From Spirilliplanes yamanashiensis (GTDB lineage: Bacteria > Actinomycetota > Actinomycetes > Mycobacteriales > Micromonosporaceae), in assembly GCF_016863475.1 (NCBI RefSeq), contig NZ_BOOY01000037.1:1-64000 (forward strand): a DNA stretch of 64,000 nucleotides, read 5' to 3'. Positions within the stretch are counted from its first letter, which is position 1. Each line of letters opens with the position of its first letter. The translations under genes and the position numbers were made by a program. Under the pieces are notes generated by a model, which saw only the letters and a program-made list of their open reading frames with translations, did no database searches and had not been told where the DNA came from. This document shows positions 1-64,000 of this stretch, one piece after another.

Positions 1-2
1 CG

Positions 3-34
3 AAGAAGGCCACCCCTGACGGGGTGGCCTTCTT
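3..34 (+). terminator. Rho-independent terminator of the upstream gene
   Basis: A perfect 14-bp stem (3-16 with 21-34) closes a TGAC loop and is followed by a T-rich run. It would end a plus-strand gene lying left of the window. In actinomycetes that gene is often clpX next to valS, but it is not visible here. Confidence 0.8.
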
Positions 35-60
35 TCGTTTTCTGCCGGCAGTGCGCGTGC

Positions 61-723
61 TCAGGACCGCTTCTGCATCGCGTCGCGGAACTGCAGCATC
101 ACCGGCGCCGCCTCGGCCGCCGTGCGCCCCGGGAACAGCGCCAGCGCGAGGCTGCCGTGGTCGGCCCAGCCGCACACACCGCTCGATTCGCCGGCCGCGC
201 CGGTCACGCCGCAGCGCAGGTCGCCGCCGAGGTCACCCGCGGGGTAATCGGTGACGCCGGTGACCTCACCGGAGTCGTCCTTGAGCAGGCCGAAGACCGT
301 GTTCAGGTCCGCGCCCGGCGTCCAGATCAGGGCGGTGCCGCCGGCCAGCAGGACACTGCGGTCCGCGTCCGCCGGGTCGGTGTAGATGACGCCGACCGTC
401 TGGTCGAGCTGGGCCTCCGCCGCCAGGGCGTTGCGCAGGTACTCGGCCGTCGTGCGGGCGTCCTCGCCGTCGTCGCGGCGGAAGCCGGCCACCTGGTCCG
501 GGGGCGTGAGGGTGGCGTCCTTCTGGCCGGCGATCCGCAGCCCAGCCGTGCCCAGGACCGCCGCGCCGGCCAAGCCCACCACGGCCAGGCAGCCGAGGAC
601 GATGAGCCGGCGCCGCGACGGGCGCCCGTCCGAGGTGTCGTCCGGTTCGGCAGGGTCCTCGGGGGTCATCACCATCTCGATGGGAGACGTCGGTGCGGGG
701 TGCTCGCCCGTGCGGTCCGTCAT
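61..723 (-). CDS. Hypothetical single-pass membrane protein with CGWADHGS extracytoplasmic domain
   Basis: This 220-residue protein has an acidic cytoplasmic N-terminus (about 1-36), an RRR stop-transfer cluster, one membrane segment (about 39-61) and an extracytoplasmic domain. The domain ends with the pattern LRCGV...VCGWADHGSLA. The two cysteines could form a disulfide, which is inference. The same C-terminal pattern occurs in the gene at 16265-17974, so the two are paralogues over this domain. The start is ATG with a purine-rich GGACGGAG just upstream. It is divergent from valS. I do not recognise a function; the family appears as 'hypothetical protein' in actinomycetes. Confidence 0.8.
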   Translation of the reverse strand: MTDRTGEHPAPTSPIEMVMTPEDPAEPDDTSDGRPSRRRLIVLGCLAVVGLAGAAVLGTAGLRIAGQKDATLTPPDQVAGFRRDDGEDARTTAEYLRNALAAEAQLDQTVGVIYTDPADADRSVLLAGGTALIWTPGADLNTVFGLLKDDSGEVTGVTDYPAGDLGGDLRCGVTGAAGESSGVCGWADHGSLALALFPGRTAAEAAPVMLQFRDAMQKRS

Positions 724-768
724 CGTGCTCCGTCCGTTCCGGCAGCCGTCCGCGCGAGCATAGCCCGG

Positions 769-777
769 TTATCCACA
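769..777 (+). promoter_or_regulatory. DnaA box
   Basis: TTATCCACA matches the consensus DnaA box exactly. It lies in the short divergent region between the hypothetical membrane protein and valS. A single box may be chance, but see the pair at 51367-51392. Confidence 0.4.
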
Positions 778-816
778 GGCGGACGGTGCGATGGCAGGCG
801 TGCCGTCCCACCTCCG

Positions 817-822
817 TAGACT
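817..822 (+). promoter_or_regulatory. -10 hexamer of valS, leaderless
   Basis: TAGACT ends exactly six nucleotides before the valS GTG, so transcription would begin at or next to the start codon. No Shine-Dalgarno sequence is present, which fits a leaderless mRNA. Confidence 0.5.
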
Positions 823-828
823 CGCAGG

Positions 829-3453
829 GTGACCGATGCACGCGAGAGCCGTACCCCGACCCTGTCCGCTCAGTACCAGCCCGGCGAGGTTGAGCAGCGA
901 CGGTACGAGCACTGGGTATCGGCCGGCTATTTCGAGGCCGACGAGGCCAGTGAGCGGCCGCCGTTCGCCATCGTCATCCCCCCGCCGAACGTGACCGGGT
1001 CGCTGCACGTGGGCCACGCCCTCGACCACACCATCCAGGACGCCCTCGTGCGCCGTAAGCGCATGCAGGGCTTCGAGACGCTGTGGCTGCCCGGCATGGA
1101 CCACGCCGGCATCGCCACGCAGAACGTGGTGGAGCGCAAGCTGGCCGAGCAGGGCCTCAGCCGCCACGACCTGGGCCGGGAGAAGTTCGTCGAGCGGGTC
1201 TGGGAGTGGAAGGCCGAGTCCGGCGGCGCCATCCTCGGCCAGATGCGCCGGCTCGGCGACTCCGTCGCCTGGAGCCGCGAGCGCTTCACCATGGACGAGG
1301 GCCTGTCCCGCGCCGTCCAGACGATCTTCAAGCGGCTGTACGACGACGGCCTCATCTACCGCGCCGAGCGCATCATCAACTGGTGCCCGCGCTGCCTCAC
1401 GGCGCTGTCCGACATCGAGGTGGAGCACACCGACGACGAGGGCGAGCTCGTCTCGATCCGGTACGGCGAGGGCGACAACTCGATCGTCGTGGCCACCACC
1501 CGGGCCGAGACCATGCTCGGCGACACCGCGGTGGCCGTGCACCCCGACGACGAGCGGTACCGGCACCTCATCGGCACCGAGGTCGAGCTGCCGCTCACCG
1601 GCCGGCGCATCCCGATCGTCGCCGACGAGCACGTCGACCCCGCCTTCGGCACCGGCGCCGTCAAGGTGACCCCGGCGCACGACCCGAACGACTTCGAGAT
1701 CGGCCAACGGCACGGGCTGCCCAGCCTCACCGTCATGGACGAGCGCGCCGTCATCACCGTGCCCGGGCCGTTCGAGGGCCTCGACCGCTACGAGGCCCGG
1801 CCCGCCATCGTCGCCGCGCTGCGCGAGCAGGGGCGCATCGTCGCCGAGAAGCGGCCCTACCAGCACTCCGTCGGGCACTGCTCGCGGTGCAAGACGACCG
1901 TCGAGCCGCGGCTGTCGCTGCAGTGGTTCGTCAAGACCGGGCCGCTCGCCCAGGCCGCCGGCGACGCCGTGCGCGACGGTCGGGTCGCCATCGAGCCCGT
2001 CGAGCTGTCGAAGCGGTACTTCGGCTGGGTCGACAACATGCACGACTGGTGCATCTCCCGCCAGCTGTGGTGGGGCCACCGCATCCCGGTCTGGTACGGG
2101 CCGGGCGGCGAGGTCGTCTGCGTCGGGCCCGACGAGCAGCCGCCCGCCGGCGAGGGCTGGCGCCAGGACGACGACGTGCTCGACACGTGGTTCTCGTCCG
2201 CGCTGTGGCCGTTCTCGACGCTCGGCTGGCCCGACGAGACCGCCGACCTGGCGAGGTTCTACCCGACCAGCGTGCTGGTCACCGGCTACGACATCCTTTT
2301 CTTCTGGGTCGCCCGGATGATGATGTTCGGCCTGTACGCGATGGACGGCAAGCAGCCGTTCGACGTGGTCGCCCTGCACGGCATGGTGCGCGACCAGTAC
2401 GGCAAGAAGATGTCCAAGTCGTTCGGCAACGTCGTCGACCCGCTCGACTGGATCGAGCGCTTCGGCGCCGACGCCACCCGGTTCACCCTCGCCCGCGGCG
2501 CCAACCCCGGCTCCGACGTGCCGATCAGCGAGGAGTGGTGCCAGGGCTCGCGCAACTTCTGCAACAAGCTCTGGAACGCCACCCGCTTCGCGCTGATGAA
2601 CGGCGCCACCGTCGAGGGCGAGCTGCCCGCGTCCGCCGACCTGTCCACGGTGGACCGGTGGATCTTGTCGCGGCTGCAGCACGTGGTTGCCGAGGCCGAC
2701 GCCCTGTTCGACTCCTACGAGTTCGGCAAGGTCTGCGACCTGCTCTACCACTTCGCGTGGGACGACGTCTGCGACTGGTACGTCGAGCTCAGCAAGCCGA
2801 TGCTGGCGGCGGGCGGCGAGGCGGCCGACCGCACCCGCCGCGTGCTCGGCCACATCCTCGACCAGCTGCTGCGCCTGCTGCACCCGGTCGTCCCGTTCGT
2901 CACCGAGGAGCTGTGGATCGCGCTGACCGGCGCCGAGACGGTCGTGCGCGCCCCGTGGCCGGCCGTCGACGGCGCCCGCATCGACGCCGGCGCCGAGGCC
3001 GAGCTGGCGAACGTGCAGCGGGTCGTCACCGAGGTCCGCCGGTTCCGTTCCGACCAGGGCCTGCGCCCCGGTCAGCGGGTCGTCGCGCGGATCGCCGGCC
3101 TGCCAGGCGTCGGCATCGCCGACCACGAGCCGCTGATCCGCTCGCTCGCCCGGCTCGACGACGCCGGCGATGACTTCGCCGCGAGCGCCAGCCTGGCCAT
3201 CGCGGGCGGGGTCACCGTCGAACTCGACACGCGCGGCACCATCGACGTCGCCGCCGAGCGCGCCCGGCTGGAGAAGGACCGCGCCGCCGCCGAGAAGGAG
3301 GCCGCGCAGTGCCGCGGCAAGCTCGGCAACGACGCGTTCGTCGGCAAGGCGCCCGACCACGTCGTCGCGAAGATCAAGGATCGGCTCGCCGCGGCCGAGG
3401 CCGACCTCGCCCGCATCGAGGCCGCCCTCGCCGCCCTGCCGGCGGCGTCATGA
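829..3453 (+). CDS. valS: Valyl-tRNA synthetase
   Basis: This class Ia aminoacyl-tRNA synthetase charges tRNA-Val and edits misactivated threonine. The 874-residue length is normal. The HIGH-type signature is HVGH at residues 60-63 after PPPNVTGS, and KMSKS is at 527-531. The CP1 editing domain lies between, followed by an anticodon-binding domain and a C-terminal charged coiled coil (about 805-870) typical of bacterial ValRS. The start is GTG at 829, supported by a -10 hexamer six bases upstream. The gene overlaps folC by ATGA, so valS-folC-DUF4233 form one operon. No valine T-box is visible in the short upstream region. Confidence 0.97.
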
Positions 3454-4775
3454 GCGAGTACGACGAGGTGTCCGCCGCGCTGGAACAGCGCGGCTTCACC
3501 CGGATGGTGTTCGAGATCGAGCGCATCCGCACCCTGCTCGACGCGCTCGGCACCCCGCAGCGGTCGTACCCGTCGATCCACCTGACCGGCACCAACGGCA
3601 AGACGTCGACGGCCCGCATGATCGACGGCCTGCTGCGGGCCCACGGGCTGCACACCGGCCGGTACACGAGCCCGCACCTGGAGACCGTCCGCGAACGCAT
3701 CAGCCTCGACGGCGAGCCGATCAGCGAGGAGAAGTTCGTCGACGTGTACCGCGAGGTCGCGCCCGTCGCCGACCTCGTGGACGCCCGCTTCCCCGAGCCG
3801 CTCACCTACTTCGACATGACCACCGCGCTGGCGTTCTCGGCGTTCGCCGACGCGCCCGTCGACGTCGGCGTCATCGAGGTCGGGCTCGGCGGCGCCGAGG
3901 ACGCCACCAACGTCATCGAGGCCGGCGTCGCCGTCATCACCCCGATCGGGCTCGACCACACCGAGTGGCTCGGCGAGACGATCGAGGAGATCGCCTGGGC
4001 CAAGGCCGGCATCATCCACAAGGGAGCCACGGTCATCACGGCCGCCCAGCCCGACGAGGCCCTGCGCCCCCTGATGGAACGCGTCGCGGACGTCGGCGGC
4101 ACCCTGGCCCGCGAGGGCAGCGAGTTCGGCGTCATGCGCCGCACCCAGGCCGTCGGCGGCCAGGTGCTCAGCCTGCAGGGCCTCGGCGCCGTGTACGAGG
4201 ACGTGTTCCTGCCGCTGTTCGGCGCCCACCAGGCGCAGAACGCGGCGGTCGCGCTCGCCGCCGTCGAGGCGTTCCTCGGCGCCGGCGCCACCCGCGCGCT
4301 CGACCCCGAGGTGGTGCGCGAGGGCTTCGCCGACGTCAGCACCCCCGGCCGGCTCGAACGCGTCCGCAGCGCCCCGACGATCCTGCTCGACGGCGCCCAC
4401 AACCCGCACGGCATGGCCGCCACCGTCCAGGCGCTGGAGGAGGAGTTCGCCTTCCGGCACCTCGTGGCGGTCGTCGCCGTGCTGGCCGACAAGGACGCGC
4501 GCGGCGTCCTCGAACTCCTCGAACCCGTCGCCGACGAACTCGTCGTCACCCGCAACAGCTCCGCCCGCGCCATGCCCGTCGACGAGCTGGCGGAGATCGC
4601 CGTCGACATCTTCGGCGAGGGCCGCGTGCACACGGCCGCCACCATGCCCGACGCCATCGAGGAGGCCGTCAACCTCGCCGAGGGCGACCTGGGCGGGGAG
4701 CTGTCCGGCGTGGCCGTCGTGGTGACCGGGTCGGTGGTCACGGTCGCGGACGCCCGGAAGCTGCTCAAGCGATGA
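3450..4775 (+). CDS. folC: Folylpolyglutamate synthase / dihydrofolate synthase
   Basis: FolC adds glutamate to dihydropteroate and to reduced folates using ATP, in the cytoplasm. The 441-residue protein shows the Mur-ligase-type P-loop TGTNGKTS near residue 50, an SPHL motif soon after, and the second-domain motif DGAHNPHG near 315. The ATG start is fixed by a 4-bp ATGA overlap with the valS stop; an upstream in-frame extension would lie inside valS and is not used. The end overlaps the next gene in the same way, indicating translational coupling across valS-folC-DUF4233. Confidence 0.95.
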
Positions 4776-5443
4776 CGACCCCCGACCCCGACGGCGAACC
4801 GCTCCGCGGCGCCGCCTCCACCGATCCGGCGCGCGGCAGCGGGTCGGTGCCGCCTGCTCCGGGTTCGGTGGGCGGTGCGGTGCCGCGTGCGGGGGAATCC
4901 GTACGTGGTGGCGGCTCGGCGCCTGGCGCCGGAGGTCGGGACGGCGGTTCCGCGCCTGGTGCCGGGGGTCGGGGCGGCGGCTCCGCGCCTGGTGCTGGGG
5001 ATCGGGACGCCGGCGTGTCGGTGCCGGCCGCCGGTGGCGGACCGGACGGCCCCGACGTGGCTTCGCCCGACGACGTCGGCGACGGGCCCGCCGGTACCGG
5101 TGGGAAGCCGTCCGGGTTGCGGAATCCGGCTGCCGCCGTGCGGGGACTCGGGGCGGGCACCCTGATCATCGAGGCCGTGGTGCTGCTGCTCGCCATCCAG
5201 CCGATCCGGCTCATGGGTGGTCAGCTCAGCGGCGCCGGGGTCGCCGTCGTCGTGGCGCTCGCCGTGTGGGCGGTCGTCGTGTCCGGGCTGATGAAGCGGT
5301 CGTGGGCGTGGCACGCCGGCACCGTGCTGCAGGTGTGCCTGCTGCTGTCCGGCTTCCTGCACTGGTCGCTGGGCGCGCTCGGCGTCATCTTCGCCGCCAC
5401 GTGGGGGTACGCCACCTACGTGCGGCGCACCATCCTCGGCTGA
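4772..5443 (+). CDS. DUF4233 family membrane protein
   Basis: This 223-residue protein has two parts. Residues 1 to about 110 are a Gly/Pro/Ala-rich disordered segment with a threefold 11-residue repeat. Residues about 112-223 hold four predicted membrane helices beginning GLRNPAAAVRGLGAG and ending in YVRRTILG. The C-terminal part matches DUF4233, a small actinobacterial membrane family usually encoded directly after folC. Function is unknown. The ATG start is set by the ATGA overlap with folC. The long low-complexity N-terminus is unusual for the family and may be lineage-specific. Confidence 0.85.
   Translation: MTTPDPDGEPLRGAASTDPARGSGSVPPAPGSVGGAVPRAGESVRGGGSAPGAGGRDGGSAPGAGGRGGGSAPGAGDRDAGVSVPAAGGGPDGPDVASPDDVGDGPAGTGGKPSGLRNPAAAVRGLGAGTLIIEAVVLLLAIQPIRLMGGQLSGAGVAVVVALAVWAVVVSGLMKRSWAWHAGTVLQVCLLLSGFLHWSLGALGVIFAATWGYATYVRRTILG
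4916..5014 (+). repeat. 33-bp in-frame tandem repeat, three units
   Basis: Three consecutive 33-bp units each encode an 11-residue SAPGAG(G/D)R-type segment in the cytoplasmic tail of the DUF4233 protein. Units one and two are nearly identical and the third is diverged. This looks like recent slippage expansion. Confidence 0.85.
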
Positions 5444-5446
5444 GCG

Positions 5447-7948
5447 CTAGTCCACGGCCCGCCACTGGCTGATGGCGACGCTGTGGCCGTCCGGGTCGTC
5501 CAGGCTGGCGGCCCACAACTCCAGCCGCTCGCCGCGGTTGACGATGCGCGGGCCGTGCGTGAATTGCGCGCCCTTGCCGACCAGTTCCGCGTGCATGGCC
5601 TGCACGTCGCCCACCTCGAGGTTCAGGTGCACCGGCCGCGCCTGCACACCCGACACGTCGGTGACCGTGCGCAGCACCAGCCGGGTGTCGCCCGACGCGA
5701 GGACGGCGTTGCCGCGGCCGTTGTCGATCTCGTGGAAGCCGAGCAGGTCCCGGTAGAACTTCCGCGACCGGTCGAGGTCCGTCACCAGCACCGTCATGCC
5801 GATGCCGTGAATGGCGCCGGCGGGTCCGGGGCGGGCGCTCGGGTACGCGGTGATGAGCTCGTGGAGCCGCGCCGGGGCGTCGTCCTCCGCGTCGTCCGCA
5901 TCGTCGGTGCTGCCGGGCGGTGGGACGGCGGCGGTTCCCACGGCGGCACCGGCGGCCGCCCCACCAGCGGCGGCGGCCGCGGCGGCAGGCGCTGCGGCGG
6001 TACCGGCGGCGGTATCGGCGGTGCCAGGAGTGGCGGTGCCAGGAGTGGCGGTGGTGTCTGCGGCGGCAGAGCCGGTGGCACTATCCGCGGCGGTGGAGCC
6101 GGCGGTGCTGTCAGCGGGCGCAGAGCCGGCGGCGGCGTCCGTGGCGGTAGGGCCGGCGGAATCGCCTCCGGCGGTAGAGCCGGTGGCAGCGTCCGCGGCG
6201 GCAGGTCCCGTGTCGGTGTCCGCAGTGGCAGGGCCGGCGGCGGTAGGCCCGGCGGCGGCAGGAGTAGCGGTGGCGGGATCGGTGGCGGGGCCGGTCGCTG
6301 AGCCGGCGGTCGTGTCAGCAGGGCTGGTGGCCTCGGCGGCAGCGGCGCCCGCGACGGCGCCCGCCGCGGCAGCAGCAGCGGTCCCGGCGGCCGTGGCGCC
6401 GGCGGTCGTGGGACCCGTCGTGATGGGTGCGGCCGCGGGGTCCGACGCCCGTCCGTCGGGGTCCGTGTCCTCGGGTTCGTCCCCGTCGGCGTGGCCGCCC
6501 GCCGTCGTCTGGGTCGGCGCGTCGGGTCGGGTGCCGGACAGCGCGGGTTCGGCCTGGTTGTCGGCCGGCGGGGGTTCCTGGTTCGTGGCAGTGACCTTGT
6601 CCGGGGCGGGGCGGCGGTTCGCCGGGTCGGACAGGTTCGTGCCGTTGACGCCGTTCTTCACCGGGGGGCGGGGGTCATCAATATCGGGGATCACCGGGCG
6701 GGGCGACGGGATGCGGGGCGTCGTCGCGGCGGATGGCGCGGTCGGGGGTGCGGGCGTCGGGGGTTCCGCCGAGGCGGGGGTGTGCTGGGTGGGGATGGAA
6801 CCGGCTGCCGGGCGGGCGGGCCTGCCATCGGCGGAGGACGCGGCGGGGGAGGAGGTCGGGGCGGCGTCGCCGTCGTGCGGCGGGCGGGAGTCGGCGTCGT
6901 CGGCGCGGGTCGATCCCGCGACACCGCCGGCAGCGGCCCCCGCTGCGGCGCCCGCCGCGGCGGCGGCGGAAGTCCGGCCCCGGGCCGGCGCGTCGCCGTC
7001 CGTGTCGGAGGCGTCGTCGAGGGGGAGGTCCACCTCGGGGTCCCGGTCGGCGGCGGGCGGAGCGTCGGGACCGTCCGACGGCGGGGGTGCCGCAGCGGCC
7101 TGCGCGTCGGGGGAGTCGGCCGGAGGGTCCGAGGTCGGGCCGGAGCCCATCGGGATCGGACCCGTGCTCGGCGGTGGCGTGTCGTCCGGGCGGGGGCGGG
7201 GGGTCGGGCGGCGGCGCTGCTGGGGTGGGGTGTCGGTGACCAGGTGCGGCGCGAGCGGCGGCGGCTCGGTGGTGGACGGCTCCACCAGCGTGCCCTCGAG
7301 GACGTAGTGGCCCGGCGTACCCCCGGGGGTGTCCTCGCGGACCGCGACCGAGCCCGGGCCCTGCGGGTCCTGGTCCTCGGCGGACGCCGCCCAGCGGTGG
7401 CGGTCGCGCTGGGTGGTCCACGGGTGCACCTCGGTGTCGGCCAGGTACTGGTCGGCGGTGAAGGGCTGCGGTTCCGCGTACTGCTCGGCGTCCTCGGCGG
7501 CGGCCGCCTCCGCGTGGGTCATGATGTCGTCCCACTGGATTCTGACCCGGCGCATGTCGTCGATGGCGACCAGGACGGGCAGGGTGGCGCCCGGGTCCGG
7601 CCACTTCGCGACCGGGACGCGCGGGTCGCGGACCGTGACCGCGGCGGCGGGCAGGCCGACGGCGCTGACCAGGATCGACAGTTCGGCGCGGCCGAACGCG
7701 ACGCCCGCCGGGGGTTCGGAGACGGCGCGCACGTGGGCGGTGCCGGCGACCCAGGCGCGGGCGCCGCGGCGGGTCACGTTGACCATGGCGAGGCCGATCG
7801 CGAGCAGGAGCAGGGCGCCGCCGAACGCGACGATCGCCCATGTGCCGTTGCCGAGGCCGAACAGCATGACGAACGCGGCGATCGCGCCGACGATCGCCGC
7901 CAGCAGCTTGCGGACCGGGGCGATGGAGCGCCGGCTCGGGTTCACCAC
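5447..7948 (-). CDS. Two-helix membrane protein with long low-complexity linker and C-terminal VOC domain
   Basis: The 833-residue product has two N-terminal membrane helices (about 14-55), a folded cytoplasmic segment with the motif WDDIMTHAE, then roughly 450 residues rich in Pro, Ala, Thr and Asp. It ends with a vicinal-oxygen-chelate (glyoxalase/bleomycin-resistance) domain of about 120 residues, recognisable from TDLDRSRKFYRDLLGF, HLNLEVGD and DDPDGHS. The GTG start at 7948 has AGGAGG seven bases upstream, which excludes the in-frame extension to 8476. VOC proteins are normally soluble, so membrane tethering through a long linker is unusual. Substrate and metal use cannot be read from the sequence. 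Confidence 0.85.
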   Translation of the reverse strand: MVNPSRRSIAPVRKLLAAIVGAIAAFVMLFGLGNGTWAIVAFGGALLLLAIGLAMVNVTRRGARAWVAGTAHVRAVSEPPAGVAFGRAELSILVSAVGLPAAAVTVRDPRVPVAKWPDPGATLPVLVAIDDMRRVRIQWDDIMTHAEAAAAEDAEQYAEPQPFTADQYLADTEVHPWTTQRDRHRWAASAEDQDPQGPGSVAVREDTPGGTPGHYVLEGTLVEPSTTEPPPLAPHLVTDTPPQQRRRPTPRPRPDDTPPPSTGPIPMGSGPTSDPPADSPDAQAAAAPPPSDGPDAPPAADRDPEVDLPLDDASDTDGDAPARGRTSAAAAAGAAAGAAAGGVAGSTRADDADSRPPHDGDAAPTSSPAASSADGRPARPAAGSIPTQHTPASAEPPTPAPPTAPSAATTPRIPSPRPVIPDIDDPRPPVKNGVNGTNLSDPANRRPAPDKVTATNQEPPPADNQAEPALSGTRPDAPTQTTAGGHADGDEPEDTDPDGRASDPAAAPITTGPTTAGATAAGTAAAAAAGAVAGAAAAEATSPADTTAGSATGPATDPATATPAAAGPTAAGPATADTDTGPAAADAATGSTAGGDSAGPTATDAAAGSAPADSTAGSTAADSATGSAAADTTATPGTATPGTADTAAGTAAAPAAAAAAAGGAAAGAAVGTAAVPPPGSTDDADDAEDDAPARLHELITAYPSARPGPAGAIHGIGMTVLVTDLDRSRKFYRDLLGFHEIDNGRGNAVLASGDTRLVLRTVTDVSGVQARPVHLNLEVGDVQAMHAELVGKGAQFTHGPRIVNRGERLELWAASLDDPDGHSVAISQWRAVD

Positions 7949-8116
7949 AGTGGAACCTCCTGGGGGGATTAACCCAAAGGCTAGGCCGCCGGTACGACCG
8001 AACGGAAGAGCGGCGTAGCCGGGGCGATTTCCGGCATGTCGGTGGTTGCCGAACGGACGTCGGCGTCTGCCGATAGGCTGCGGGCGTAGCGGCCGCACCC
8101 CGAAGGGATCAGACCC

Positions 8117-8536
8117 GTGTCCGACAGCCCCGCAGAGCGCACCCTCGTCCTCATCAAGCCCGACGCGCTGCGCCGCGGCCTGCTCGGCGAGATCATCGGG
8201 CGGTTCGAGCGCAAGGGGCTGACGATCGAGTCGCTGGTGGTGCGCACGATGGACGCCGCGCTGGCCGACGCGCACTACGCGGAGCACGTCGACAAGGCGT
8301 TCTACCCGCCGCTGAAGACGTTCATGACCGGCGGGCCGCTGGCCGCGCTGATCCTGTCGGGCGACTCGGCGATCGAGGTCGTGCGGTCGATCGTCGGCGC
8401 CACCGACGGGCGCAAGGCGGCCGCCGGCACGATCCGGGGCGACCTGTCGCTGTCGAACCGGGAGAACCTGGTGCACGCGTCCGACTCGCCGGACAGCGCC
8501 AAGCGCGAGATCGCGCTCTGGTTCCCGGAGCTCTGA
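8117..8536 (+). CDS. ndk: Nucleoside-diphosphate kinase
   Basis: Ndk equilibrates nucleoside di- and triphosphates through a phosphohistidine intermediate. The 139-residue length is standard. The N-terminus has ERTLVLIKPDALRRGL, and the active-site segment NRENLVHASDS places the catalytic histidine at residue 120. The start is GTG with GAAGGGA upstream. A TAGGCT hexamer at 8074-8079 is a possible -10 for a leadered transcript. In this lineage ndk follows valS-folC; here the VOC-fusion gene lies between on the other strand. Confidence 0.97.
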   Translation: MSDSPAERTLVLIKPDALRRGLLGEIIGRFERKGLTIESLVVRTMDAALADAHYAEHVDKAFYPPLKTFMTGGPLAALILSGDSAIEVVRSIVGATDGRKAAAGTIRGDLSLSNRENLVHASDSPDSAKREIALWFPEL

Positions 8537-8556
8537 GAAACGTCGGACCCGGGCGC

Positions 8557-8562
8557 TAGCGT
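8557..8562 (+). promoter_or_regulatory. -10 hexamer of split-barrel oxidase gene, leaderless
   Basis: TAGCGT ends six nucleotides before the ATG at 8569, and there is no Shine-Dalgarno sequence. Confidence 0.45.
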
Positions 8563-8568
8563 CCGGTC

Positions 8569-9054
8569 ATGAACTGGACCGCGTTCCGGGCCCAGGCGCC
8601 CGAGCTCGCCACCCTCGCCGACGAGTGGATCGCCGACGCGCACGTGCTGCTGCTGGGCACGCTGCGCGCCGACGGGTCGCCGCGCATCAGCGCCGTGGAG
8701 TGCGACGTCTCCGGCGACGACCTGTGCATCGGCATGATCTGGCAGTCCACGAAGGCGCTCGACCTGGAGCGCGACCCCCGGCTCACCGTGCACAGCCTGC
8801 CGCCGGGCCGGGAGAACACGCGCGGCGACCTGAAGCTCTACGGGCGGGCGCGGGCCCTGGAGGCGCCGGAGAAGCGGGCGTACGAGGCGGTCATGCAGGC
8901 GCGGCTCGACTGGGCGCCGTCGGAGCCGTACCACGCGTTCGCGGTGGACGTGACCAGCGCGGGGCTGGTCGTCTTCGAGGGCGGCGGGCAGTCGGTGCTG
9001 AGCTGGCGCGCCGGAAATCCAGTCCGGCGCCGGGTGCGCGACAACATCGCGTGA
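8569..9054 (+). CDS. Pyridoxamine 5'-phosphate oxidase-like / F420 split-barrel protein
   Basis: A 161-residue protein with the split-barrel flavin/F420-binding fold: HVLLLGTLRADGSPRISAVE forms the first strands, followed by RDPRLTVHS and GDLKLYGRA. These small proteins bind FMN, F420 or haem and act as oxidoreductases of varied substrate; none is indicated here. The ATG start is supported by a -10-like hexamer six bases upstream. It is monocistronic between ndk and the phosphatase gene. Confidence 0.8.
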   Translation: MNWTAFRAQAPELATLADEWIADAHVLLLGTLRADGSPRISAVECDVSGDDLCIGMIWQSTKALDLERDPRLTVHSLPPGRENTRGDLKLYGRARALEAPEKRAYEAVMQARLDWAPSEPYHAFAVDVTSAGLVVFEGGGQSVLSWRAGNPVRRRVRDNIA

Positions 9055-9114
9055 CCTGACGGCCACCTGCGGCCGATAGGCCTGACGGGCATCCCCAGTC
9101 GAGGAGGATTCCCG

Positions 9115-10641
9115 ATGGATCGTCGTACCCTGCTGACCGCCGGCGCCGGTGGCCTGCTGACCGCCGCGCTGCCCGCCGACGGCGTGCTGGCGGCGCCCGC
9201 GTGGCGGCCCGCCGGCCGGCCCGCCCTCACCCACGGCGTGCAGAGCGGTGACGTGTCCGCGCACTCCGCCGTGGTGTGGGCGCGCGCCGACCGGCCCGGC
9301 CGGCTGCGGGTCGAGGTGAGCCGCCGGCCGGACTTCCGCCGCGCCCGCGTGGTCACCGGCCCCGTGGTGACGCCCGCGTCCGACCTGACCGGCAAGCTGC
9401 GGCTGCGCGACCTGCCGCCCGGCGAGGACCTGTACTACCGGGTCCGGGTGGAGTCGCTCGACCGGCACGGCCTGCTCAGCGAGCCCGTGGTCGGCCGGCT
9501 GCGCACCGCGCCGGTGCGGCGCGCCGACGTGCGGTTCGTGTGGACGGGCGACGTCGCCGGGCAGGGCTGGGGCATCGACCCGGCGTTCGGCGGCATGAGC
9601 ATCTTCGCGGCGATGCGGGCCCGGCGGCCCGACTTCCTGCTGCACAGCGGCGACACCGTGTACGCCGACGGCCCGCTGCCGGAGACCGTCACGCTGCCCG
9701 ACGGCCGGGTGTGGCGCAACCTCGTGACGCCCGAGAAGGCGAAGGTGGCCGAGACGCTCACCGAGTACCGCGGCCAGTACGCGTACAACCTGCTCGACCC
9801 GGCGTACCGGGACTTCGCCGCGCACGTGCCGCAGGTGAACCAGTGGGACGACCACGAGGTCACCAATAACTGGTACCCGGGGGAGATCCTCACCGACGAC
9901 CGGTACACGGAGAAGCGGGTGGACGTGCTCGCGGCCCGGGCCCGGCAGGCGTTCCACGAGTGGCTGCCGACGGGTCGCGCGCCGCTGTACCGGCGGCTGT
10001 CGTACGGGCCGCGGCTCGACGTGTTCGTGCTGGACATGCGCACCTACAAGGACGTCAACGACGGCAACGTGTACGCCGACCCCGGCCGTGGCCTGCTGGG
10101 CCGGCAGCAGCGGGAGTGGCTGATCCGCGGGCTGCGCGACAGCCGGGCGACGTGGAAGGTGATCGCCGCGGACCTGCCGCTGGGCATCGTGGTGCCGGAC
10201 GGCCCGGCCGCCCAGGAGGGCGTGGCGAACGGCGATCCCGGCGCCCCGAAGGGCCGCGAGCTGGAGTTCGCCACGGTCCTGCGGGCCGCGCACCGGGCCG
10301 GCGTGACGGGCATCGTGTTCCTGACCGCCGACGTGCACTACACGGCCGCCCACCACTACGACCCGGCCCGGGCGGCGGTGCAGGACTTCACCCCGTTCTG
10401 GGAGTTCGTGTCCGGTCCGGCGCACGCGGGCGCGTTCGGCCCGAACGCGATGGACGCCACGTTCGGCCCGCGGGTGGAGTTCGTCAACGCCCCGCCCGCC
10501 GCGAACACCTCCCCGGCGGCCGGGTTCCAGCACTTCGGCGAGGTGAACGTCGACGGCGCGTCCGGGGCGCTGACCGTCGACCTGCGCGACCGGGCCGGCC
10601 GGGCGCTGTGGTCGACGACCCTGGCGGCGCCGGGCCGGTAA
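9115..10641 (+). CDS. Secreted PhoD-like alkaline phosphatase / phosphodiesterase
   Basis: The 508-residue protein starts MDRRTLLTAGAGG, a Tat-type twin-arginine signal, with likely cleavage after the VLAAPA region. An N-terminal Fn3-like domain (about 40-135) precedes a metallophosphatase domain with GDVAGQG, LLHSGDTVYADGP, the PhoD hallmark QWDDHEVTNNW and a late TADVHYTA histidine motif. PhoD enzymes bind Ca2+ and Fe3+ and hydrolyse phosphomono- or diesters outside the cell. AGGAGG lies upstream of the ATG. The gene is followed by the ileS T-box leader. Phosphate regulation is plausible, but no Pho box was identified. Confidence 0.9.
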   Translation: MDRRTLLTAGAGGLLTAALPADGVLAAPAWRPAGRPALTHGVQSGDVSAHSAVVWARADRPGRLRVEVSRRPDFRRARVVTGPVVTPASDLTGKLRLRDLPPGEDLYYRVRVESLDRHGLLSEPVVGRLRTAPVRRADVRFVWTGDVAGQGWGIDPAFGGMSIFAAMRARRPDFLLHSGDTVYADGPLPETVTLPDGRVWRNLVTPEKAKVAETLTEYRGQYAYNLLDPAYRDFAAHVPQVNQWDDHEVTNNWYPGEILTDDRYTEKRVDVLAARARQAFHEWLPTGRAPLYRRLSYGPRLDVFVLDMRTYKDVNDGNVYADPGRGLLGRQQREWLIRGLRDSRATWKVIAADLPLGIVVPDGPAAQEGVANGDPGAPKGRELEFATVLRAAHRAGVTGIVFLTADVHYTAAHHYDPARAAVQDFTPFWEFVSGPAHAGAFGPNAMDATFGPRVEFVNAPPAANTSPAAGFQHFGEVNVDGASGALTVDLRDRAGRALWSTTLAAPGR

Positions 10642-10659
10642 TGCGCGTGAGGGAATCCG

Positions 10660-10880
10660 ATGAGGGCCGGTATCGTTGTCCCAGCAGGCGACGAACCGGC
10701 CATCACCGGGGAGCCTCCGGAAGAACGGGTGACAACCCCAGTAGAACCGGGCGGGACCGGCCCGCGCAGCACGCCGGCGAACGAAGCGGGCGGTCGATCG
10801 GCCGTCAAGCGAGGTGGTACCGCGGGCCGTGAGGCTCGTCCTCGCAGTGTCCCTGACCTGCGACGACGGAAGCGATCACC
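10660..10880 (+). ncRNA. T-box riboswitch leader of ileS
   Basis: The leader contains the highly conserved T-box core at 10807-10826, including GAGGTGGTACCGCGGG. Its TGGT can pair with the ACCA end of uncharged tRNA-Ile. A short stem I forms between about 10666-10681 and 10687-10701. An ATC isoleucine codon at 10702-10704 next to it is the likely specifier. A hairpin at 10836-10869 ends inside the GGAAG Shine-Dalgarno of ileS, and no T-tract terminator is present. Control is therefore probably at translation, as known for actinobacterial ileS T-boxes. The exact boundaries are approximate. Confidence 0.88.
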
Positions 10881-10881
10881 G

Positions 10882-13800
10882 ATGGCCTACCCCCTGCACA
10901 CCGACGCGTCGGGTGTCCCGGCGAGCCCCGACCTGCCCGCCGTCGAGCGGGCGGTCCTCGACCACTGGACCGCCGACAAGACGTTCGAGGCGTCCGTCGA
11001 GCAGCGCCCCGCCGGCGACGAGGGCAGCAACGAGTACGTCTTCTACGACGGCCCGCCGTTCGCCAACGGCCTGCCGCACTACGGCCACCTGTTCACCGGG
11101 TACGTGAAGGACCTGGTGCCGCGCTACCAGACGATGCGCGGCCGGCGGGTGGAGCGCCGCTTCGGCTGGGACTGCCACGGCCTGCCCGCCGAGGTGGAGG
11201 CGGAGAAGCAGCTCGGCATCACCACCAAGGCGGAGATCGTCAAGCTGGGCGTGGCCGCGTTCAACGACGCCTGCCGCACGTCGGTGCTGAAGTACACCCA
11301 GGACTGGGAGCGCTACGTCAACCGGCAGGCGCGCTGGGTCGACTTCGGCAACGACTACAAGACCCTCGACACCGACTACATGGAGTCGGTGATGTGGGCG
11401 TTCCGCACGCTGCACGACAAGGGCCTGGTGTACGAGGGCTTCCGGGTGCTCGCGTACTGCTGGCGGTGCGAGACGCCGCTGAGCAACACCGAGACGCGCA
11501 TGGACGACGTGTACCGCGACCGGCAGGACCCCACCCTGACGGTGTGGTTCCAGCTGGACACGGGCGAGAAGGTCGGCGTCTGGACCACCACCCCGTGGAC
11601 GCTGCCGTCGAACCTGGCGCTGGCCGTGGGCCCCGACATCGAGTACGCGGTGCTGGAGAAGGACGGCCAGAAGCACATCGTCGGCGAGGCGCGCGTCGGC
11701 GCGTACGCCAAGGAGCTGGAGGGTTACGAGCAGGTCGGCACCGTGCGCGGCAGCGAGCTGGTCGGGCGGCGCTACACCCCGCTGTACGACTTCCTCGTCG
11801 AGCACGCGGGCGACAACGCGTACCAGGTGCTGGGGGCGGACTTCGTCACCACCGAGGACGGCACCGGGGTCGTGCACCTGGCGCCCGCGTTCGGCGAGGA
11901 CGACCAGACCGTCTGCAACGCCGCCGGCATCCCCACGATCGTCACCGTGGACGACCACACCCGGTTCACCGCGCTGGTGCCGCCGTACCAGGGTGAGCAG
12001 GTCTTCGACGTCAACAAGAGCGTGATCCGCGAGCTCAAGGAGCGCGGGGTCGTGCTGCGGCAGGACACCTACACGCACGCGTACCCGCACTGCTGGCGCT
12101 GCTCGACGCCGCTGGTCTACAAGGCCGTGTCGTCGTGGTTCGTGGCGGTCACCCGGTTCCGCGACCGCATGGTCGAGCTGAACCAGGAGATCACCTGGAC
12201 GCCGGCGCACGTCAAGGACGGCTCGTTCGGCAAGTGGCTGGCGGGCGCCCGCGACTGGTCGATCTCCCGGAACCGGTTCTGGGGCTCGCCGATCCCGGTG
12301 TGGAAGTCCGACGACCCGAACTACCCGCGCGTCGACGTGTACGGCTCCCTCGCGGAGCTGGAGCGCGACTTCGGGGTGGCCGTCACCGACCTGCACCGGC
12401 CGTTCGTCGACGAGCTGACCCGGCCCAACCCGGACGACCCGACCGGGAAGTCGACGATGCGCCGGGTGCCGGAGGTGCTGGACTGCTGGTTCGAGTCGGG
12501 CTCGATGCCGTTCGCCCAGGTGCACTACCCGTTCGAGAACAAGGACTGGTTCGAGCACCACTACCCGGGCGACTTCATCGTCGAGTACATCGCGCAGACC
12601 CGCGGCTGGTTCTACACGATGCACGTGCTGGCCACGGCGCTGTTCGACCGGCCCGCGTTCCGCAACTGCGTCAGCCACGGCATCCTGCTCGGCGCCGACG
12701 GCGCCAAGATGTCCAAGAGCCTGCGCAACTACCCCGACGTGTACGGGGTGTTCGACTCGCACGGCTCCGACGCCATGCGCTGGATGCTGATGTCGTCGCC
12801 GGTGCTGCGCGGCGGCGACGCCCCTGTGACGGAGCCGGCGATCCGCGACGCCGTGCGCCAGGTGCTGCTGCCGCTGTGGAACGTCTGGTACTTCTTCAGC
12901 CTGTACGCCAACGCCTCCGGCCACACCGCCCGGTTCCGGACGGACTCGGCGCACCTGCTCGACCGGTACGTGCTGGCCAAGACGCGCGAGCTGGTCGCCG
13001 ACACCACCCGGCAGCTCGACGAGTACGACATCTCGGGCGCGTGCGCGTCGGTGCGCTCGTTCCTCGACGCGCTGACCAACTGGTACGTGCGCCGGTCCCG
13101 CGACCGGTTCTGGGCGGGCGACGCCGACGCGTTCGACACCCTCGCCACCGTGCTGGAGACGCTCTGCCGGGTGATGGCGCCGCTCGCGCCGCTCACCGCG
13201 GAGGAGATCTGGCGCGGCCTGACCGGCGAGCGGTCGGTGCACCTCACCGACTGGCCGTCCGCCGACGGGTACCCGGCCGACCACGACCTGGTGGCGTCCA
13301 TGGACGCGGTCCGCGACGTCTGCTCGGCGGCGCTGTCGCTGCGCAAGGCCCGCGCGCTGCGCGTCCGGCTGCCGCTGTCGACGCTGACCGTGGCGACCGA
13401 CCGGGCGGCGGCGCTGCGGCCGTTCGCCGACCTGGTCGCCGACGAGGTCAACGTGAAGGAGGTCGTGTTCACCGACGCCGTCGCCGACTATTGCCGGCAG
13501 GTGCTCACCGTCGTCCCGCGGGCGCTCGGCCCGCGCGTCGGCGGCCAGGTGCAGCAGGTGATCAAGGCCGTCAAGAGCGGCGACTGGTCGCTCGTGGACG
13601 GCGCCCCGGTCGCGGCCGGCGTGACGCTGCAGGAGGGCGAGTACGAGCTGAAGCTCGTCGCCGCCGACCCGGAGCAGTCCGCGCCGCTGCCCGGCGGCGA
13701 GGGCGTCGTCGTGCTCGACACCGCGGTCACGCCCGAGCTGGCCGCCGAGGGCCTCGCCCGCGACGTCGTCCGCGTCGTGCAGCAGGCCCGCCGCGAGGCC

Positions 13801-13995
13801 GGGCTCGACGTGTCCGACCGGGTGTCGGTGGCGCTCGCCGCGTCCGGTGCGGTCACCGACGCGGTGCGCGCGCACCGCGACTTCGTGGCCCGCGAGGTGC
13901 TCGCCGAGGCGATCACCTTCGACGACGGCGTGGCCGGGTTCACCGGCGAGGCCGGCGAGGGCGAGCCGGTCACGGTGGCGGTCATCGCCGTCTGA
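10882..13995 (+). CDS. ileS: Isoleucyl-tRNA synthetase, eukaryote-like (type 2) class
   Basis: IleS charges tRNA-Ile and edits valine. The 1037-residue protein has a HYGH signature at residues 66-69 within GLPHYGH and KMSKS at 609-613 followed by LRNYPD. The HYGH and [11 protein letters not shown] forms mark the type-2 IleRS class shared with eukaryotes; mycobacterial members of this class are naturally insensitive to mupirocin. The ATG at 10882 follows GGAAG and starts the recognisable N-terminus; the in-frame extension upstream covers the T-box leader and is not coding. Expression should rise when tRNA-Ile is uncharged. Confidence 0.96.
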
Positions 13996-14027
13996 TCCGG
14001 TGTGACGCCCACCGCGTCACTTCCGTG

Positions 14028-14066
14028 CGAGGGGGCGGTGTCCGCTACGGTGACACCGCCCCCTCG
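14028..14066 (+). terminator. 15-bp hairpin after ileS, without T-tract
   Basis: A perfect 15-bp stem (14028-14042 with 14052-14066) closes a 9-nt loop downstream of the ileS stop. No T-run follows. The loop contains the TACGGT hexamer that could serve as the -10 of the next gene. Confidence 0.5.
14046..14051 (+). promoter_or_regulatory. Candidate -10 hexamer for acyltransferase gene
   Basis: TACGGT lies about 40 bases before the GTG at 14093, inside the loop of the post-ileS hairpin. It would give a leader of about 35 nt that includes the GGAGG Shine-Dalgarno. Confidence 0.35.
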
Positions 14067-14092
14067 TCATGCACCGGAACGCCGGAGGACCT

Positions 14093-14776
14093 GTGCCGCT
14101 GCTCTACACGATCGGTCAATGGACCGTCGGCAACACCATGAAGCTCGGCTGGCGGCCCACCGTCGAGGGCCTGGAGAACGTCCCGGCGACCGGGGGCGCC
14201 ATCCTCGCCGGCAACCACCTGTCCGTCGCCGACGAGCTGTTCCTCGGCTCCGTCGTGCCCCGGCACATCGCGTTCTGGGCCAAGTCGGAGTACTTCAAGG
14301 GCTCCGGCGTCGGCGGCCGGCTCACCCGCGCGCTCATGCACGGCCTCGGCTGCATCCCCGTCGAGCGGGCCGGCGGGCGGGCTGCGCTGGCCGCGTTCGA
14401 CGGCGCCGTCCCGGTGCTCAAGGCCGGCGACCTGGTCGCGGTCTACCCCGAGGGCACCCGCTCGCCCGACGGCCGGCTCTACCGCGGCCGCACCGGCGCC
14501 GCCCGGCTCGCCGTCGCCGCCGGGGTGCCGCTCATCCCGGTCGGCGTCCTCGGCACCGAGAAGGTGCAGCCCATCGGCCAGCCGTACCCGAAGCCGTTCA
14601 CCGGCAAGGTCACCGTCCGGTTCGGCAAGCCGATCGAGACCACCGGCCGCGGCGACGACCGCACCGCCCTGCGCGAACTCACCGACGAGCTGATGGCCGA
14701 GATCCAGAAGCTCACCGGCCAGGAGTACGTGCCGCGGTACGCCCCGCCGCGCGGCGCCACCCCGCCCGCCGCCTAG
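14093..14776 (+). CDS. 1-acyl-sn-glycerol-3-phosphate acyltransferase (PlsC family)
   Basis: A membrane-associated acyltransferase of phospholipid synthesis that converts lysophosphatidate to phosphatidate. The 227-residue protein has the catalytic HX4D motif as NHLSVAD, and the substrate-binding block YPEGTRSPDG about 70 residues later. GTG at 14093 is chosen because GGAGG sits just upstream; an ATG at 14069 in the same frame has no such site. The last bases overlap the convergent photolyase gene by four nucleotides, the two stops sharing CTAG. Other family members acylate different lysolipids, so the substrate is inferred. Confidence 0.88.
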   Translation: MPLLYTIGQWTVGNTMKLGWRPTVEGLENVPATGGAILAGNHLSVADELFLGSVVPRHIAFWAKSEYFKGSGVGGRLTRALMHGLGCIPVERAGGRAALAAFDGAVPVLKAGDLVAVYPEGTRSPDGRLYRGRTGAARLAVAAGVPLIPVGVLGTEKVQPIGQPYPKPFTGKVTVRFGKPIETTGRGDDRTALRELTDELMAEIQKLTGQEYVPRYAPPRGATPPAA

Positions 14777-16236
14777 GGGGTGCCGCGGGCGGCCTCCTGC
14801 TCCACCACCGCGTCGACGTCACCGAGCCGGTCCAGGCCGCGCAGCGGCTGGCGCATCCGGTGGTTGCCCTCGAACGCGGCGGCGTTGCGGGACAGGAACG
14901 CCCAGTACCCCGCCGTGTACGGGCACGCGTGGTCGCCCAGGCGCACCTTCGGGTCGTACCGGCAGCCGCCGCAGTAGTCGCTCATCCGGTTGATGTACGC
15001 GCCGCCCGCCGCGTACGGCTTCGTGCTCATCCGGCCCGCGTCGGCGAACTGGCTCATCCCGATCACGTTCGCCGTCATCACCCACTCGTAGCCGTCGACG
15101 AAGCAGCGGTGGAACCAGTCCGACAGCTCGTCCGGCCGCCAGCCCCGCTGCAGCGCGTAGTTGCCCAGCACCATCAGCCGCGGGATGTGGTGCACCCAGC
15201 CGCGGTCGCGCACCCCGGCCAGCACGTCCGCCAGGCAGCGCGCGTCGACGTGGTCGGCGTCGAGGTTCGCGAACCAGTCCGGCAGCGACGACCGGGCGCC
15301 CAGCCGGTTCTCGCCCCGGTACTCCGGTTCGAAGTACCAGTACAGGTGCCAGACGAAGTCGCGCCAGCCGATCAGCTGCCGCACGAAACCCTCCACGCTC
15401 GCCAGCGGCGCCGCCCCGGACCGGTACGCGTCCTCCGCGGCGTGCACCGCCTCCAGCGGGTCCAGCAGACCCAGGTTGATCGGCGCCGACAGCATGCTGT
15501 GCGCCATGAACGGGTCGCCGGCCAGCATCGCGTCCTCGTACGGGCCGAACACCGGCAGCCGGTGCCGCACGAAGTGCCGCAGCCGGGCCAGCGCCTCCCG
15601 CCGGGTGGCCGGGAACAGCCGCGGCCCGTCCCGGCCCACGAACTCGATGCCGTCGTCGCGCGCCCAGCGGTCCAGGTCCTCGCGCACCTGCGCGTCCACG
15701 TCGTCCTCGCGGATCGCCGGGGGCGGCGGCACCGCCAGCTTGTCCGCGCCGCGCGGCGGCGGCTGCCGGTTGTCGTGGTCCAGGTTCCAGGTGCCGCCCG
15801 CCGGCTCCGCGCCGTCCATCAGCACGTCGTGCCGGCGGCGCGCGTCCCGGTAGAAGTCCTCCAGCCGCAGCCCGCGCCGCCCGCCCGCCCACGCCGTGAA
15901 GTCCGCCGGCGCCGTCACGAAGCCGCGCGGCGGCAGCACCTCCGCGGCCAGCCGGTGCGCCAGGTCCCGGGCCCGCCGCGACGTCGGATGACACACCGAC
16001 ACCGGCTCGCCCAGCCCGCGCACCGCCTCGCCGTACGTCTCGGCCCGCACGAACACCGCCCGGTCGCCCAGCTCCGCCGCCCGGTGCCGCAGTGCCGACA
16101 GCACCAGGTGCGCCTTCTGCCGGTGGAAGCGCCGGCGGCGGAACACCGCCTTCGACTCCACCAGCAGCACCGGCTGCCGCGGCCCGTCGAGGAAGTGCGG
16201 ACCCAGCTGGTCCGCGAACAGCCAGCGCCGCATCAT
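14773..16236 (-). CDS. Iron-sulfur (6-4) photolyase / CryPro-type cryptochrome-photolyase
   Basis: A 487-residue FeS-BCP family member that would bind FAD and a [4Fe-4S] cluster and repair pyrimidine (6-4) photoproducts with light. The N-terminal antenna-binding Rossmann domain begins RRWLFADQLGPHF. The C-terminal FAD region has NLGLLDP, FVRQLIGWRDFVW and ANVIGMSQFADAG. Four cysteines lie at 334, 422, 425 and 438. Their spacing of 88, 3 and 13 equals that of the cluster ligands in Agrobacterium PhrB (350, 438, 441, 454). The gene is convergent with the acyltransferase gene and the start codon is an ATG pair. A photoreceptor role instead of repair is possible. Confidence 0.92.
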   Translation of the reverse strand: MMRRWLFADQLGPHFLDGPRQPVLLVESKAVFRRRRFHRQKAHLVLSALRHRAAELGDRAVFVRAETYGEAVRGLGEPVSVCHPTSRRARDLAHRLAAEVLPPRGFVTAPADFTAWAGGRRGLRLEDFYRDARRRHDVLMDGAEPAGGTWNLDHDNRQPPPRGADKLAVPPPPAIREDDVDAQVREDLDRWARDDGIEFVGRDGPRLFPATRREALARLRHFVRHRLPVFGPYEDAMLAGDPFMAHSMLSAPINLGLLDPLEAVHAAEDAYRSGAAPLASVEGFVRQLIGWRDFVWHLYWYFEPEYRGENRLGARSSLPDWFANLDADHVDARCLADVLAGVRDRGWVHHIPRLMVLGNYALQRGWRPDELSDWFHRCFVDGYEWVMTANVIGMSQFADAGRMSTKPYAAGGAYINRMSDYCGGCRYDPKVRLGDHACPYTAGYWAFLSRNAAAFEGNHRMRQPLRGLDRLGDVDAVVEQEAARGTP

Positions 16237-16264
16237 CCTGCCAGGATGCCCGCCGGCGCCCCGG

Positions 16265-17974
16265 TCATGCGCGGCCGAGCACCGCGCCGCGCAGCAGATT
16301 CACCAGCTCCGCGCTCTCGTCCAGCGACCGGCGGGTCAGCAGCACCCGGGCCAGGCTGCCATGATCGGCCCACCCGCACACCGCCACCGCCGCCCCGCCG
16401 TCCCGGCCCACCCCGCACCGCAGGTGCGCCCCCTGCTCACCCGTCTCGTACGTCTGCACGCCGCTCAGCCGGTACTCGGCGTCGAGCCGGCTGACCTCCT
16501 GCTCCAGGTCCGTGCCGGGCCGCCAGCGCAGCCCCGTCACCCCCGCCACCGTCACCCGCTTGCCGCGCCGGTCGGTGTAGACCCCCGCGAACGCCTCGTC
16601 GCCGCCCAGCGGCCGCATCTCCTCGGCGAGGGCGTCCGCCGTCCGCCGCCCGGCCGCGTCGTCGCGCAGGCTCAGATCCTTGAACGTCAGCGGCAGCACC
16701 GCGTCCGCCGGGTACTGCTGCGCCACCGGCCACCCGAACCACGCCGGCACGCCACAGCAGCACAGCAGGCTGACCAGCGAGAACACCCCGAAGCGCCGCC
16801 CCCACCGGCGCCGCCTGCGCGGCGGCGGAGGCGGCGGCCCCACCGGCCGCGCGGGCGGCCGCCGGTCCGCGAGCCGCTGCGCCTCCGACAGCCGGGCCTG
16901 CGCCTCGGCCAGCGCCTTCGCGGCGGCCCGGCGCTCGCGCCGGTTCGGCTTCCTGGTGGGTACGCGCGGCGGTGGCGGCGGCAACGGCCGCCTCCCGGGC
17001 TGCGCGGCGGCCCCGTGCGCCCTTGCCGACGCTGTCGGCGCCGCCGGCGGGTGGCCGGCGCCGCGCGGCGGTGGGGGCGGTGGGGGAGCGGCGGCCCGGC
17101 GGTCGGCGGCGGGCCTGGATGGCTGGCCCGCCCCCGGCGGGAAGCCGGGCACCCGGTCGTGGCGGGTGGGCGGGTGCGCGGCGGCCGGGTCCTGGCGGGT
17201 CTGGGGGTGGCCGGCGGCCGGGTCGTGGAGGCCGCGTGGGTGGCCGGGGGCGAGGTCATGGCGGGTGGGTGGGAAGGCGGCGGGCCCGTCGGGGGCCGTG
17301 CGGGGCCGGCCGGGGCGGTCGATCGCCGTCGGCGGCAGGTCGACCGGCCGCTCGACGGCCGTGGGCGGCAGGGTCGTCCACCCGGCGTCTTCCGGCAGCC
17401 CGCCGGCGAGCCACGGGGCGTCCTGGCCGGCCCACGGGTCGACCGCGGGCGGGTGCTCGGGCACCGGCTCCTCGGCCGGCGGCGGGGGCGGCTGGGTGCG
17501 CCGCAGCCGCGCCCACCGGCTGCGCTTGGGCTGCGCGGGCGGCACGACCGCCGACCCGCTCCACCGCGCCAGGCCGGGATCGGTGGGCTCGTCGCCGTTG
17601 CCGGTGACGGGCGTGGCGTCCCCGGCCCGCGTCGCCTCGTCGGCGGCGGTCCCTTCGACCCGGGTGCGGTCGGACCCGGGCCCGCCCGCCTCGACCCGCG
17701 TGGCATCGTTCCCGGCGGCCGGGCGAGGGGCCTCGGACCACGTGGGGCCGGAACCGGCCCCACCAGCGTCGACCCGCGTGGGGTCGCTCTCGACCGCCGC
17801 GTCGCCGTCCGCGGCCGGACCGGCCGTGGACGGTTCGAATATGTCTGTGCGTCTTTCGGTGGCGGCCCCGTCGGGGCCGGTGGGGCGGGGGTCGGCGGGC
17901 GGAGCGGCGACGCCGTCGGGCCCGGGCGCCGGGGTGCCGGCGTGCGGGTTCGGGTCGCCGACCTGGTGGGACAT
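16265..17974 (-). CDS. Repeat-rich single-pass membrane protein with CGWADHGS domain
   Basis: The 569-residue protein has a disordered cytoplasmic N-terminus with repeated D.TRVEAGG-like segments, then a Pro-rich part with a fourfold 11-residue repeat. A charged helix (about 370-395) and one membrane segment (about 415-435, Cys-rich) follow. The extracytoplasmic domain ends LRCGV...VCGWADHGSLARVL, the same pattern as in the gene at 61-723. The ATG at 17974 follows GGAGAGGAAA, so the in-frame extension to 18154 is rejected. It is divergent from the RsbQ-like gene. Function is unknown; a link to stress signalling next door is speculation. Confidence 0.8.
   Translation of the reverse strand: MSHQVGDPNPHAGTPAPGPDGVAAPPADPRPTGPDGAATERRTDIFEPSTAGPAADGDAAVESDPTRVDAGGAGSGPTWSEAPRPAAGNDATRVEAGGPGSDRTRVEGTAADEATRAGDATPVTGNGDEPTDPGLARWSGSAVVPPAQPKRSRWARLRRTQPPPPPAEEPVPEHPPAVDPWAGQDAPWLAGGLPEDAGWTTLPPTAVERPVDLPPTAIDRPGRPRTAPDGPAAFPPTRHDLAPGHPRGLHDPAAGHPQTRQDPAAAHPPTRHDRVPGFPPGAGQPSRPAADRRAAAPPPPPPPRGAGHPPAAPTASARAHGAAAQPGRRPLPPPPPRVPTRKPNRRERRAAAKALAEAQARLSEAQRLADRRPPARPVGPPPPPPRRRRRWGRRFGVFSLVSLLCCCGVPAWFGWPVAQQYPADAVLPLTFKDLSLRDDAAGRRTADALAEEMRPLGGDEAFAGVYTDRRGKRVTVAGVTGLRWRPGTDLEQEVSRLDAEYRLSGVQTYETGEQGAHLRCGVGRDGGAAVAVCGWADHGSLARVLLTRRSLDESAELVNLLRGAVLGRA
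17135..17266 (-). repeat. 33-bp tandem repeat, four units, coding
   Basis: Four 33-bp units encode 11-residue variants of TRHDxAPGHPx in the proline-rich cytoplasmic part of the membrane protein at 16265-17974. Confidence 0.75.
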
Positions 17975-18108
17975 CGGTTTCCTCTCCGCGCCGGGGAGGG
18001 CGCACCCCAGCGAGGTTAGTACCGCGATTCCACCCCCGCGATCACTGTGCGTCCACTGTGCGGTGCGGGAACGGGCATCCTGGAGAAGACAGCGGGCGCG
18101 CCGCGACG

Positions 18109-18114
18109 TAATGT
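18109..18114 (+). promoter_or_regulatory. Candidate -10 hexamer of RsbQ-like operon
   Basis: TAATGT ends eight nucleotides before the ATG at 18123, and no Shine-Dalgarno is evident. It supports 18123 rather than the in-frame ATG at 18111, which lies within the hexamer. Confidence 0.35.
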
Positions 18115-18122
18115 CGGCTGGG

Positions 18123-18920
18123 ATGAGCACGCTGTTGCGGAATGCGATCACCATGTGCGGGCCGCCGGACGGTCCGCCGATGCTTTTCGCGCACGGGTTC
18201 GGGTGCGATCAGAACATGTGGCGGTACGTGGCGCCCGCGTTCGAGGAGTCGCACCGGGTGGTGCTCTTCGACCACGTCGGGGCCGGGAAGTCCGATCTGT
18301 TGGCCTATGACCCCGAGAAGTACGACTCGCTGAACGGGTACGCCACCGACGTCCTGGAGATCGTCGAGGAGCTGGACCTGCGCGACGTGGTGTTCGTGGG
18401 GCACTCGGTGAGCGCCATGATCGGCGTGCTCGCGGTGGTGCGCGACCCGGGCCGGTTCGCGGGGCTGGTGCTGGTGGGGCCGTCGCCGCGCTACATCGAC
18501 GATGCGGACTACGTGGGCGGGTTCGGCAAGGCGGACGTCGACGAGCTGATCGACTCGCTGGACAGCAATTATCTGGGCTGGTCGTCGGCGATGGCGCCGG
18601 TGATCATGGGCAACCCGGAGCGGCCGGAGCTGGGCGAGGAGCTGACGAACAGCTTCTGCCGCACGGATCCGGCGATCGCCCGGCAGTTCGCCCGGGTCAC
18701 GTTCTACGGCGACAACCGGGCCGACCTGGCGCAGGTGGCGGTGCCGTCGCTGGTGCTGCAGTGCGCCGACGACCCGATCGCCCCGACGCCGGTCGGCGAG
18801 TACGTGCACCGCGCCATCCCGGGCAGCAGCATCGTGCACCTGACGGCGACGGGGCACTGCCCGAACCTGAGCGCCCCCGAGGAGACGGTGGCCGCGATCC
18901 GGGCGTTCCTGGCGACATGA
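18123..18920 (+). CDS. rsbQ: RsbQ-like alpha/beta hydrolase (KAI2/RsbQ family)
   Basis: The 265-residue protein resembles Bacillus subtilis RsbQ along its whole length: HGFGCDQ, AFEESHRVVLFDHVGAG, CRTDPAIARQFA and LQCADDPIAP. The catalytic triad is visible as Ser95 (GHSVS), Asp217 and His245 (GHCPN). RsbQ is required with the PAS-phosphatase RsbP to activate SigB in energy stress, probably by delivering a small hydrophobic ligand to the PAS domain. Here too the next gene, overlapping by ATGA, encodes a PAS-containing PP2C phosphatase. The family also includes the plant karrikin/strigolactone receptors. The ligand is unknown. Confidence 0.92.
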   Translation: MSTLLRNAITMCGPPDGPPMLFAHGFGCDQNMWRYVAPAFEESHRVVLFDHVGAGKSDLLAYDPEKYDSLNGYATDVLEIVEELDLRDVVFVGHSVSAMIGVLAVVRDPGRFAGLVLVGPSPRYIDDADYVGGFGKADVDELIDSLDSNYLGWSSAMAPVIMGNPERPELGEELTNSFCRTDPAIARQFARVTFYGDNRADLAQVAVPSLVLQCADDPIAPTPVGEYVHRAIPGSSIVHLTATGHCPNLSAPEETVAAIRAFLAT

Positions 18921-21310
18921 GCGTGCCGGAGACCCGTGACTCCGGCCAGGAGCTGCCGCTGCCGTGGGACGACACCGCGCAGGAGCTGTACGAGCACGCC
19001 CCCTGCGGCTACCTGACCACGCTGCCCGACGGCACGGTGGTCAACGTCAACGAGACGTTCCTGTCGTGGACGGGCTACGGCCGGGCGGACCTGGTGGGCC
19101 GCAAGCGCCTGCGGGACCTGCTGGGCGTCGGCAGCCTGATCTACTACGAGACCCACGTGGCGCCGCTGCTGCGGATGCAGGGCGAGGTGCGCGAGATCGC
19201 GCTGGACGTGCGGTGCGCGACGGGCCGGCGGATGCCGACGCTGGTCAACGCGACGCTGAACTACGACGCCGACGGGGCCGAGCGGGTCATCCGGGTCACG
19301 GTGTTCGACGCGACGGAGCGCCGCCGGTACGAGGCGGAGCTGTTGCAGGCGCGCCGCACCGCGGAGGAGTCCGAGCGGCGGGTGCGGGTCCTGCAGCAGG
19401 TGGTGGCGGACCTGGCGGCGGTGCCGACGGCGAGCGGGGTGGCGCGGGCCGTGGTGGCGGCGGCGGGGCCGGCGTTCGGGGCGGCCGACGGCGGGCTGTG
19501 GGTGGTCGACGGCGACCGCAAGCAGCTGGTGCTGGCGGCGGCCGCGGCGCACGCGGGGTTCCGGGACGTGGCGCTGAGCGCGGCCGGTGCGGCGGCGACG
19601 GTGGTGCGCCGGGGCGAGCCGGTGGTGCTGGCGGGCGCGGCGAAGCTGCGCACGGAGCTGCCGGAGTGGGCGCCCGCGCTGCTGCGGCAGGGGCGGCAGG
19701 GCGCGCTGCTGGTGCCGTTGACGGCGCACGAGGCGGTGCTGGGCGTGCTGGTGTGCACGTTCACGGAGGCGCACGCGGTGAGCGACAGCGAGCTGCAGCT
19801 GGCCCGGCTGCTCGGCCAGCAGGCGGGGCAGGCGCTGGACCGGGCCCGGCTGTACGACGAGGTGCGGCTGCGCGAGGAGCGCGCGGTTTTCCTGGGCGAG
19901 GTCAGTCGCGACCTGGACGGCGTCACGGGGCTGGCGGAGCGGGCCCGGCTGCTGGCGGAGATGGTGGTGCGCGGGGTCGCCGCGTACGCGCAGGTGCGCC
20001 TGGCCGGTGAGGCGGAGGTGCTGGCGGAGGCGGGGGAGCCGGCGGCGACCGGCACGGACATCGAGCTGCCGCTGACGGTGCGCGGCGCGGTGGCGGCCAC
20101 GCTGACGTTGCGCCCGCACGGTGGCCTGCCGGTGCCGGACCCGGCGTTCCTGGCGGAGCTGGCGGACCGGGCGGCGCCCGCGCTGGAGAACGCCCGGCTG
20201 TACGAGCGGGAGCGGGAGGTGGCCCGCACGCTGCAGCGCAGCCTGCTGGCCGGTGAGCCGCCGGGCGACCTGCGGTTCACGGTCGAGGCCTGTTACCGGC
20301 CGGCCGGGGGCGGGCTGGAGGTGGGCGGCGACTGGCACGATGCGTTCCTGATCACGCCGGACCGGCTGGCGGTGGTGGTCGGCGACGTGGTGGGGCGGGG
20401 CCTGCACGCGGCGAGCACGATGGGCCAGCTGCGCAGCGCGGTGCGGGCGCTGGCCGCGGCGGAGGCCGGCCCGGCGCGCCTGGTGGAGCAGCTGGACCGG
20501 TTCGTGGACCGGGTGGAGACGGCCCGGATGGCGACGGTCGCGTACGCGGAGATCGCCCTGGACACGGGCACGATGACGTACTGCTGCGCGGGCCATCCGC
20601 CGCCGCTGCTGCTGCCGGCGCACGCCGACCCGGAGACGCTGTGGGAGGGCCGGTCGGCGCCGCTGGGCTCGCGGGCCGGGCGGCGGTCCCGCGCGGAGGC
20701 GACGGTGCGGCTGGTGACCGGCGACCGGGTGCTGCTGTACACCGACGGGCTGGTCGAGCGCCGCGACCGGCACCTGGACGAGGGGCTGGACCGGCTGGCC
20801 GCGATGTTCGCGACGCGCCGCCGGTCGCCGATGAAGGGCCTGACGGCGCGGATCGCGGACGCCATGCTGATGGGCGGCGAGCCGCCGGACGACGACGTGT
20901 GCCTGCTGTGCGTGTCGCTGGGCACGGAGCCGCGGCTGGAGCGCACGATCCCGGCGGACCCGTACCGGATCAAGGCGGTGCGCACCGACCTGAAGGGCTG
21001 GCTGGAGTTCCGCGGCGTCGACGAGGACAGCGCGGACGCGCTGCTGCTGGCGCTGTCGGAGGCGGTGGCGAACGCCATCGAGCACGGCTACCGCGACTGC
21101 GCGGACGGCACGGTGACGGTGACCGCGACGCAGCTCGGCGACGAGGTGATCCTGCGGGTCGCCGACAAGGGGACGTGGCGCGAGCCGCGCCCGGACGACC
21201 CGGCGCGCGGGCGCGGGCTGTTCCTGATCGGCAAGCTGACGGACCAGATGGAGATCAACACCGACGGCGGGACCACGGTGACGATGCGACGGCAGGTGGC
21301 CGGTGGCTGA
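18917..21310 (+). CDS. RsbP-like PAS-GAF-PP2C phosphatase fused to HATPase anti-sigma kinase domain
   Basis: A 797-residue signalling fusion. Domains in order are: PAS (about 20-140, beginning YEHAPCGYLTTLPDGTVVNV); a short coiled coil; GAF (about 165-305); a second degenerate GAF-like segment (about 315-430); a SpoIIE/PP2C phosphatase (about 450-670, with GGDWHDAF near 468, GDVVGRGLHAAS, YTDGLVE and PPDDDVCLL); and an RsbW-like HATPase (about 680-790, N-box LALSEAVANAIEHGY near 710 and GRGLFLIGKL). The PP2C would dephosphorylate an RsbV-type antagonist, and the HATPase would bind a sigma factor or phosphorylate the antagonist. The ATGA overlap with the RsbQ-like gene suggests the PAS domain is RsbQ-dependent. 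No sigma factor gene is nearby. Confidence 0.9.
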   Translation: MSVPETRDSGQELPLPWDDTAQELYEHAPCGYLTTLPDGTVVNVNETFLSWTGYGRADLVGRKRLRDLLGVGSLIYYETHVAPLLRMQGEVREIALDVRCATGRRMPTLVNATLNYDADGAERVIRVTVFDATERRRYEAELLQARRTAEESERRVRVLQQVVADLAAVPTASGVARAVVAAAGPAFGAADGGLWVVDGDRKQLVLAAAAAHAGFRDVALSAAGAAATVVRRGEPVVLAGAAKLRTELPEWAPALLRQGRQGALLVPLTAHEAVLGVLVCTFTEAHAVSDSELQLARLLGQQAGQALDRARLYDEVRLREERAVFLGEVSRDLDGVTGLAERARLLAEMVVRGVAAYAQVRLAGEAEVLAEAGEPAATGTDIELPLTVRGAVAATLTLRPHGGLPVPDPAFLAELADRAAPALENARLYEREREVARTLQRSLLAGEPPGDLRFTVEACYRPAGGGLEVGGDWHDAFLITPDRLAVVVGDVVGRGLHAASTMGQLRSAVRALAAAEAGPARLVEQLDRFVDRVETARMATVAYAEIALDTGTMTYCCAGHPPPLLLPAHADPETLWEGRSAPLGSRAGRRSRAEATVRLVTGDRVLLYTDGLVERRDRHLDEGLDRLAAMFATRRRSPMKGLTARIADAMLMGGEPPDDDVCLLCVSLGTEPRLERTIPADPYRIKAVRTDLKGWLEFRGVDEDSADALLLALSEAVANAIEHGYRDCADGTVTVTATQLGDEVILRVADKGTWREPRPDDPARGRGLFLIGKLTDQMEINTDGGTTVTMRRQVAGG

Positions 21311-21644
21311 CTCGGTGACGTTGGCGCGGTTCGGCTCGGTGGACGTGGTGCGCATGGTCGGCGAGGTCGACATGAGCACGGTGCCCGGCATCGAGCGCAC
21401 GGTCGTGCCGCCGCTGCGCTCGGCGACGGCCGCCGTGGTGGACCTGACCGCGGTGGGGTTCCTGGACAGCGCCGGGGTGCGGCTGCTGGACACGCTGGTC
21501 GGCGACCTGGAGCGGCGCGAGGCGCGGGTGGCGCTGGTGGTGCCGCCGGTCGGGGAGGTGCGGATGGCGCTGCAGCTGTGCGCGTTCCGCGAGGACCTGC
21601 TCCAGCCGGACCTCACGGCCGCCCGCGCCGCCGTCGCGGGCTGA
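21303..21644 (+). CDS. STAS-domain anti-sigma factor antagonist (RsbV-like)
   Basis: A 113-residue STAS protein with the phosphorylation loop VGFLDSAGVRLL, placing the target serine at residue 56, and the N-terminal EVDMSTVPGIE typical of RsbV/SpoIIAA. When unphosphorylated it would bind the anti-sigma HATPase and free the sigma factor. It starts at GTG 21303, inside the end of the phosphatase/kinase gene, so the two are translationally coupled. Position and order (RsbQ, RsbP-W, RsbV) make a compact partner-switching module. Confidence 0.9.
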   Translation: MADSVTLARFGSVDVVRMVGEVDMSTVPGIERTVVPPLRSATAAVVDLTAVGFLDSAGVRLLDTLVGDLERREARVALVVPPVGEVRMALQLCAFREDLLQPDLTAARAAVAG

Positions 21645-21653
21645 GCGCCCGCG

Positions 21654-21659
21654 TACGCT
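21654..21659 (+). promoter_or_regulatory. Candidate -10 hexamer of radical SAM gene
   Basis: TACGCT ends eight nucleotides before the ATG at 21668, and no clear Shine-Dalgarno is present. Confidence 0.35.
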
Positions 21660-21667
21660 GGTTCCCC

Positions 21668-23626
21668 ATGAGCGTGCAGTCCGTCTTCCCGAAGCTCGAG
21701 CAGTTGCTGCCCCTGGTGAGCAAGCCGATCCAGTACGTGGGGGGCGAGCTCGGCGCTGTCGTCAAGGACTGGGACGCGACGACCGTGCGCTGGGCGCTGA
21801 TGTACCCGGACGCGTACGAGGTGGGCCTGCCCAACCAGGGCGTGCAGATCCTGTACGAGGTGCTCAACGAGCAGCCCGACGTGCTGGCCGAGCGCACCTA
21901 CGCGGTGTGGCCGGACCTCGAGGCGCTGATGAAGGAGCACGGCGTCCCGCAGTTCACGGTCGACGCGCACCGCCCGGTGACGGCGTTCGACGTCTTCGGC
22001 GTCTCGTTCTCCACCGAGCTGGGCTACACGAACCTGCTGTCGGCGCTGGACCTCGCGGGCATCCCGCTGGAGTCGGCGGATCGCACCGGCGAGCACCCGA
22101 TCGTGGTGGCCGGCGGGCACGCGGCGTTCAACCCGGAGCCGATCGCCGACTTCATCGACGCGGCGGTGCTGGGCGACGGCGAGGAGGCCGTCCTCGAGAT
22201 CACCGGCATCGTGCGGGAGTGGAAGGCGGAGGGCTCGCCGGGCGGCCGCGACGAGCTGCTGCTGCGCCTGGCCCGCACCGAGAGCATCTACGTGCCGCGC
22301 TTCTACGACGTCGACTACCTGCCCGACGGCCGCATCCAGCGGGTGGTGCCGAACCGGGCGGACGTGCCGTTCCGGGTGGCGAAGCGCACGACCATGGACC
22401 TGGACGCCTGGCCGTACCCGAAGAAGCCTCTGGTCCCGCTCGCGGAGACGGTGCACGAGCGGTACGCGGTGGAGATCTTCCGCGGCTGCACGCGCGGCTG
22501 CCGGTTCTGCCAGGCGGGCATGATCACCCGGCCGGTGCGGGAGCGCTCGATCACGACCGTCGGCCAGATGGTCAAGGAGGGCCTGGAGTTCTCCGGCTTC
22601 AACGAGGTCGGCCTGCTGTCGCTGTCGAGCGCCGACCACTCCGAGATCGGCGACATGTGCTCGGGCCTGGCCCAGCAGTACGCCGACGAGAACGTGTCGC
22701 TGTCGCTGCCGTCGACGCGGGTGGACGCGTTCAACATCGACCTGGCGCAGGAGCTGTCGCGCAACGGCCGCCGCACGGGCCTGACGTTCGCGCCGGAGGG
22801 CGGGTCGGAGCGCATCCGCAAGGTCATCAACAAGATGGTGACCGAGGAGGACCTGATCCGGACGGTCGTCACCGCGTACTCGAACGGCTGGCGGCAGGTG
22901 AAGCTGTACTTCATGTGCGGCCTGCCCACCGAGACCGACGACGACGTGCTGCAGATCGCCCACATGGCGCACGAGGTGATCCGCGCCGGCCGGGCCGCGG
23001 CGGGCACCAAGGACATCCGCTGCACGGTGTCGATCGGCGGGTTCGTGCCGAAGCCGCACACCCCGTTCCAGTGGGCGCCGATGGAGCGTCCCGAGGTGAT
23101 CGACAACCGGCTGAAGCTGCTCAAGCAGGAGATCAACTCGGACCGCTCGCTGGGCCGGGCCATCGGCTACCGGTACCACGACGGCGAGCCGTCGCTGATC
23201 GAGGGCCTGCTGTCGCGCGGCGACCGCCGGGTGGGCGCGGTGATCCGCCGGGTGTGGGAGAAGGGCGGCCGGTTCGACGGCTGGAGCGAGCACTTCTCGT
23301 ACGGCCGGTGGGTCGAGTCGGCGGCGGAGGTGCTGCCGCGGTTCGGCGTCGACCTTGACTGGTTCACCACCCGCGAGCGCCAGCACTCCGAGGTGCTGCC
23401 CTGGGACCACCTGGACTCGGGCCTCGACAAGGACTGGCTCTGGCAGGACTGGCAGGACTCCAAGAGCGAGTTCGAGCAGGACGACTGCCGGTGGACGCCG
23501 TGCTTCGACTGCGGCGTGTGTCCGTCGATGGACACGGAGATCCAGATCGGCCCGACGGGCCGCAAGCTGCTGCCGCTGACGCCGGTCGGCGGGTCACCGC
23601 TGCGGATGCCTGCCCACACCCACTAG
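21668..23626 (+). CDS. B12-binding-domain radical SAM protein, TIGR03960 type
   Basis: The 652-residue protein has an N-terminal cobalamin-binding-like domain (about 20-200) and a radical SAM core. The cluster motif CTRGCRFC is at residues 274-281. A cysteine-rich C-terminal tail (CFDCGVC) follows. In many bacteria this family is encoded directly before, or fused to, a DUF2344/TIGR03936 protein, next to rne and rplU-rpmA. Here the DUF2344 gene begins near 37.3 kb, separated by about 13.6 kb. The substrate is unknown; a role in RNA modification or ribosome-linked processes has been suggested only from context. Its stop shares CTAG with the convergent methyltransferase. Confidence 0.9.
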   Translation: MSVQSVFPKLEQLLPLVSKPIQYVGGELGAVVKDWDATTVRWALMYPDAYEVGLPNQGVQILYEVLNEQPDVLAERTYAVWPDLEALMKEHGVPQFTVDAHRPVTAFDVFGVSFSTELGYTNLLSALDLAGIPLESADRTGEHPIVVAGGHAAFNPEPIADFIDAAVLGDGEEAVLEITGIVREWKAEGSPGGRDELLLRLARTESIYVPRFYDVDYLPDGRIQRVVPNRADVPFRVAKRTTMDLDAWPYPKKPLVPLAETVHERYAVEIFRGCTRGCRFCQAGMITRPVRERSITTVGQMVKEGLEFSGFNEVGLLSLSSADHSEIGDMCSGLAQQYADENVSLSLPSTRVDAFNIDLAQELSRNGRRTGLTFAPEGGSERIRKVINKMVTEEDLIRTVVTAYSNGWRQVKLYFMCGLPTETDDDVLQIAHMAHEVIRAGRAAAGTKDIRCTVSIGGFVPKPHTPFQWAPMERPEVIDNRLKLLKQEINSDRSLGRAIGYRYHDGEPSLIEGLLSRGDRRVGAVIRRVWEKGGRFDGWSEHFSYGRWVESAAEVLPRFGVDLDWFTTRERQHSEVLPWDHLDSGLDKDWLWQDWQDSKSEFEQDDCRWTPCFDCGVCPSMDTEIQIGPTGRKLLPLTPVGGSPLRMPAHTH

Positions 23627-24471
23627 CGCGCGATCGTCACCCGGCCGGGCATGCTCAGCGCGAGCGTGCCGGCCGGGCCGCGCAGGGTGCGTTCGGCCTC
23701 GGCGGCCACCGCGGCCTCCGCCTCGGCGAGCCGGTCGGCGGGCACGGCCTCCAGCGCGCCGCGGGCGCCGGTGGACCACAGCCAGCGCACGAACGCGGCG
23801 CCGTCGGGGTAGGTCAGCACGTGCTCGCGCTCGGCGAACGCGAACCCGGTGAACCCGGCGCCGGCGAGCAGCTCGGTGACCGCGGCGCGGGTGCGCAGCC
23901 GGTGCATGGGGTGCGGCGGCTCGCCCGGCACCGCGGGCCGGGCCGGCGGGAAGTACTCGCCGAGGGCGCGGCCGAGCACGGCCGCGTAGGTGCGGTCGGG
24001 GTCGGCGTCCTCGGCGAAGGTCGCGACCGCGAGCCGCCCGCCGGGGGCCAGGAGCCGCCGGTACGCCCGCACGGCGGCGTCCGGGTCGGGCAGCAGGAAG
24101 AGCAGGAACGCGGCGATCACCAGGTCGGCGGAGCCGTCGGGCAGGCCGGGCGCCTCGGCGTCGCCGACGAGCACCCGCACGTGGGTCAGGCCGCGCTCGC
24201 GGGCCTCGGCCGCGGTCGCCGCCACCATGGCCGGCGCGAGGTCGATGCCGACGGCGCTGCCCTGCGGTCCGACGGCCAGCGCGGCGGGGAACAGGTTGGC
24301 GCCGCGGCCGCAGCCGACGTCGACCACCCGCTCGCCGGGGCGCGGGGCGGCGGCCGCGACGAGCTCGGCCGCGGCCCGGGCGAAGAAGTCGGCGCCGGCC
24401 CGGTCGTAGGTCTGCGCGGTGCGGTCGAACAGTGCGGCGGTGCCGGCCTTCGCCTCTGCGGGGTCGCCCAT
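23623..24471 (-). CDS. Class I SAM-dependent methyltransferase
   Basis: The 282-residue protein has motif I VVDVGCGRGANLFP, motif II around VGIDLAPAM, and the later PGGRLAVATF strand of Rossmann methyltransferases (Methyltransf_11/25 type). The start ATG has a TAGGAT hexamer six bases upstream, indicating a leaderless transcript. It is convergent with the radical SAM gene and divergent from the WecE-type gene, so it marks the left edge of the sugar block. Substrate is unknown; it may or may not belong to the sugar pathway. Confidence 0.85.
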   Translation of the reverse strand: MGDPAEAKAGTAALFDRTAQTYDRAGADFFARAAAELVAAAAPRPGERVVDVGCGRGANLFPAALAVGPQGSAVGIDLAPAMVAATAAEARERGLTHVRVLVGDAEAPGLPDGSADLVIAAFLLFLLPDPDAAVRAYRRLLAPGGRLAVATFAEDADPDRTYAAVLGRALGEYFPPARPAVPGEPPHPMHRLRTRAAVTELLAGAGFTGFAFAEREHVLTYPDGAAFVRWLWSTGARGALEAVPADRLAEAEAAVAAEAERTLRGPAGTLALSMPGRVTIAR

Positions 24472-24477
24472 GCGGGA

Positions 24478-24483
24478 ATCCTA
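24478..24483 (-). promoter_or_regulatory. -10 hexamer of methyltransferase gene, leaderless
   Basis: On the minus strand, TAGGAT ends six nucleotides before the ATG at 24471. Confidence 0.45.
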
Positions 24484-24532
24484 GGGGCGGCGGGGCCGGG
24501 CGCGGCTCAACGGATCAAGTCGCCCGTTTCGA

Positions 24533-24538
24533 TAGCAT
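24533..24538 (+). promoter_or_regulatory. -10 hexamer of WecE-type gene, leaderless
   Basis: TAGCAT ends six nucleotides before the GTG at 24545. It favours this start over the in-frame GTG at 24566. Confidence 0.45.
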
Positions 24539-24544
24539 TCGCCA

Positions 24545-25699
24545 GTGATTCAGCGAAACGCGCCAGTGATCCCGTTCAACCGCCCGTACGTGGCCGGCCG
24601 CGAGCGGCAGTACCTGACCGAGGTCGTCGAGTCCGGCCAGACCTCCGGCGACGGGCCGTTCACCCGCCGCGCCAGCACCCTGCTCACCGCGCTCGTCGGC
24701 GCCCCGTCGGTGCTGCTGACGACATCCTGCACGCACGCCCTCGAACTGTCCGCCCTGCTGCTCGACCTGCGCGCCGGCGACGAGGTCATCATGCCGTCGT
24801 TCACGTTCGTGTCGACGGCCAACGCGTACGTGCTGCGCGGCGCCGTGCCCGTCTTCGTCGACGTGCGGCCCGACACCCTCAACATCGACGAGCGCGCCGT
24901 CGAGGCCGCCATCACCCCGCGCACGAAGGCGATCGTCATCGTCCACTACGCCGGGGTGCCGTGCGAGATGGACGCGATCCTCAAGGTGGCGAAGCACCAC
25001 CGCGTGCCGGTGATCGAGGACAACGCGCACGGCCTCGGCGCCACCTACAAGGGCCGCCCGCTCGGCTCGATGGGCGCGCTCGCCGCGCAGAGCTTCCACG
25101 CCACCAAGAACGTGCAGTGCGGCGAGGGCGGCGCCCTGGTGCTCAACGACGACCGGCTGCGCGAGCGCGCCGAGATCATCCGCGAGAAGGGCACCGACCG
25201 CAGCCGGTTCTTCCGCGGCCAGGTCGACAAGTACCGGTGGATGGACCTCGGCTCCAGCTACCTGCCGTCGGACCTGCTCGCCGCGACGCTGACCGCGCAG
25301 CTGGAGGCGTTCGACGACATCCAGCGGCAGCGGCACGCCGTCTGGGACACCTACCACGCCGAGCTGGCCGGCTGGGCCGCCGACCGCGGCGTCACCCGGC
25401 CCACCGTGCCCGCCGGCGCCGAGCACGCGGCCCACCTGTACTACCTGCTGATGCCGAGCCTGGACGAGCGGCAGGCGATGCTGCGCCACCTCGCCGACGC
25501 GGGCGTGCAGGCCACCTTCCACTACCAGCCGCTGCACAGCGCCCCGGCCGGCGAGCGGTTCGGCCGCACCGGCCCCGGCGGCTGCCCGGTGACCGACGAC
25601 GTCGCCGACCGGCTCGTCCGGCTGCCGCTGTACGCGGGCATGACCGAGGCCGAGACCGCGCAGGTCGTCGGCGCGGTCCGGGCGTACGCCCCGCGGTGA
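24545..25699 (+). CDS. wecE: dTDP-4-amino-4,6-dideoxygalactose transaminase (WecE/RffA family)
   Basis: A PLP-dependent DegT/DnrJ/EryC1/StrS aminotransferase of 384 residues. Similarity to E. coli WecE runs throughout: GDGPFTRR, MPSFTFVSTANAYVLRGA, VFVDVRPDTLNID, HYAGVPCEMD, REKGTDRSRFFRGQVDKY, FHYQPLHSAPAGE. The PLP lysine is Lys188 in SFHATKN. WecE transfers an amino group from glutamate to C4 of dTDP-4-keto-6-deoxyglucose, the product of RfbA plus RfbB, both encoded 10-12 kb away. The gene overlaps the following membrane protein gene by GTGA. The amino-sugar stereochemistry (galacto or gluco) cannot be settled from sequence alone. Confidence 0.92.
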   Translation: MIQRNAPVIPFNRPYVAGRERQYLTEVVESGQTSGDGPFTRRASTLLTALVGAPSVLLTTSCTHALELSALLLDLRAGDEVIMPSFTFVSTANAYVLRGAVPVFVDVRPDTLNIDERAVEAAITPRTKAIVIVHYAGVPCEMDAILKVAKHHRVPVIEDNAHGLGATYKGRPLGSMGALAAQSFHATKNVQCGEGGALVLNDDRLRERAEIIREKGTDRSRFFRGQVDKYRWMDLGSSYLPSDLLAATLTAQLEAFDDIQRQRHAVWDTYHAELAGWAADRGVTRPTVPAGAEHAAHLYYLLMPSLDERQAMLRHLADAGVQATFHYQPLHSAPAGERFGRTGPGGCPVTDDVADRLVRLPLYAGMTEAETAQVVGAVRAYAPR

Positions 25700-28062
25700 C
25701 CGCGCCCGACACCGCCGCCGCGGCGCCCCGCACCCCGGCGCCGCGCTCCGCCCCGCCGCCGCCCGCGTCGCCGCCCGCCGTGCCCGCGGCGCGCACCCGG
25801 CGCCGGTGGCACCGGTGGCTGCCCGGCGCGCTGGTCGCCGTGCCCACCGTCGCGGCCGTGCACCACTACGGGGTGGGCTGGCGCGACCTGGCCGCCTTCG
25901 GCGCGTACCTGGTGCTGTGCCTCGCCCTGCCCGGCACGCTGGTGTGGCGCGCCGCGCAGCGCCGCGCGCGGACCCTGGCCGAGGACCTGGCCCCCGGCCT
26001 GGCCGTCGGCTACGCCATCGAGGTGCTGGCCTACCTGCCCGCGCGGGCGGCCGGCGTGCCGCTGGCCGTGCTCGCCGCGCCCGTCGCCGTCGTGGCGCTG
26101 TTCGCCGCCGTGCGGCCGCTGCGCCGGTACTGGCGCACCGACCGCGACGCCGCCGTCCCGCCCGCGGGCTGGCTGTGGGCGCTGGCCGGCATCACCGGGT
26201 TCATGCTGCTGCTGACCTGCGCCGCGTTCCTGCGCACCCGGGGCCCGCTGCACGGCTTCGGCGACCCCGACCCGCCGTTCCACCTGGCGCTGATCGGCGA
26301 GGCCCGGCACCACCTGCCGCCGCAGGTGCCGTGGGTGGCGGGGGAGTCGCTGGACTACCACTGGTTCGGCTACCTGCACCTGGCCGCGTCGAGCTGGGTC
26401 ACCGGCATCGAACCGGAGACGCTGCTGCTGCGGCTGTTCTACCTGCCGCTGATCGCCGCGCTGCCGGTCGCGCTGGCGGTGGCCGCCCGGCGGGTCACCG
26501 GCCGCTGGTGGCCCGGGCCGGTCGCCGCCGCGATCACCCTGTTCGGCGTCGCGCCGCACCCGTTCTCCTGGCCGCTGACGCCGCTGTACCAGCAGCGCGG
26601 GTACGGCCCGGTGGACGACGGCGGCCTGCTGCGCGAGGGGCTGTGGGCCAGCCTGACCCAGACGTACGCGGCGCTGGTCTTCGTGCCGCTGGTGATCGTC
26701 CTGACCGGACTGCTGCGTGGGCGGCTCGCCGGGTGGCGGCCGTGGGCGCTGCTCGCCGCGCTCGTCGCCGTGATGACCGGGGCCAAGGCGACGTACCTGC
26801 CGATCCTGCTCTGCGGCCTCGCGCTCGTGCTGGCCGTGACCGCGGTGGCGCACCGGCGGCTGCACCGGCCCGCGCTCGCCGCGGCCGGCCTGACCGTGGC
26901 CGGCTTCGCGTTCGCCCAGGCGGTCCTGCTCGGCCGCGGCTCGCACGGCATGTACCCGGACCTCGTCGAGAGCGTGCGGTTCAACGGCATCGCGGTCGCC
27001 ACCGGGCTGTACCGGGAGCCGCTGACCGGCGCCGGGGCGACCGTGCTCACCGCGGCGACGCTGCTGAGCTGGCTGGCCGCGTTCGGCGGGGTGCTCGCCC
27101 TGCTCGCCCGGCGCCGGTGGGCCGACCCCGCGCACGCCCTGCTCGCCGGCTGCGGCCTGGCCGGGCTGGGCGCGGTGCTGGTGTTCGTGCACTACGCGCA
27201 CGGCGAGACGTGGTTCATCGTGGCGTCCCGGCCGTACCTGGCGCTGGCCGCCGCCGCCGGGCTCGCCGCGCTGGTCCCGCCGGGGCGGCGCGCGTTCGGG
27301 GTGGCCGCCGCCGTCTCGGCCGCCGTGGGCGTCGGCGTGGCGCTGCTGGTCGCGGCGATCGGGCCGGAGCGGGCCCCGACCGTCGCCGCCGACGGCCGCC
27401 GGGCCGTCCTGGTCGCCGTCGTCTGGCCGTACGCGGCACTGGCCGGCGGGCTGCTGCTCGCGGGCCTGGCCGGGTGGGTGCTGACCCGCCGGGTCGCGGC
27501 GCTGCGCGGGCTCGCCGCCGCGCTGCTGGTCGTCGCGGTGGCCGCCGCCGGGCTACCCGCCGCGTGGGGCTTCGCCGAGCGCAACCTGACCGCGGCCGCG
27601 CGCGACGGGTTCGCCGCGGTGGACCCGGTGCCCAGCGCCATGCCGCCCGGCACCCGCCGCGCCGCCCGCTGGCTGCGCGCCCACTCGTCCCCGGCCGACC
27701 TGATCGCCACCAACGCCCACTGCCGGCGCGGGAAGACCTGCGACAACCTGCACTTCTGGTTCTCGGCGTTCAGCGAGCGGCGGTTCCTCGTCGAGGGCTG
27801 GGGCTTCACCGCGAAGGCCAACGCCATGCCGGGCCGCGCGGGCGGCTCGCCGATCCTCGCGCCGTTCTGGGACCCGGCCCTGCTGGCCGCCAACGACGTG
27901 GTGTTCCGCGCCCCGGACGCGGCCTCCGTCGACCGGCTGCGCCGCGAGTTCGGGGTGCGCTGGCTGCTCGTCGACGAGGGCGCCTCACCGGTCTCGCCGG
28001 AGCTGAACCGGCACGCCACGCTGCGCTTCCGCGCCGGGCGCTGCGCGGTCTACCAGCTCTGA
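25696..28062 (+). CDS. GT-C-like polytopic membrane protein, paralogue 1
   Basis: This 788-residue protein has a disordered Pro/Ala N-terminus (about 40 residues), then about 13 or more membrane helices and an extracytoplasmic C-terminal domain. An early outer loop has DPPFHLALIGEARHH, PPQVPWVAGE and YHWFGYLHLAASSWVTG. This pattern of acidic and aromatic residues is seen in GT-C-fold transferases that use polyprenyl-phosphate sugars. VAVMTGAKATYLPILLCGL and RRFLVEGWGFTAKAN are shared with the paralogue at 30034-32406. The GTG start overlaps the WecE-type stop (GTGA), coupling sugar synthesis to this protein. The acceptor is unknown and no characterised family is recognised with certainty. Confidence 0.85.
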   Translation: MTAPDTAAAAPRTPAPRSAPPPPASPPAVPAARTRRRWHRWLPGALVAVPTVAAVHHYGVGWRDLAAFGAYLVLCLALPGTLVWRAAQRRARTLAEDLAPGLAVGYAIEVLAYLPARAAGVPLAVLAAPVAVVALFAAVRPLRRYWRTDRDAAVPPAGWLWALAGITGFMLLLTCAAFLRTRGPLHGFGDPDPPFHLALIGEARHHLPPQVPWVAGESLDYHWFGYLHLAASSWVTGIEPETLLLRLFYLPLIAALPVALAVAARRVTGRWWPGPVAAAITLFGVAPHPFSWPLTPLYQQRGYGPVDDGGLLREGLWASLTQTYAALVFVPLVIVLTGLLRGRLAGWRPWALLAALVAVMTGAKATYLPILLCGLALVLAVTAVAHRRLHRPALAAAGLTVAGFAFAQAVLLGRGSHGMYPDLVESVRFNGIAVATGLYREPLTGAGATVLTAATLLSWLAAFGGVLALLARRRWADPAHALLAGCGLAGLGAVLVFVHYAHGETWFIVASRPYLALAAAAGLAALVPPGRRAFGVAAAVSAAVGVGVALLVAAIGPERAPTVAADGRRAVLVAVVWPYAALAGGLLLAGLAGWVLTRRVAALRGLAAALLVVAVAAAGLPAAWGFAERNLTAAARDGFAAVDPVPSAMPPGTRRAARWLRAHSSPADLIATNAHCRRGKTCDNLHFWFSAFSERRFLVEGWGFTAKANAMPGRAGGSPILAPFWDPALLAANDVVFRAPDAASVDRLRREFGVRWLLVDEGASPVSPELNRHATLRFRAGRCAVYQL

Positions 28063-28070
28063 CGAACGAC

Positions 28071-28100
28071 GAAGGGCCCTGCCGACCGGCAGGGCCCTTT
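28071..28100. terminator. Bidirectional terminator between convergent genes
   Basis: A perfect 12-bp stem (28072-28083 with 28088-28099), extended by one wobble pair, closes a GACC loop. It has AA on one side and TTT on the other. It lies between the GT-C gene and the convergent ACP gene. Confidence 0.85.
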
Positions 28101-28112
28101 CGCGCGGATCGG

Positions 28113-28352
28113 TCAGGCGACGCGCGCGCGGGCGTCGTCCACCAGGGCGACCAGGTCGCCGACCGTGCGGGCGCCGGCCACGTCGCCGTCGTCCACGGCC
28201 ACGCCGAGGTCCTTCTGCACGGCCAGCGCGACCTCCAGCAGGGCGAGCGAGTCCAGGCCGATGCTCTCCAGGGCCACCTCGGGGCCGAGCTTGTCGGCGT
28301 CGACACCCGAGACGGTGGCCAGGACCCCGGCGACGGCGGTGTGCGTGTTCAT
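28113..28352 (-). CDS. Acyl carrier protein
   Basis: A 79-residue free-standing ACP. The phosphopantetheine serine is Ser35 in the motif GLDSLALLEV, preceded by the usual helix-I and loop pattern. The start ATG at 28352 follows GAAGGGAACC and lies 23 bp after the KAS III stop, so the two are co-transcribed. It is not near a full fatty-acid synthase cluster. A dedicated role in building or carrying an acyl group for this sugar block is inferred. Confidence 0.92.
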   Translation of the reverse strand: MNTHTAVAGVLATVSGVDADKLGPEVALESIGLDSLALLEVALAVQKDLGVAVDDGDVAGARTVGDLVALVDDARARVA

Positions 28353-28375
28353 GGTGGTTCCCTTCGGTGGACGGG

Positions 28376-29371
28376 TCAGGCGGGCGTGACGGCGGGCCAG
28401 GTCAGCGCGGTCGCGCCCCAGGCCAGGCCGCCGCCGAACGCGGCGAGCAGCACGAAGTGCCCCGGCAGCAGGGTGCCGTCGGTGACCGCGTCGCACAGCG
28501 CCAGCGGGATCGAGGCGGCCGAGGTGTTGGCGACCCGGTCGATGTTCATCACGACCCGGTCCTCCGGCACGTCCAGCTGGCCGGCGACGGCGCGCAGGAT
28601 GCGGGCGTTGGCCTGGTGCCCGACGAACCGGTCGACGTCGGCGGCCGTGCGGCCCAGCCGGGTCAGCACCGTGCGGGACGAGTCGGCCATGTGCGTGACG
28701 GCCGAGGTGAACACCTGGCGGCCCTGCATCGTGAAGTACATGCCGGCCGGGTCCGCCGGGACGCCGCCCGAGCGCTGCCGCGCCCCGCCGCCCGGCACCG
28801 TGATGAGGTCGGCGCCCTCGCCGTCGCTGCCCAGGTCGAACGCCGTCAGCGCGCCCGGCTCGGCGGCGGCCCCCGAGCGCAGCACGACCGCGCCCGCGCC
28901 GTCGCCGAACAGCGGGGCGGTGGTGCGGTCGGCCGGGTCGAGGATGCTGGAGTAGACGTCGGCGCCGATCACCAGCACGCTGCCGGCGATCCCGCCGGTC
29001 ACCAGCGCGGCGCCGGTGGCCAGGCCGTACAGGAAGCCCGCGCACACGGCGTTCAGGTCGTAGGCGGCCACGCCGCCCAGCCCCAGCCGGGACGCCACCC
29101 CCGGCGCGGTGGCCGGCATCGGGTGGTCGGGCGTGGTCGTGGCGACGAGCACGGTGTCGACGGCGTCCAGGCCGGCGGACTTGAGCGCCCGCGCCCCCGC
29201 CTCGACGGCCAGGTCCGCGGTGGACACGCCCGGGTCGACGACGTGCCGCTGCCGGATGCCGGTGCGGCTCTGGATCCACTGGTCGTCCACGCCGAGCCGG
29301 TCGGCCAGCTCGGCGTTGGTCACGATGGTCGGCGGGAGCCAGGCTCCGATGCCGGCAAGTACGGCTGTCAT
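28376..29371 (-). CDS. 3-oxoacyl-ACP synthase III (FabH-like)
   Basis: A 331-residue KAS III. The catalytic triad is complete: Cys110 (DLNAVCAGF), His252 (GHQAN) and Asn282 (ANTSAASI). This triad fits a decarboxylative condensing enzyme that joins an acyl-CoA starter to malonyl-ACP, and the ACP is the next gene. Some KAS III relatives instead transfer acyl groups to sugars or amines; the intact Asn favours condensation. ATG 29371 is preferred, with GAGGGG upstream; an in-frame GTG at 29383 is possible. The promoter region is shared with the acetyltransferase gene and contains a long inverted repeat. Confidence 0.9.
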   Translation of the reverse strand: MTAVLAGIGAWLPPTIVTNAELADRLGVDDQWIQSRTGIRQRHVVDPGVSTADLAVEAGARALKSAGLDAVDTVLVATTTPDHPMPATAPGVASRLGLGGVAAYDLNAVCAGFLYGLATGAALVTGGIAGSVLVIGADVYSSILDPADRTTAPLFGDGAGAVVLRSGAAAEPGALTAFDLGSDGEGADLITVPGGGARQRSGGVPADPAGMYFTMQGRQVFTSAVTHMADSSRTVLTRLGRTAADVDRFVGHQANARILRAVAGQLDVPEDRVVMNIDRVANTSAASIPLALCDAVTDGTLLPGHFVLLAAFGGGLAWGATALTWPAVTPA

Positions 29372-29395
29372 GTCAGCGCTCACCCCTCGTGTCCT

Positions 29396-29430
29396 GCAAC
29401 GAGCGACGTGCGGGTGACGTTGCTCGTTGC
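29396..29430. promoter_or_regulatory. 13-bp inverted repeat, candidate operator
   Basis: Arms 29396-29408 and 29418-29430 are complementary at 12 of 13 positions, the exception being a G/T pair, around a 9-nt spacer. The outer nine bases GCAACGAGC / GCTCGTTGC are perfect. It lies between the divergent KAS III and acetyltransferase starts, as expected for a dimeric repressor site. Confidence 0.55.
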
Positions 29431-29477
29431 GTATCCCGACGGCGTCGCGGACGCACGCCGCGGCCGGGAGGAGTGCG

Positions 29478-29981
29478 ATGCTGCGGGCAGCCACGGAGGA
29501 CGACGTCGAGGCGATCCGGCGGTGGCGCAACCACCCCGAGGTCCGCCGGCACTTCATCCACACCGCCGTGATCGAGCCGGAGCAGCACCGGCTGTGGTGG
29601 AAGCGGGTCCAGGCCGACCCGTCGGCGCGAGTGCTCGTCCACGAGCACGCCGGGACGCCCGCGGGCGTCGTCACCATCACCGGCCACGACCCGGTGGCCC
29701 GCACCGCGGAGTGGGGGTTCTTCCTCGACGTGGACGGCCTGCGCGATCGCGGCACGCTGTTCGGAGCCTGGGTGGAGCTGGAGCGGGCGGCGATCCGGTA
29801 CGCGTTCGGCGAGCTGGGCCTGTCCGTCCTGGGTGGCCGGACGCTGTCCTCCAACGCCGCGGTGCTGGAGCTGCACCGGCGGCACGGGTTCGTGCCGGTG
29901 CCGGAGCGCTGCTACACCGTGGAGATCGACGGCCGCCCGGCCGAGGTGGTCTGGATGGAGCGCCGTGCCGCATCGGCGTGA
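29478..29981 (+). CDS. GNAT N-acetyltransferase, amino-sugar type
   Basis: A 167-residue GNAT. The N-terminal WRNHPEVRRHF and the HRLWWKRV segment resemble PseH/WecD-type enzymes that acetylate 4-amino sugars on nucleotide carriers. The AcCoA-binding region lies around LFGAWVELERAAIRYAF, and SSNAAVLELHRRHGFVPV is the typical C-terminal GNAT block. The start ATG follows GGAGGAG. It could acetylate the dTDP-4-amino-4,6-dideoxyhexose made by the WecE-type enzyme, which would complete a WecE-WecD-like pair; this is inference. The larger acyl group implied by KAS III/ACP could be its alternative donor. Confidence 0.82.
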   Translation: MLRAATEDDVEAIRRWRNHPEVRRHFIHTAVIEPEQHRLWWKRVQADPSARVLVHEHAGTPAGVVTITGHDPVARTAEWGFFLDVDGLRDRGTLFGAWVELERAAIRYAFGELGLSVLGGRTLSSNAAVLELHRRHGFVPVPERCYTVEIDGRPAEVVWMERRAASA

Positions 29982-30021
29982 GCGGACCCGGGAATGCACG
30001 CCCTATTTGTCTGATTGTTGG

Positions 30022-30027
30022 TAGTTT
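30022..30027 (+). promoter_or_regulatory. -10 hexamer of GT-C paralogue 2, leaderless
   Basis: TAGTTT ends six nucleotides before the GTG at 30034, within an unusually AT-rich stretch for this window (30000-30027). Confidence 0.5.
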
Positions 30028-30033
30028 GCCGCC

Positions 30034-32406
30034 GTGACAGCTTCGCTCGCGCCGCCGCCCGCCCCGGCGACGGCGCCGCCCCCCGCCGTGCCGCACCAGC
30101 CCGGCCCCGACGAGAACGGCAGCCCCGTGCGCGGGCTGCGCTGGCACCGCTGGCTGCCCGCGCCCGCCGTCGCGCTGCCGATCCTGGCGCTCGTGCACCA
30201 CTACGGCGTCGCCCGGTCCGACCTGGCGCTGTTCGGCGCCTACGTGGCGCTGGGCATCGCCGTGCCCGGCACCCTGCTGTGGCGGGCCGCCCGCCGCCGG
30301 TCCGGCTCGCTCGCCGAGGACCTGGCGCCCGGCCTCGCCGTCGGCTACGCCGTCGAGGTCGTCGCCTACCTCGTCGCCCGGGCCGCCGGCGCGCCCCGGC
30401 TCGTCGTCGTCGCGCCCGCCGTGGTGCTGCTCGCGTTCCTCGCCGTCCCGCGGCTGCGCCGGTACTGGCGCACCGACCGCGGCGTCACCGGCCCCGGCGC
30501 CGGCTGGCTGTGGGCGATGGCCGGCATCGTCGGCGCGCTGCTCGCCTGGAGCTGCGTCACCTACCTGCGCACCCGCGGCGCCGTCTACAACTTCGCCGAC
30601 GGCGACCTGCCGTTCCACCTCGCGCTCATCGGCGAGGCCCGGCACCACGTGCCGCCGCAGGTGCCGTGGGTGGCGGGGGAGCCGCTGCAGTACCACTGGT
30701 ACGGCTACCTGCACCTCGCGGCGACCAGCTGGGTCACCGGCATCGAGCCCGAGACGATCCTGCTCAAGCTCTACTTCCTGCCGCTGCTCGCCGCGCTGCC
30801 CCTGCTCGTCGCCTCCGCCGCCCGGCGCATCTTCGGCGGCTGGTGGACCGGCGTGCTGGCCGCCGGCATCTGCCTGTTCGGCGTCGCGCCCGAGCTGTAC
30901 CGGTGGCCGCTGTTCGACCCGTACCGGTTCCCGCGCCCCGGCCCCGTCGACGACGGGACGCTGCTGCGCGAGGCCACCTGGATCAGCATCACGCAGACCT
31001 TCGCGGCCGTCGTCTGCGTCCCGCTCGTGGTGGTGCTCGTCGACCTGCTGCGCCGCCGCGACTCCGGCTGGCGGCCGTGGACGCTCGTCGTGCTGCTGGT
31101 CGCCGTCATGACCGGCGCCAAGGCCACCTACCTGCCGATCCTGCTGTGCGGGCTGCTCGCCGTCGTCGTCCTCGGCCTGCCGGCCCACCGCCGGCTCAAC
31201 CTGCCCGCCCTGGCCGCCGCCGGCGTCGTCCTCGCCGCCGCCGTGTTCTCGCAGGTGGTGCTGCTCAAGGCGTCCCCGAACGGGCTGCTGCTCGACCCGC
31301 TGGGCAGCATGAACCTCGCCGAGGTCGCCCGCGTGACCGGCCTGTACCTGCTGCCGCTGTCCGGCGCCGCGCTCGCCGTGGTCACCGCGCTCACCGTGCT
31401 GGCCTGGGTGGTCGTGTGGTCCGGCATCCTCGGCGCGCTCGGCGGCCGGCGCTGGGGCGACCCCGCGTACGGGCTGCTCACCGGCGCCGGCATCGCCGGG
31501 ATGGGCGTCGTGCTCGTCTTCCAGCACTACGGCAACGGCCAGACCTGGTTCCTCATCGCCGCCCGCCCGTACCTGTCGCTCGCCGCCGCCGGCGGCATCG
31601 CCGCGCTCGTGCGGTCCGCCGGCGCCGACCGCCGCGTCGCCCGCGGCCTGTTCGCCGGCGCGGCGGCCGCGGGCGCGGCGCTCGCCGTCTACATCGTGGC
31701 CACCGGCCGCCCGGTCACCCCGAAGGTCGGCCTCGACGGCCCGGAGGCCACGGTCGAGATCGTGGCCGGGCCGTACGCCGCGCTGCTGGTCGGCCTCGCC
31801 GCCGCGGCGCTGTTCCTGTGGCTGGCCGGCCGCCGCTACCGCACGGTGCGCCGCCTCGGCCTCGCCCTGCTCGCCGTGTGCGCCCTGGCCACCAGCGCCC
31901 CGGCCGCCGTCGACGCCGTCGCCCGCGACGTGCGGGTGGCCGCCGCCGACGGCTTCCGTCCGGTCGAGCTGATGCGCTCGGACATGCCCCGCGGCGCCCG
32001 CAAGGCCGGCCGTTGGCTGCGCGACCACTCGCGCCCGGCCGACCTGGTCGCCACCAACGGGCACTGCCGCCAGCCCACCTGCGACAGCCTGCACTTCTGG
32101 TTCACGGCGTTCGCCGAGCGCCGGTTCCTCGTCGAGGGCTGGGGGTTCACGGCCAAGGCCAACGAGATGTACGGCGTGACGGGCGAGCCCCCGGTGCACA
32201 CCGCCTTCTGGGACCCGGTGCGCCTCAACCACAACGACGCGGTCTTCCACACCCCGAGCGCGGCGGCCGCCGGCCGGCTGCGCGAGGTCTACGGCGTGCG
32301 CTGGCTGTTCGTCGACGAGTCCGATCCGAAGCTGTCGCCGGCGGTGGGCCGGTACGCGCGCCTGCGCGTCCGCTTCGGCGACTGCGCGATCTACGAGCTG
32401 CGCTGA
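30034..32406 (+). CDS. GT-C-like polytopic membrane protein, paralogue 2
   Basis: At 790 residues it matches paralogue 1 (25696-28062) from end to end: same Pro-rich N-terminus, LRWHRWLPAP start of the membrane part, DLPFHLALIGEARHH, VPWVAGEPLQYHWYGYL, VAVMTGAKATYLPILLCG and the C-terminal HCRQ..CDSLHFWFTAF and RRFLVEGWGFTAKAN. The gene has its own leaderless-type promoter. Two paralogues may transfer different sugars, or the same sugar to different acceptors, on the outer face of the membrane. The end overlaps the convergent VOC gene by 16 bp. The duplication is old, since many positions differ. Confidence 0.85.
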   Translation: MTASLAPPPAPATAPPPAVPHQPGPDENGSPVRGLRWHRWLPAPAVALPILALVHHYGVARSDLALFGAYVALGIAVPGTLLWRAARRRSGSLAEDLAPGLAVGYAVEVVAYLVARAAGAPRLVVVAPAVVLLAFLAVPRLRRYWRTDRGVTGPGAGWLWAMAGIVGALLAWSCVTYLRTRGAVYNFADGDLPFHLALIGEARHHVPPQVPWVAGEPLQYHWYGYLHLAATSWVTGIEPETILLKLYFLPLLAALPLLVASAARRIFGGWWTGVLAAGICLFGVAPELYRWPLFDPYRFPRPGPVDDGTLLREATWISITQTFAAVVCVPLVVVLVDLLRRRDSGWRPWTLVVLLVAVMTGAKATYLPILLCGLLAVVVLGLPAHRRLNLPALAAAGVVLAAAVFSQVVLLKASPNGLLLDPLGSMNLAEVARVTGLYLLPLSGAALAVVTALTVLAWVVVWSGILGALGGRRWGDPAYGLLTGAGIAGMGVVLVFQHYGNGQTWFLIAARPYLSLAAAGGIAALVRSAGADRRVARGLFAGAAAAGAALAVYIVATGRPVTPKVGLDGPEATVEIVAGPYAALLVGLAAAALFLWLAGRRYRTVRRLGLALLAVCALATSAPAAVDAVARDVRVAAADGFRPVELMRSDMPRGARKAGRWLRDHSRPADLVATNGHCRQPTCDSLHFWFTAFAERRFLVEGWGFTAKANEMYGVTGEPPVHTAFWDPVRLNHNDAVFHTPSAAAAGRLREVYGVRWLFVDESDPKLSPAVGRYARLRVRFGDCAIYELR

Positions 32407-32750
32407 TCCTCGGCGGGCCCGCCGCCGAGGCCGATCTCGTTGCCGTCCGGGTCGCGGTAGGTGACCTTGCGGACGCCGTTGTCGTACGTCTCGCGCAGCA
32501 CCGGCTCGATGCCCCGCCCGGCGACGGCGGCGACGCGCTCGTCGAGGTCGTCCACGAACAGGGTCTGCAGGCCGTGGCCGGCGTGCGGAGGCTTCAGCTC
32601 GATGTAGACGTAGCGGTGCTCGGCGAGCTCCCACACCGCCTCGGTGTCGTTGGGCAGGAACGCGGGCGGGCCGCCGAGGAACCGCTCGTACCAGTCCCGC
32701 GCGGCCGGCAGGTCGCTGACGCAGATCCCCGCGAACAGGTCGAGAGCCAT
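32391..32750 (-). CDS. VOC (glyoxalase-like) family protein
   Basis: A 119-residue single-domain protein starting MALDLFAGICVSDLPAARDW and ending with TYRDPDGNEIGLG, the standard pattern of two beta-alpha-beta-beta-beta units. Members include glyoxalases, dioxygenases and antibiotic-binding proteins; no substrate can be assigned. The ATG has a TAGGCT hexamer six bases upstream. The gene is convergent with GT-C paralogue 2 and may be a bystander in the sugar block. Confidence 0.82.
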   Translation of the reverse strand: MALDLFAGICVSDLPAARDWYERFLGGPPAFLPNDTEAVWELAEHRYVYIELKPPHAGHGLQTLFVDDLDERVAAVAGRGIEPVLRETYDNGVRKVTYRDPDGNEIGLGGGPAEDQRSS

Positions 32751-32756
32751 GCGGTC

Positions 32757-32762
32757 AGCCTA
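32757..32762 (-). promoter_or_regulatory. -10 hexamer of VOC gene, leaderless
   Basis: On the minus strand, TAGGCT ends six nucleotides before the ATG at 32750. Confidence 0.45.
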
Positions 32763-32763
32763 G

Positions 32764-33750
32764 TCAGCCGGCGGTGCTCCCGGCGTAGTCGCGGGCCGGG
32801 CCGGCGGGGGCGGGGACGGTGGCCGCGGGGCGCGGGTCGGCGGCGGCGCGGATCACGTACGTCGGGCGGCCCTGGCCGTTGGTGTGCACGCGACCCAGGT
32901 ACTCGCCCAGCGTGCCGATCGCGATCATCTGGGCGGACGCGAACAGGCTGACCAGCGACGCCACGGTGGTGAACCCGGCGACGGTGGTCTGCCCGCTGAA
33001 GTAGAGGAACAGCACCCGGGCGAGCAGGGCGAACCCGAGCAGCCCGACGGCGGCCCCGAGGTAGGTGACCAGCCGCAGCGGGGCGGTCGAGTAGCCGAGC
33101 ACCATGTTGACGGTGTGCTGGACCAGCTTGCGGAACGTGTAGCCCGACTCGCCCTCGGCGCGCTCGTCCATCCGCACGGTGACCGCGGTGATGTGGGTGG
33201 TGCCCCACGACAGCGCGACGTCGAGGCAGGCGTGCGGGCCGTTGAGGGTGGTGAAGCCGTCGCGCAGGAAGGTGCGGAACGCGCGGAAGGCGCTGAGCTG
33301 CCGGGCGTCCCGGACGGCCATCACGCGCTCCATCGCGGCCTTGGCCAGCCGCGAGCTGAAGCTGCGGCCGGCGCCGTGCTCCTCCTCGGCGGCCACGCCG
33401 TAGACCAGGTCGACGTCCTCGGTGAGGGCCGCCAGCAGCGCGGGGATCTCCTCCGGCGGGTGCTGCAGGTCGTCGTCCATCGTGACCGTGACGTCGTGCC
33501 GGGCGGCGCGCACGCCGGCGACCAGGGCGTTGTGCTGGCCGTAGTTGCGGCTGAGCCGCACCGCCCCGACGTGCGGGTGGCTGCGCTGCAGCTCCAGCGC
33601 GGTGGTCCAGGTGGCCCGGTCGCCGCCGTCCACCACGAGCACGACCTCGTAGCCGGCCACCGCGGTGCTCAGCACGTCCTCGAGGCGCGCGACCAGCGCG
33701 GGCAGCGTCGCCGAGGACCGGTAACAGGGGACGACGACGGAGACGTACAC
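32764..33750 (-). CDS. Polyprenyl-phosphate glycosyltransferase, GT2 (GtrB/ArnC/DPM1-like)
   Basis: A 328-residue GT-A enzyme. The N-terminus is VYVSVVVPCYRSSATL. The metal-binding block is MDDDLQHPPEEIP, the form found in ArnC and GtrB, which transfer a nucleotide-activated sugar to undecaprenyl or polyprenyl phosphate. Two C-terminal membrane helices (about 220-290) anchor it at the inner face. The GTG start at 33750 has AGGAG seven bases upstream, so the in-frame extension to 33846 is rejected. It is divergent from a GtrA-like gene, its usual functional partner. The natural donor is probably the dTDP-amino sugar made by this block, by inference. Confidence 0.9.
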   Translation of the reverse strand: MYVSVVVPCYRSSATLPALVARLEDVLSTAVAGYEVVLVVDGGDRATWTTALELQRSHPHVGAVRLSRNYGQHNALVAGVRAARHDVTVTMDDDLQHPPEEIPALLAALTEDVDLVYGVAAEEEHGAGRSFSSRLAKAAMERVMAVRDARQLSAFRAFRTFLRDGFTTLNGPHACLDVALSWGTTHITAVTVRMDERAEGESGYTFRKLVQHTVNMVLGYSTAPLRLVTYLGAAVGLLGFALLARVLFLYFSGQTTVAGFTTVASLVSLFASAQMIAIGTLGEYLGRVHTNGQGRPTYVIRAAADPRPAATVPAPAGPARDYAGSTAG

Positions 33751-33844
33751 GTGGCAACTCCTCGGTGAGGCGGTGAACCGGTTTTCATCCTGGTACACCT
33801 TTGCCAACGATTTCCGTGCTATCTCTGTAATGTACCCTCGCGCC

Positions 33845-34393
33845 ATGAGTGCGATATTTGTCCGCTTGGTGGCCGACCGGCGCGTCCGGTACCTGTGCGC
33901 CGGCGGGATCGCGGCCGTGCTCTACTACGCCGCCTTCGCGGCCGGCTGGGCGCTCACCGCGCACCGGCTGCCGTACCTGCTCATCGCCGTGCTGGCCAAC
34001 CTCGTGACGGCCCCGCCCATCTACCAGCTCTACCGGCGCCTCGTCTTCCGGGCGACCGGGCCCTGGCTGGCCGGGTTCCTCAAGTTCTACGTGCTCGCCG
34101 TCGGCAGCCTGCTGTTCACGCTCGTCGGCCTGCCGCTGCTGGTCGAGGCCCTGCACCTGCACGTGCTGCTCGCGCAGGCGATCGTGCTGGTCGTCTCGCC
34201 CCTGATCAACTACCAGCTCAGCCGGGTGTGGGCCTTCCGGGGCGCCCCGGAAGGCCCGTCCACTCAGGCGCCCTTGCGGGCCTCCACCACGAACCCGCTG
34301 GCCAGCACGCCGGCCTCCGGGTGCCGGGCGAGCAGCACGTCCACGATCTTGAGCGGCGACAGCACCCACATCAGCGGCACCAGCGCCCGGTAG
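33845..34393 (+). CDS. GtrA-like membrane protein
   Basis: The first about 135 residues form four membrane helices in the GtrA pattern (VRYLCAGGIAAVLYYAAF at the start, SPLINYQLSRVWAFR at the end). GtrA proteins are thought to help flip polyprenyl-phosphate sugars across the membrane, usually beside a GT2. Here the frame continues about 48 residues past the normal end, through the 3' end of the convergent methyltransferase gene (34264-34393). The tail is Ser/Thr-rich and looks like antisense read-through, as if the original stop was lost. ATG 33845 is chosen; ATG 33830 is an alternative. Confidence 0.8.
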   Translation: MSAIFVRLVADRRVRYLCAGGIAAVLYYAAFAAGWALTAHRLPYLLIAVLANLVTAPPIYQLYRRLVFRATGPWLAGFLKFYVLAVGSLLFTLVGLPLLVEALHLHVLLAQAIVLVVSPLINYQLSRVWAFRGAPEGPSTQAPLRASTTNPLASTPASGCRASSTSTILSGDSTHISGTSAR

Positions 34394-35127
34394 AGCCGCC
34401 GGCTGCCGAACGACAGCGCCAGCGCCAGCCACTCCTGCAGCACCCACAGCAGGCCCGACGTCGGGCCCGCGCCGACCCGCACGTCCACCGCCGCGAAGTC
34501 GCCGAACAGTGTGGCCAGGCCCGCGTTCGTGTAGCGCTGGTAGTCGTGCGGCGAGGCGTGGAACGGCTGCATGAACGGCACGAAGCAGAGCACCCGGCCA
34601 CCCGGGGCGAGCACCCGGTGCATCTCGCGCACGTGCGCCGCCGGGTCCGGCACGTGCTCCAGCACGGCCACGCTCACCACGCCGTCCACCGCGCCGTCGC
34701 GCAGCGGCAGCGCCCGCAGGTCGGTGACCAGGTCCACGTTGGCGTACGAGCCGCCGTCCACGCAGGCCACCCGCGGGTCGTAGCGGTTCGTGCCGCAGCC
34801 CAGGTCGACCACCAGCTGCGCGTCCAGGTCGAAGCTGCGCAGGAACGGCCGCACGAAGTCGCGCGTCAGTACCGGCGCGAGCGCCGAGATGGCCGCAGGG
34901 TACAGCTTGCCCAGGCGCTGCTTGGCCGTCTCCTTGAGCCGGTTCAGCGGGTCGGAGCGCAGCTCCGCCTCGCCGAAGCCGCCGAAGTGCAGCCGCCGCC
35001 CCTGCCGGTGCCCGGCCGCGCCGCACGCCGTGCAGCGCAGGTCGGCGTCCAGCTCGCCGCGGCACCGCGGGCACGCCAGCACCCGCTCCAGCGGGTTCGC
35101 CGGCGGCGCGGGAATCGTCACGGACAT
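34264..35127 (-). CDS. SAM-dependent methyltransferase with N-terminal zinc ribbon
   Basis: A 287-residue protein. Residues 19-35 hold CPRC...CTAC, a Trm112-like zinc ribbon. The methyltransferase domain follows with VVDLGCGTNRYDPR near 108, AVLEHVPDP and LAPGGRVLCFVP. A hydrophobic C-terminal region may contact membrane or lipid. The ATG lies one base after the rfbB stop (TGAGATG), so it is translated with the dTDP-sugar genes and may methylate the sugar or a lipid-linked glycan. The 3' end is overlapped by the tail of the GtrA-like gene. Confidence 0.85.
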   Translation of the reverse strand: MSVTIPAPPANPLERVLACPRCRGELDADLRCTACGAAGHRQGRRLHFGGFGEAELRSDPLNRLKETAKQRLGKLYPAAISALAPVLTRDFVRPFLRSFDLDAQLVVDLGCGTNRYDPRVACVDGGSYANVDLVTDLRALPLRDGAVDGVVSVAVLEHVPDPAAHVREMHRVLAPGGRVLCFVPFMQPFHASPHDYQRYTNAGLATLFGDFAAVDVRVGAGPTSGLLWVLQEWLALALSFGSRRLYRALVPLMWVLSPLKIVDVLLARHPEAGVLASGFVVEARKGA

Positions 35128-35128
35128 C

Positions 35129-36109
35129 TCAGGCTCCCCTCCCGCCCTTGAGCGGGCGCCACCAGGACTCGTTCTCGCGGTACCACCGCACCGTCTCGGC
35201 CAGCCCGGCCGCGAAGTCGACGGCCGGCGCGTAGCCCAGCTCAGCCAGCTTGCTGATCTTCACCGAGTAGCGGCGGTCGTGGCCCGGCCGGTCGGCGACG
35301 CGGCGGACCATCGACCAGTCCGCCCCGCACGCGTCCAGCAGCCGGCCGGTCAGCTCCTCGTTGGTCAGCTCCGTGCCGCCGCCGATGTTGTAGACCTCGC
35401 CCGGCTCGCCCTTGGCCAGCACCAGCCGGATGCCCCGGCAGTGGTCGGCCACGTGCAGCCAGTCGCGCACGTTCAGGCCGTCGCCGTACAGCGGCACCGG
35501 CAGCCCGTCGAGCAGGTTCGTCACGAACAGCGGGATGAGCTTCTCGGGGTACTGGTACGGCCCGTAGTTGTTGGAGCAGCGGGTGATCCGCACGTCCATG
35601 CCGTACGTCCGGTGGTACGAGCGGCACAGCAGGTCGGCGCCCGCCTTGGCCGCCGCGTACGGCGAGTTCGGCAGCAGCGGGTCCGTCTCCGGCCACGAGC
35701 CGCGGTCGATCGAGCCGTACACCTCGTCGGTGGAGACCTGCAGGAACGTCGTCACGCCCGCGGCGCGCGACGCCTCCAGCAGCTGGTGCACGCCGAGCAC
35801 GTTGCTGCGCAGGAACGCCGACGAGTCGCTGATCGAGCGGTCCACGTGGGTCTCGGCGGCGAAGTTGACCACCACGTCGAACCCGGGCAGCAGGTCGGCG
35901 AGCAGCGCGCCGTCGGCGATGTCGCCGTGCACGAACGCGTACCGCGGGTGCTGCGCCACGCCCGCCAGGTTGGCGAGGTTGCCGGCGTACGTGAGCTTGT
36001 CCAGCACGGTGACGCGCGCGTCCTCGAAGCCGGGGCAGTCGCCGCCGAGCAGGTCGCGCACGAACTGGGAACCGATGAACCCGGCGCCGCCGGTGACCAG
36101 GACCCTCAC
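35129..36109 (-). CDS. rfbB: dTDP-glucose 4,6-dehydratase
   Basis: An extended short-chain dehydrogenase/reductase of 326 residues that converts dTDP-glucose to dTDP-4-keto-6-deoxyglucose with bound NAD+. It shows GGAGFIG at 7-13, catalytic Thr127-Asp128-Glu129 in STDEVYGS and Tyr151-Lys155 (YAAAK). RCSNNYGPYQYPEKLIP follows, typical of RmlB. GTG start, overlapping the rfbA stop by GTGA. The product is the substrate of the WecE-type aminotransferase. No rmlC or rmlD is present in the block, so rhamnose is not the likely end product here. Confidence 0.95.
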   Translation of the reverse strand: MRVLVTGGAGFIGSQFVRDLLGGDCPGFEDARVTVLDKLTYAGNLANLAGVAQHPRYAFVHGDIADGALLADLLPGFDVVVNFAAETHVDRSISDSSAFLRSNVLGVHQLLEASRAAGVTTFLQVSTDEVYGSIDRGSWPETDPLLPNSPYAAAKAGADLLCRSYHRTYGMDVRITRCSNNYGPYQYPEKLIPLFVTNLLDGLPVPLYGDGLNVRDWLHVADHCRGIRLVLAKGEPGEVYNIGGGTELTNEELTGRLLDACGADWSMVRRVADRPGHDRRYSVKISKLAELGYAPAVDFAAGLAETVRWYRENESWWRPLKGGRGA

Positions 36110-37173
36110 GAGCGCAGCCGGACCGTGCTGTGGTCACCGATGACCAGCTGGTGGGTGCGGGGCGTGCTGGGCGCGGGGGTGACCTCGACGCCCTTGCCGA
36201 TCAGCGACGCCTCGATGCGGGAGACGCCGCGCACCGTGGACGCGTTCATGACGATCGAGTACTCGATCTCGGCGTCCTCGACGGTGCAGCCGCCGCCGAT
36301 CGACGTGAACGGCCCCAGGTACGACCCGACGATCTTGGTGTCGGCGCCGACGACGATCGGGCCGCGCAGCACCGACGCCTCGACCACGGCGCCGGCCTCG
36401 ATGACGACCCGGCCGGTGATCTGGGTGCGGTCGTCGACCGTGCCGTGCACCTGCGTCTCGATCGACTCCAGGACGATCCGGTTGCACTCCAGCATGTCCT
36501 CGACCCGCCCGGTGTCCTTCCAGTACCCGGTGATCAGGTGCGAGTGCACGTGGTGGCCGGAGTCGATGAGCCACTGCACGGCGTCGGTGATCTCCAGCTC
36601 GCCGCGGGCCGACGGGCTGATCGCCCGCACCGCGTCGTGCACGGCCGGGGTGAACATGTAGACGCCGACGATGGCCAGGTCGCTCTCCGGCACCTCCGGC
36701 TTCTCCTCCAGGCCGACGATCTCGCCGCTGCGGCCGAGCTGGGCGACGCCGTACGAGCGCGGGTCGTCCACCGGGGTGAGCAGGATCTGCGCGTCGTAGT
36801 GGCCCTGCTCGAACGCGGCCACCAGCTCCTGGATGCCGCCGATGAGGAAGTTGTCGCCCAGGTACATGACGAAGTCGTCGTCGCCGAGGAAGTCGCGGGC
36901 GATCAGCACGCAGTGGGCCAGGCCGAGCGGCGCCTCCTGCTGGATGTAGGTGATGCGCAGGCCGAACTCGGCGCCGTCGCCCACGACGCGGCGCACCTCG
37001 GCGCCCGTGTCGCCCACGATGATCCCGACCTCGGTGATGCCCGCGTCGCGGATGGCCTCCAGGCCGTAGAACAGGACCGGCTTGTTGGCGACCGGGAACA
37101 GCTGCTTGGCCGAGGTGTTGGTCAGGGGTCGCAGTCGCGTCCCCCGGCCACCGGCCAGCACGAGTGCTTTCAT
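36106..37173 (-). CDS. rfbA: Glucose-1-phosphate thymidylyltransferase, long form
   Basis: The enzyme joins dTTP and glucose-1-phosphate to give dTDP-glucose. The 355-residue protein begins MKALVLAGGRGTRLRPLTNT, the pyrophosphorylase signature. It has a C-terminal left-handed beta-helix (about 250-355), as in StrD-type long forms; E. coli RffH/RmlA is about 290 residues. The ATG at 37173 follows AAGGAAAA. It is the first gene of the rfbA-rfbB-methyltransferase operon and is divergent from DUF2344. The long form is often linked to secondary or surface sugars in actinomycetes. Confidence 0.93.
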   Translation of the reverse strand: MKALVLAGGRGTRLRPLTNTSAKQLFPVANKPVLFYGLEAIRDAGITEVGIIVGDTGAEVRRVVGDGAEFGLRITYIQQEAPLGLAHCVLIARDFLGDDDFVMYLGDNFLIGGIQELVAAFEQGHYDAQILLTPVDDPRSYGVAQLGRSGEIVGLEEKPEVPESDLAIVGVYMFTPAVHDAVRAISPSARGELEITDAVQWLIDSGHHVHSHLITGYWKDTGRVEDMLECNRIVLESIETQVHGTVDDRTQITGRVVIEAGAVVEASVLRGPIVVGADTKIVGSYLGPFTSIGGGCTVEDAEIEYSIVMNASTVRGVSRIEASLIGKGVEVTPAPSTPRTHQLVIGDHSTVRLRS

Positions 37174-37277
37174 GCCGCTTTTCCTTTGTTGAGCAGGTAC
37201 AGGTAGTTTGCGGCATTCGCACGCCGCCCGGAGGCTCAACGACCGGCCCGTTCGCTCAGCCGTGGGGTCGGCGGGGG

Positions 37278-38090
37278 ATGATGAGAGCCGACACCTCACG
37301 AAGGAGCGCCACGATCGCCAGGAACCAACCGGTCGGCGGCCAGGCCCCGGTCGTCCAGCGCATCCGCATCCGGTACGCCAAGCGCGGCCCGCTGCGGTTC
37401 ACCTCGCACCGCGACTTCGCGCGCGCGTTCGAGCGGGCCCTGCGCCGCGCCGGCGTCCCCATCGCCTTCTCCCAGGGCTTCACCCCGCACCCCAAGATCT
37501 CGTACGCCAGCGCGGCGCCCACCGGCGTCGCCAGCGAGGCGGAGTACCTGGAGATCGGGCTGCAGGCCGAGGTCGACCCGGCCGACCTGCGGGTGGCCCT
37601 CGACGCCGCCCTGTCGCCCGGCCTCGACGTGCTCGACGCGGTGATCGCCGCCGGTCACGGCAGCCTCGCCGACCGCATCGACTCCTCGGTCTGGCGCATC
37701 GAACTGCCGGGCGTCGGCGCGCCGACCGCGCAGGCCGCCGTCGAGGCGTTCACCGCATCGGCGGAAGTGCTGGTCGAGCGCATGACCAAGCAGGGCCGGC
37801 GCTCGTTCGACGCCCGGGCGGCGGTGGCCCGGATCGCCGTCGCGGAGGCGAACCTCGCTCCTTCCGGGGCGGACGACGCGCCGTGTGCGATACTCGACCT
37901 TGTCGTACGGCAGGTCACGCCCGCAGTGCGACCCGATGACGTTCTGTCCGGCCTCCGCGTGGTGGCTGGCCTGGAGCCGCCGGTGCCGCCTCGTGCGACC
38001 CGCCTGGCCCAGGGCGCGCTCACTGCGGACGGCCAGATCGTCGATCCGTTGGACGCGGATCGCCAGGACGCCTCCATCGGAGGTCGCTGA
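37278..38090 (+). CDS. DUF2344 / TIGR03936 family protein
   Basis: The conserved part begins VQRIRIRYAKRGPLRFTSHRD and continues with FERALRRAGVPIAFSQGFTPHPKISYA, hallmarks of the radical-SAM-linked DUF2344 family. In other genomes this protein follows or is fused to the TIGR03960 radical SAM protein and precedes RNase E/G. Here rne is next but the radical SAM gene is 13.6 kb away. The start is uncertain. The ATGs at 37278/37281 have no good ribosome site, while AAGGAG at 37301-37306 is followed seven bases later by an in-frame ATC (37314). If ATC initiates, the product is 258 residues; from 37278 it is 270. Function unknown. Confidence 0.85.
   Translation: MMRADTSRRSATIARNQPVGGQAPVVQRIRIRYAKRGPLRFTSHRDFARAFERALRRAGVPIAFSQGFTPHPKISYASAAPTGVASEAEYLEIGLQAEVDPADLRVALDAALSPGLDVLDAVIAAGHGSLADRIDSSVWRIELPGVGAPTAQAAVEAFTASAEVLVERMTKQGRRSFDARAAVARIAVAEANLAPSGADDAPCAILDLVVRQVTPAVRPDDVLSGLRVVAGLEPPVPPRATRLAQGALTADGQIVDPLDADRQDASIGGR
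37301..37316 (+). promoter_or_regulatory. Strong ribosome binding site before possible ATC start codon
   Basis: AAGGAG (37301-37306) sits seven bases before ATC at 37314 in the DUF2344 frame. Initiation there would give the N-terminus MARNQP. No ATG, GTG or TTG lies at suitable spacing. Confidence 0.4.
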
Positions 38091-38224
38091 CCGGTCCCGG
38101 TCGGCGTCCGCATTGGCAGACTTCGGCGACCCGTCCGCTGGCGGACGGATCCCGGAACACCTTGCGGTGACCCTGCGTGGCAGCGTTCCAACGCGCCCGG
38201 GGCCGCCAGAACTGGAGAGCGCCC

Positions 38225-41200
38225 ATGCTCGACAACGAGCCCGCGGGCGGCGAGCGCACCGGAGAGACTCCGGCCGCTGAGACCGCCACCGACAGCACCA
38301 CGACCAGCGCCGCCCCGCCGCGCAAGCGGGCGCCCCGCCGCAAGGCGGCCGCGCCGCCGCCGGCCGAGCTCGGCTCCACCGCCGAGCCCGGCGCCGCGAT
38401 CGAGGCGTCGGACACCGACGAGGTGCGCGAGGCGGCCGCGGCCGTCCCCGCCGCCGAGGCGCCCGCCGCCGACGCACCCGCCGCCCCCGCGCGGCGGACC
38501 CGGCGCAAGGCCGCCGCCCCCGCCGCGGCCGCCCCGGCACCCGCCGAGCCCACGGCCGAGCCCACGGCCGAGCCCGCGGCCGGCGTGCCCGCCGACCTGC
38601 CGGCCGCCGACGCGCCCGCCGTCGCCCCCGTCAAGGCCACCCGGTCCCGCCGCAAGAAGGCCGTGCCGGCCGCCGCGGCCGAGGCCCCCGGCCTGCCCGA
38701 GGGCGAGGTGGCCCCCGGCCTGCCGGCCGCCCCGGGGCCCGCGGCGGCGCAGCCCGCGGCGCCCGCCGTCGAGACCGTCGTCACCGAGCTGTCCGAGCCG
38801 GCCGACGAGCCCGCCCTGCCCGCCGAGCGCGAGCCCGAGCCGGAGGCCCCCGCGCGTGGCCGCCGCCGGGCCGCCGTGGCCGCCCCGGTGCTGTTCATGG
38901 CGCCGGACCCGGAGGAGATCACCGCCCCGGTCCGCCGCACCCGGCGCAAGGCCGCCGAGCCCGCCGTCGCCGCCGAGCCCGTGACGGAGCCCGTCGTCGA
39001 CGCCGTGCCCGCCCTGGACGCCGCCGAGGGCGAGCCCGCCGAGACCGGCCGCCGCCGGCGCCGCGGCCGTGGCCGCGGCGAGGCCGCCGAGCCCGTCGAG
39101 GCCGCCCCGGTCGCCGACGCGGACGACCTGGAGGAGCCCGACGAGACCGCCGACGACGTCGACGACGGCGCCGACGACGACGAGCTCGACGAGAACGGCC
39201 GCCGCCGGCGCCGTCGCGGCCGCCGTGGCCGCGGGCGCGGCAAGGGCCCCGCGGACGACGACGACGCCGAGCAGCCCGCCGTGGCCGAGGCCGAGGCGGA
39301 GGACGACGACGAGGCCGAGGACGACGGCGGCGAGTCCGACGGCGTCACCCGCCGCCGGCGGCGCCGCCGCCGCAAGGGCGCGGGCGACGCCGACACCGGC
39401 GCGGACGACGGCGTGCACACCGTCGTCAAGATCCGCGAGCCGCGCAGCCGCGACCGCTCGTCCTCCGACGAAGTGCAGGGCGTCTCCGGCTCGACCCGGC
39501 TCGAGGCCAAGCGCCAGCGCCGCCGGGACGGCCGCGAGCAGCGCCGCACCCGCCCGCCGATCCTGAGCGAGAGCGAGTTCCTCGCCCGCCGCGAGGCCGT
39601 CGACCGGGTCATGGTCGTGCGCCAGAAGCCCGATCGCACCCAGATCGCGGTGCTGGAGGACGGGGTGCTCGTCGAGCACTACGTCGCCCGCGCCACCTCC
39701 GGCACGATGGTCGGCAACGTCTACCTGGGCAAGGTGCAGAACGTCCTGCCGAGCATGGAGGCCGCGTTCGTCGACGTGGGCCGCGGCCGCAACGCCGTGC
39801 TCTACGCCGGCGAGGTCAACTGGGACGCCACCGGCCTGGAGGGCCGCGCCCGCTCCATCGAGCAGGCCCTGAAGTCCGGCGACTCGGTCATGGTCCAGGT
39901 CACCAAGGACCCGATCGGGCACAAGGGCGCGCGCCTGACCAGCCACATCGCGCTGTCCGGCCGGCACCTGGTCTACGTGCCGCACGGCAACGCGTCCGGG
40001 ATCAGCCGCAAGCTGCCCGACACCGAGCGCAAGCGCCTGCGCGACGTGCTGAAGAAGCTGGTGCCGGACGGCGCGGGCGTCATCGTGCGCACCGCCGCCG
40101 AGGGCGCCAGCGAGGACGAGCTGGCCCGCGACGTCAAGCGCCTGCAGTCGCAGTGGGAGGCCATCCAGGCCCGCGCGGTCGACGGCAACGCCCCGACCAT
40201 GCTGTCCGAGGAGCCCGACCTCGTCGTCCGGGTCGTCCGCGACCTGTTCAACGAGGACTTCCGCGAGCTGATCATCGAGGGCGAGCAGGCGTACAAGGAG
40301 GTCGAGGACTACCTCGAGTCCGTGTCGCCCGACCTGGTCGAGCGGCTGCGCCGGCACACCGGCGCCGCCGACGTGTTCGTCGAGCACCGCGTCGACGAGC
40401 AGATCCTCAAGGGCCTCGACCGCAAGGTGTTCCTGCCGTCCGGCGGTCACCTGGTCATCGACCGCACCGAGGCCATGACGGTGGTCGACGTCAACACCGG
40501 CAAGTACACCGGCGCGGGCGGCAACCTCGAGGAGACGGTCACCCGCAACAACCTGGAGGCGGCCGAGGAGACGGTGCGCCAGCTGCGGCTGCGCGACATC
40601 GGCGGCATCGTCGTCATCGACTTCATCGACATGGTGCTGGAGAGCAACCGCGACCTGGTGCTGCGCCGGCTCACCGAGTGCCTCGGCCGGGACCGCACGA
40701 AGCACCAGGTCACCGAGATCACCTCGCTCGGCCTGGTGCAGATGACGCGCAAGCGCATCGGCGCGGGCCTGCTGGAGGCGTTCAGCGAGACCTGCGAGCA
40801 CTGCAAGGGCCGCGGCCTGATCATGCACACCGAGCCGGTCCCGGAGAAGCGCACCGGCGGCACGGGCGGCGGCAACGGCGGTGGCGGCGCGGCCGAGAAG
40901 GTCAAGGCCGTCGCGTCGGCCGCGCAGTCCAACGGCCGCACCACCGAGCCGGCGCCGTCGCGGCGTCGCGGCCGGCGCGGGGGAGCGGCGGCCGCCGCCG
41001 AGGCGCAGGCCGACGAGCTGGCCGCGGCCGCCGAGCCGACCGTGGTGCCGGCCCTGGAGCCGATCGCCGAGCCGATCGCCGAGCCGGCCTTCCAGCCGGT
41101 CGCGCAGCCGGTCTCCCAGCCGGCCGCGCAGGCCGGGCCGGAGACGGTCGCCGAGGCGGTGGACGCCCCGGCGGAACCCGCGCCGGCCACGCCCGCCACG

Positions 41201-41452
41201 CCGGTCGCCGGGTCGGGGGTCATCGGGGTGGCCCCGGCGCCCGCCGCGGCGCTCGCGCAGCCCGCGGAGGACCCGTACGACATCAGCGAGTACGACCTGT
41301 CGCGCTACGAGAGCAGCGGCCCGCTCGCGGGCGCCGACGACCCGGACGCGGCCGACGAGGACGACGACGAGGGCGACGAGCCGGTCGGCGCGGGCACCGG
41401 AAGCCGCCGCCGGTCGCGCCGCGGCGGGGCCCGTCGGCGAACCAGGCCCTGA
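38225..41452 (+). CDS. rne: Ribonuclease E/G
   Basis: A 1075-residue endoribonuclease for mRNA decay and rRNA processing. The N-terminal 430 residues are disordered and alternate Ala/Pro/Glu with basic blocks (RRTRRKAAAP, TRSRRKKAVP) and acidic runs. The catalytic core (about 445-870) starts with the S1-like domain (SGTMVGNVYLGKVQNVLPSMEAAFVDVG). It contains the DNase I-like active-site region (TVVDVNTGKYTG, VVIDFIDM) and the Zn-link CEHCKGRG. The C-terminus is again Ala/Pro/Glu-rich and probably scaffolds partner proteins. ATG 38225 follows TGGAGAG. A hairpin terminator follows the stop. Confidence 0.95.
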   Translation: MLDNEPAGGERTGETPAAETATDSTTTSAAPPRKRAPRRKAAAPPPAELGSTAEPGAAIEASDTDEVREAAAAVPAAEAPAADAPAAPARRTRRKAAAPAAAAPAPAEPTAEPTAEPAAGVPADLPAADAPAVAPVKATRSRRKKAVPAAAAEAPGLPEGEVAPGLPAAPGPAAAQPAAPAVETVVTELSEPADEPALPAEREPEPEAPARGRRRAAVAAPVLFMAPDPEEITAPVRRTRRKAAEPAVAAEPVTEPVVDAVPALDAAEGEPAETGRRRRRGRGRGEAAEPVEAAPVADADDLEEPDETADDVDDGADDDELDENGRRRRRRGRRGRGRGKGPADDDDAEQPAVAEAEAEDDDEAEDDGGESDGVTRRRRRRRRKGAGDADTGADDGVHTVVKIREPRSRDRSSSDEVQGVSGSTRLEAKRQRRRDGREQRRTRPPILSESEFLARREAVDRVMVVRQKPDRTQIAVLEDGVLVEHYVARATSGTMVGNVYLGKVQNVLPSMEAAFVDVGRGRNAVLYAGEVNWDATGLEGRARSIEQALKSGDSVMVQVTKDPIGHKGARLTSHIALSGRHLVYVPHGNASGISRKLPDTERKRLRDVLKKLVPDGAGVIVRTAAEGASEDELARDVKRLQSQWEAIQARAVDGNAPTMLSEEPDLVVRVVRDLFNEDFRELIIEGEQAYKEVEDYLESVSPDLVERLRRHTGAADVFVEHRVDEQILKGLDRKVFLPSGGHLVIDRTEAMTVVDVNTGKYTGAGGNLEETVTRNNLEAAEETVRQLRLRDIGGIVVIDFIDMVLESNRDLVLRRLTECLGRDRTKHQVTEITSLGLVQMTRKRIGAGLLEAFSETCEHCKGRGLIMHTEPVPEKRTGGTGGGNGGGGAAEKVKAVASAAQSNGRTTEPAPSRRRGRRGGAAAAAEAQADELAAAAEPTVVPALEPIAEPIAEPAFQPVAQPVSQPAAQAGPETVAEAVDAPAEPAPATPATPVAGSGVIGVAPAPAAALAQPAEDPYDISEYDLSRYESSGPLAGADDPDAADEDDDEGDEPVGAGTGSRRRSRRGGARRRTRP

Positions 41453-41460
41453 AGTCACGG

Positions 41461-41489
41461 GAACGGGCAGCTCTCTGAGCTGCCCGTTC
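41461..41489 (+). terminator. Terminator of rne
   Basis: A perfect 13-bp stem (41461-41473 with 41477-41489) closes a TCT loop and is followed by a T-rich tail. Confidence 0.85.
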
Positions 41490-41590
41490 TCTGTTTCTGA
41501 AACGGGACGCGGGCCGGATGATCGTGGCCGGGCGATTCGGTTACCCTTCGGAGCCGCACCGCCCCCCCACCCTCCGAGGAGCACACCCCC

Positions 41591-42121
41591 ATGCGACGCC
41601 TTCTGGTCGCCGCCGCGAGCGGCGCCGTCCTCCTGCTCGGCGCCGGCTGTTCGACGGACCCGGCCGCCACCCCCGACGCCGCGCCGGCGCCCACCAACGC
41701 CGCGGCCCCCACCAGCGCAGCCGCGCCCGCCCCCGCGCCGTCCACCACCGACAAGAGCGGCAAGCCCGTCAACGCGGGCGACGCCGCCCTGGCGTCGAAC
41801 ACCGGCGCCATCTGCGGCCAGGCCAACAAGGTCAGCGGCGTCGCCGCGGCCTCGTTCGCCCGCGAGTCCGGCCTGCTGGCCGACAGCAAGGGCAAGCCGG
41901 AGGCCCAGCGGGTCGAGGAGCGCGTCCAGCGCGGCCTGGAGGGCTGGGCGTTCGCGCTGCGCGACCTCGGCAACCTCACCGACGACGCCGCGCTGAAGAA
42001 GGCCCTGGGCACCCAGGGCGACAAGGTGCAGAAGCTGAGCGAGGGCGACCTGCACAAGATCAAGGAATCGCAGCTCACGGCCATCGGCAACGACGTCGAG
42101 AAGGCCTGCGCGGGCAAGTGA
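41591..42121 (+). CDS. Predicted lipoprotein
   Basis: The 176-residue protein starts [20 protein letters not shown], a lipoprotein signal with lipobox LGAGC; Cys20 would carry the diacylglycerol. A Pro/Ala/Thr linker (to about 58) precedes a helical domain with one cysteine (GAICGQ) and another near the end (KACAGK), which may pair. The ATG has GAGGAG upstream. No family or ligand is recognised. It sits between rne and rplU as a single-gene unit; similar small lipoproteins are common in actinomycetes. Confidence 0.82.
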
Positions 42122-42127
42122 CGCGAG

Positions 42128-42161
42128 GCCCGGCCGGGGCCGGTTTGGGTCCCGGCCGGGC
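42128..42161 (+). terminator. Hairpin after lipoprotein gene, overlapping rplU promoter
   Basis: An 11-bp GC-only stem (42128-42138 with 42151-42161) closes a 12-nt loop just past the lipoprotein stop. There is no T-tract. The loop holds TTGGGT, the candidate -35 of the rplU promoter. Confidence 0.4.
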
Positions 42162-42173
42162 ATGGCGTACGCT
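42145..42173 (+). promoter_or_regulatory. Candidate promoter of rplU-rpmA
   Basis: TTGGGT (42145-42150) and TACGCT (42168-42173) are separated by 17 bp. Transcription would start near 42180 and give a leader of about 115 nt before rplU. No known L21 leader motif could be confirmed by eye. Confidence 0.45.
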
Positions 42174-42293
42174 TGTCGACGGTGTTCTTTAGGAACGCCA
42201 CGCCGCCGTGCTCCTCATCCGGGTGACGCCGGCGGCCAGCACCATCCGCCAGCAGCGTTGAGCGCTGCCCAAGTCTCAGGGAGTCCGCGTCTC

Positions 42294-42608
42294 ATGTACG
42301 CGATCGTCAAGACCGGCGGCAAGCAGTACAAGGTCGCCGAGGGCGACGTGATCGAGGTCGAGAAGATCGTGGGTAACCCGGGCGACGCGGTGACGCTCGC
42401 TGCGGTTCTCCTCGTCGACGGTGACGACCTGGTGACCGATGCGGCCAAGCTTGCCAGCGTGGCGGTGTCCGGCGAGATCGCCGAGCACACCAAGGGCCCG
42501 AAGATCCGGATCCACAAGTTCAAGAACAAGACCGGCTACCACAAGCGTCAGGGTCACCGGCAGCCGCTGACCCGCGTCAAGGTCACCGGCATCTCCAGCG
42601 GGAAGTAG
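42294..42608 (+). CDS. rplU: 50S ribosomal protein L21
   Basis: A 104-residue protein matching L21: [18 protein letters not shown] at the start and the [18 protein letters not shown] signature near the end. It binds 23S rRNA in the large subunit. AGGGAG lies upstream of the ATG. rpmA follows after eight bases, as in nearly all bacteria. Confidence 0.97.
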
Positions 42609-42616
42609 GTCCAGCC

Positions 42617-42874
42617 ATGGCTCACAAAAAGGGCGCGTCCAGCTCGCGCAACGGTCGTGACTCCGCAGCTCAGCGGCTGGGCGTCAAGCGCTTCGGCGGC
42701 CAGACGGTCAACGCCGGCGAGATCCTGATCCGCCAGCGCGGCACCAAGTTCCACCCGGGCGAGCTCGTCGGCCGCGGCAAGGACGACACCCTGTTCGCCC
42801 TCGCCCCCGGCGCGGTCCTGTTCGGCACCCGCCGCGGTCGCAAGACCGTCAGCATCGTGCCGGCGGCACAGTAA
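42617..42874 (+). CDS. rpmA: 50S ribosomal protein L27
   Basis: The 85-residue protein starts [16 protein letters not shown], the mature-type L27 N-terminus that reaches the peptidyl transferase centre. [20 protein letters not shown] and the [15 protein letters not shown] region confirm the family. It is not the Firmicutes form with a cleavable N-terminal extension. It is the second gene of the rplU-rpmA operon, followed by a strong terminator before obgE. Confidence 0.97.
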
Positions 42875-42886
42875 CCCAGCGTTTTC

Positions 42887-42925
42887 AGCGGGCCGCGGAC
42901 CTCGTCAGGGGTTCCGCGGCCCGCT
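42887..42925 (+). terminator. Terminator between rpmA and obgE
   Basis: A perfect 13-bp stem (42887-42899 with 42913-42925) is followed by TCTTTT. It separates the two genes although only 73 bp lie between them. obgE may therefore rely on read-through or a promoter inside this gap. Confidence 0.8.
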
Positions 42926-42947
42926 TCTTTTGTCAGGAGAGTGGGTC

Positions 42948-44459
42948 ATGGTCGCGTTCGTGGACCGCGTAGTCCTCCATCTGCAGGCCGGGGACGGCGG
43001 GCACGGCTGCGTCTCCGTGCACCGGGAGAAGTTCAAGCCGCTCGGCGGCCCCGACGGCGGCAACGGCGGGCACGGCGGCAGCGTCTCGCTGGTGGTCGAC
43101 CCGCAGGTGCACACGCTGCTCGACTTCCACTTCCACCCGCACGTCAAGGCCGAGAACGGCAAGGGCGGCGCGGGCTCGAACCGCGACGGCGGCAACGGCC
43201 AGGACCTGGTCCTGAAGGTGCCGGACGGCACGGTCGTGCTGACCCCCGAGGGCGAGGTGCTGGCCGACCTCATCGGGGCGGGCACCACGTTCGAGATCGC
43301 CCGCGGCGGCCGGGGCGGGCGCGGCAACCGGGCGCTGGCCAACACCCGGCGCAAGGCTCCCGGCTTCGCCGAGCTGGGCGAGCCGGGCGACCAGCTCGAC
43401 GTCGTGCTGGAGCTGAAGAGCGTCGCCGACGTGGGCCTGGTGGGCTTCCCGTCGGCCGGCAAGTCGTCGCTGATCTCGGTCATCTCGGCCGCCAAGCCGA
43501 AGATCGCCGACTACCCGTTCACCACGCTGGTGCCGAACCTGGGCGTGGTGCAGGCGGGCGAGACCACGTTCGTCGTCGCGGACGTGCCCGGCCTCATCCC
43601 GGGCGCCGCCACCGGCAAGGGCCTGGGCCTGGAGTTCCTGCGCCACATCGAGCGCACCAGCGTCCTGCTGCACGTGCTGGACGCGGCCGCGATCGAGACC
43701 GAGCGCGACCCGCTGGCCGACCTGGACGCGATCGAGGCGGAGCTGGCGGCGTACGGGGGGCTGGAGGACCGGCCGCGGCTGGTCGCCCTCAACAAGATCG
43801 ACATCCCGGACGGGCGCGACCTGGCCGACATCGTGCGCCCTGACCTGGAGGCGCGCGGCCTGCGCGTGTTCGAGGTCAGCGCGGTGACCCGCGAAGGGCT
43901 CAAGGAGCTGGTGTACGCCCTCGCCGAGATGGTCGAGCAGCACCGGGCGATCGCCCCGGACCCCGAGCCGACCCGCATCGTCATCCGGCCCACCGCCGTC
44001 GACGACGCCGGCTTCACGGTCACGGCCGCGGCCGACGGCGCGTGGGAGATCCGCGGCGTGCGGGTCGAGCGCTGGGTGCGCCAGACGAACTTCGACAACG
44101 AGGAGGCCGTCGGCTACCTCGCTGACCGGCTCAACCGGCTCGGCGTCGAGGACGCTCTGGCGAAGGCGGGCGCGAACCCGGGCGACCTGGTCCGCATCGG
44201 CACCCACGAGTTCGACTGGCACCCGTCGGCGGGCGAGTACATGGCCGGGCCGCGCGGCACCGACCTGCGCCTGTCGGACACGCCGTCGCGGGCGTCCGCC
44301 GCGCAGCGCCTGGCGGCCCGCAAGGCCCGCCGGGTGCCGTTCGAGCAGCAGGCCGCCGCGGCCGTGCCGGCCGGCACCGTCGGCGACCCGGACCCCGAGA
44401 CGGTCGCCGAGACCGCCCCCGGGACCGCCCCCGAACCCGCCAAGGACGCAGGGGAGTAG
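42948..44459 (+). CDS. obgE: GTPase Obg
   Basis: The 503-residue protein has three domains: the glycine-rich Obg fold (about 1-158), a G domain with P-loop [11 protein letters not shown] near 168, DVPGLIPG and NKIDIPDG, and a C-terminal OCT domain (about 340-425). A low-complexity tail follows. Obg is a 50S-associated GTPase linked to ribosome assembly and stress responses. ATG 42948 is chosen because AGGAG lies eight bases upstream; the in-frame start at 42930 would lie in the terminator's T-tract. Confidence 0.96.
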
Positions 44460-44506
44460 CCCGGTCGGGTCCATGTGCCGGTCACCTGTCGGAAATGCGG
44501 CTTGAG

Positions 44507-44512
44507 TACGGT
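44507..44512 (+). promoter_or_regulatory. -10 hexamer of GNAT gene, leaderless
   Basis: TACGGT ends six nucleotides before the GTG at 44519, which favours this start over ATG 44495. Confidence 0.5.
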
Positions 44513-44518
44513 GACGGC

Positions 44519-44968
44519 GTGTTGATCGAGGAGCGCGCCGTCACCGACCCCGAGCTGACCGCCCTGCTGATCACCCAGCAGCGCGAGCTGGCGCAGGCCG
44601 ACGGCGGCCTCGACGGCGCCGTCTACCCGCTGCACGACGACGCCGAGTACCTGGTCGTGGTGCTCGACGGGCGGGCCGTGGCGTGCGGGGCGGTGCAGCG
44701 CCTCGACGGCGACGTCGCCGAGCTCAAGCGCATGTACGTGCGCCCCGCGTACCGGGGCCGGGGCATCGCCCGCAACCTGCTCACCGCCCTGGAGGAGTAC
44801 GCGCTCGCGGGCGGCCACACCACGCTGCGCCTGGAGACCGGCACCTACCTGCCCGCCGCGATCTCCCTGTACCGCTCGTCGGGCTACCGGCCGATCCCCG
44901 TCTACGGCGAGTACGTGGGCAACCCGTACAGCGTCTGCTTCGAGAAGCGGCTGCCGGTTCCGGCGTGA
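44519..44968 (+). CDS. GNAT family N-acetyltransferase
   Basis: A 149-residue single-domain GNAT. The acetyl-CoA motif A is RMYVRPAYRGRGIARNLL, followed by LRLETGTYLPAAISLYRSSGY, which places it among the MarR-associated/PhnO-like small acetyltransferases. The acceptor is unknown. The GTG at 44519 is preferred because a TAnnnT hexamer lies six bases before it; ATG 44495 is in frame but would place the hexamer inside the gene. It lies between obgE and pepN and appears independent of both. Confidence 0.82.
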   Translation: MLIEERAVTDPELTALLITQQRELAQADGGLDGAVYPLHDDAEYLVVVLDGRAVACGAVQRLDGDVAELKRMYVRPAYRGRGIARNLLTALEEYALAGGHTTLRLETGTYLPAAISLYRSSGYRPIPVYGEYVGNPYSVCFEKRLPVPA

Positions 44969-45011
44969 CGCCTGTTCCGCCGCCCGTGCGCGGCACGGCA
45001 GGATGGGTGCC

Positions 45012-47495
45012 ATGCCGAGCCTGACCCGTGCCGAGGCCGCCGAGCGTGCCGCGCTGCTCTCCGTCACCTCGTACGCGATCGACCTCGACCTGACCGCCGA
45101 CGCCGACACGTTCCGGTCCACCACGACGATCCGGTTCGCGGCCACCGCGGGCGCCACCACGTTCGTCGAGGTCAAGCCGGTCAAGATCCTGTCGGTACGC
45201 CTCAACGGCGCGCCGCTGGACGCCGCGGTGGACGACAACCGGCTGACCCTGCCCGCGCTGGCGGACGGCAACGAGCTGGTCGTCGAGGCGGAGATGGCGT
45301 ACTCGCACACGGGCGACGGCCTGCACCGGTTCACCGACCCGGCCGACGGCGCGGTCTACCTGTACGCGCTGTCGTTCCTGGAGGAGGGGCAGCGCATCTT
45401 CGCCTGCTTCGACCAGCCCGACCTGAAGGCGCCGGTGACGCTGACGGTCGCCGCCCCGCCGGGCTGGCTGGTGGCGGGCAACGGCGAGCTCGCCTCGGCC
45501 GAGGACGGCGTGTGGCGGTTCGCCCCGACCGCGCCCCTGGCCACCTACTTCGTGTCGCTGCTGGCCGGGCCGTACCACGTGATCCGCGACAGCCACGACG
45601 GCGTGCCGCTGGCGCTGTACTGCCGCGCCTCGCTGGCCGGGCACCTCGACGCCGACGCGGACGAGATCCTCACGGTCACGAAGCAGTGCCTCGACGAGTT
45701 CCACGCGCTGTTCGGCGTGCGCTACCCGTTCGGGGCCTATGAGCAGGCGTTCGTGCCGGAGTTCGCGGCCGGCGCGATGGAGAACCCGGGCCTGGTCACC
45801 ATCCGCGACGAGTACGTGTTCCGCTCGGCCGTCACCGACACCGAGCGCGAGCTGCGGGCCACCACGATCGCCCACGAGATGGCGCACATGTGGTTCGGCG
45901 ACCTGGTGACGATGGCCTGGTGGGACGACCTGTGGCTGAACGAGTCGTTCGCCGAGTACCTGGGCACCCGGGTGGCCGCCGCCGCGACCCGCTTCGACCG
46001 GGCGTGGACCACGTTCGGGATGAACCGCAAGGCGTGGGGCTACGCCGCCGACCAGCGGCCGTCCACCCACCCGGTCGCCCCGGACGAGGTCAACGACACC
46101 CAGCTGGCGCTGCTGAACTTCGACGGCATCTCGTACGCCAAGGGCGCGGCCGTGCTGCGCCAGCTCGTGGCCTGGCTGGGCGACGAGGCGTTCCTGACCG
46201 GCCTGCGGGCGCACTTCGCCGCGCACGCGTTCGGCAACGCCACCCTGGCCGACCTGCTGGGCGCGCTGAGCGCCGCGTCGGGCCGCGACCTCACCGGCTG
46301 GGCGCGGGCGTGGCTGCGCACGGCCGGCGTCAACACCCTGCGGGCGGCGGTGACGGCCGAGGGCGGCGCGTACACGGCGGTGTCGGTGCTGCAGGAGGGC
46401 GCCACGGCGCGCCCGCACCGGATCGGCGTGGGCCTGTACGACCGCACCGCGACCGGCGTCGTGCTGCGCCGGCGCGTCGAGGTCGACCTGGACCCGGCCG
46501 CGACGGGCGGCACCCCGGTGCCGGAGCTGGCCGGCGAGCCGGTGGCCGACCTGCTGCTGCTCAACGACGGCGACCTCACGTTCGCCAAGGTGCGCCTGGA
46601 CGACGCGTCCGCGGCGGCCGTGCCGGCGGTGCTGCCGGCCCTGGCGGACCCGCTGGCCCGGGCGGTGATCTGGTCGTCGGTGCTGGACACGGTCCGCGAC
46701 GGCGAGCGGCCGGTCGCCGAGCTGGTGGCGCTGGTGCTGGCCGCGCTGCCCGCCGAGACGGAGGTGGTGGTCGTCGAGGACGTGCTGTCGCAGACGCGCG
46801 GCCTGACCGACCGCTACCTCGACCCGGCCACCCGCCCGGCCGCGCTGGCGCTGCTCGCCCAGGCCTGCGACCGGCTGCTGGCGGCGGCCCCGGCGGGCGG
46901 GTCGCTGCAGCTGGCGGCCGCGCGCGGGCTGATCGGCGCGACGGTCGACGCCCGGCGCCTGCGCGGCCTGCTCGACGGCGCCGGGGTGCCCGAGGGCATC
47001 GCCGTGGACGACGAGCTGCGCTGGCTGATCCTGCACCGGCTGGTGGTGCTGGGCGCGGCCACGGCCGCCGACGTCGACGCCGAGCTGGCCCGCGACCGCA
47101 GCGCCTCGGGCGAGCACCGGGCGGCGCTGTGCCGGTCGGCGCTGCCCGACGCGGCGGCGAAGGAGCGCGCCTGGGCGGTGCTGACCGGCGCCGTCGACGC
47201 GTCGAACCGCATCGTCGAGGCCAACGCGGAGGGCTTCTGGCAGCCCGAGCAGGCCGAGCTGACCGCCCCGTACGTCGAGCGGTACTTCGCCCAGATGCCC
47301 GAGGTGGCCGGGCGGTTCAACCCGTGGCTGGCCGAGCGGGTGGCGAAGCTCGCGTACCCCCGGCTCGCGGTGGCGGCGCGCACCCGGCAGCTGGCCGCGG
47401 ACCTGCTGGCGGCACCCGACCTGCCGGCGCAGCTGCGCCGGGCGGTCGTGGACGCCGACGACGACCTGCGGCGGGCGCTGAGCGCGCGGGGATAG
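45012..47495 (+). CDS. pepN: Aminopeptidase N (M1 family)
   Basis: A zinc exopeptidase of 827 residues that removes N-terminal residues from peptides, cytoplasmic as no signal peptide is present. The exopeptidase motif GAMEN is at 254-258. The zinc site is His288-Glu289-x-x-His292 with Glu311 (HEMAH...NESFAEY). The C-terminal ERAP1-like helical domain fills residues about 500-827. ATG 45012 (MPSLTRAEA) is preferred, with AGGATGGG upstream; ATG 45003 is three codons earlier. The stop TAG is part of the putative nadD -10 hexamer. Confidence 0.95.
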   Translation: MPSLTRAEAAERAALLSVTSYAIDLDLTADADTFRSTTTIRFAATAGATTFVEVKPVKILSVRLNGAPLDAAVDDNRLTLPALADGNELVVEAEMAYSHTGDGLHRFTDPADGAVYLYALSFLEEGQRIFACFDQPDLKAPVTLTVAAPPGWLVAGNGELASAEDGVWRFAPTAPLATYFVSLLAGPYHVIRDSHDGVPLALYCRASLAGHLDADADEILTVTKQCLDEFHALFGVRYPFGAYEQAFVPEFAAGAMENPGLVTIRDEYVFRSAVTDTERELRATTIAHEMAHMWFGDLVTMAWWDDLWLNESFAEYLGTRVAAAATRFDRAWTTFGMNRKAWGYAADQRPSTHPVAPDEVNDTQLALLNFDGISYAKGAAVLRQLVAWLGDEAFLTGLRAHFAAHAFGNATLADLLGALSAASGRDLTGWARAWLRTAGVNTLRAAVTAEGGAYTAVSVLQEGATARPHRIGVGLYDRTATGVVLRRRVEVDLDPAATGGTPVPELAGEPVADLLLLNDGDLTFAKVRLDDASAAAVPAVLPALADPLARAVIWSSVLDTVRDGERPVAELVALVLAALPAETEVVVVEDVLSQTRGLTDRYLDPATRPAALALLAQACDRLLAAAPAGGSLQLAAARGLIGATVDARRLRGLLDGAGVPEGIAVDDELRWLILHRLVVLGAATAADVDAELARDRSASGEHRAALCRSALPDAAAKERAWAVLTGAVDASNRIVEANAEGFWQPEQAELTAPYVERYFAQMPEVAGRFNPWLAERVAKLAYPRLAVAARTRQLAADLLAAPDLPAQLRRAVVDADDDLRRALSARG

Positions 47496-47498
47496 GGT
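47493..47498 (+). promoter_or_regulatory. -10 hexamer of nadD, leaderless
   Basis: TAGGGT ends six nucleotides before the GTG of nadD. Its first three bases are the pepN stop codon. Confidence 0.45.
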
Positions 47499-47504
47499 CC
47501 ACGG

Positions 47505-48092
47505 GTGGATCAACAAGCACGCCGGATCGGCATCATGGGCGGGACGTTCGACCCCATCCACAACGGGCACCTCGTCGCCGCCAGCGAGGTGGCCGACCGC
47601 TTCGCGCTGGACGAGGTCGTCTTCGTGCCCACCGGCAACCCGTGGCAGAAGGAGGCGGTGACGCCCGCCGAGGACCGCTACCTGATGACGGTCGTCGCGA
47701 CGGCGTCGAACCCGCGGTTCCAGGTGAGCCGGGCCGACGTCGACCGGTCGGGGCCGACGTACACGGTCGACACGCTGCGCGACCTGCGCGACGCGTACGG
47801 CCCGGCGGCGCAGCTGTTCTTCATCACCGGCGCGGACGCCCTGGCGAAGATCCTCTCCTGGAAGGACGCCGACGAGATGTTCTCGCTGGCGCACTTCATC
47901 GGCGTCACCCGCCCGGGTTTCGTGCTGTCCGACGACCACCTGCCGGACGACACGGTCAGCCTGGTGGAGGTCCCGGCCATGGCCATCTCGTCCACCGACT
48001 GCCGCGCACGGGTGAAGGCCGGCAAGCCGGTCTGGTATCTGGTGCCGGACGGGGTGGTGCAATACATCGCGAAGCGTCGTTTATACGTTTGA
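47505..48092 (+). CDS. nadD: Nicotinate-nucleotide adenylyltransferase
   Basis: The enzyme joins NaMN and ATP to nicotinate adenine dinucleotide in NAD synthesis. The 195-residue protein begins [17 protein letters not shown], the nucleotidyltransferase signature with the HxGH motif. It has [13 protein letters not shown] and the C-terminal ISSTDCR in place of the usual ISSTxIR. GTG start. The nadD-rsfS-phosphatase order is conserved in actinobacteria. Confidence 0.95.
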
Positions 48093-48159
48093 TCCGTTTC
48101 TTGGATTGTCGGGGGTGTGTGAGAGGCTGGAGTCCACAGGTTCTGACGAAGGGAGCGCC

Positions 48160-48555
48160 TTGTCCGTCTCCGAGCGAGGCCGCGAGCTGGCACTGACCGC
48201 CGCGCAGGCGGCCGCCGACAAGAAGGCACAGGACATCGTCGTCATCGACGTGGCCGACCAGCTGGTCATCACCGACGCCTTCGTGCTTGCCTCCGCCGGC
48301 AACGAGCGGCAGGTCGTCGCGATCGTCGACGCCATCGAGGAGGCGCTGCTGCAGCTTCCCGAGAAGGCGAAGCCGGTGCGCCGCGAGGGCGAGCGCCAGG
48401 GCCGCTGGGTCCTGCTCGACTACATCGACATCGTCGTGCACGTCCAGCACACCGAGGAGCGCGAGTTCTACGCCCTTGACCGGCTGTGGAGCGACTGCCC
48501 CACCATCGAGTTCGTCGACCGCGACCTGGCGAACGCGTCGGACGGGGCCGCGTGA
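48160..48555 (+). CDS. rsfS: Ribosomal silencing factor RsfS
   Basis: RsfS binds L14 on the 50S subunit and blocks subunit joining when nutrients are low. The 131-residue protein has KKAQDIVVIDVADQLVITDAF and the conserved WVLLDYIDIVVHVQHTEER and FYALDRLWSD blocks. TTG at 48160 is chosen because AAGGGAG lies just upstream and the product then has the usual family length; the longer frame from 48106 lacks a ribosome site. The stop overlaps the next GTG (GTGA). Confidence 0.94.
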   Translation: MSVSERGRELALTAAQAAADKKAQDIVVIDVADQLVITDAFVLASAGNERQVVAIVDAIEEALLQLPEKAKPVRREGERQGRWVLLDYIDIVVHVQHTEEREFYALDRLWSDCPTIEFVDRDLANASDGAA

Positions 48556-49181
48556 CCCGCCTGATCGTCTGGCGGCACGGCAACACCGACTGGAACGCGA
48601 CCGGCCGCGTGCAGGGCCAGACCGACGTTCCGCTCAACGACCTCGGCCGCCAGCAGGCGGTCGACGCCGCCGAGCTGCTCGTCCGGCTGCGCCCCGCCGC
48701 CATCGTCTCCAGCGACCTGCGCCGCGCCGCCGACACCGCCGCCGCCCTCGGTGCCCTCACCGGGCTGTCCGTGCGCCCCGACGAGCGGCTGCGCGAACGC
48801 TACTTCGGCCCGTGGCAGGGCCTGCTCATGACCGAGGTGGCGGCGCAGCGGCCCGACGAGTACGCCCGCTGGACCGCCGGCGCCGACGTCATCGGCGACG
48901 ACATCGAGACGCTCGACGACATGGGCAAGCGCATGGCCGACGCCTTCGCCGACGCGGCGGCGCTGGCCCCCGGCGGCACCGTCGTCGTCGCCACCCACGG
49001 CGCGTCCGCCCGGCAGGGCGTCCTGCAGCTGCTCGGCTGGCCCAAGGAGCAGATCCGCACCTTCCGCGCCCTGCAGAACTGCCACTGGGTCGAGCTGGCC
49101 CACGACGAGTCGCGCGGCTGGCAGCTGGCCGCCTACAACGTCGGGCCGTTCACCGAGCGCCCCGTCCCGCCGCCGGTGTGA
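48552..49181 (+). CDS. Histidine phosphatase family protein (phosphoglycerate mutase-like)
   Basis: The 209-residue protein begins LIVWRHGNTDWNATGR. The histidine of RHG would be phosphorylated, and THGASARQG supplies the second catalytic histidine. Such proteins after rsfS in actinobacteria have been annotated as glucosyl-3-phosphoglycerate phosphatases or general phosphatases; the substrate is not evident. GTG start overlapping the rsfS stop by four bases, so the two are co-translated. Confidence 0.9.
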   Translation: MTRLIVWRHGNTDWNATGRVQGQTDVPLNDLGRQQAVDAAELLVRLRPAAIVSSDLRRAADTAAALGALTGLSVRPDERLRERYFGPWQGLLMTEVAAQRPDEYARWTAGADVIGDDIETLDDMGKRMADAFADAAALAPGGTVVVATHGASARQGVLQLLGWPKEQIRTFRALQNCHWVELAHDESRGWQLAAYNVGPFTERPVPPPV

Positions 49182-49222
49182 TCCCGGGGGAACCCGTGGC
49201 CCGCCCCGTGCGTCGGACCGTC

Positions 49223-49615
49223 ATGACGCGTCGTCTCCTCGTGCCCCTCGCGGCCGCCCTGCTGCTCGCGGCGTGCGCGCAGCCCGGCGCCGCCCCGTCC
49301 GTTCCCTCCGCGCCCTCGGCCCCCGCGGCGGCGGCCCCCTCGTCGGCCCCGCCGCCCTCGTTCATGCCGCTCGACCCCAACGGGCCGTCCCCGGACGCCG
49401 CCCGCAAGCTCACCGGCACCGTCGCCGCCGGCGTCGAACCCGGCTGCCTCATCCTGCGCACCGGCACCGGCGACTACCTGCTGCTCATCAGCGGCGACCG
49501 GTCCGCCGCCACGCCCGGCGCGAAGGTCGTCGTCACCGGCACCGAGGCGCGCGACATGGCCACCACCTGCCAGCAGGGCACCCCGTTCGTCGTCGCGGAG
49601 ATCAGCGCCGCCTGA
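49223..49615 (+). CDS. Small predicted lipoprotein
   Basis: A 130-residue protein with signal MTRRLLVPLAAALLLAAC and a lipobox LLAAC, giving Cys18 as the lipidated residue. A Pro/Ala/Ser linker precedes a domain of about 80 residues with GCLILRTGTGDYLLL and GAKVVVTGTEARDM, resembling small beta-barrel (OB-like) lipoprotein domains. Two further cysteines may pair. ATG 49223 has GGA five bases upstream; GTG 49196 in frame is an alternative. Function unknown. Confidence 0.8.
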   Translation: MTRRLLVPLAAALLLAACAQPGAAPSVPSAPSAPAAAAPSSAPPPSFMPLDPNGPSPDAARKLTGTVAAGVEPGCLILRTGTGDYLLLISGDRSAATPGAKVVVTGTEARDMATTCQQGTPFVVAEISAA

Positions 49616-49636
49616 CGCGGGGCCCCCGCGATCGGT

Positions 49637-49642
49637 TACGGT
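49637..49642 (+). promoter_or_regulatory. -10 hexamer of degV-like gene, leaderless
   Basis: TACGGT ends six nucleotides before the ATG at 49649. The same hexamer and spacing occur before the GNAT gene at 44519. Confidence 0.5.
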
Positions 49643-49648
49643 GCCCGC

Positions 49649-50491
49649 ATGCCCGTCGCGGTCGTCACCGACTCCACCGCGTACCTCCCCGCTGAGCTGC
49701 GCGGCTCCCTCACCGTCGTCCCGCTGACCGTCGTCGTCAACGGGGTCGAGGGCGTCGAGGGCGTCGACATCGCCCCGGCGGAGGTCGCGCGGGCACTCGA
49801 CGCGCGCCGCGTCGCCGTCAGCACCTCCCGCCCCGCCCCCGAGACGTTCGTCGCGGCGTACCGCCGCCTGCTCGACGCGGGCGCCGACGCGGTCGTCTCC
49901 GTCCACCTCTCCGCGAAGCTGTCCGGCACCGTCGACGCCGCCCGCCTCGCCGCCCAGGAGGTCGGCCCCCAGGTCACCGTCGTCGACGCCGGCTTCGCCG
50001 GCATGGGCCTCGGCTTCCCCGCCCTCGCCGCCGGCGCGGCCGCCGCCGCGGGCGCCACGCAGGCCGACGTCGCCGCCGTCGCCGTCACCACCGCGGCCCG
50101 CATCAGCAGCCTCTTCTACGTCGACACCCTGGAGTTCCTGCGCCGCGGCGGCCGCATCAACGCCGCGTCCGCCCTGCTCGGCACCGCCCTGTCCGTCAAG
50201 CCCATCCTCGGCGTCACCGACGGCGAGATCGTCATCCGCGACCGCGTCCGCACGTCGTCCCGCGCCCTGGCCCGCCTCGTCGACCTGGCGGTCACGGCGG
50301 CCGGCGACGGCGACGCCGACATCGCCGTCCACCACCTGGGGTCTCCGGACCGGGCCGCGGCCCTGGCGACCGCTGTGGGCGACCGGCTGGGGGAGCGGCT
50401 GCGGGACTGCTACGTCACGGAGATCGGGGCGGTGGTGGCGGCCCATGTCGGGCCGGGCTTCGCGTGCCTGGTGGTCCACCGCCGGCCCTGA
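49649..50491 (+). CDS. DegV family fatty-acid-binding protein
   Basis: The 280-residue protein begins MPVAVVTDSTAYLP, has VAVSTSRPAPETF and LSAKLSGTVDAAR (lipid carboxylate-binding loops), and DTLEFLRRGGRI in the C-terminal half. These define DegV/FakB proteins, which bind a fatty acid; in Firmicutes FakB presents it to the kinase FakA. No fakA-like gene is nearby, so the lipid's fate here is open. DegV genes are usual neighbours of comEA in actinobacteria. Confidence 0.92.
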   Translation: MPVAVVTDSTAYLPAELRGSLTVVPLTVVVNGVEGVEGVDIAPAEVARALDARRVAVSTSRPAPETFVAAYRRLLDAGADAVVSVHLSAKLSGTVDAARLAAQEVGPQVTVVDAGFAGMGLGFPALAAGAAAAAGATQADVAAVAVTTAARISSLFYVDTLEFLRRGGRINAASALLGTALSVKPILGVTDGEIVIRDRVRTSSRALARLVDLAVTAAGDGDADIAVHHLGSPDRAAALATAVGDRLGERLRDCYVTEIGAVVAAHVGPGFACLVVHRRP

Positions 50492-50524
50492 GGCCTCCCG
50501 CGCTCTGCCGTCCTCAGCCGGCCG

Positions 50525-51304
50525 TCACCGATGCCCCAGCACCGCCGTCGCCTCCAGCTCGTCGTCGGTCACGACCTCCGCCCGCAACCCGTTCCGCCGC
50601 AGCGCCTCCGTCGCCGCCCCCACCTGCGACTCCGCGCACTCCGACAGCACCACCCCACCCGGCGCCAGCCACACCGACGCCTCCCACGCCACCCGCCGGA
50701 ACACGTCCAGCCCGTCCTCCCCGCCGTCCAGCGCCACCTCGGGCTCGAACTCCCGCGCCTCCGCCGGCATCAACGGCAGATGCCGCGTCGGCACGTAGGG
50801 CACGTTGGCCAGCAACACCCCGACCCGCCCCCGCACCGCCGCCGGCAACGCCGCGAACAGGTCACCCTCGTACACCTCGCCGATCCCCGCGAGGTTCTCC
50901 CGCGCGCACGCCACGGCCCGCGGCTCCAGGTCGGCGGCCACCAACACCACCGCCGGTACGCGCCGCCGCACCGCCAGCCCCACCGCCCCCGACCCACAGC
51001 ACAGATCCACCACTAGCCCACCCGCTTCGGCGTACGGGACGGCCGCCTCCACCAGCACCCGCGTCCGCGGCCGCGGCACGAACACCCCCGGCCGCACCGT
51101 CACCCGCACCCCGCAGAAGTCCGCCCAACCGATGACCTGCTCCAGCGGCTCCCCGACGACCCGCCGCCCGGTGAGCTCCCGCAGCCGCTGGTCGTCACCG
51201 GCGGCGGCCTCGCACAGCACGGCCAGCTCGTCCTCCGCGAAGACACAGCCGGCGGCACGCAGGGCTCGAAGGGCTTCGTCGCGAACGGCGAGGGAGTGGG
51301 ACAT
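50525..51304 (-). CDS. PrmC/HemK-related N5-glutamine methyltransferase-like protein
   Basis: A 259-residue protein of the PrmC fold: a helical N-terminal domain with GEPLEQVIGWADFCG, then SAM motif VVDLCCGSGAVGLA. The catalytic NPPY motif of PrmC reads NVPY here (LLANVPYVPTRHL). This form is typical of a PrmC-related subfamily (TIGR03704 type) of unknown target, so it is probably not the release-factor methyltransferase. The gene is divergent from comEA across a region with two DnaA boxes. Confidence 0.87.
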   Translation of the reverse strand: MSHSLAVRDEALRALRAAGCVFAEDELAVLCEAAAGDDQRLRELTGRRVVGEPLEQVIGWADFCGVRVTVRPGVFVPRPRTRVLVEAAVPYAEAGGLVVDLCCGSGAVGLAVRRRVPAVVLVAADLEPRAVACARENLAGIGEVYEGDLFAALPAAVRGRVGVLLANVPYVPTRHLPLMPAEAREFEPEVALDGGEDGLDVFRRVAWEASVWLAPGGVVLSECAESQVGAATEALRRNGLRAEVVTDDELEATAVLGHR

Positions 51305-51366
51305 GGTTCCGCAGCCTACGGGCGCTGCGTCGCGCCCTTAGCACGGTGGCCTGGGTGTTCAGGCCG

Positions 51367-51375
51367 TTGTCCACA
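51367..51375 (+). promoter_or_regulatory. DnaA box 1 upstream of comEA
   Basis: TTGTCCACA is the actinobacterial DnaA box consensus. It lies between the PrmC-like gene and comEA. Confidence 0.5.
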
Positions 51376-51383
51376 GCGGATGG

Positions 51384-51392
51384 TTGTCCACA
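51384..51392 (+). promoter_or_regulatory. DnaA box 2 upstream of comEA
   Basis: A second identical TTGTCCACA lies on the same strand, 17 bp from the first measured start to start. Confidence 0.5.
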
Positions 51393-51423
51393 GGCTTGGA
51401 AGCGGGGTGGGGTGCCGCGGCCC

Positions 51424-51429
51424 TACGGT
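51424..51429 (+). promoter_or_regulatory. -10 hexamer of comEA, leaderless
   Basis: TACGGT ends seven nucleotides before the GTG at 51437. It supports this start over the in-frame ATG at 51296, which lies in the divergent gene. Confidence 0.45.
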
Positions 51430-51436
51430 CGCCGCC

Positions 51437-52852
51437 GTGGGTTCACGAAGCAGCCGCAGCGAGGAACAGGTCCGCCAACGCCTGTGGTCGGTCCTCGGCG
51501 ATGAGCGGCCCGACCATGCCGTCCCGGCGTCCGCCCTTTCTGCGTCAACGGCCGCCCCTTCTGCCTTGGCGTCCGCCCCTCCCGTCCTGGCGTCCGCCCC
51601 TCCCGTCCTGGAGTCCGCCCCTCCTGTCTTGGCTTCCGCCTCATCCGGCTCTGCATCCGCCTCATCTCGCTCCGCGTCCGGCCTGCCTGCGCCGGTGTCC
51701 GGTCCGGCGTGGGCCGACGGCCCGGACTGGTCCGGCCCCACGGAGGAACCGACCGTCGCCTGGCTGTCCTCCCTCGCCGCGCCACCAGGACCGCCGTCAG
51801 CAGTGGCTTCCCGCTCGAGACGACCGCCCACCGACGTCGTGCCCTCGCCGTCGATCGCAGAGCCGGCACCCGCAGACCCCCGGTCCTCGCTGCCCATCGC
51901 CGGGCGCCCGCCCGCCGACCTACCGCCCTCGGCGCGGTGGTCATCCACCTCCGCTGCCGTGCCCACGCCCTATGCCTCAACCGACAGCTCGGCCACCCAG
52001 CCACCTCACACCGCCGACGCGTCAGCCTGGCCGTGGGAGACACCCGACGACCCCGACCAGCCCAACCCGCCGCCCACCACCACCCCGGAACGACCGGTCA
52101 CCTCCCACCGGCACCGGCCCATCGCCCACCCGGAGTTCCCAACCACCGCCCACCCGGAGCCTCCGACCACCGCCGACCTCGACCCGCTCGCCGCCCGACC
52201 CGGCGCCGGCGCCTTCTCGCCGGTCCCCGGCCGGCTGGCCGGGCTGACCGCCTTCGACCCGGGCCGCCGCGGCGTGAAGGCCCTCGCGGCCGTGGCCGCG
52301 GTCGTCGTCCTGGTCGCCGCCTTCCTGGCCTGGCGCGCCCGCCCGGACACCGAGCCGGTCCCGCCCCCACCACCGGCCGCCGCCGTCGACACACCCGCCG
52401 CGCCCGTTACGACCCCGGCCGCCGAGGTGGTCGTGGCGGTGGCGGGCAAGGTCCGCAAGCCGGGCCTGGTCCGCCTGCCGCCGGGCTCCCGGGTCGCGGA
52501 CGCGATCGCTGCCGCGGGCGGGCCGACCCCCGGCGTGGACATCTCCCTGCTCAACCCCGCCCGCAAGGTCGTCGACGGTGAACTCATCGCCGTCGGCATC
52601 ACGCCGCCCCCGGGCGTGGCCGCCGGCCCGGCCCCGGGCGGTGGCGCCCCGGCTGCGGGCGGCCTCGTCAACCTGAACTCCGCGACCCAGGCCGACCTGG
52701 AAACCCTGCCCGGCGTCGGACCGGTGCTGGCCAAGCGCATCCTCGCCCACCGCGACCAGAAGGGCGGCTTCCGCGCGGTGTCGGACCTGCGCTCGGTCGA
52801 CGGCATCGGCGATTCCCGGTACGAGCAACTCAAGGACCTGGTGACGGTGTGA
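51437..52852 (+). CDS. comEA: ComEA-like DNA-binding membrane protein
   Basis: The 471-residue protein has a disordered Ser/Ala/Pro-rich cytoplasmic N-terminus (about 280 residues, with a threefold 7-residue repeat). One membrane helix (about 278-297) is followed by an SLBB-type domain (VAVAGKVRKPGLVRLPPGSRV) and a C-terminal helix-hairpin-helix pair (VNLNSATQADLETLPGVG, LRSVDGIGDSRYEQL). ComEA binds double-stranded DNA outside the membrane during uptake. The cytoplasmic extension is far longer than in Bacillus ComEA, which is about 205 residues in total. It overlaps comEC by GTGA. Confidence 0.9.
   Translation: MGSRSSRSEEQVRQRLWSVLGDERPDHAVPASALSASTAAPSALASAPPVLASAPPVLESAPPVLASASSGSASASSRSASGLPAPVSGPAWADGPDWSGPTEEPTVAWLSSLAAPPGPPSAVASRSRRPPTDVVPSPSIAEPAPADPRSSLPIAGRPPADLPPSARWSSTSAAVPTPYASTDSSATQPPHTADASAWPWETPDDPDQPNPPPTTTPERPVTSHRHRPIAHPEFPTTAHPEPPTTADLDPLAARPGAGAFSPVPGRLAGLTAFDPGRRGVKALAAVAAVVVLVAAFLAWRARPDTEPVPPPPPAAAVDTPAAPVTTPAAEVVVAVAGKVRKPGLVRLPPGSRVADAIAAAGGPTPGVDISLLNPARKVVDGELIAVGITPPPGVAAGPAPGGGAPAAGGLVNLNSATQADLETLPGVGPVLAKRILAHRDQKGGFRAVSDLRSVDGIGDSRYEQLKDLVTV
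51569..51631 (+). repeat. 21-bp tandem repeat, three units, in comEA
   Basis: Three 21-bp units each encode ASAPPVL or ESAPPVL in the disordered N-terminus of ComEA. Units one and two are identical and the third has three or more changes; a fourth is degenerate. Confidence 0.85.
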
Positions 52853-55407
52853 CATCTCGACCGCTCCCGCCACCCCTACCGCGTTCCTCCTCGGCCTCGC
52901 TGGCACCGCCATCGCAGTTGTCGGCTTCGCCGTCACCAGGCCCCGCGCTGCCGGGCTCTGCGTCCGCGGGCTCTGCCTCTCTGGGCTCTGCGTCCGTGGG
53001 CTCAACCGTCTCGGGTCCTCCGCCCTCGGCTCTTCCGGACCTGCGTCTCGTGGGCTTCGCGGTCGGCTGCTGGCTGTCCGCCCTCGCGGCCCTCTTCCTG
53101 ACCGCACCGATCGGCTTCGCGGTGAGCGCCGTAGCCGCCCTGGCCGCCGCTGCGCTGTGGCGATTCGGCACAACCATCCATCTTGGACGTATGTCGCCCG
53201 AAGTCCGCGCGGCGTTGCGCTGGGCCGTTCTCGCCCTGCTCTTGGGCGTCGTCTGCGGCAGTGTCGCCACCGCCGCCCGCGTGGTCGCCCGCGACGCCGA
53301 ACCGCTCGCCGGTCTGGTCCGCGCAGGCTCCACTGTGGACCTGGATGCCACCGTCCGCGACGACCCGCGAGCCCTGCGCGGGACACCGGGCCGATCACCG
53401 TCGTACCTGATCGCGGTCGACATCAAGGCAGTCCGTGCCGCCGAGGGCCCGAACGGCACGCCGGCCGGAGCGCGCGTCGACGTCCGCGGCATCGTGCTCG
53501 GCAGCGATCCCGCATGGCGCGGACTGCTGCCCGGCCAGCGGTTCACCGTCCACGGCCGGCTGCTCGAACCGCGCGGCGGCGACCTCACCGCAGCGGTCCT
53601 CAGCGCCCGCGACGCACCCTTCCTGCACGGCGACGCCGGGTGGGCGCAGCGGGCGGCGGGCGCCCTGCGGGCCGGGCTGCAGAAGGCGTGCGAGCCGCTG
53701 CGCGACGACGCCGGCGGGCTGTTGCCCGGACTCGTCGTCGGTGACACGAGCCGGTTGCTGCCCGCCGTCGAGGACGATTTCCGGGCGACGGGCATGACGC
53801 ATCTGAACGCCGTGTCGGGCGCGAACGTGGCGATCGTGCTGGGCGTGGTGCTGTTCGCGGTGCGGTGGACGCGCGCCGGGCCGGTTCTCACGGCGGTCGT
53901 CTGCGCGGCCGCCCTGGTCGGGTTCGTCGTGCTGGCGCGGCCGTCGCCCAGTGTGGTGCGGGCGGCGGCGATGGGTGCCATCGGCCTGCTCGCCCTCGCG
54001 TCGGGGCGCAGCCGGGCGGCGCTGCCCGCCCTGGCGACCGGCGTGGCCGTGCTGGTGTTTCTCGACCCGGAGTTGGCCGCCGACCCCGGCTTCGCGCTGT
54101 CCGTGCTCGCCACGTCGGGGCTGCTCCTGCTCGCGCCCCGCTGGCGGGACGCGCTGAAGCGGCACCGCGTCCCGGGCGGCGTCGCGGAGGCGATCGCGGT
54201 CCCGGCCGCCGCGCAGCTGGCGTGCGCGCCGGTGGTGGCGGGGCTGTCGGGGACGATCAGCATCGTGTCGGTGCCGGCGAATCTGCTGGCCGTGCCCGCC
54301 ATCGCGCCCGCCACCCTGCTGGGCATCGCCGCGGCCGTGCTGTCGCCGGTGTGGCCGGGCGGCGCCGAGTTCGCGGCGTGGCTCGGGCACTGGCCGGCGG
54401 TATGGCTGGTGACGATCGCCCGGTACGGGGCGCAGGTGCCCGCCGGCGCCGTCCCGTGGCCGAGTGGCGTCACCGGGGCCCTGCTGCTGGGCGCGATCAC
54501 CGTCGCGTTGCTCGTGGCGGCCCGGCGGCTGATCGTCCGGCGGCTCGTCGCGGTGCTCGCCCTGGGTGGCGTGCTGGGCGCCCTGCCGGTCCGCATCGCC
54601 GCGCCGGGGTGGCCGCCGGAGGGGTGGCTGGCGGTCGCGTGCTCGGTCGGCCAGGGCGACGCGATCGTGCTGCCCGCGGGCCACGGCCGGGCGGTCGTGG
54701 TGGACGCCGGGCCCGACCCGTCCCCGGTGGACCGCTGCCTGCACCGCCTCGGCGTCCGCCAGGTGGTCCTGCTGGTGGTGAGCCACTTCCACCTCGACCA
54801 CGTCGGCGGCGTCACCGGCGTGCTGCGCGGCCGCAGCGTCGCGGCGATCGTCACCCCGCGGATCGCCGAGCCGGCCGGCGGCCACTCCCTCGTGGCCGCC
54901 GCGGCCCCGGGCACGCCGATGCACGCGGTGCCGGCGGGCTGGTCGTACACGGTCGGCGACCTGACCCTCACCGTCATCGGCCCGCCGGAACCGCTGACGG
55001 GCACCCGGTCCGACCCCAACAACAACTCGCTCGTCGTACGCGCCACGGTCGGCGACCGCACGATCCTGCTGCCCGGTGACGCCGAGGTCGAGGAGCAACG
55101 CGCGATGCTCGACCGCCTCGGCGCGGCGGGCGTGCGCGCCGACGTCCTGAAGGTCGCGCATCACGGCAGCGCCTATCAGGACCCGGAGTTCCTGGACGCC
55201 GTCCGGCCGACGGTCGCCCTGGTCTCGGCCGGGGTGGGCAACGACTACGGCCACCCCAACCCGGCGCTGCTGGACCGCCTGACCACCCGCGGCGCCCGCG
55301 TCCTGCGCACGGACACGTCGGGCGACGTCGCGGCCGTCCGCACGGCGTCCGGCCTGGCGGTGGCGGTCCGCGGCCCGGACCCGGCGATCAGGGCGGCAGG
55401 GCCATGA
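52849..55407 (+). CDS. comEC: ComEC/Rec2 family DNA-uptake channel protein
   Basis: An 852-residue polytopic protein. A Ser/Pro-rich N-terminus precedes membrane helices, an OB-like outer loop (about 160-260), and the Competence domain (LLPGLVVGDTSRLLP, MTHLNAVSGANVAIVLG). A C-terminal metallo-beta-lactamase domain follows with SHFHLDHVGG and VAHHGSAYQDPEF. ComEC passes single-stranded DNA across the membrane, and the MBL domain is thought to degrade the other strand. GTG start, coupled to comEA. No comEB, pilus or DprA genes are in the window, so natural competence is not shown. Confidence 0.93.
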   Translation: MTSRPLPPPLPRSSSASLAPPSQLSASPSPGPALPGSASAGSASLGSASVGSTVSGPPPSALPDLRLVGFAVGCWLSALAALFLTAPIGFAVSAVAALAAAALWRFGTTIHLGRMSPEVRAALRWAVLALLLGVVCGSVATAARVVARDAEPLAGLVRAGSTVDLDATVRDDPRALRGTPGRSPSYLIAVDIKAVRAAEGPNGTPAGARVDVRGIVLGSDPAWRGLLPGQRFTVHGRLLEPRGGDLTAAVLSARDAPFLHGDAGWAQRAAGALRAGLQKACEPLRDDAGGLLPGLVVGDTSRLLPAVEDDFRATGMTHLNAVSGANVAIVLGVVLFAVRWTRAGPVLTAVVCAAALVGFVVLARPSPSVVRAAAMGAIGLLALASGRSRAALPALATGVAVLVFLDPELAADPGFALSVLATSGLLLLAPRWRDALKRHRVPGGVAEAIAVPAAAQLACAPVVAGLSGTISIVSVPANLLAVPAIAPATLLGIAAAVLSPVWPGGAEFAAWLGHWPAVWLVTIARYGAQVPAGAVPWPSGVTGALLLGAITVALLVAARRLIVRRLVAVLALGGVLGALPVRIAAPGWPPEGWLAVACSVGQGDAIVLPAGHGRAVVVDAGPDPSPVDRCLHRLGVRQVVLLVVSHFHLDHVGGVTGVLRGRSVAAIVTPRIAEPAGGHSLVAAAAPGTPMHAVPAGWSYTVGDLTLTVIGPPEPLTGTRSDPNNNSLVVRATVGDRTILLPGDAEVEEQRAMLDRLGAAGVRADVLKVAHHGSAYQDPEFLDAVRPTVALVSAGVGNDYGHPNPALLDRLTTRGARVLRTDTSGDVAAVRTASGLAVAVRGPDPAIRAAGP

Positions 55408-55610
55408 GCCCCCGGTACGACGGTGCCGGACGCCGGGCCCTCACCTTGACAACGGGTCTCCGGCCGCCAATCGTGAAGGCGCCGAGATCATCCGTGCCGG
55501 TCGATGCGGGGGTCGCGCACCGTTCACCTCGGCGACCGCCTCATGCTCACCGCGCGTTGGCGCGGCCGCCGTACCGTACGCCCGTTCCCCGAGCTGAGCG
55601 AAGGTGCAGA

Positions 55611-58064
55611 ATGCTTGTCACGCGTACCCGAGGGGTCGCCGCCGCCGTGGTCGCGGCGGCGCTGGTTGCGACGATCGGGCCGGCCGTGCCGGCGGGGGCC
55701 GCGGCTCCGGCGCTGGTCGGCGACCCGGTGCCGTACGTCGATCCGTTCATCGGGTCGAGCCGGGGCGGGAACACGTGGCCGGGGGCGGCGCGGCCGTTCG
55801 GGATGATCGCCTGGAGCCCGACCACCACCAACGGCGACCAGACCAACACCCCCGGATCGAACGGGTACGAGTACGGCGCGTCGCGGGTGCGAGGGTTCAG
55901 CCTGACGCACGTCAACGGGGCCGGCTGCCACCCGGGCGCGGCGGGTGACGTGCCGATCATGCCGTTCGCGGGAGCGATGACCACGTCGCCGAGCGCGGAC
56001 TCCACGGATGCGGTGTACGCGAGCGGGTTCTCGCACGCGAACGAGTCCGCCGGCCCGGGGCGTTACGCGGTGACGCTGGACAGCGGGGCGCGGACCGACC
56101 TGGCGGTGAGCACGCGGGCGGGCATCGGCGACTTCACGTTCCCGGCGGACCGGCCGGCGAACCTGCTGTTCCGCACGTCGAACTCGCTCAACGGCAGCGA
56201 GGACGCCGAGATCACGATCGACCCGGCGACGCGTACCGTGACCGGCTCGGTGCTCACGGGCGGGTTCTGCGCGCGGCGCGGCAACGGCGGCGGGGACGCC
56301 AACCCGAACCGGCGGTCGTACTACCGGCTGTTCTTCAGCGCGGTGTTCGATCGCGACTTCGCGTCCACGGGCACGTGGAAGGACGCCACGATCACGCCGG
56401 GCAGCACGACGGCGACCGGCGGCGAGGGGTACCTGACCGGGGCGGCGCGGGCCGGGCGCGGGTCGGGCGGCTGGGTCGGGTTCGACCCGGCGTCCGACCG
56501 GGACGTGCGGGTGCGGATCGGCATCTCCTACGTGGATCTTGCCGGTGCGGTGCGCAACCGCGACACGGAGATCCCGGCCGGCGCCACGGTCGACGCGGTG
56601 GCGGCCCAGGCGCGCGACGAGTGGCGCGGCGAGCTGAACCGGATCCGGGTCGGCGGCGGCAGCCAGGCCCGGCGCACCGCGTTCTACACGGGCATCTACC
56701 ACGCGTTGCTGCAGCCGCAGACGGTCAGCGACGTCGACGGGCGCTACCTCGGCGCCGACATGGCCGTGCACACGATCACGCGGACGCAGAACGCGCAGCT
56801 CGGCACGTTCTCCGGCTGGGACCAGTACCGGGCGCAGATCCAGCTGCTCGCGCTGCTGCGGCCCGACGTCGCCGGTGACATGGCGCAGTCGATGCTGGCG
56901 TTCGCCGAGCAGAACAAGGGCATCTGGGACCGCTGGCTGCACCTGGGTGCCCCCACCCACGTCATGACGGGCGACCCGGCGGCGCCGACGCTCGCCACGT
57001 TCGCGGCGATGGGCGTCACGAACTTCGACACCAGGGCCGCGTTCGCGTCGCTGTACCGGCAGGCCACCGTGCAGAACGCGGAGGCGCTCGACACCCGCGG
57101 CTGCCCCGGCCAGTGCGTCGCACAGCGCGCCGCCCTCGAGCAGTACCTGGCGCTGAAGTACGCCCCGCAGGACCGGTGCGCGTGCTGGGGTGGCGCCGCC
57201 GAGACGCTCGAGAACTCCCTCGCCGACCACTCGCTCGCCATGTGGGCGCGGCGGCTCGGCGACGACGCGGCCGCCGCGGCGATGCTGGAGCGGGCGAACT
57301 ACTGGCGCAACACGTTCAACCCGGCGGCCACCGCCTTCGGCGGGTACCAGCAGGCGCGCAACGCCGACGGCAGCTGGGTCGGCGGGTTCACGCCGGCCAC
57401 CGACCGGGGGTTCGCGCAGGGGTCCAGCGCCACGTACACGTGGATGGTCCCGCAGGACGTCGGCGGGCTCGGCGAGCTGATGGGCGGCGGGCACGTCGCG
57501 GTGGAGCGGCTCGACCGGTTCTTCCGCGACGAGAACGGCAACTGGGCCGTCGGCGGCGGCAGCGCGGTGCGCTACGACCCGACGAACGAACCGGGCATCC
57601 ACGTGCCGTGGATGTACAACGGGCTGGGCCAGCCGTTCAAGACCCAGGAGGTGGTGCGGCGCATCGTCGACACCGTCTACGGAGTCGGCCCGGCCGGCCT
57701 GCCCGGCAACGACGACCTCGGCACCATGTCCGCCTGGTACGTGTTCGCCGCGATGGGCGTGTTCCCGCAGACGCCGGGCCGCGCCGAGCTGCTCGTCGCC
57801 GCGCCCGTCTTCCCGCGCATCGAGATCCGCCGCAGCAACGGCGTCCGGCTGTACATCAACGCCGATGCGAACGGCGGAGCGGCCGGCGAGACGGACCCGT
57901 TCGTGCAGAAACTGGAGCTTGGCGGCGCGGCGCGCACCCAGTCGTGGCTGCCGGAGTCGTTCGTGCGCAAGGGTGGGGTGGCGACGTTCACGCTCGGGGC
58001 GCGGCCGCGCATCGGATGGGCCACCGAGCCGGGTGACCTGCCCCGCGACCACGTGACGCGCTGA
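55611..58064 (+). CDS. Secreted GH92 family glycosidase (alpha-mannosidase type)
   Basis: The 817-residue protein has a signal peptide (MLVTRTRGVAAAVVAAALVA, cleavage near AGAAAP). The GH92 pattern follows: VDPFIGSSRGGNTWPGAARP, FSLTHVNGAGCHPG, FSGWDQYRAQIQLLALLRP and the C-terminal signature GNDDLGTMSAWYVFAAMG. GH92 enzymes are Ca2+-dependent exo-alpha-mannosidases acting by inversion, here outside the cell. ATG 55611 has AAGG upstream and begins the signal peptide; the in-frame start at 55404 overlaps comEC and is rejected. It separates comEC from holA, which are usually close. Confidence 0.93.
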   Translation: MLVTRTRGVAAAVVAAALVATIGPAVPAGAAAPALVGDPVPYVDPFIGSSRGGNTWPGAARPFGMIAWSPTTTNGDQTNTPGSNGYEYGASRVRGFSLTHVNGAGCHPGAAGDVPIMPFAGAMTTSPSADSTDAVYASGFSHANESAGPGRYAVTLDSGARTDLAVSTRAGIGDFTFPADRPANLLFRTSNSLNGSEDAEITIDPATRTVTGSVLTGGFCARRGNGGGDANPNRRSYYRLFFSAVFDRDFASTGTWKDATITPGSTTATGGEGYLTGAARAGRGSGGWVGFDPASDRDVRVRIGISYVDLAGAVRNRDTEIPAGATVDAVAAQARDEWRGELNRIRVGGGSQARRTAFYTGIYHALLQPQTVSDVDGRYLGADMAVHTITRTQNAQLGTFSGWDQYRAQIQLLALLRPDVAGDMAQSMLAFAEQNKGIWDRWLHLGAPTHVMTGDPAAPTLATFAAMGVTNFDTRAAFASLYRQATVQNAEALDTRGCPGQCVAQRAALEQYLALKYAPQDRCACWGGAAETLENSLADHSLAMWARRLGDDAAAAAMLERANYWRNTFNPAATAFGGYQQARNADGSWVGGFTPATDRGFAQGSSATYTWMVPQDVGGLGELMGGGHVAVERLDRFFRDENGNWAVGGGSAVRYDPTNEPGIHVPWMYNGLGQPFKTQEVVRRIVDTVYGVGPAGLPGNDDLGTMSAWYVFAAMGVFPQTPGRAELLVAAPVFPRIEIRRSNGVRLYINADANGGAAGETDPFVQKLELGGAARTQSWLPESFVRKGGVATFTLGARPRIGWATEPGDLPRDHVTR

Positions 58065-58402
58065 CCGCGAACGGCAGTCCGAGCCGCCGCTCACGCGCGC
58101 CTGGGTTGCCGGCCCGGGCGGCTGGGCCGCGTTTGGGTCGCCCTCCGCGCGGTGCCCGGACCGTGGCCGGACGCAGTGCGGGCGGTGCCCGGAATGTGCC
58201 CCGGGCCGCCGTCCGCGTGTGCTCGGACCCCGCCGATCCGCGCCCCGCAGGGCCGGTCGGCAGGCCGCGGTGTGGTGTCGGGACCGTCCAGTACGGGCGG
58301 TGGGGGCATGTCGGATCACTGATATGTCGGGTTTCGCATTCCGTGATCGGTCCGCGACGCGAACGGGTGAGCACCACGGTCCCGGCCGTGCCTCGTGCGA
58401 CG
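58065..58402. other. Intergenic region between GH92 gene and holA
   Basis: No gene is supported in these 338 bases. The right half is less GC-rich and includes a short direct repeat ATGTCGG (around 58308 and 58323). GATCAC/GTGATC arms lie about 23 bp apart. No clear promoter or terminator was identified. Confidence 0.5.
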
Positions 58403-59383
58403 ATGTGCGACGTGAGCACCCCACCCCCCGCGTTGCTGCTCGTCCAGGGTGACGAGGAATTCCTGGCCGGCCGTGCGATCAACCAGGCGGTGGAGTCGGC
58501 CAGAGCGGCCGCGCCCGACGCCGACGTGCGCGAGTACGAGGCCGGTTCGCTCGCCGCCGGTGAGGTCGCCGAGATGCTCAGCCCCTCGCTGTTCGGCGGG
58601 CGGCGGGTGCTGGTGCTGCGCGCCGGGCAGGACGCCCGCAAGGACCTGGTCACGGCCCTGCTCGCGTACGCGAAGAATCCCGACCCGGACGTGCTGCTCA
58701 TCGTCGGGCACGCGGGCGGCGCCAAGGGCAAGGCGTTCGCGGACGGGCTGAAGAGTGCCGGCGCGACCGTCGTGCCCGCGATGAAGTTGAAGGGGCACCG
58801 CGACCGCGTCGCGTTCGTGCGTGACGAGTTCCGCCGGGCCGGCGGCCGGGGTGACGAGGCGGCCGCCGAGGCGCTGCTCGCCGCCGTCGGCAACGACCTG
58901 CGCGAGCTGTCCGCGGCGTGTTCGCAGCTCATCGCCGACACCGACGGCACGATCACCGCCGCCACCGTGTCCCGCTACTACCGCGGCCGCGCCGAGGTCA
59001 GCGGGTTCACCGTCGCCGACGCCGCGATGGTCGGCGACGTGCCCGGCGCCCTCGAAGCCTTGCGCTGGGCGTTGCACGTCGGTGTCGACCCGGTGCCCAT
59101 CGCCGACGCCCTCGCCGACGGCGTGCGCACCGTCGCCCGCGTCGCGTCCGCCGGGCGGGGCAGCGCGTACCAGCTGGCCAGCACCCTCGGCATGCCCGCC
59201 TGGAAGATCGAGCGCGCGCAGCGGCAGGCCCGCGGCTGGCAGGCCGACGGCCTCGTCGACGCGATGCAGGCTGCCGCCGAGTGCAACGCCGCCGTCAAGG
59301 GCGGCTCCGACGACCGCGGCTACGCCCTCGAGCGCGCCGTCACCGCCGTCGCCGCCGCCCGCCGCTCGGGCGGCGCCCGATGA
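58403..59383 (+). CDS. holA: DNA polymerase III subunit delta
   Basis: HolA opens the beta clamp as part of the clamp loader. The 326-residue protein begins PPALLLVQGDEEFLAGRAI and has the RecA-like N-domain and later ELSAACSQLIADTDG and GALEALRWALHVG segments typical of actinobacterial HolA. ATG 58403 is used; GTG 58412, three codons later, is equally possible since neither has a ribosome site. The stop overlaps the next gene by ATGA. Confidence 0.92.
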   Translation: MCDVSTPPPALLLVQGDEEFLAGRAINQAVESARAAAPDADVREYEAGSLAAGEVAEMLSPSLFGGRRVLVLRAGQDARKDLVTALLAYAKNPDPDVLLIVGHAGGAKGKAFADGLKSAGATVVPAMKLKGHRDRVAFVRDEFRRAGGRGDEAAAEALLAAVGNDLRELSAACSQLIADTDGTITAATVSRYYRGRAEVSGFTVADAAMVGDVPGALEALRWALHVGVDPVPIADALADGVRTVARVASAGRGSAYQLASTLGMPAWKIERAQRQARGWQADGLVDAMQAAAECNAAVKGGSDDRGYALERAVTAVAAARRSGGAR

Positions 59384-60603
59384 GCGTCCGGTCCCGCCGC
59401 GCCGGCATCCCGCGCGAACAGGCCCGCCTGCGCCCGCTGTACGCGCGCATCCTCGGTCTGCAGTTCCTGAACCCCAGCGGGTTCCTGTGCTTCGTGTACT
59501 TCGAGGGCGCGATCGCGCTCGGCATCCTGCTCGCCCTCGCCGAGCTGGTCAGCTGGTGGGGCGTGCTGGTCCTGCCGCTGACCGTCGCCGCGATGGTCAA
59601 GCTCAACGACGTCGTCGCGGGGGCACTCACCCCGACCGCCGGTGCGGCCCTGTCCGGGGTACGCGCGGGCGTCAGCGCCTCCGGCGCCGGCCTGGTGGTC
59701 CGCCCCGCGACCACCCGCCGCATCCCCGCCGGCCGGTCGGCGACGGCCCCGGCGACCGCGTCGGCGAAAGCTGCCGGAGCCGCCAGCTCGGTGGGCTCGA
59801 CGGCTTCGGCGGCTTCGGCGGGCTCGGCCCGGGGGGTGTCCGGCGCGGGCCGCGCGGCTGCCACGCCGCCTGCCACCGCTGGTTCCCACGCGGCTCCGGC
59901 CCCCGAGCCGGGCACCGGCTGGGACCGCACCCCCGTTGCGCCCACCTCCGGCGGTGCGTGGGGTGGTGCGGCCGCTGCGCCCACGTCGGGGGGCGCGTGG
60001 GGCGCCGCGCCCACCTCCGGGAGCGCGTGGGGCGGCACGACCGCCGCACCGACGTCCGGCGGCGGGTGGAGCAAGACCCCAGCCGCGCCGACCTCCGGGG
60101 GCGGGTGGGGCGACACGCCTGCTGCGCCGACATCCGGGGGCGGGTGGAGCGGATCCACGTCGGATGGTGGCTGGAGCGGTCCGGCCACCGGACCTACGAC
60201 GGGCGCCGGGTGGGGCGGCACCGCCGCCGACCCGACCTCGGGTGGCGGCTACGGCGCGCACCCGGGCAGCTCGCCGGGCGCGGGTGTCCGGGGGGACGGT
60301 GCCGGCTTCGAAGGGCGCGCCGCGGTCCCGCCCGTGGCCCCGACCAGCGGCGGCGCGGCCGCTCCGCACGGCTTCCCCGACGCGCCCGACGACCCGCGCG
60401 TCTTCGGCGTGCCCACCGACGAACAGTCGGCGGCCCGGCCGGGCGCGCGTACCCTGTGGCCGACCTCGGGCACCGGCCCGCACGGCGAGAACGACGCGCC
60501 GCTCAACACCCCGCCGGCCGCCCGCACCCGCGCCGACCACGGCGACCAGGTCGACAACCCGCAGCAGTGGGCCCGCCAGAGCGGCAGCCGGCGCTACCAG
60601 TAG
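59380..60603 (+). CDS. Two-helix membrane protein with tryptophan-glycine repeat tail
   Basis: The 407-residue protein has a basic N-terminus (RSRRAGIPREQARLRPLYAR), two membrane helices (about 28-75) and a long soluble tail. Residues about 187-296 consist of 13-residue repeats of the form APTSGGGW, each with one Trp or Tyr. The end is charged and disordered. ATG start coupled to holA by ATGA. No known function; similar Trp/Gly-rich tails can bind glycans or form condensates, but nothing here proves either. Confidence 0.82.
   Translation: MSVRSRRAGIPREQARLRPLYARILGLQFLNPSGFLCFVYFEGAIALGILLALAELVSWWGVLVLPLTVAAMVKLNDVVAGALTPTAGAALSGVRAGVSASGAGLVVRPATTRRIPAGRSATAPATASAKAAGAASSVGSTASAASAGSARGVSGAGRAAATPPATAGSHAAPAPEPGTGWDRTPVAPTSGGAWGGAAAAPTSGGAWGAAPTSGSAWGGTTAAPTSGGGWSKTPAAPTSGGGWGDTPAAPTSGGGWSGSTSDGGWSGPATGPTTGAGWGGTAADPTSGGGYGAHPGSSPGAGVRGDGAGFEGRAAVPPVAPTSGGAAAPHGFPDAPDDPRVFGVPTDEQSAARPGARTLWPTSGTGPHGENDAPLNTPPAARTRADHGDQVDNPQQWARQSGSRRYQ
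59938..60267 (+). repeat. 39-bp coding tandem repeats (APTSGGGW)
   Basis: Eight APTSGG(A/G)W-like units, mostly 39 bp long, run head to tail. One is shortened to 30 bp and one is followed by a 27-bp partial unit. The third-position changes between units show they are not all recent. Confidence 0.85.
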
Positions 60604-60933
60604 CGCCACCGCCCAACCAGCGCGCCTACGGCCTGGCTGGCGCGTCACGGCCCGACTGGCCCGCCACGGCCTGGCTCACGCGCTCACGGCCCGACCAGCG
60701 CGCCCACGGCCCTGGCTCCCGCCCACCGCCCGATCAACGCCGACCGCCCGACAGGCCGTCACCGCCACAGGGCGGCGGGCACAGGCCCGCTCACCACCCG
60801 ACTCCGGCGCGAACACAGGCCCGGGGGAAGGGCTCAACCCGGGGGAGCCGGAAACAGCGACGGGCGCCGCCGGCCAGGAAGGCCGGCAGCGCCCGTCGAA
60901 ACGTCGCTGGCCGCGGTGACGCGGGCAGGTGAC
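60604..60933. other. Intergenic region before rpsT with degenerate repeats
   Basis: No gene is supported. Bases 60610-60720 hold a loose, imperfect repetition of ACGGCC-TGGCT and CGACCAGCGCGCC motifs. The rpsT terminator occupies 60858-60898. Confidence 0.6.
60858..60898 (-). terminator. Terminator of rpsT
   Basis: A 17-bp stem with one C/A mismatch (60858-60875 with 60881-60898) and a 5-nt loop lies downstream of rpsT. On the minus strand it is followed by TGTTTC. Confidence 0.75.
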
Positions 60934-61200
60934 TCAGGCAGACAGCGAGCTGAGCTGCTTGGCGATGGCCGACTTGCGGTTCGCCGCCTGGTTCTTGTGG
61001 ATGACGCCCTTGCTGGCCGCCTTGTCGAGCTGGCGGGAAGCGGTGCGCATCAGGGTGGCCGCTGCGTCGCTGTCACCGGCGGCGGTCGCCTCGTGGAACT
61101 TGCGGATCACCGTCTTGAGCGACGACTTCACCGACTTGTTGCGCAGCCGAGCCTTCTCGTTCTGCCGATTGCGCTTGATCTGAGACTTGATGTTCGCCAC
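60934..61200 (-). CDS. rpsT: 30S ribosomal protein S20
   Basis: An 88-residue helical protein beginning [21 protein letters not shown], typical S20. It binds 16S rRNA. The GTG start has GAGG seven bases upstream. It is on the opposite strand to holA and lepA, the common arrangement in actinobacteria. Confidence 0.97.
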
Positions 61201-61313
61201 GCGAAGGCCTCGTCCTCATGGGTCTGGGTTGATTGCTTCGGCGCAGGCGACGAAGCACGTTGCCACACGCGATGAGCCAGACTACCAGCCCCTCTCGCAC
61301 CCACCAAAACGCC

Positions 61314-62246
61314 TCAGGACCACCCCCGCCGGGCGGCCAGCCAGGCGAGGGCCTGTTCGCCGCTGAATGCCTGGTGGGCGCGGTGCGCGGACGGCGGCGG
61401 GTCGCCGGCGCGGACCAGCCAGTGGCCCGCCAGGGCGGCCAGTGCGGCGTCGAGCGCGTCCGGCGGGGCGCCGGCGGCGGTCGGGTGGGCCGCGAACAGG
61501 GTGTCGGCGTCCAGGCCGCTCGCGTGGGCCGTCACGAGCAGCGTCGCCGTGTCGAACCACACCGGGCCGCGGCACGGCCACGTCCAGTCGCAGAGCCAGG
61601 CCCGGCCGGCGCCGTCGAGCACCAGGTTGTCGAGCCGCAGGTCGCCGTGGAGCACACCCGTTTCCGGGTACGACCACAGCAGCCGTTCCAGCCCTGCCAG
61701 CTCGCCGACGCGCGCGGCGTGCGGCGCGCACGACGGCGGCAGCGGCTCGTGGCCGGCGGCGATCTCCGTCCACCACGACAGGTCGTCGCGGGCCAGGTCG
61801 GCCAGGGCGGGCAGGCCCACCGCGGCCAGGGCCGGGGGCGGGTCGCGCAGCAGGTCCGCCGCGGTGGCCCAGGCCGCGAGGGCGGCCGCCAGGTCCGCCG
61901 GCCGCCACGGCAGGCGGGGTACGGCGCCGTCGAGCGCGTCGAAGCACAGCACGGTGTGGTCCGCCACGCCGGCCGCCCAGCGCAGGCGGGGCGCGGGCAC
62001 ACCGGTGGGGAGTGCGGCGTTGATGGCTGCCTCGCGGGCGTACCACCGCTCCTGACCGGCCTTGACGAAGACCCGCTCGCCCGCGGCGGTGGTGAGCACC
62101 GCGGCGAAGCCCGGGGTGAAGCCCCCGCCGGCGACGTCGGCGGCCGTGACCGGCGCGCCCAGCCGCCGCTCGACGGCCGCGCGCACCGGCGGCGGCAGGT
62201 CCGGCCAGGCCGGGCGGGTGGCGGTGGCGCCGTAGGGCGGGAACAC
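61314..62246 (-). CDS. Aminoglycoside phosphotransferase-like (APH/choline kinase fold) protein
   Basis: A 310-residue kinase-fold protein. The catalytic loop is VLHGDLRLDNLVLD and the metal-binding DFG-equivalent is CDWTWPCRGPVWFD. The N-terminal nucleotide-binding region includes RVFVKAGQERWYAREA. Such enzymes phosphorylate aminoglycosides, choline, homoserine or other small alcohols; no substrate is indicated, and resistance should not be assumed. GTG start. A CAGACT hexamer lies six bases upstream, related to the leaderless pattern. It is monocistronic and divergent from the DUF4240 gene. Confidence 0.85.
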   Translation of the reverse strand: MFPPYGATATRPAWPDLPPPVRAAVERRLGAPVTAADVAGGGFTPGFAAVLTTAAGERVFVKAGQERWYAREAAINAALPTGVPAPRLRWAAGVADHTVLCFDALDGAVPRLPWRPADLAAALAAWATAADLLRDPPPALAAVGLPALADLARDDLSWWTEIAAGHEPLPPSCAPHAARVGELAGLERLLWSYPETGVLHGDLRLDNLVLDGAGRAWLCDWTWPCRGPVWFDTATLLVTAHASGLDADTLFAAHPTAAGAPPDALDAALAALAGHWLVRAGDPPPSAHRAHQAFSGEQALAWLAARRGWS

Positions 62247-62306
62247 GCGACCAGTCTGCCCGCGCCGCCGGGGGAATGTCGGTGGTGGCTGGCAGACTTC
62301 GGCGGC

Positions 62307-62840
62307 ATGAGGACGGAGGAGTTCTGGGCGATCGTCGACCGGGCCCGGGCCGGGGCGTCACAGCCCGCGGTGGTGGCGCAGCGGGCCGTCGACGAGCTGG
62401 CCGCGCGCGACCCCGGCGAGATCGTCGCGTGGGGCCGGCACCTCGACAAGGTGATGGCGGCGTCGTACGCGGAAGACCTGTGGGCCGCCGCCTACCTGAT
62501 CAACGGGGGCTGCTCCGACGACGACTACGACCACTTCCGCGGCTGGCTCGTGGCCCACGGCCGCGACGTGTTCGCCCGCGCCGTCCGCCAGCCCGACTCC
62601 CTGGCCGACCTCCCGGCGGTGCGCGCGGCGGTCGACTCGGGGGCGGAGTTCGCGGGGCAGGAGGTCCTGGCCGTCGCGGCCGACGCCTACCGCGCCGCCA
62701 CCGGCGAGGACCTGCCGCCGGGGGAGCCGCCGGGGCCCCGGCCCAGCCAGGACGACTTCTGGGACTTCGACAACGAGGACGAGATGCACCGGCGGCTGCC
62801 CCGCCTGGCCGCGCTGTTCCTGGAGCCGCCGGAGGAGTGA
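62307..62840 (+). CDS. DUF4240 domain protein
   Basis: The 177-residue protein begins MRTEEFWAIVDRARAG and has LWAAAYLINGGCSDDDYDHFRGWLVAHGR, then ends with DFWDFDNEDEMHRRLPRLAALF. This matches DUF4240, a family of small cytoplasmic actinobacterial proteins without known function, rich in conserved Trp and acidic residues. ATG 62307 begins the domain exactly; an in-frame extension upstream runs antisense through the phosphotransferase and is not coding. Confidence 0.85.
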   Translation: MRTEEFWAIVDRARAGASQPAVVAQRAVDELAARDPGEIVAWGRHLDKVMAASYAEDLWAAAYLINGGCSDDDYDHFRGWLVAHGRDVFARAVRQPDSLADLPAVRAAVDSGAEFAGQEVLAVAADAYRAATGEDLPPGEPPGPRPSQDDFWDFDNEDEMHRRLPRLAALFLEPPEE

Positions 62841-62896
62841 GCCGCGGGGCGGGAACGGGGTCGCGGGGGTGGCGGCGCTTCCGGCAGGCTGGCGGC

Positions 62897-63610
62897 ATGC
62901 CTGATCTCGACGCCGCCGCCGGGCCTACCGCCGTGCCTGCCGCTGGGACCGCCGCCGTTGCTTCCGGCCTCCCGTCCGCCGGCCTGCCGTCCGCCGGCCT
63001 GCCGCCCGCAGGCACCATCGGCGAGGCGGTCGCCGAGCCTGGCGTCGAGCCCGGCGTCGCGTTCACCGGGCCGGCCGTGGTCGTGGCCGTCTGCCGGGAC
63101 GGGGAGCACCGGTTCAGCAAGGCCGTCGCCGACGAGATCACGCTGCTCGCCGGGCTCGGTGTCGAGGGCGACGCCCACCTCGGCCGCACCGTGCAGCACC
63201 GCAGCCGGGTCGCCGCCGACCCCACCCAGCCCAACCTGCGCCAGGTGCACCTGCTGCACGCCGAACTGTTCGACGAGCTGCGCACCAAGGGCTTCGACGT
63301 CGCCGCCGGCCAGCTGGGCGAAAACGTCACCACCCGCGGCATCGACCTGCACGGACTGCCGCGCGGCACGGTCCTGCGCCTCGGCCCGGACGCCGTCGTC
63401 GAGATCACCGGCCTGCGCAACCCGTGCCTGCAGATCGAACAGTTCCGCAGCGGCCTGCTCAAGGAGGTCGTGGGACGGGCGGACGACGGCGCGGTGATCC
63501 GCAGGGGCGGGATCATGGGGGTGGTCCGGTCCGGCGGCCGCATCCGGCCGGGCGACCCGATCGTCGTCGACCTGCCGCCGGAGCCGCACGAGCCGCTCGA
63601 CCGCGTCTGA
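62897..63610 (+). CDS. MOSC domain-containing protein
   Basis: A 237-residue protein. Residues 1 to about 60 are Ala/Pro-rich with SAGLPSAGLPPAG. The MOSC domain follows (about 62-230) with GDAHLGRTVQHRSR, LRQVHLLHAELFDEL, GQLGENVTTRGIDL and the conserved cysteine in GLRNPCLQI. MOSC proteins (YiiM/MOCS3-like) bind molybdenum cofactor and can transfer sulfur or reduce N-hydroxylated compounds. ATG 62897 is the first start before the domain. It is monocistronic ahead of lepA. Confidence 0.88.
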   Translation: MPDLDAAAGPTAVPAAGTAAVASGLPSAGLPSAGLPPAGTIGEAVAEPGVEPGVAFTGPAVVVAVCRDGEHRFSKAVADEITLLAGLGVEGDAHLGRTVQHRSRVAADPTQPNLRQVHLLHAELFDELRTKGFDVAAGQLGENVTTRGIDLHGLPRGTVLRLGPDAVVEITGLRNPCLQIEQFRSGLLKEVVGRADDGAVIRRGGIMGVVRSGGRIRPGDPIVVDLPPEPHEPLDRV

Positions 63611-63843
63611 CCGGCCCGCCGGTCGCGGCAGGCATTGCCGCCGCTCGCGGCCCGCTGCCCGCGGTAGGCCGCCGCGGGCGTTCGCAGGGACGGCCGCCCC
63701 GGTGCGGTGAGCGGTTGCGGGCGGAGTCGCGTACCCGCTGGATCGAGGCCGCGGAATCGCGGCCCGGCGGCATGGGACCATAGGGGTCGGCCCGCGTGCA
63801 GCGCGGGCCGACGACAGCCGCAACCCGACCAGAACGGACGACC

Positions 63844-64000
63844 GTGCCTGCAACGCCCGCGAGCGCGAACGCCCCCGGTTCGACCGACCCCGGTCGCATC
63901 CGGAACTTCTGCATCATCGCCCACATCGACCACGGCAAGTCGACGCTGGCCGACCGGATGCTCCAGCTGACCGGGGTGGTCGACGCGCGGCAGATGCGCG
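63844..64000 (+). CDS. lepA: Elongation factor 4 (LepA), 5' part
   Basis: Only the first 52 codons lie in the window. After a 20-residue N-terminal extension, [20 protein letters not shown] shows the G1 P-loop (AHIDHGKST) of a translational GTPase, and the following [12 protein letters not shown] is specific to LepA. LepA acts on the ribosome and in 30S assembly. GTG start with GGA five bases upstream. The rpsT-lepA neighbourhood is conserved. Confidence 0.93.

Follow-up and report, generated by a model that had tools for sequence, protein, structure and literature searches.

Three overlapping genes at positions 18123-21644 of the window (the whole 64,000-nucleotide stretch of Spirilliplanes yamanashiensis DNA that was analysed) form a stable and well conserved unit built from two published designs, and they probably constitute one complete partner-switching system that takes its input through RsbQ and a PAS domain. 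The unit is evident in gene order, gene overlaps, domains, catalytic residues and conservation as a block. The first gene (18123-18920, forward strand; an alternative in-frame ATG start lies at 18111) encodes an RsbQ-type alpha/beta hydrolase of 265 amino acids; the second (18917-21310, forward strand) encodes a 797-amino-acid regulator comprising PAS, GAF, eroded GAF, PP2C and RsbW-type HATPase domains; the third (21303-21644, forward strand, GTG start) encodes an RsbV-like STAS protein of 113 amino acids. The first two genes overlap by 4 bp (ATGA, 18917-18920) and the second and third by 8 bp (GTGGCTGA, 21303-21310), bearing out the translational coupling proposed in the initial annotation, whose partner-switch reading of the region is also supported. 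Chance open reading frames are ruled out at 18123-21644: neither the protein matches nor the overlaps and the conservation could plausibly arise by accident.

The best match of the hydrolase in the PDB is B. subtilis RsbQ (1wom, 6.2e-93, over residues 3-263), followed by the plant KAI2/D14 receptors at about 1e-45 to 1e-60. The full Ser-Asp-His triad noted earlier is indeed present: S95, D217 and H245 are invariant in ten RsbQ homologues, the nine others being 55-73% identical to the S. yamanashiensis protein. RsbQ is single-copy in the genome, where the next match is 29% identical. As in other modules that pair RsbQ with a PAS protein, the hydrolase gene with its triad lies immediately upstream of its partner, here with the ATGA overlap.

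The RsbP-type PAS domain (19001-19318, forward strand; residues 29-134, Pfam PAS_9) is the N-terminal-most domain of the regulator. Its residues were mapped against a B. subtilis RsbP sequence that agrees with all residues numbered in PMC3183031. Residues A28-P29-C30-G31, L33, Y76, H80, P83 and E93 fit the RsbQ-docking PAS class of PMC3183031, and the positions that define this class (B. subtilis C10, L13, L48, F55 as an aromatic, Y59 as H or Y, P62, E72 and P86) are all satisfied. The equivalents of F55 and Y59, either of which when changed to alanine disrupts RsbQ binding by the B. subtilis RsbP PAS (PMC3183031), are kept. Position 53 in B. subtilis numbering is leucine in S. yamanashiensis and R, K or Q in nearly all relatives; the Q53A change in B. 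subtilis had no significant effect (PMC3183031). A DIT-like D-A-T stands at the end of the PAS domain, and motifs of the form D/N-A-T/R/S are common in the surveyed PAS domains that have an RsbQ partner; absence of DIT was rejected as a marker of the class, as it does not discriminate among them.

Between the PAS and PP2C domains (19310-20248, forward strand) lie a GAF domain (residues 174-308, Pfam GAF_2), an eroded GAF (residues 339-404) and signalling helices, the last assigned from AlphaFold2 secondary structure. Residues 319-444 have no Pfam match. The second position is read as an eroded GAF because orthologues show a GAF there (L126, for example, has two GAF stretches) and around 35 residues are missing in S. 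yamanashiensis; the earlier term “GAF-like” was therefore apt, and the remainder of the proposed PAS-GAF-PP2C-HATPase chain is recovered as Pfam domains. In the AlphaFold2 model (16 orthologues in the alignment, mean pLDDT 83.9), three long helices link the domains, at residues 132-167, 290-335 and 409-444.

The SpoIIE-type PP2C phosphatase domain (20357-20917, forward strand; residues 481-667, SpoIIE 5.6e-46) carries the acidic residues D472 (just before the Pfam match), D490, D610 and D659/D660. The RsbW/SpoIIAB-type HATPase (20948-21289, forward strand; residues 678-791, HATPase_c_2 9.3e-28) has E715 and N719 of the N box, D750xG752, G765xG767 and G785-T786, together with R689. All of these residues are invariant in 17 fusion proteins, namely that of S. 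yamanashiensis and 16 orthologues 45-58% identical to it. R689 stands at the position of R20 of SpoIIAB, a residue that SpoIIAB uses to hold its partners. The HATPase is the highest-scoring of 60 HATPase_c_2 matches in the genome; it does not reach the NCBIfam RsbW equivalog cut-off (49 bits versus 145; 3.6e-13) and so is not classed as RsbW, though most likely it acts like RsbW. Like that of Rv1364c of M. tuberculosis, its ATP lid is short, with 18 residues between D750 and G767. By both sequence and fold, the best PDB match of the 797-amino-acid protein is 3ke6, the RsbU and RsbW domains of Rv1364c (458-793 by sequence), and the defining arrangement of that protein is present here: a single chain in which an RsbW-type HATPase follows the PP2C, the active sites being intact. 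The STAS protein (Pfam STAS, 4.4e-11) has a presumed phospho-acceptor, S56, in the motif LDSAG, and the LDSAG/LDSSG serine is kept in the STAS proteins of all HATPase-fusion loci; the protein has the STAS fold and the conserved serine expected of an RsbV-type anti-anti-sigma factor.

The survey of RsbQ-PAS-PP2C-HATPase operons suggested in the initial annotation shows how closely the STAS gene follows the fusion. With presence defined as E <= 1e-40, RsbQ was found in 86 of 251 Micromonosporaceae genomes versus 24 of 396 genomes drawn across the phylum, and the neighbourhoods of 120 RsbQ loci were scanned. A STAS gene lies directly downstream in all 24 distinct HATPase-fusion loci, in 11 of 63 RsbQ-PAS-PP2C loci and in none of 23 loci with other outputs (28/28 fusion loci versus 11/65 RsbQ-PAS-PP2C loci when duplicates are included); the association with the HATPase fusion gives a Fisher value of 2e-13 with kinship ignored. 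Among the best 80 matches listed, RsbQ with a PAS-GAF-PP2C-HATPase protein and STAS occurs only in Micromonosporaceae: in Actinoplanes, Paractinoplanes, Couchioplanes, Amorphoplanes, Nucisporomicrobium, Symbioplanes, Pseudosporangium, Mangrovihabitans, Virgisporangium, Dactylosporangium, Verrucosispora and others. Other Micromonosporaceae have a plain RsbQ-PAS-PP2C pair lacking the HATPase and mostly lacking STAS, and RsbQ pairs in other Actinomycetota are mostly PAS-PP2C or PAS-GAF-PP2C, again with no HATPase. In about 15 Actinoplanes-group loci the three-gene block is flanked by a proline-rich gene on one side and a radical SAM gene on the other; these neighbours were not found beside the block in Virgisporangium, Dactylosporangium or Verrucosispora. 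The block has therefore been retained in at least two different surroundings. In several Actinoplanes-group loci a photolyase-related gene lies beyond the proline-rich gene.

In the PP2C tree the fusion phosphatases stand apart from the plain RsbP phosphatases of Micromonosporaceae (branch 98/85; plain clade 100/98), and the latter group with PP2Cs of Streptomyces and Pseudonocardiaceae. In the RsbQ tree the partners of the plain RsbPs group together in a single clade of 25 (98/100), with all fusion partners outside it. The two trees split alike; RsbQ therefore follows the type of its partner, in support of a functional pair. The HATPase-fusion type requires 3-4 label changes in the PP2C and RsbQ trees, in which the deep forks are weakly supported. 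One genus (g4) holds both kinds, fused in genome G130 and plain in G165 and G064.

As the initial annotation stated, no cognate sigma gene is nearby: the 70-kb contig has no gene of the SigB/F/G type. Nine such proteins, scoring near or above the family cut-off, are encoded on other contigs of the genome. A sigma HMM built from these nine found no sigma gene within about 7 kb of any HATPase-fusion locus in all the neighbourhoods collected, and the sigma step of the scheme below is for this reason drawn from family analogy. The sole match of the HMM was at L113, where a SigB/F-like gene is transcribed divergently from a plain rsbQP pair; this lends weak support to the idea that RsbQ-PAS modules serve this class of sigma factor. 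Upstream of rsbQ, the simple patterns tried gave no match to a sigma-B-type promoter. The genome has 18 PP2C matches and several STAS and HATPase_c_2 proteins, several of the latter free-standing, and this leaves room for cross-talk; there are at least three further PP2C-HATPase proteins (L198, L201 and L206, the last with STAS fused).

Judged by the known families, the unit would work as follows. RsbQ would bind, and perhaps hydrolyse, a small molecule and dock on the PAS domain at its Falpha surface. The resulting change would run through the helical linkers, via the two GAF positions, to the PP2C, where dimerisation and the switch helices would turn the phosphatase on; for RsbP, a testable hypothesis put forward in PMC12143880 has RsbQ touching both PAS and linker, so that linker-mediated dimerisation activates the phosphatase. 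The PP2C would strip phosphate from S56 of the STAS protein, which in its dephosphorylated form would bind the C-terminal HATPase, either in the PP2C's own chain or in the other chain of the dimer, and a SigB/F-type sigma factor would thereby be released. When the signal is lacking, the HATPase with ATP would phosphorylate S56 and the sigma factor would stay held.

This scheme of one complete partner-switching unit is favoured because the active-site residues and the STAS serine are kept in the fusion orthologues, as are the PAS residues for RsbQ docking, and because the STAS gene is directly downstream in every distinct fusion locus and the block is retained in different surroundings. Further reasons are that the closest solved protein, Rv1364c, is reported to act on its STAS Ser600 and interacts with SigF in vitro, that RsbQ-PAS docking has been published and linker-mediated dimerisation proposed for RsbP, and that the genome has nine SigB/F/G-type sigma factors. 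Counted against it are the lack of a linked sigma gene, the HATPase score below the RsbW cut-off, the short lid, the room for cross-talk and the failure to match a sigma-B-type promoter 5' of rsbQ.

Several of these same points could be read differently. The HATPase may be a dedicated STAS kinase that binds no sigma factor, with the dephosphorylated STAS protein acting in trans, either on a different RsbW-type anti-sigma factor or on some other target. The lack of a sigma gene linked to any fusion locus, the many other HATPase_c_2 proteins of the genome, several of them free-standing, the constant presence of the STAS gene with the fusion and the short ATP lid are all consistent with this; however, R689, at the partner-holding position of SpoIIAB, is invariant, and OsaC of Streptomyces interacts with sigma-B through its kinase domain, and we consider a kinase of this sort rather unlikely. 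It is more doubtful still that RsbQ input passes mainly through the PP2C to STAS proteins encoded elsewhere, leaving the HATPase and adjacent STAS as auxiliary feedback. Canonical RsbP does act in trans on a remotely encoded RsbV, and the plain RsbQ-PAS-PP2C proteins of other Micromonosporaceae do without the HATPase and mostly without STAS, but in the fusions the HATPase boxes are fully conserved and HATPase and STAS co-occur without exception. Finally, a degenerate or neutral fusion with neither kinase nor anti-sigma activity, which the eroded second GAF of S. yamanashiensis might suggest, is very improbable when every catalytic residue tested is invariant in the 17 sequences.

It is tentatively possible that the three genes make up a self-contained partner switch, in which occupancy of a KAI2/D14-like receptor hydrolase sets, within one complex, both the phosphatase and the anti-sigma factor that compete over one STAS protein; such an arrangement might have arisen in Micromonosporaceae through the coupling of an RsbQ-PAS input to a GAF-PP2C-HATPase-STAS unit. 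Since RsbQ is encoded with the phosphatase, the kinase and STAS, the pathway could be reconstituted by co-purifying the three proteins and adding candidate sigma factors, and would then give a direct assay for RsbQ ligands; such a compact route to the RsbQ ligand is the main value of the system. In 2011 neither the signal that RsbQ senses nor what RsbQ-PAS modules act on outside Bacillus was known (PMC3183031), and no later literature naming either was found. The label “energy stress” given to the locus is unsupported, PMC3183031 stating that an energy-status signal lacks experimental support even in B. subtilis. Micromonosporaceae offer a natural comparison between fusion and plain rsbQP genomes, with both kinds within one genus.

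Both designs from which the unit is built have precedents. Nadezhdin, Brody and Price (2011; PMC3183031) described 45 adjacent pairs of RsbQ and an RsbP-type PAS, Streptomyces included, with PPM, histidine kinase or diguanylate cyclase outputs, and found in a two-hybrid system that RsbQ binding requires the PAS and that the PAS alone suffices for it; the combination of RsbQ, PAS-GAF-PP2C-HATPase and STAS is not mentioned in their text. As in B. subtilis, rsbQ is directly upstream, the RsbP-type PAS is N-terminal-most and the PP2C appears to be driven via helical linkers; here, however, GAFs lie between PAS and PP2C, the HATPase is fused on behind the PP2C, and the next gene downstream, coupled to it, encodes STAS. 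It had been stated that the Bacillus components are separate proteins at separate loci, which holds for rsbV-rsbW-sigB, encoded elsewhere, but not for rsbQ and rsbP, which form one operon (PMC3183031). Rv1364c has the same order of PAS, PP2C, RsbW-type HATPase and STAS in a single chain; its kinase and phosphatase domains are reported to phosphorylate and dephosphorylate Ser600 of its STAS domain, it interacts with SigF in vitro, and published accounts give it kinase activity as well as the loss of that activity. It differs in that its STAS is C-terminal in the same chain, where S. yamanashiensis has a separate gene with the 8-bp overlap, added GAFs and an RsbQ partner; such a partner is not mentioned for Rv1364c in the literature searched. 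OsaC likewise is a single chain that combines GAF/PAS sensors with a PP2C and a kinase domain resembling RsbW, but its kinase domain is N-terminal and no RsbQ partner is described for it in the literature searched. The three further PP2C-HATPase fusions of the same genome, some with STAS fused or adjacent, have no recognised RsbP-type PAS. It is clear from these precedents that neither RsbQ-PAS-PP2C nor the phosphatase-RsbW fusion is new, and the “distinct architecture” proposed earlier does not stand on that fusion; undescribed in the literature searched, the full combination of RsbQ, PAS-GAF-PP2C-HATPase and a separate STAS protein is where the novelty appears to lie.

Two genes lie upstream of rsbQ and divergent from it, a proline-rich gene (16265-17974, reverse strand) and a deoxyribodipyrimidine photolyase-related (DPRP) gene (14773-16236, reverse strand). 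Since the photolyase relative keeps an equivalent position at the surveyed loci L119, L120, L122, L138 and L078, its presence near rsbQ reflects either a light-related linkage or plain synteny. Downstream, a radical SAM gene (Radical_SAM_N2; 21668-23626, forward strand) starts 23 bp past the STAS stop, and may be co-transcribed; the radical SAM gene also adjoins the block in the Actinoplanes-group loci, at around 91-94% identity. Within the multidomain protein, the second GAF (19931-20128) is eroded in S. yamanashiensis, being some 35 residues shorter than in the orthologues, and no Pfam match was obtained at this position.

Among the surveyed loci, a sigma factor gene was found near rsbQ only once, at L113:7831-9555 in another member of the order; it is SigB/F-like and is transcribed divergently from the rsbQP pair there, which is of the plain type. 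Additional RsbQ-like copies, with around 51% identity to that of the window, occur in Micromonosporaceae at L094:7359-8165 and at L095; neither has an RsbP-type PAS gene beside it, and at L094 the copy is adjoined by a carbon-nitrogen hydrolase gene.

Elsewhere in the S. yamanashiensis genome, consecutive overlapping frames on contig C6 (L205:665-5203) encode PP2C, HATPase and STAS. Parts of this HATPase are matched in two frames, and it is therefore possible that the PP2C-HATPase gene is split or frameshifted. On contig C42, a single chain carries PP2C-HATPase-STAS (L206:3042-4967), the same order as in Rv1364c of M. tuberculosis, but without a recognised RsbP-type PAS.
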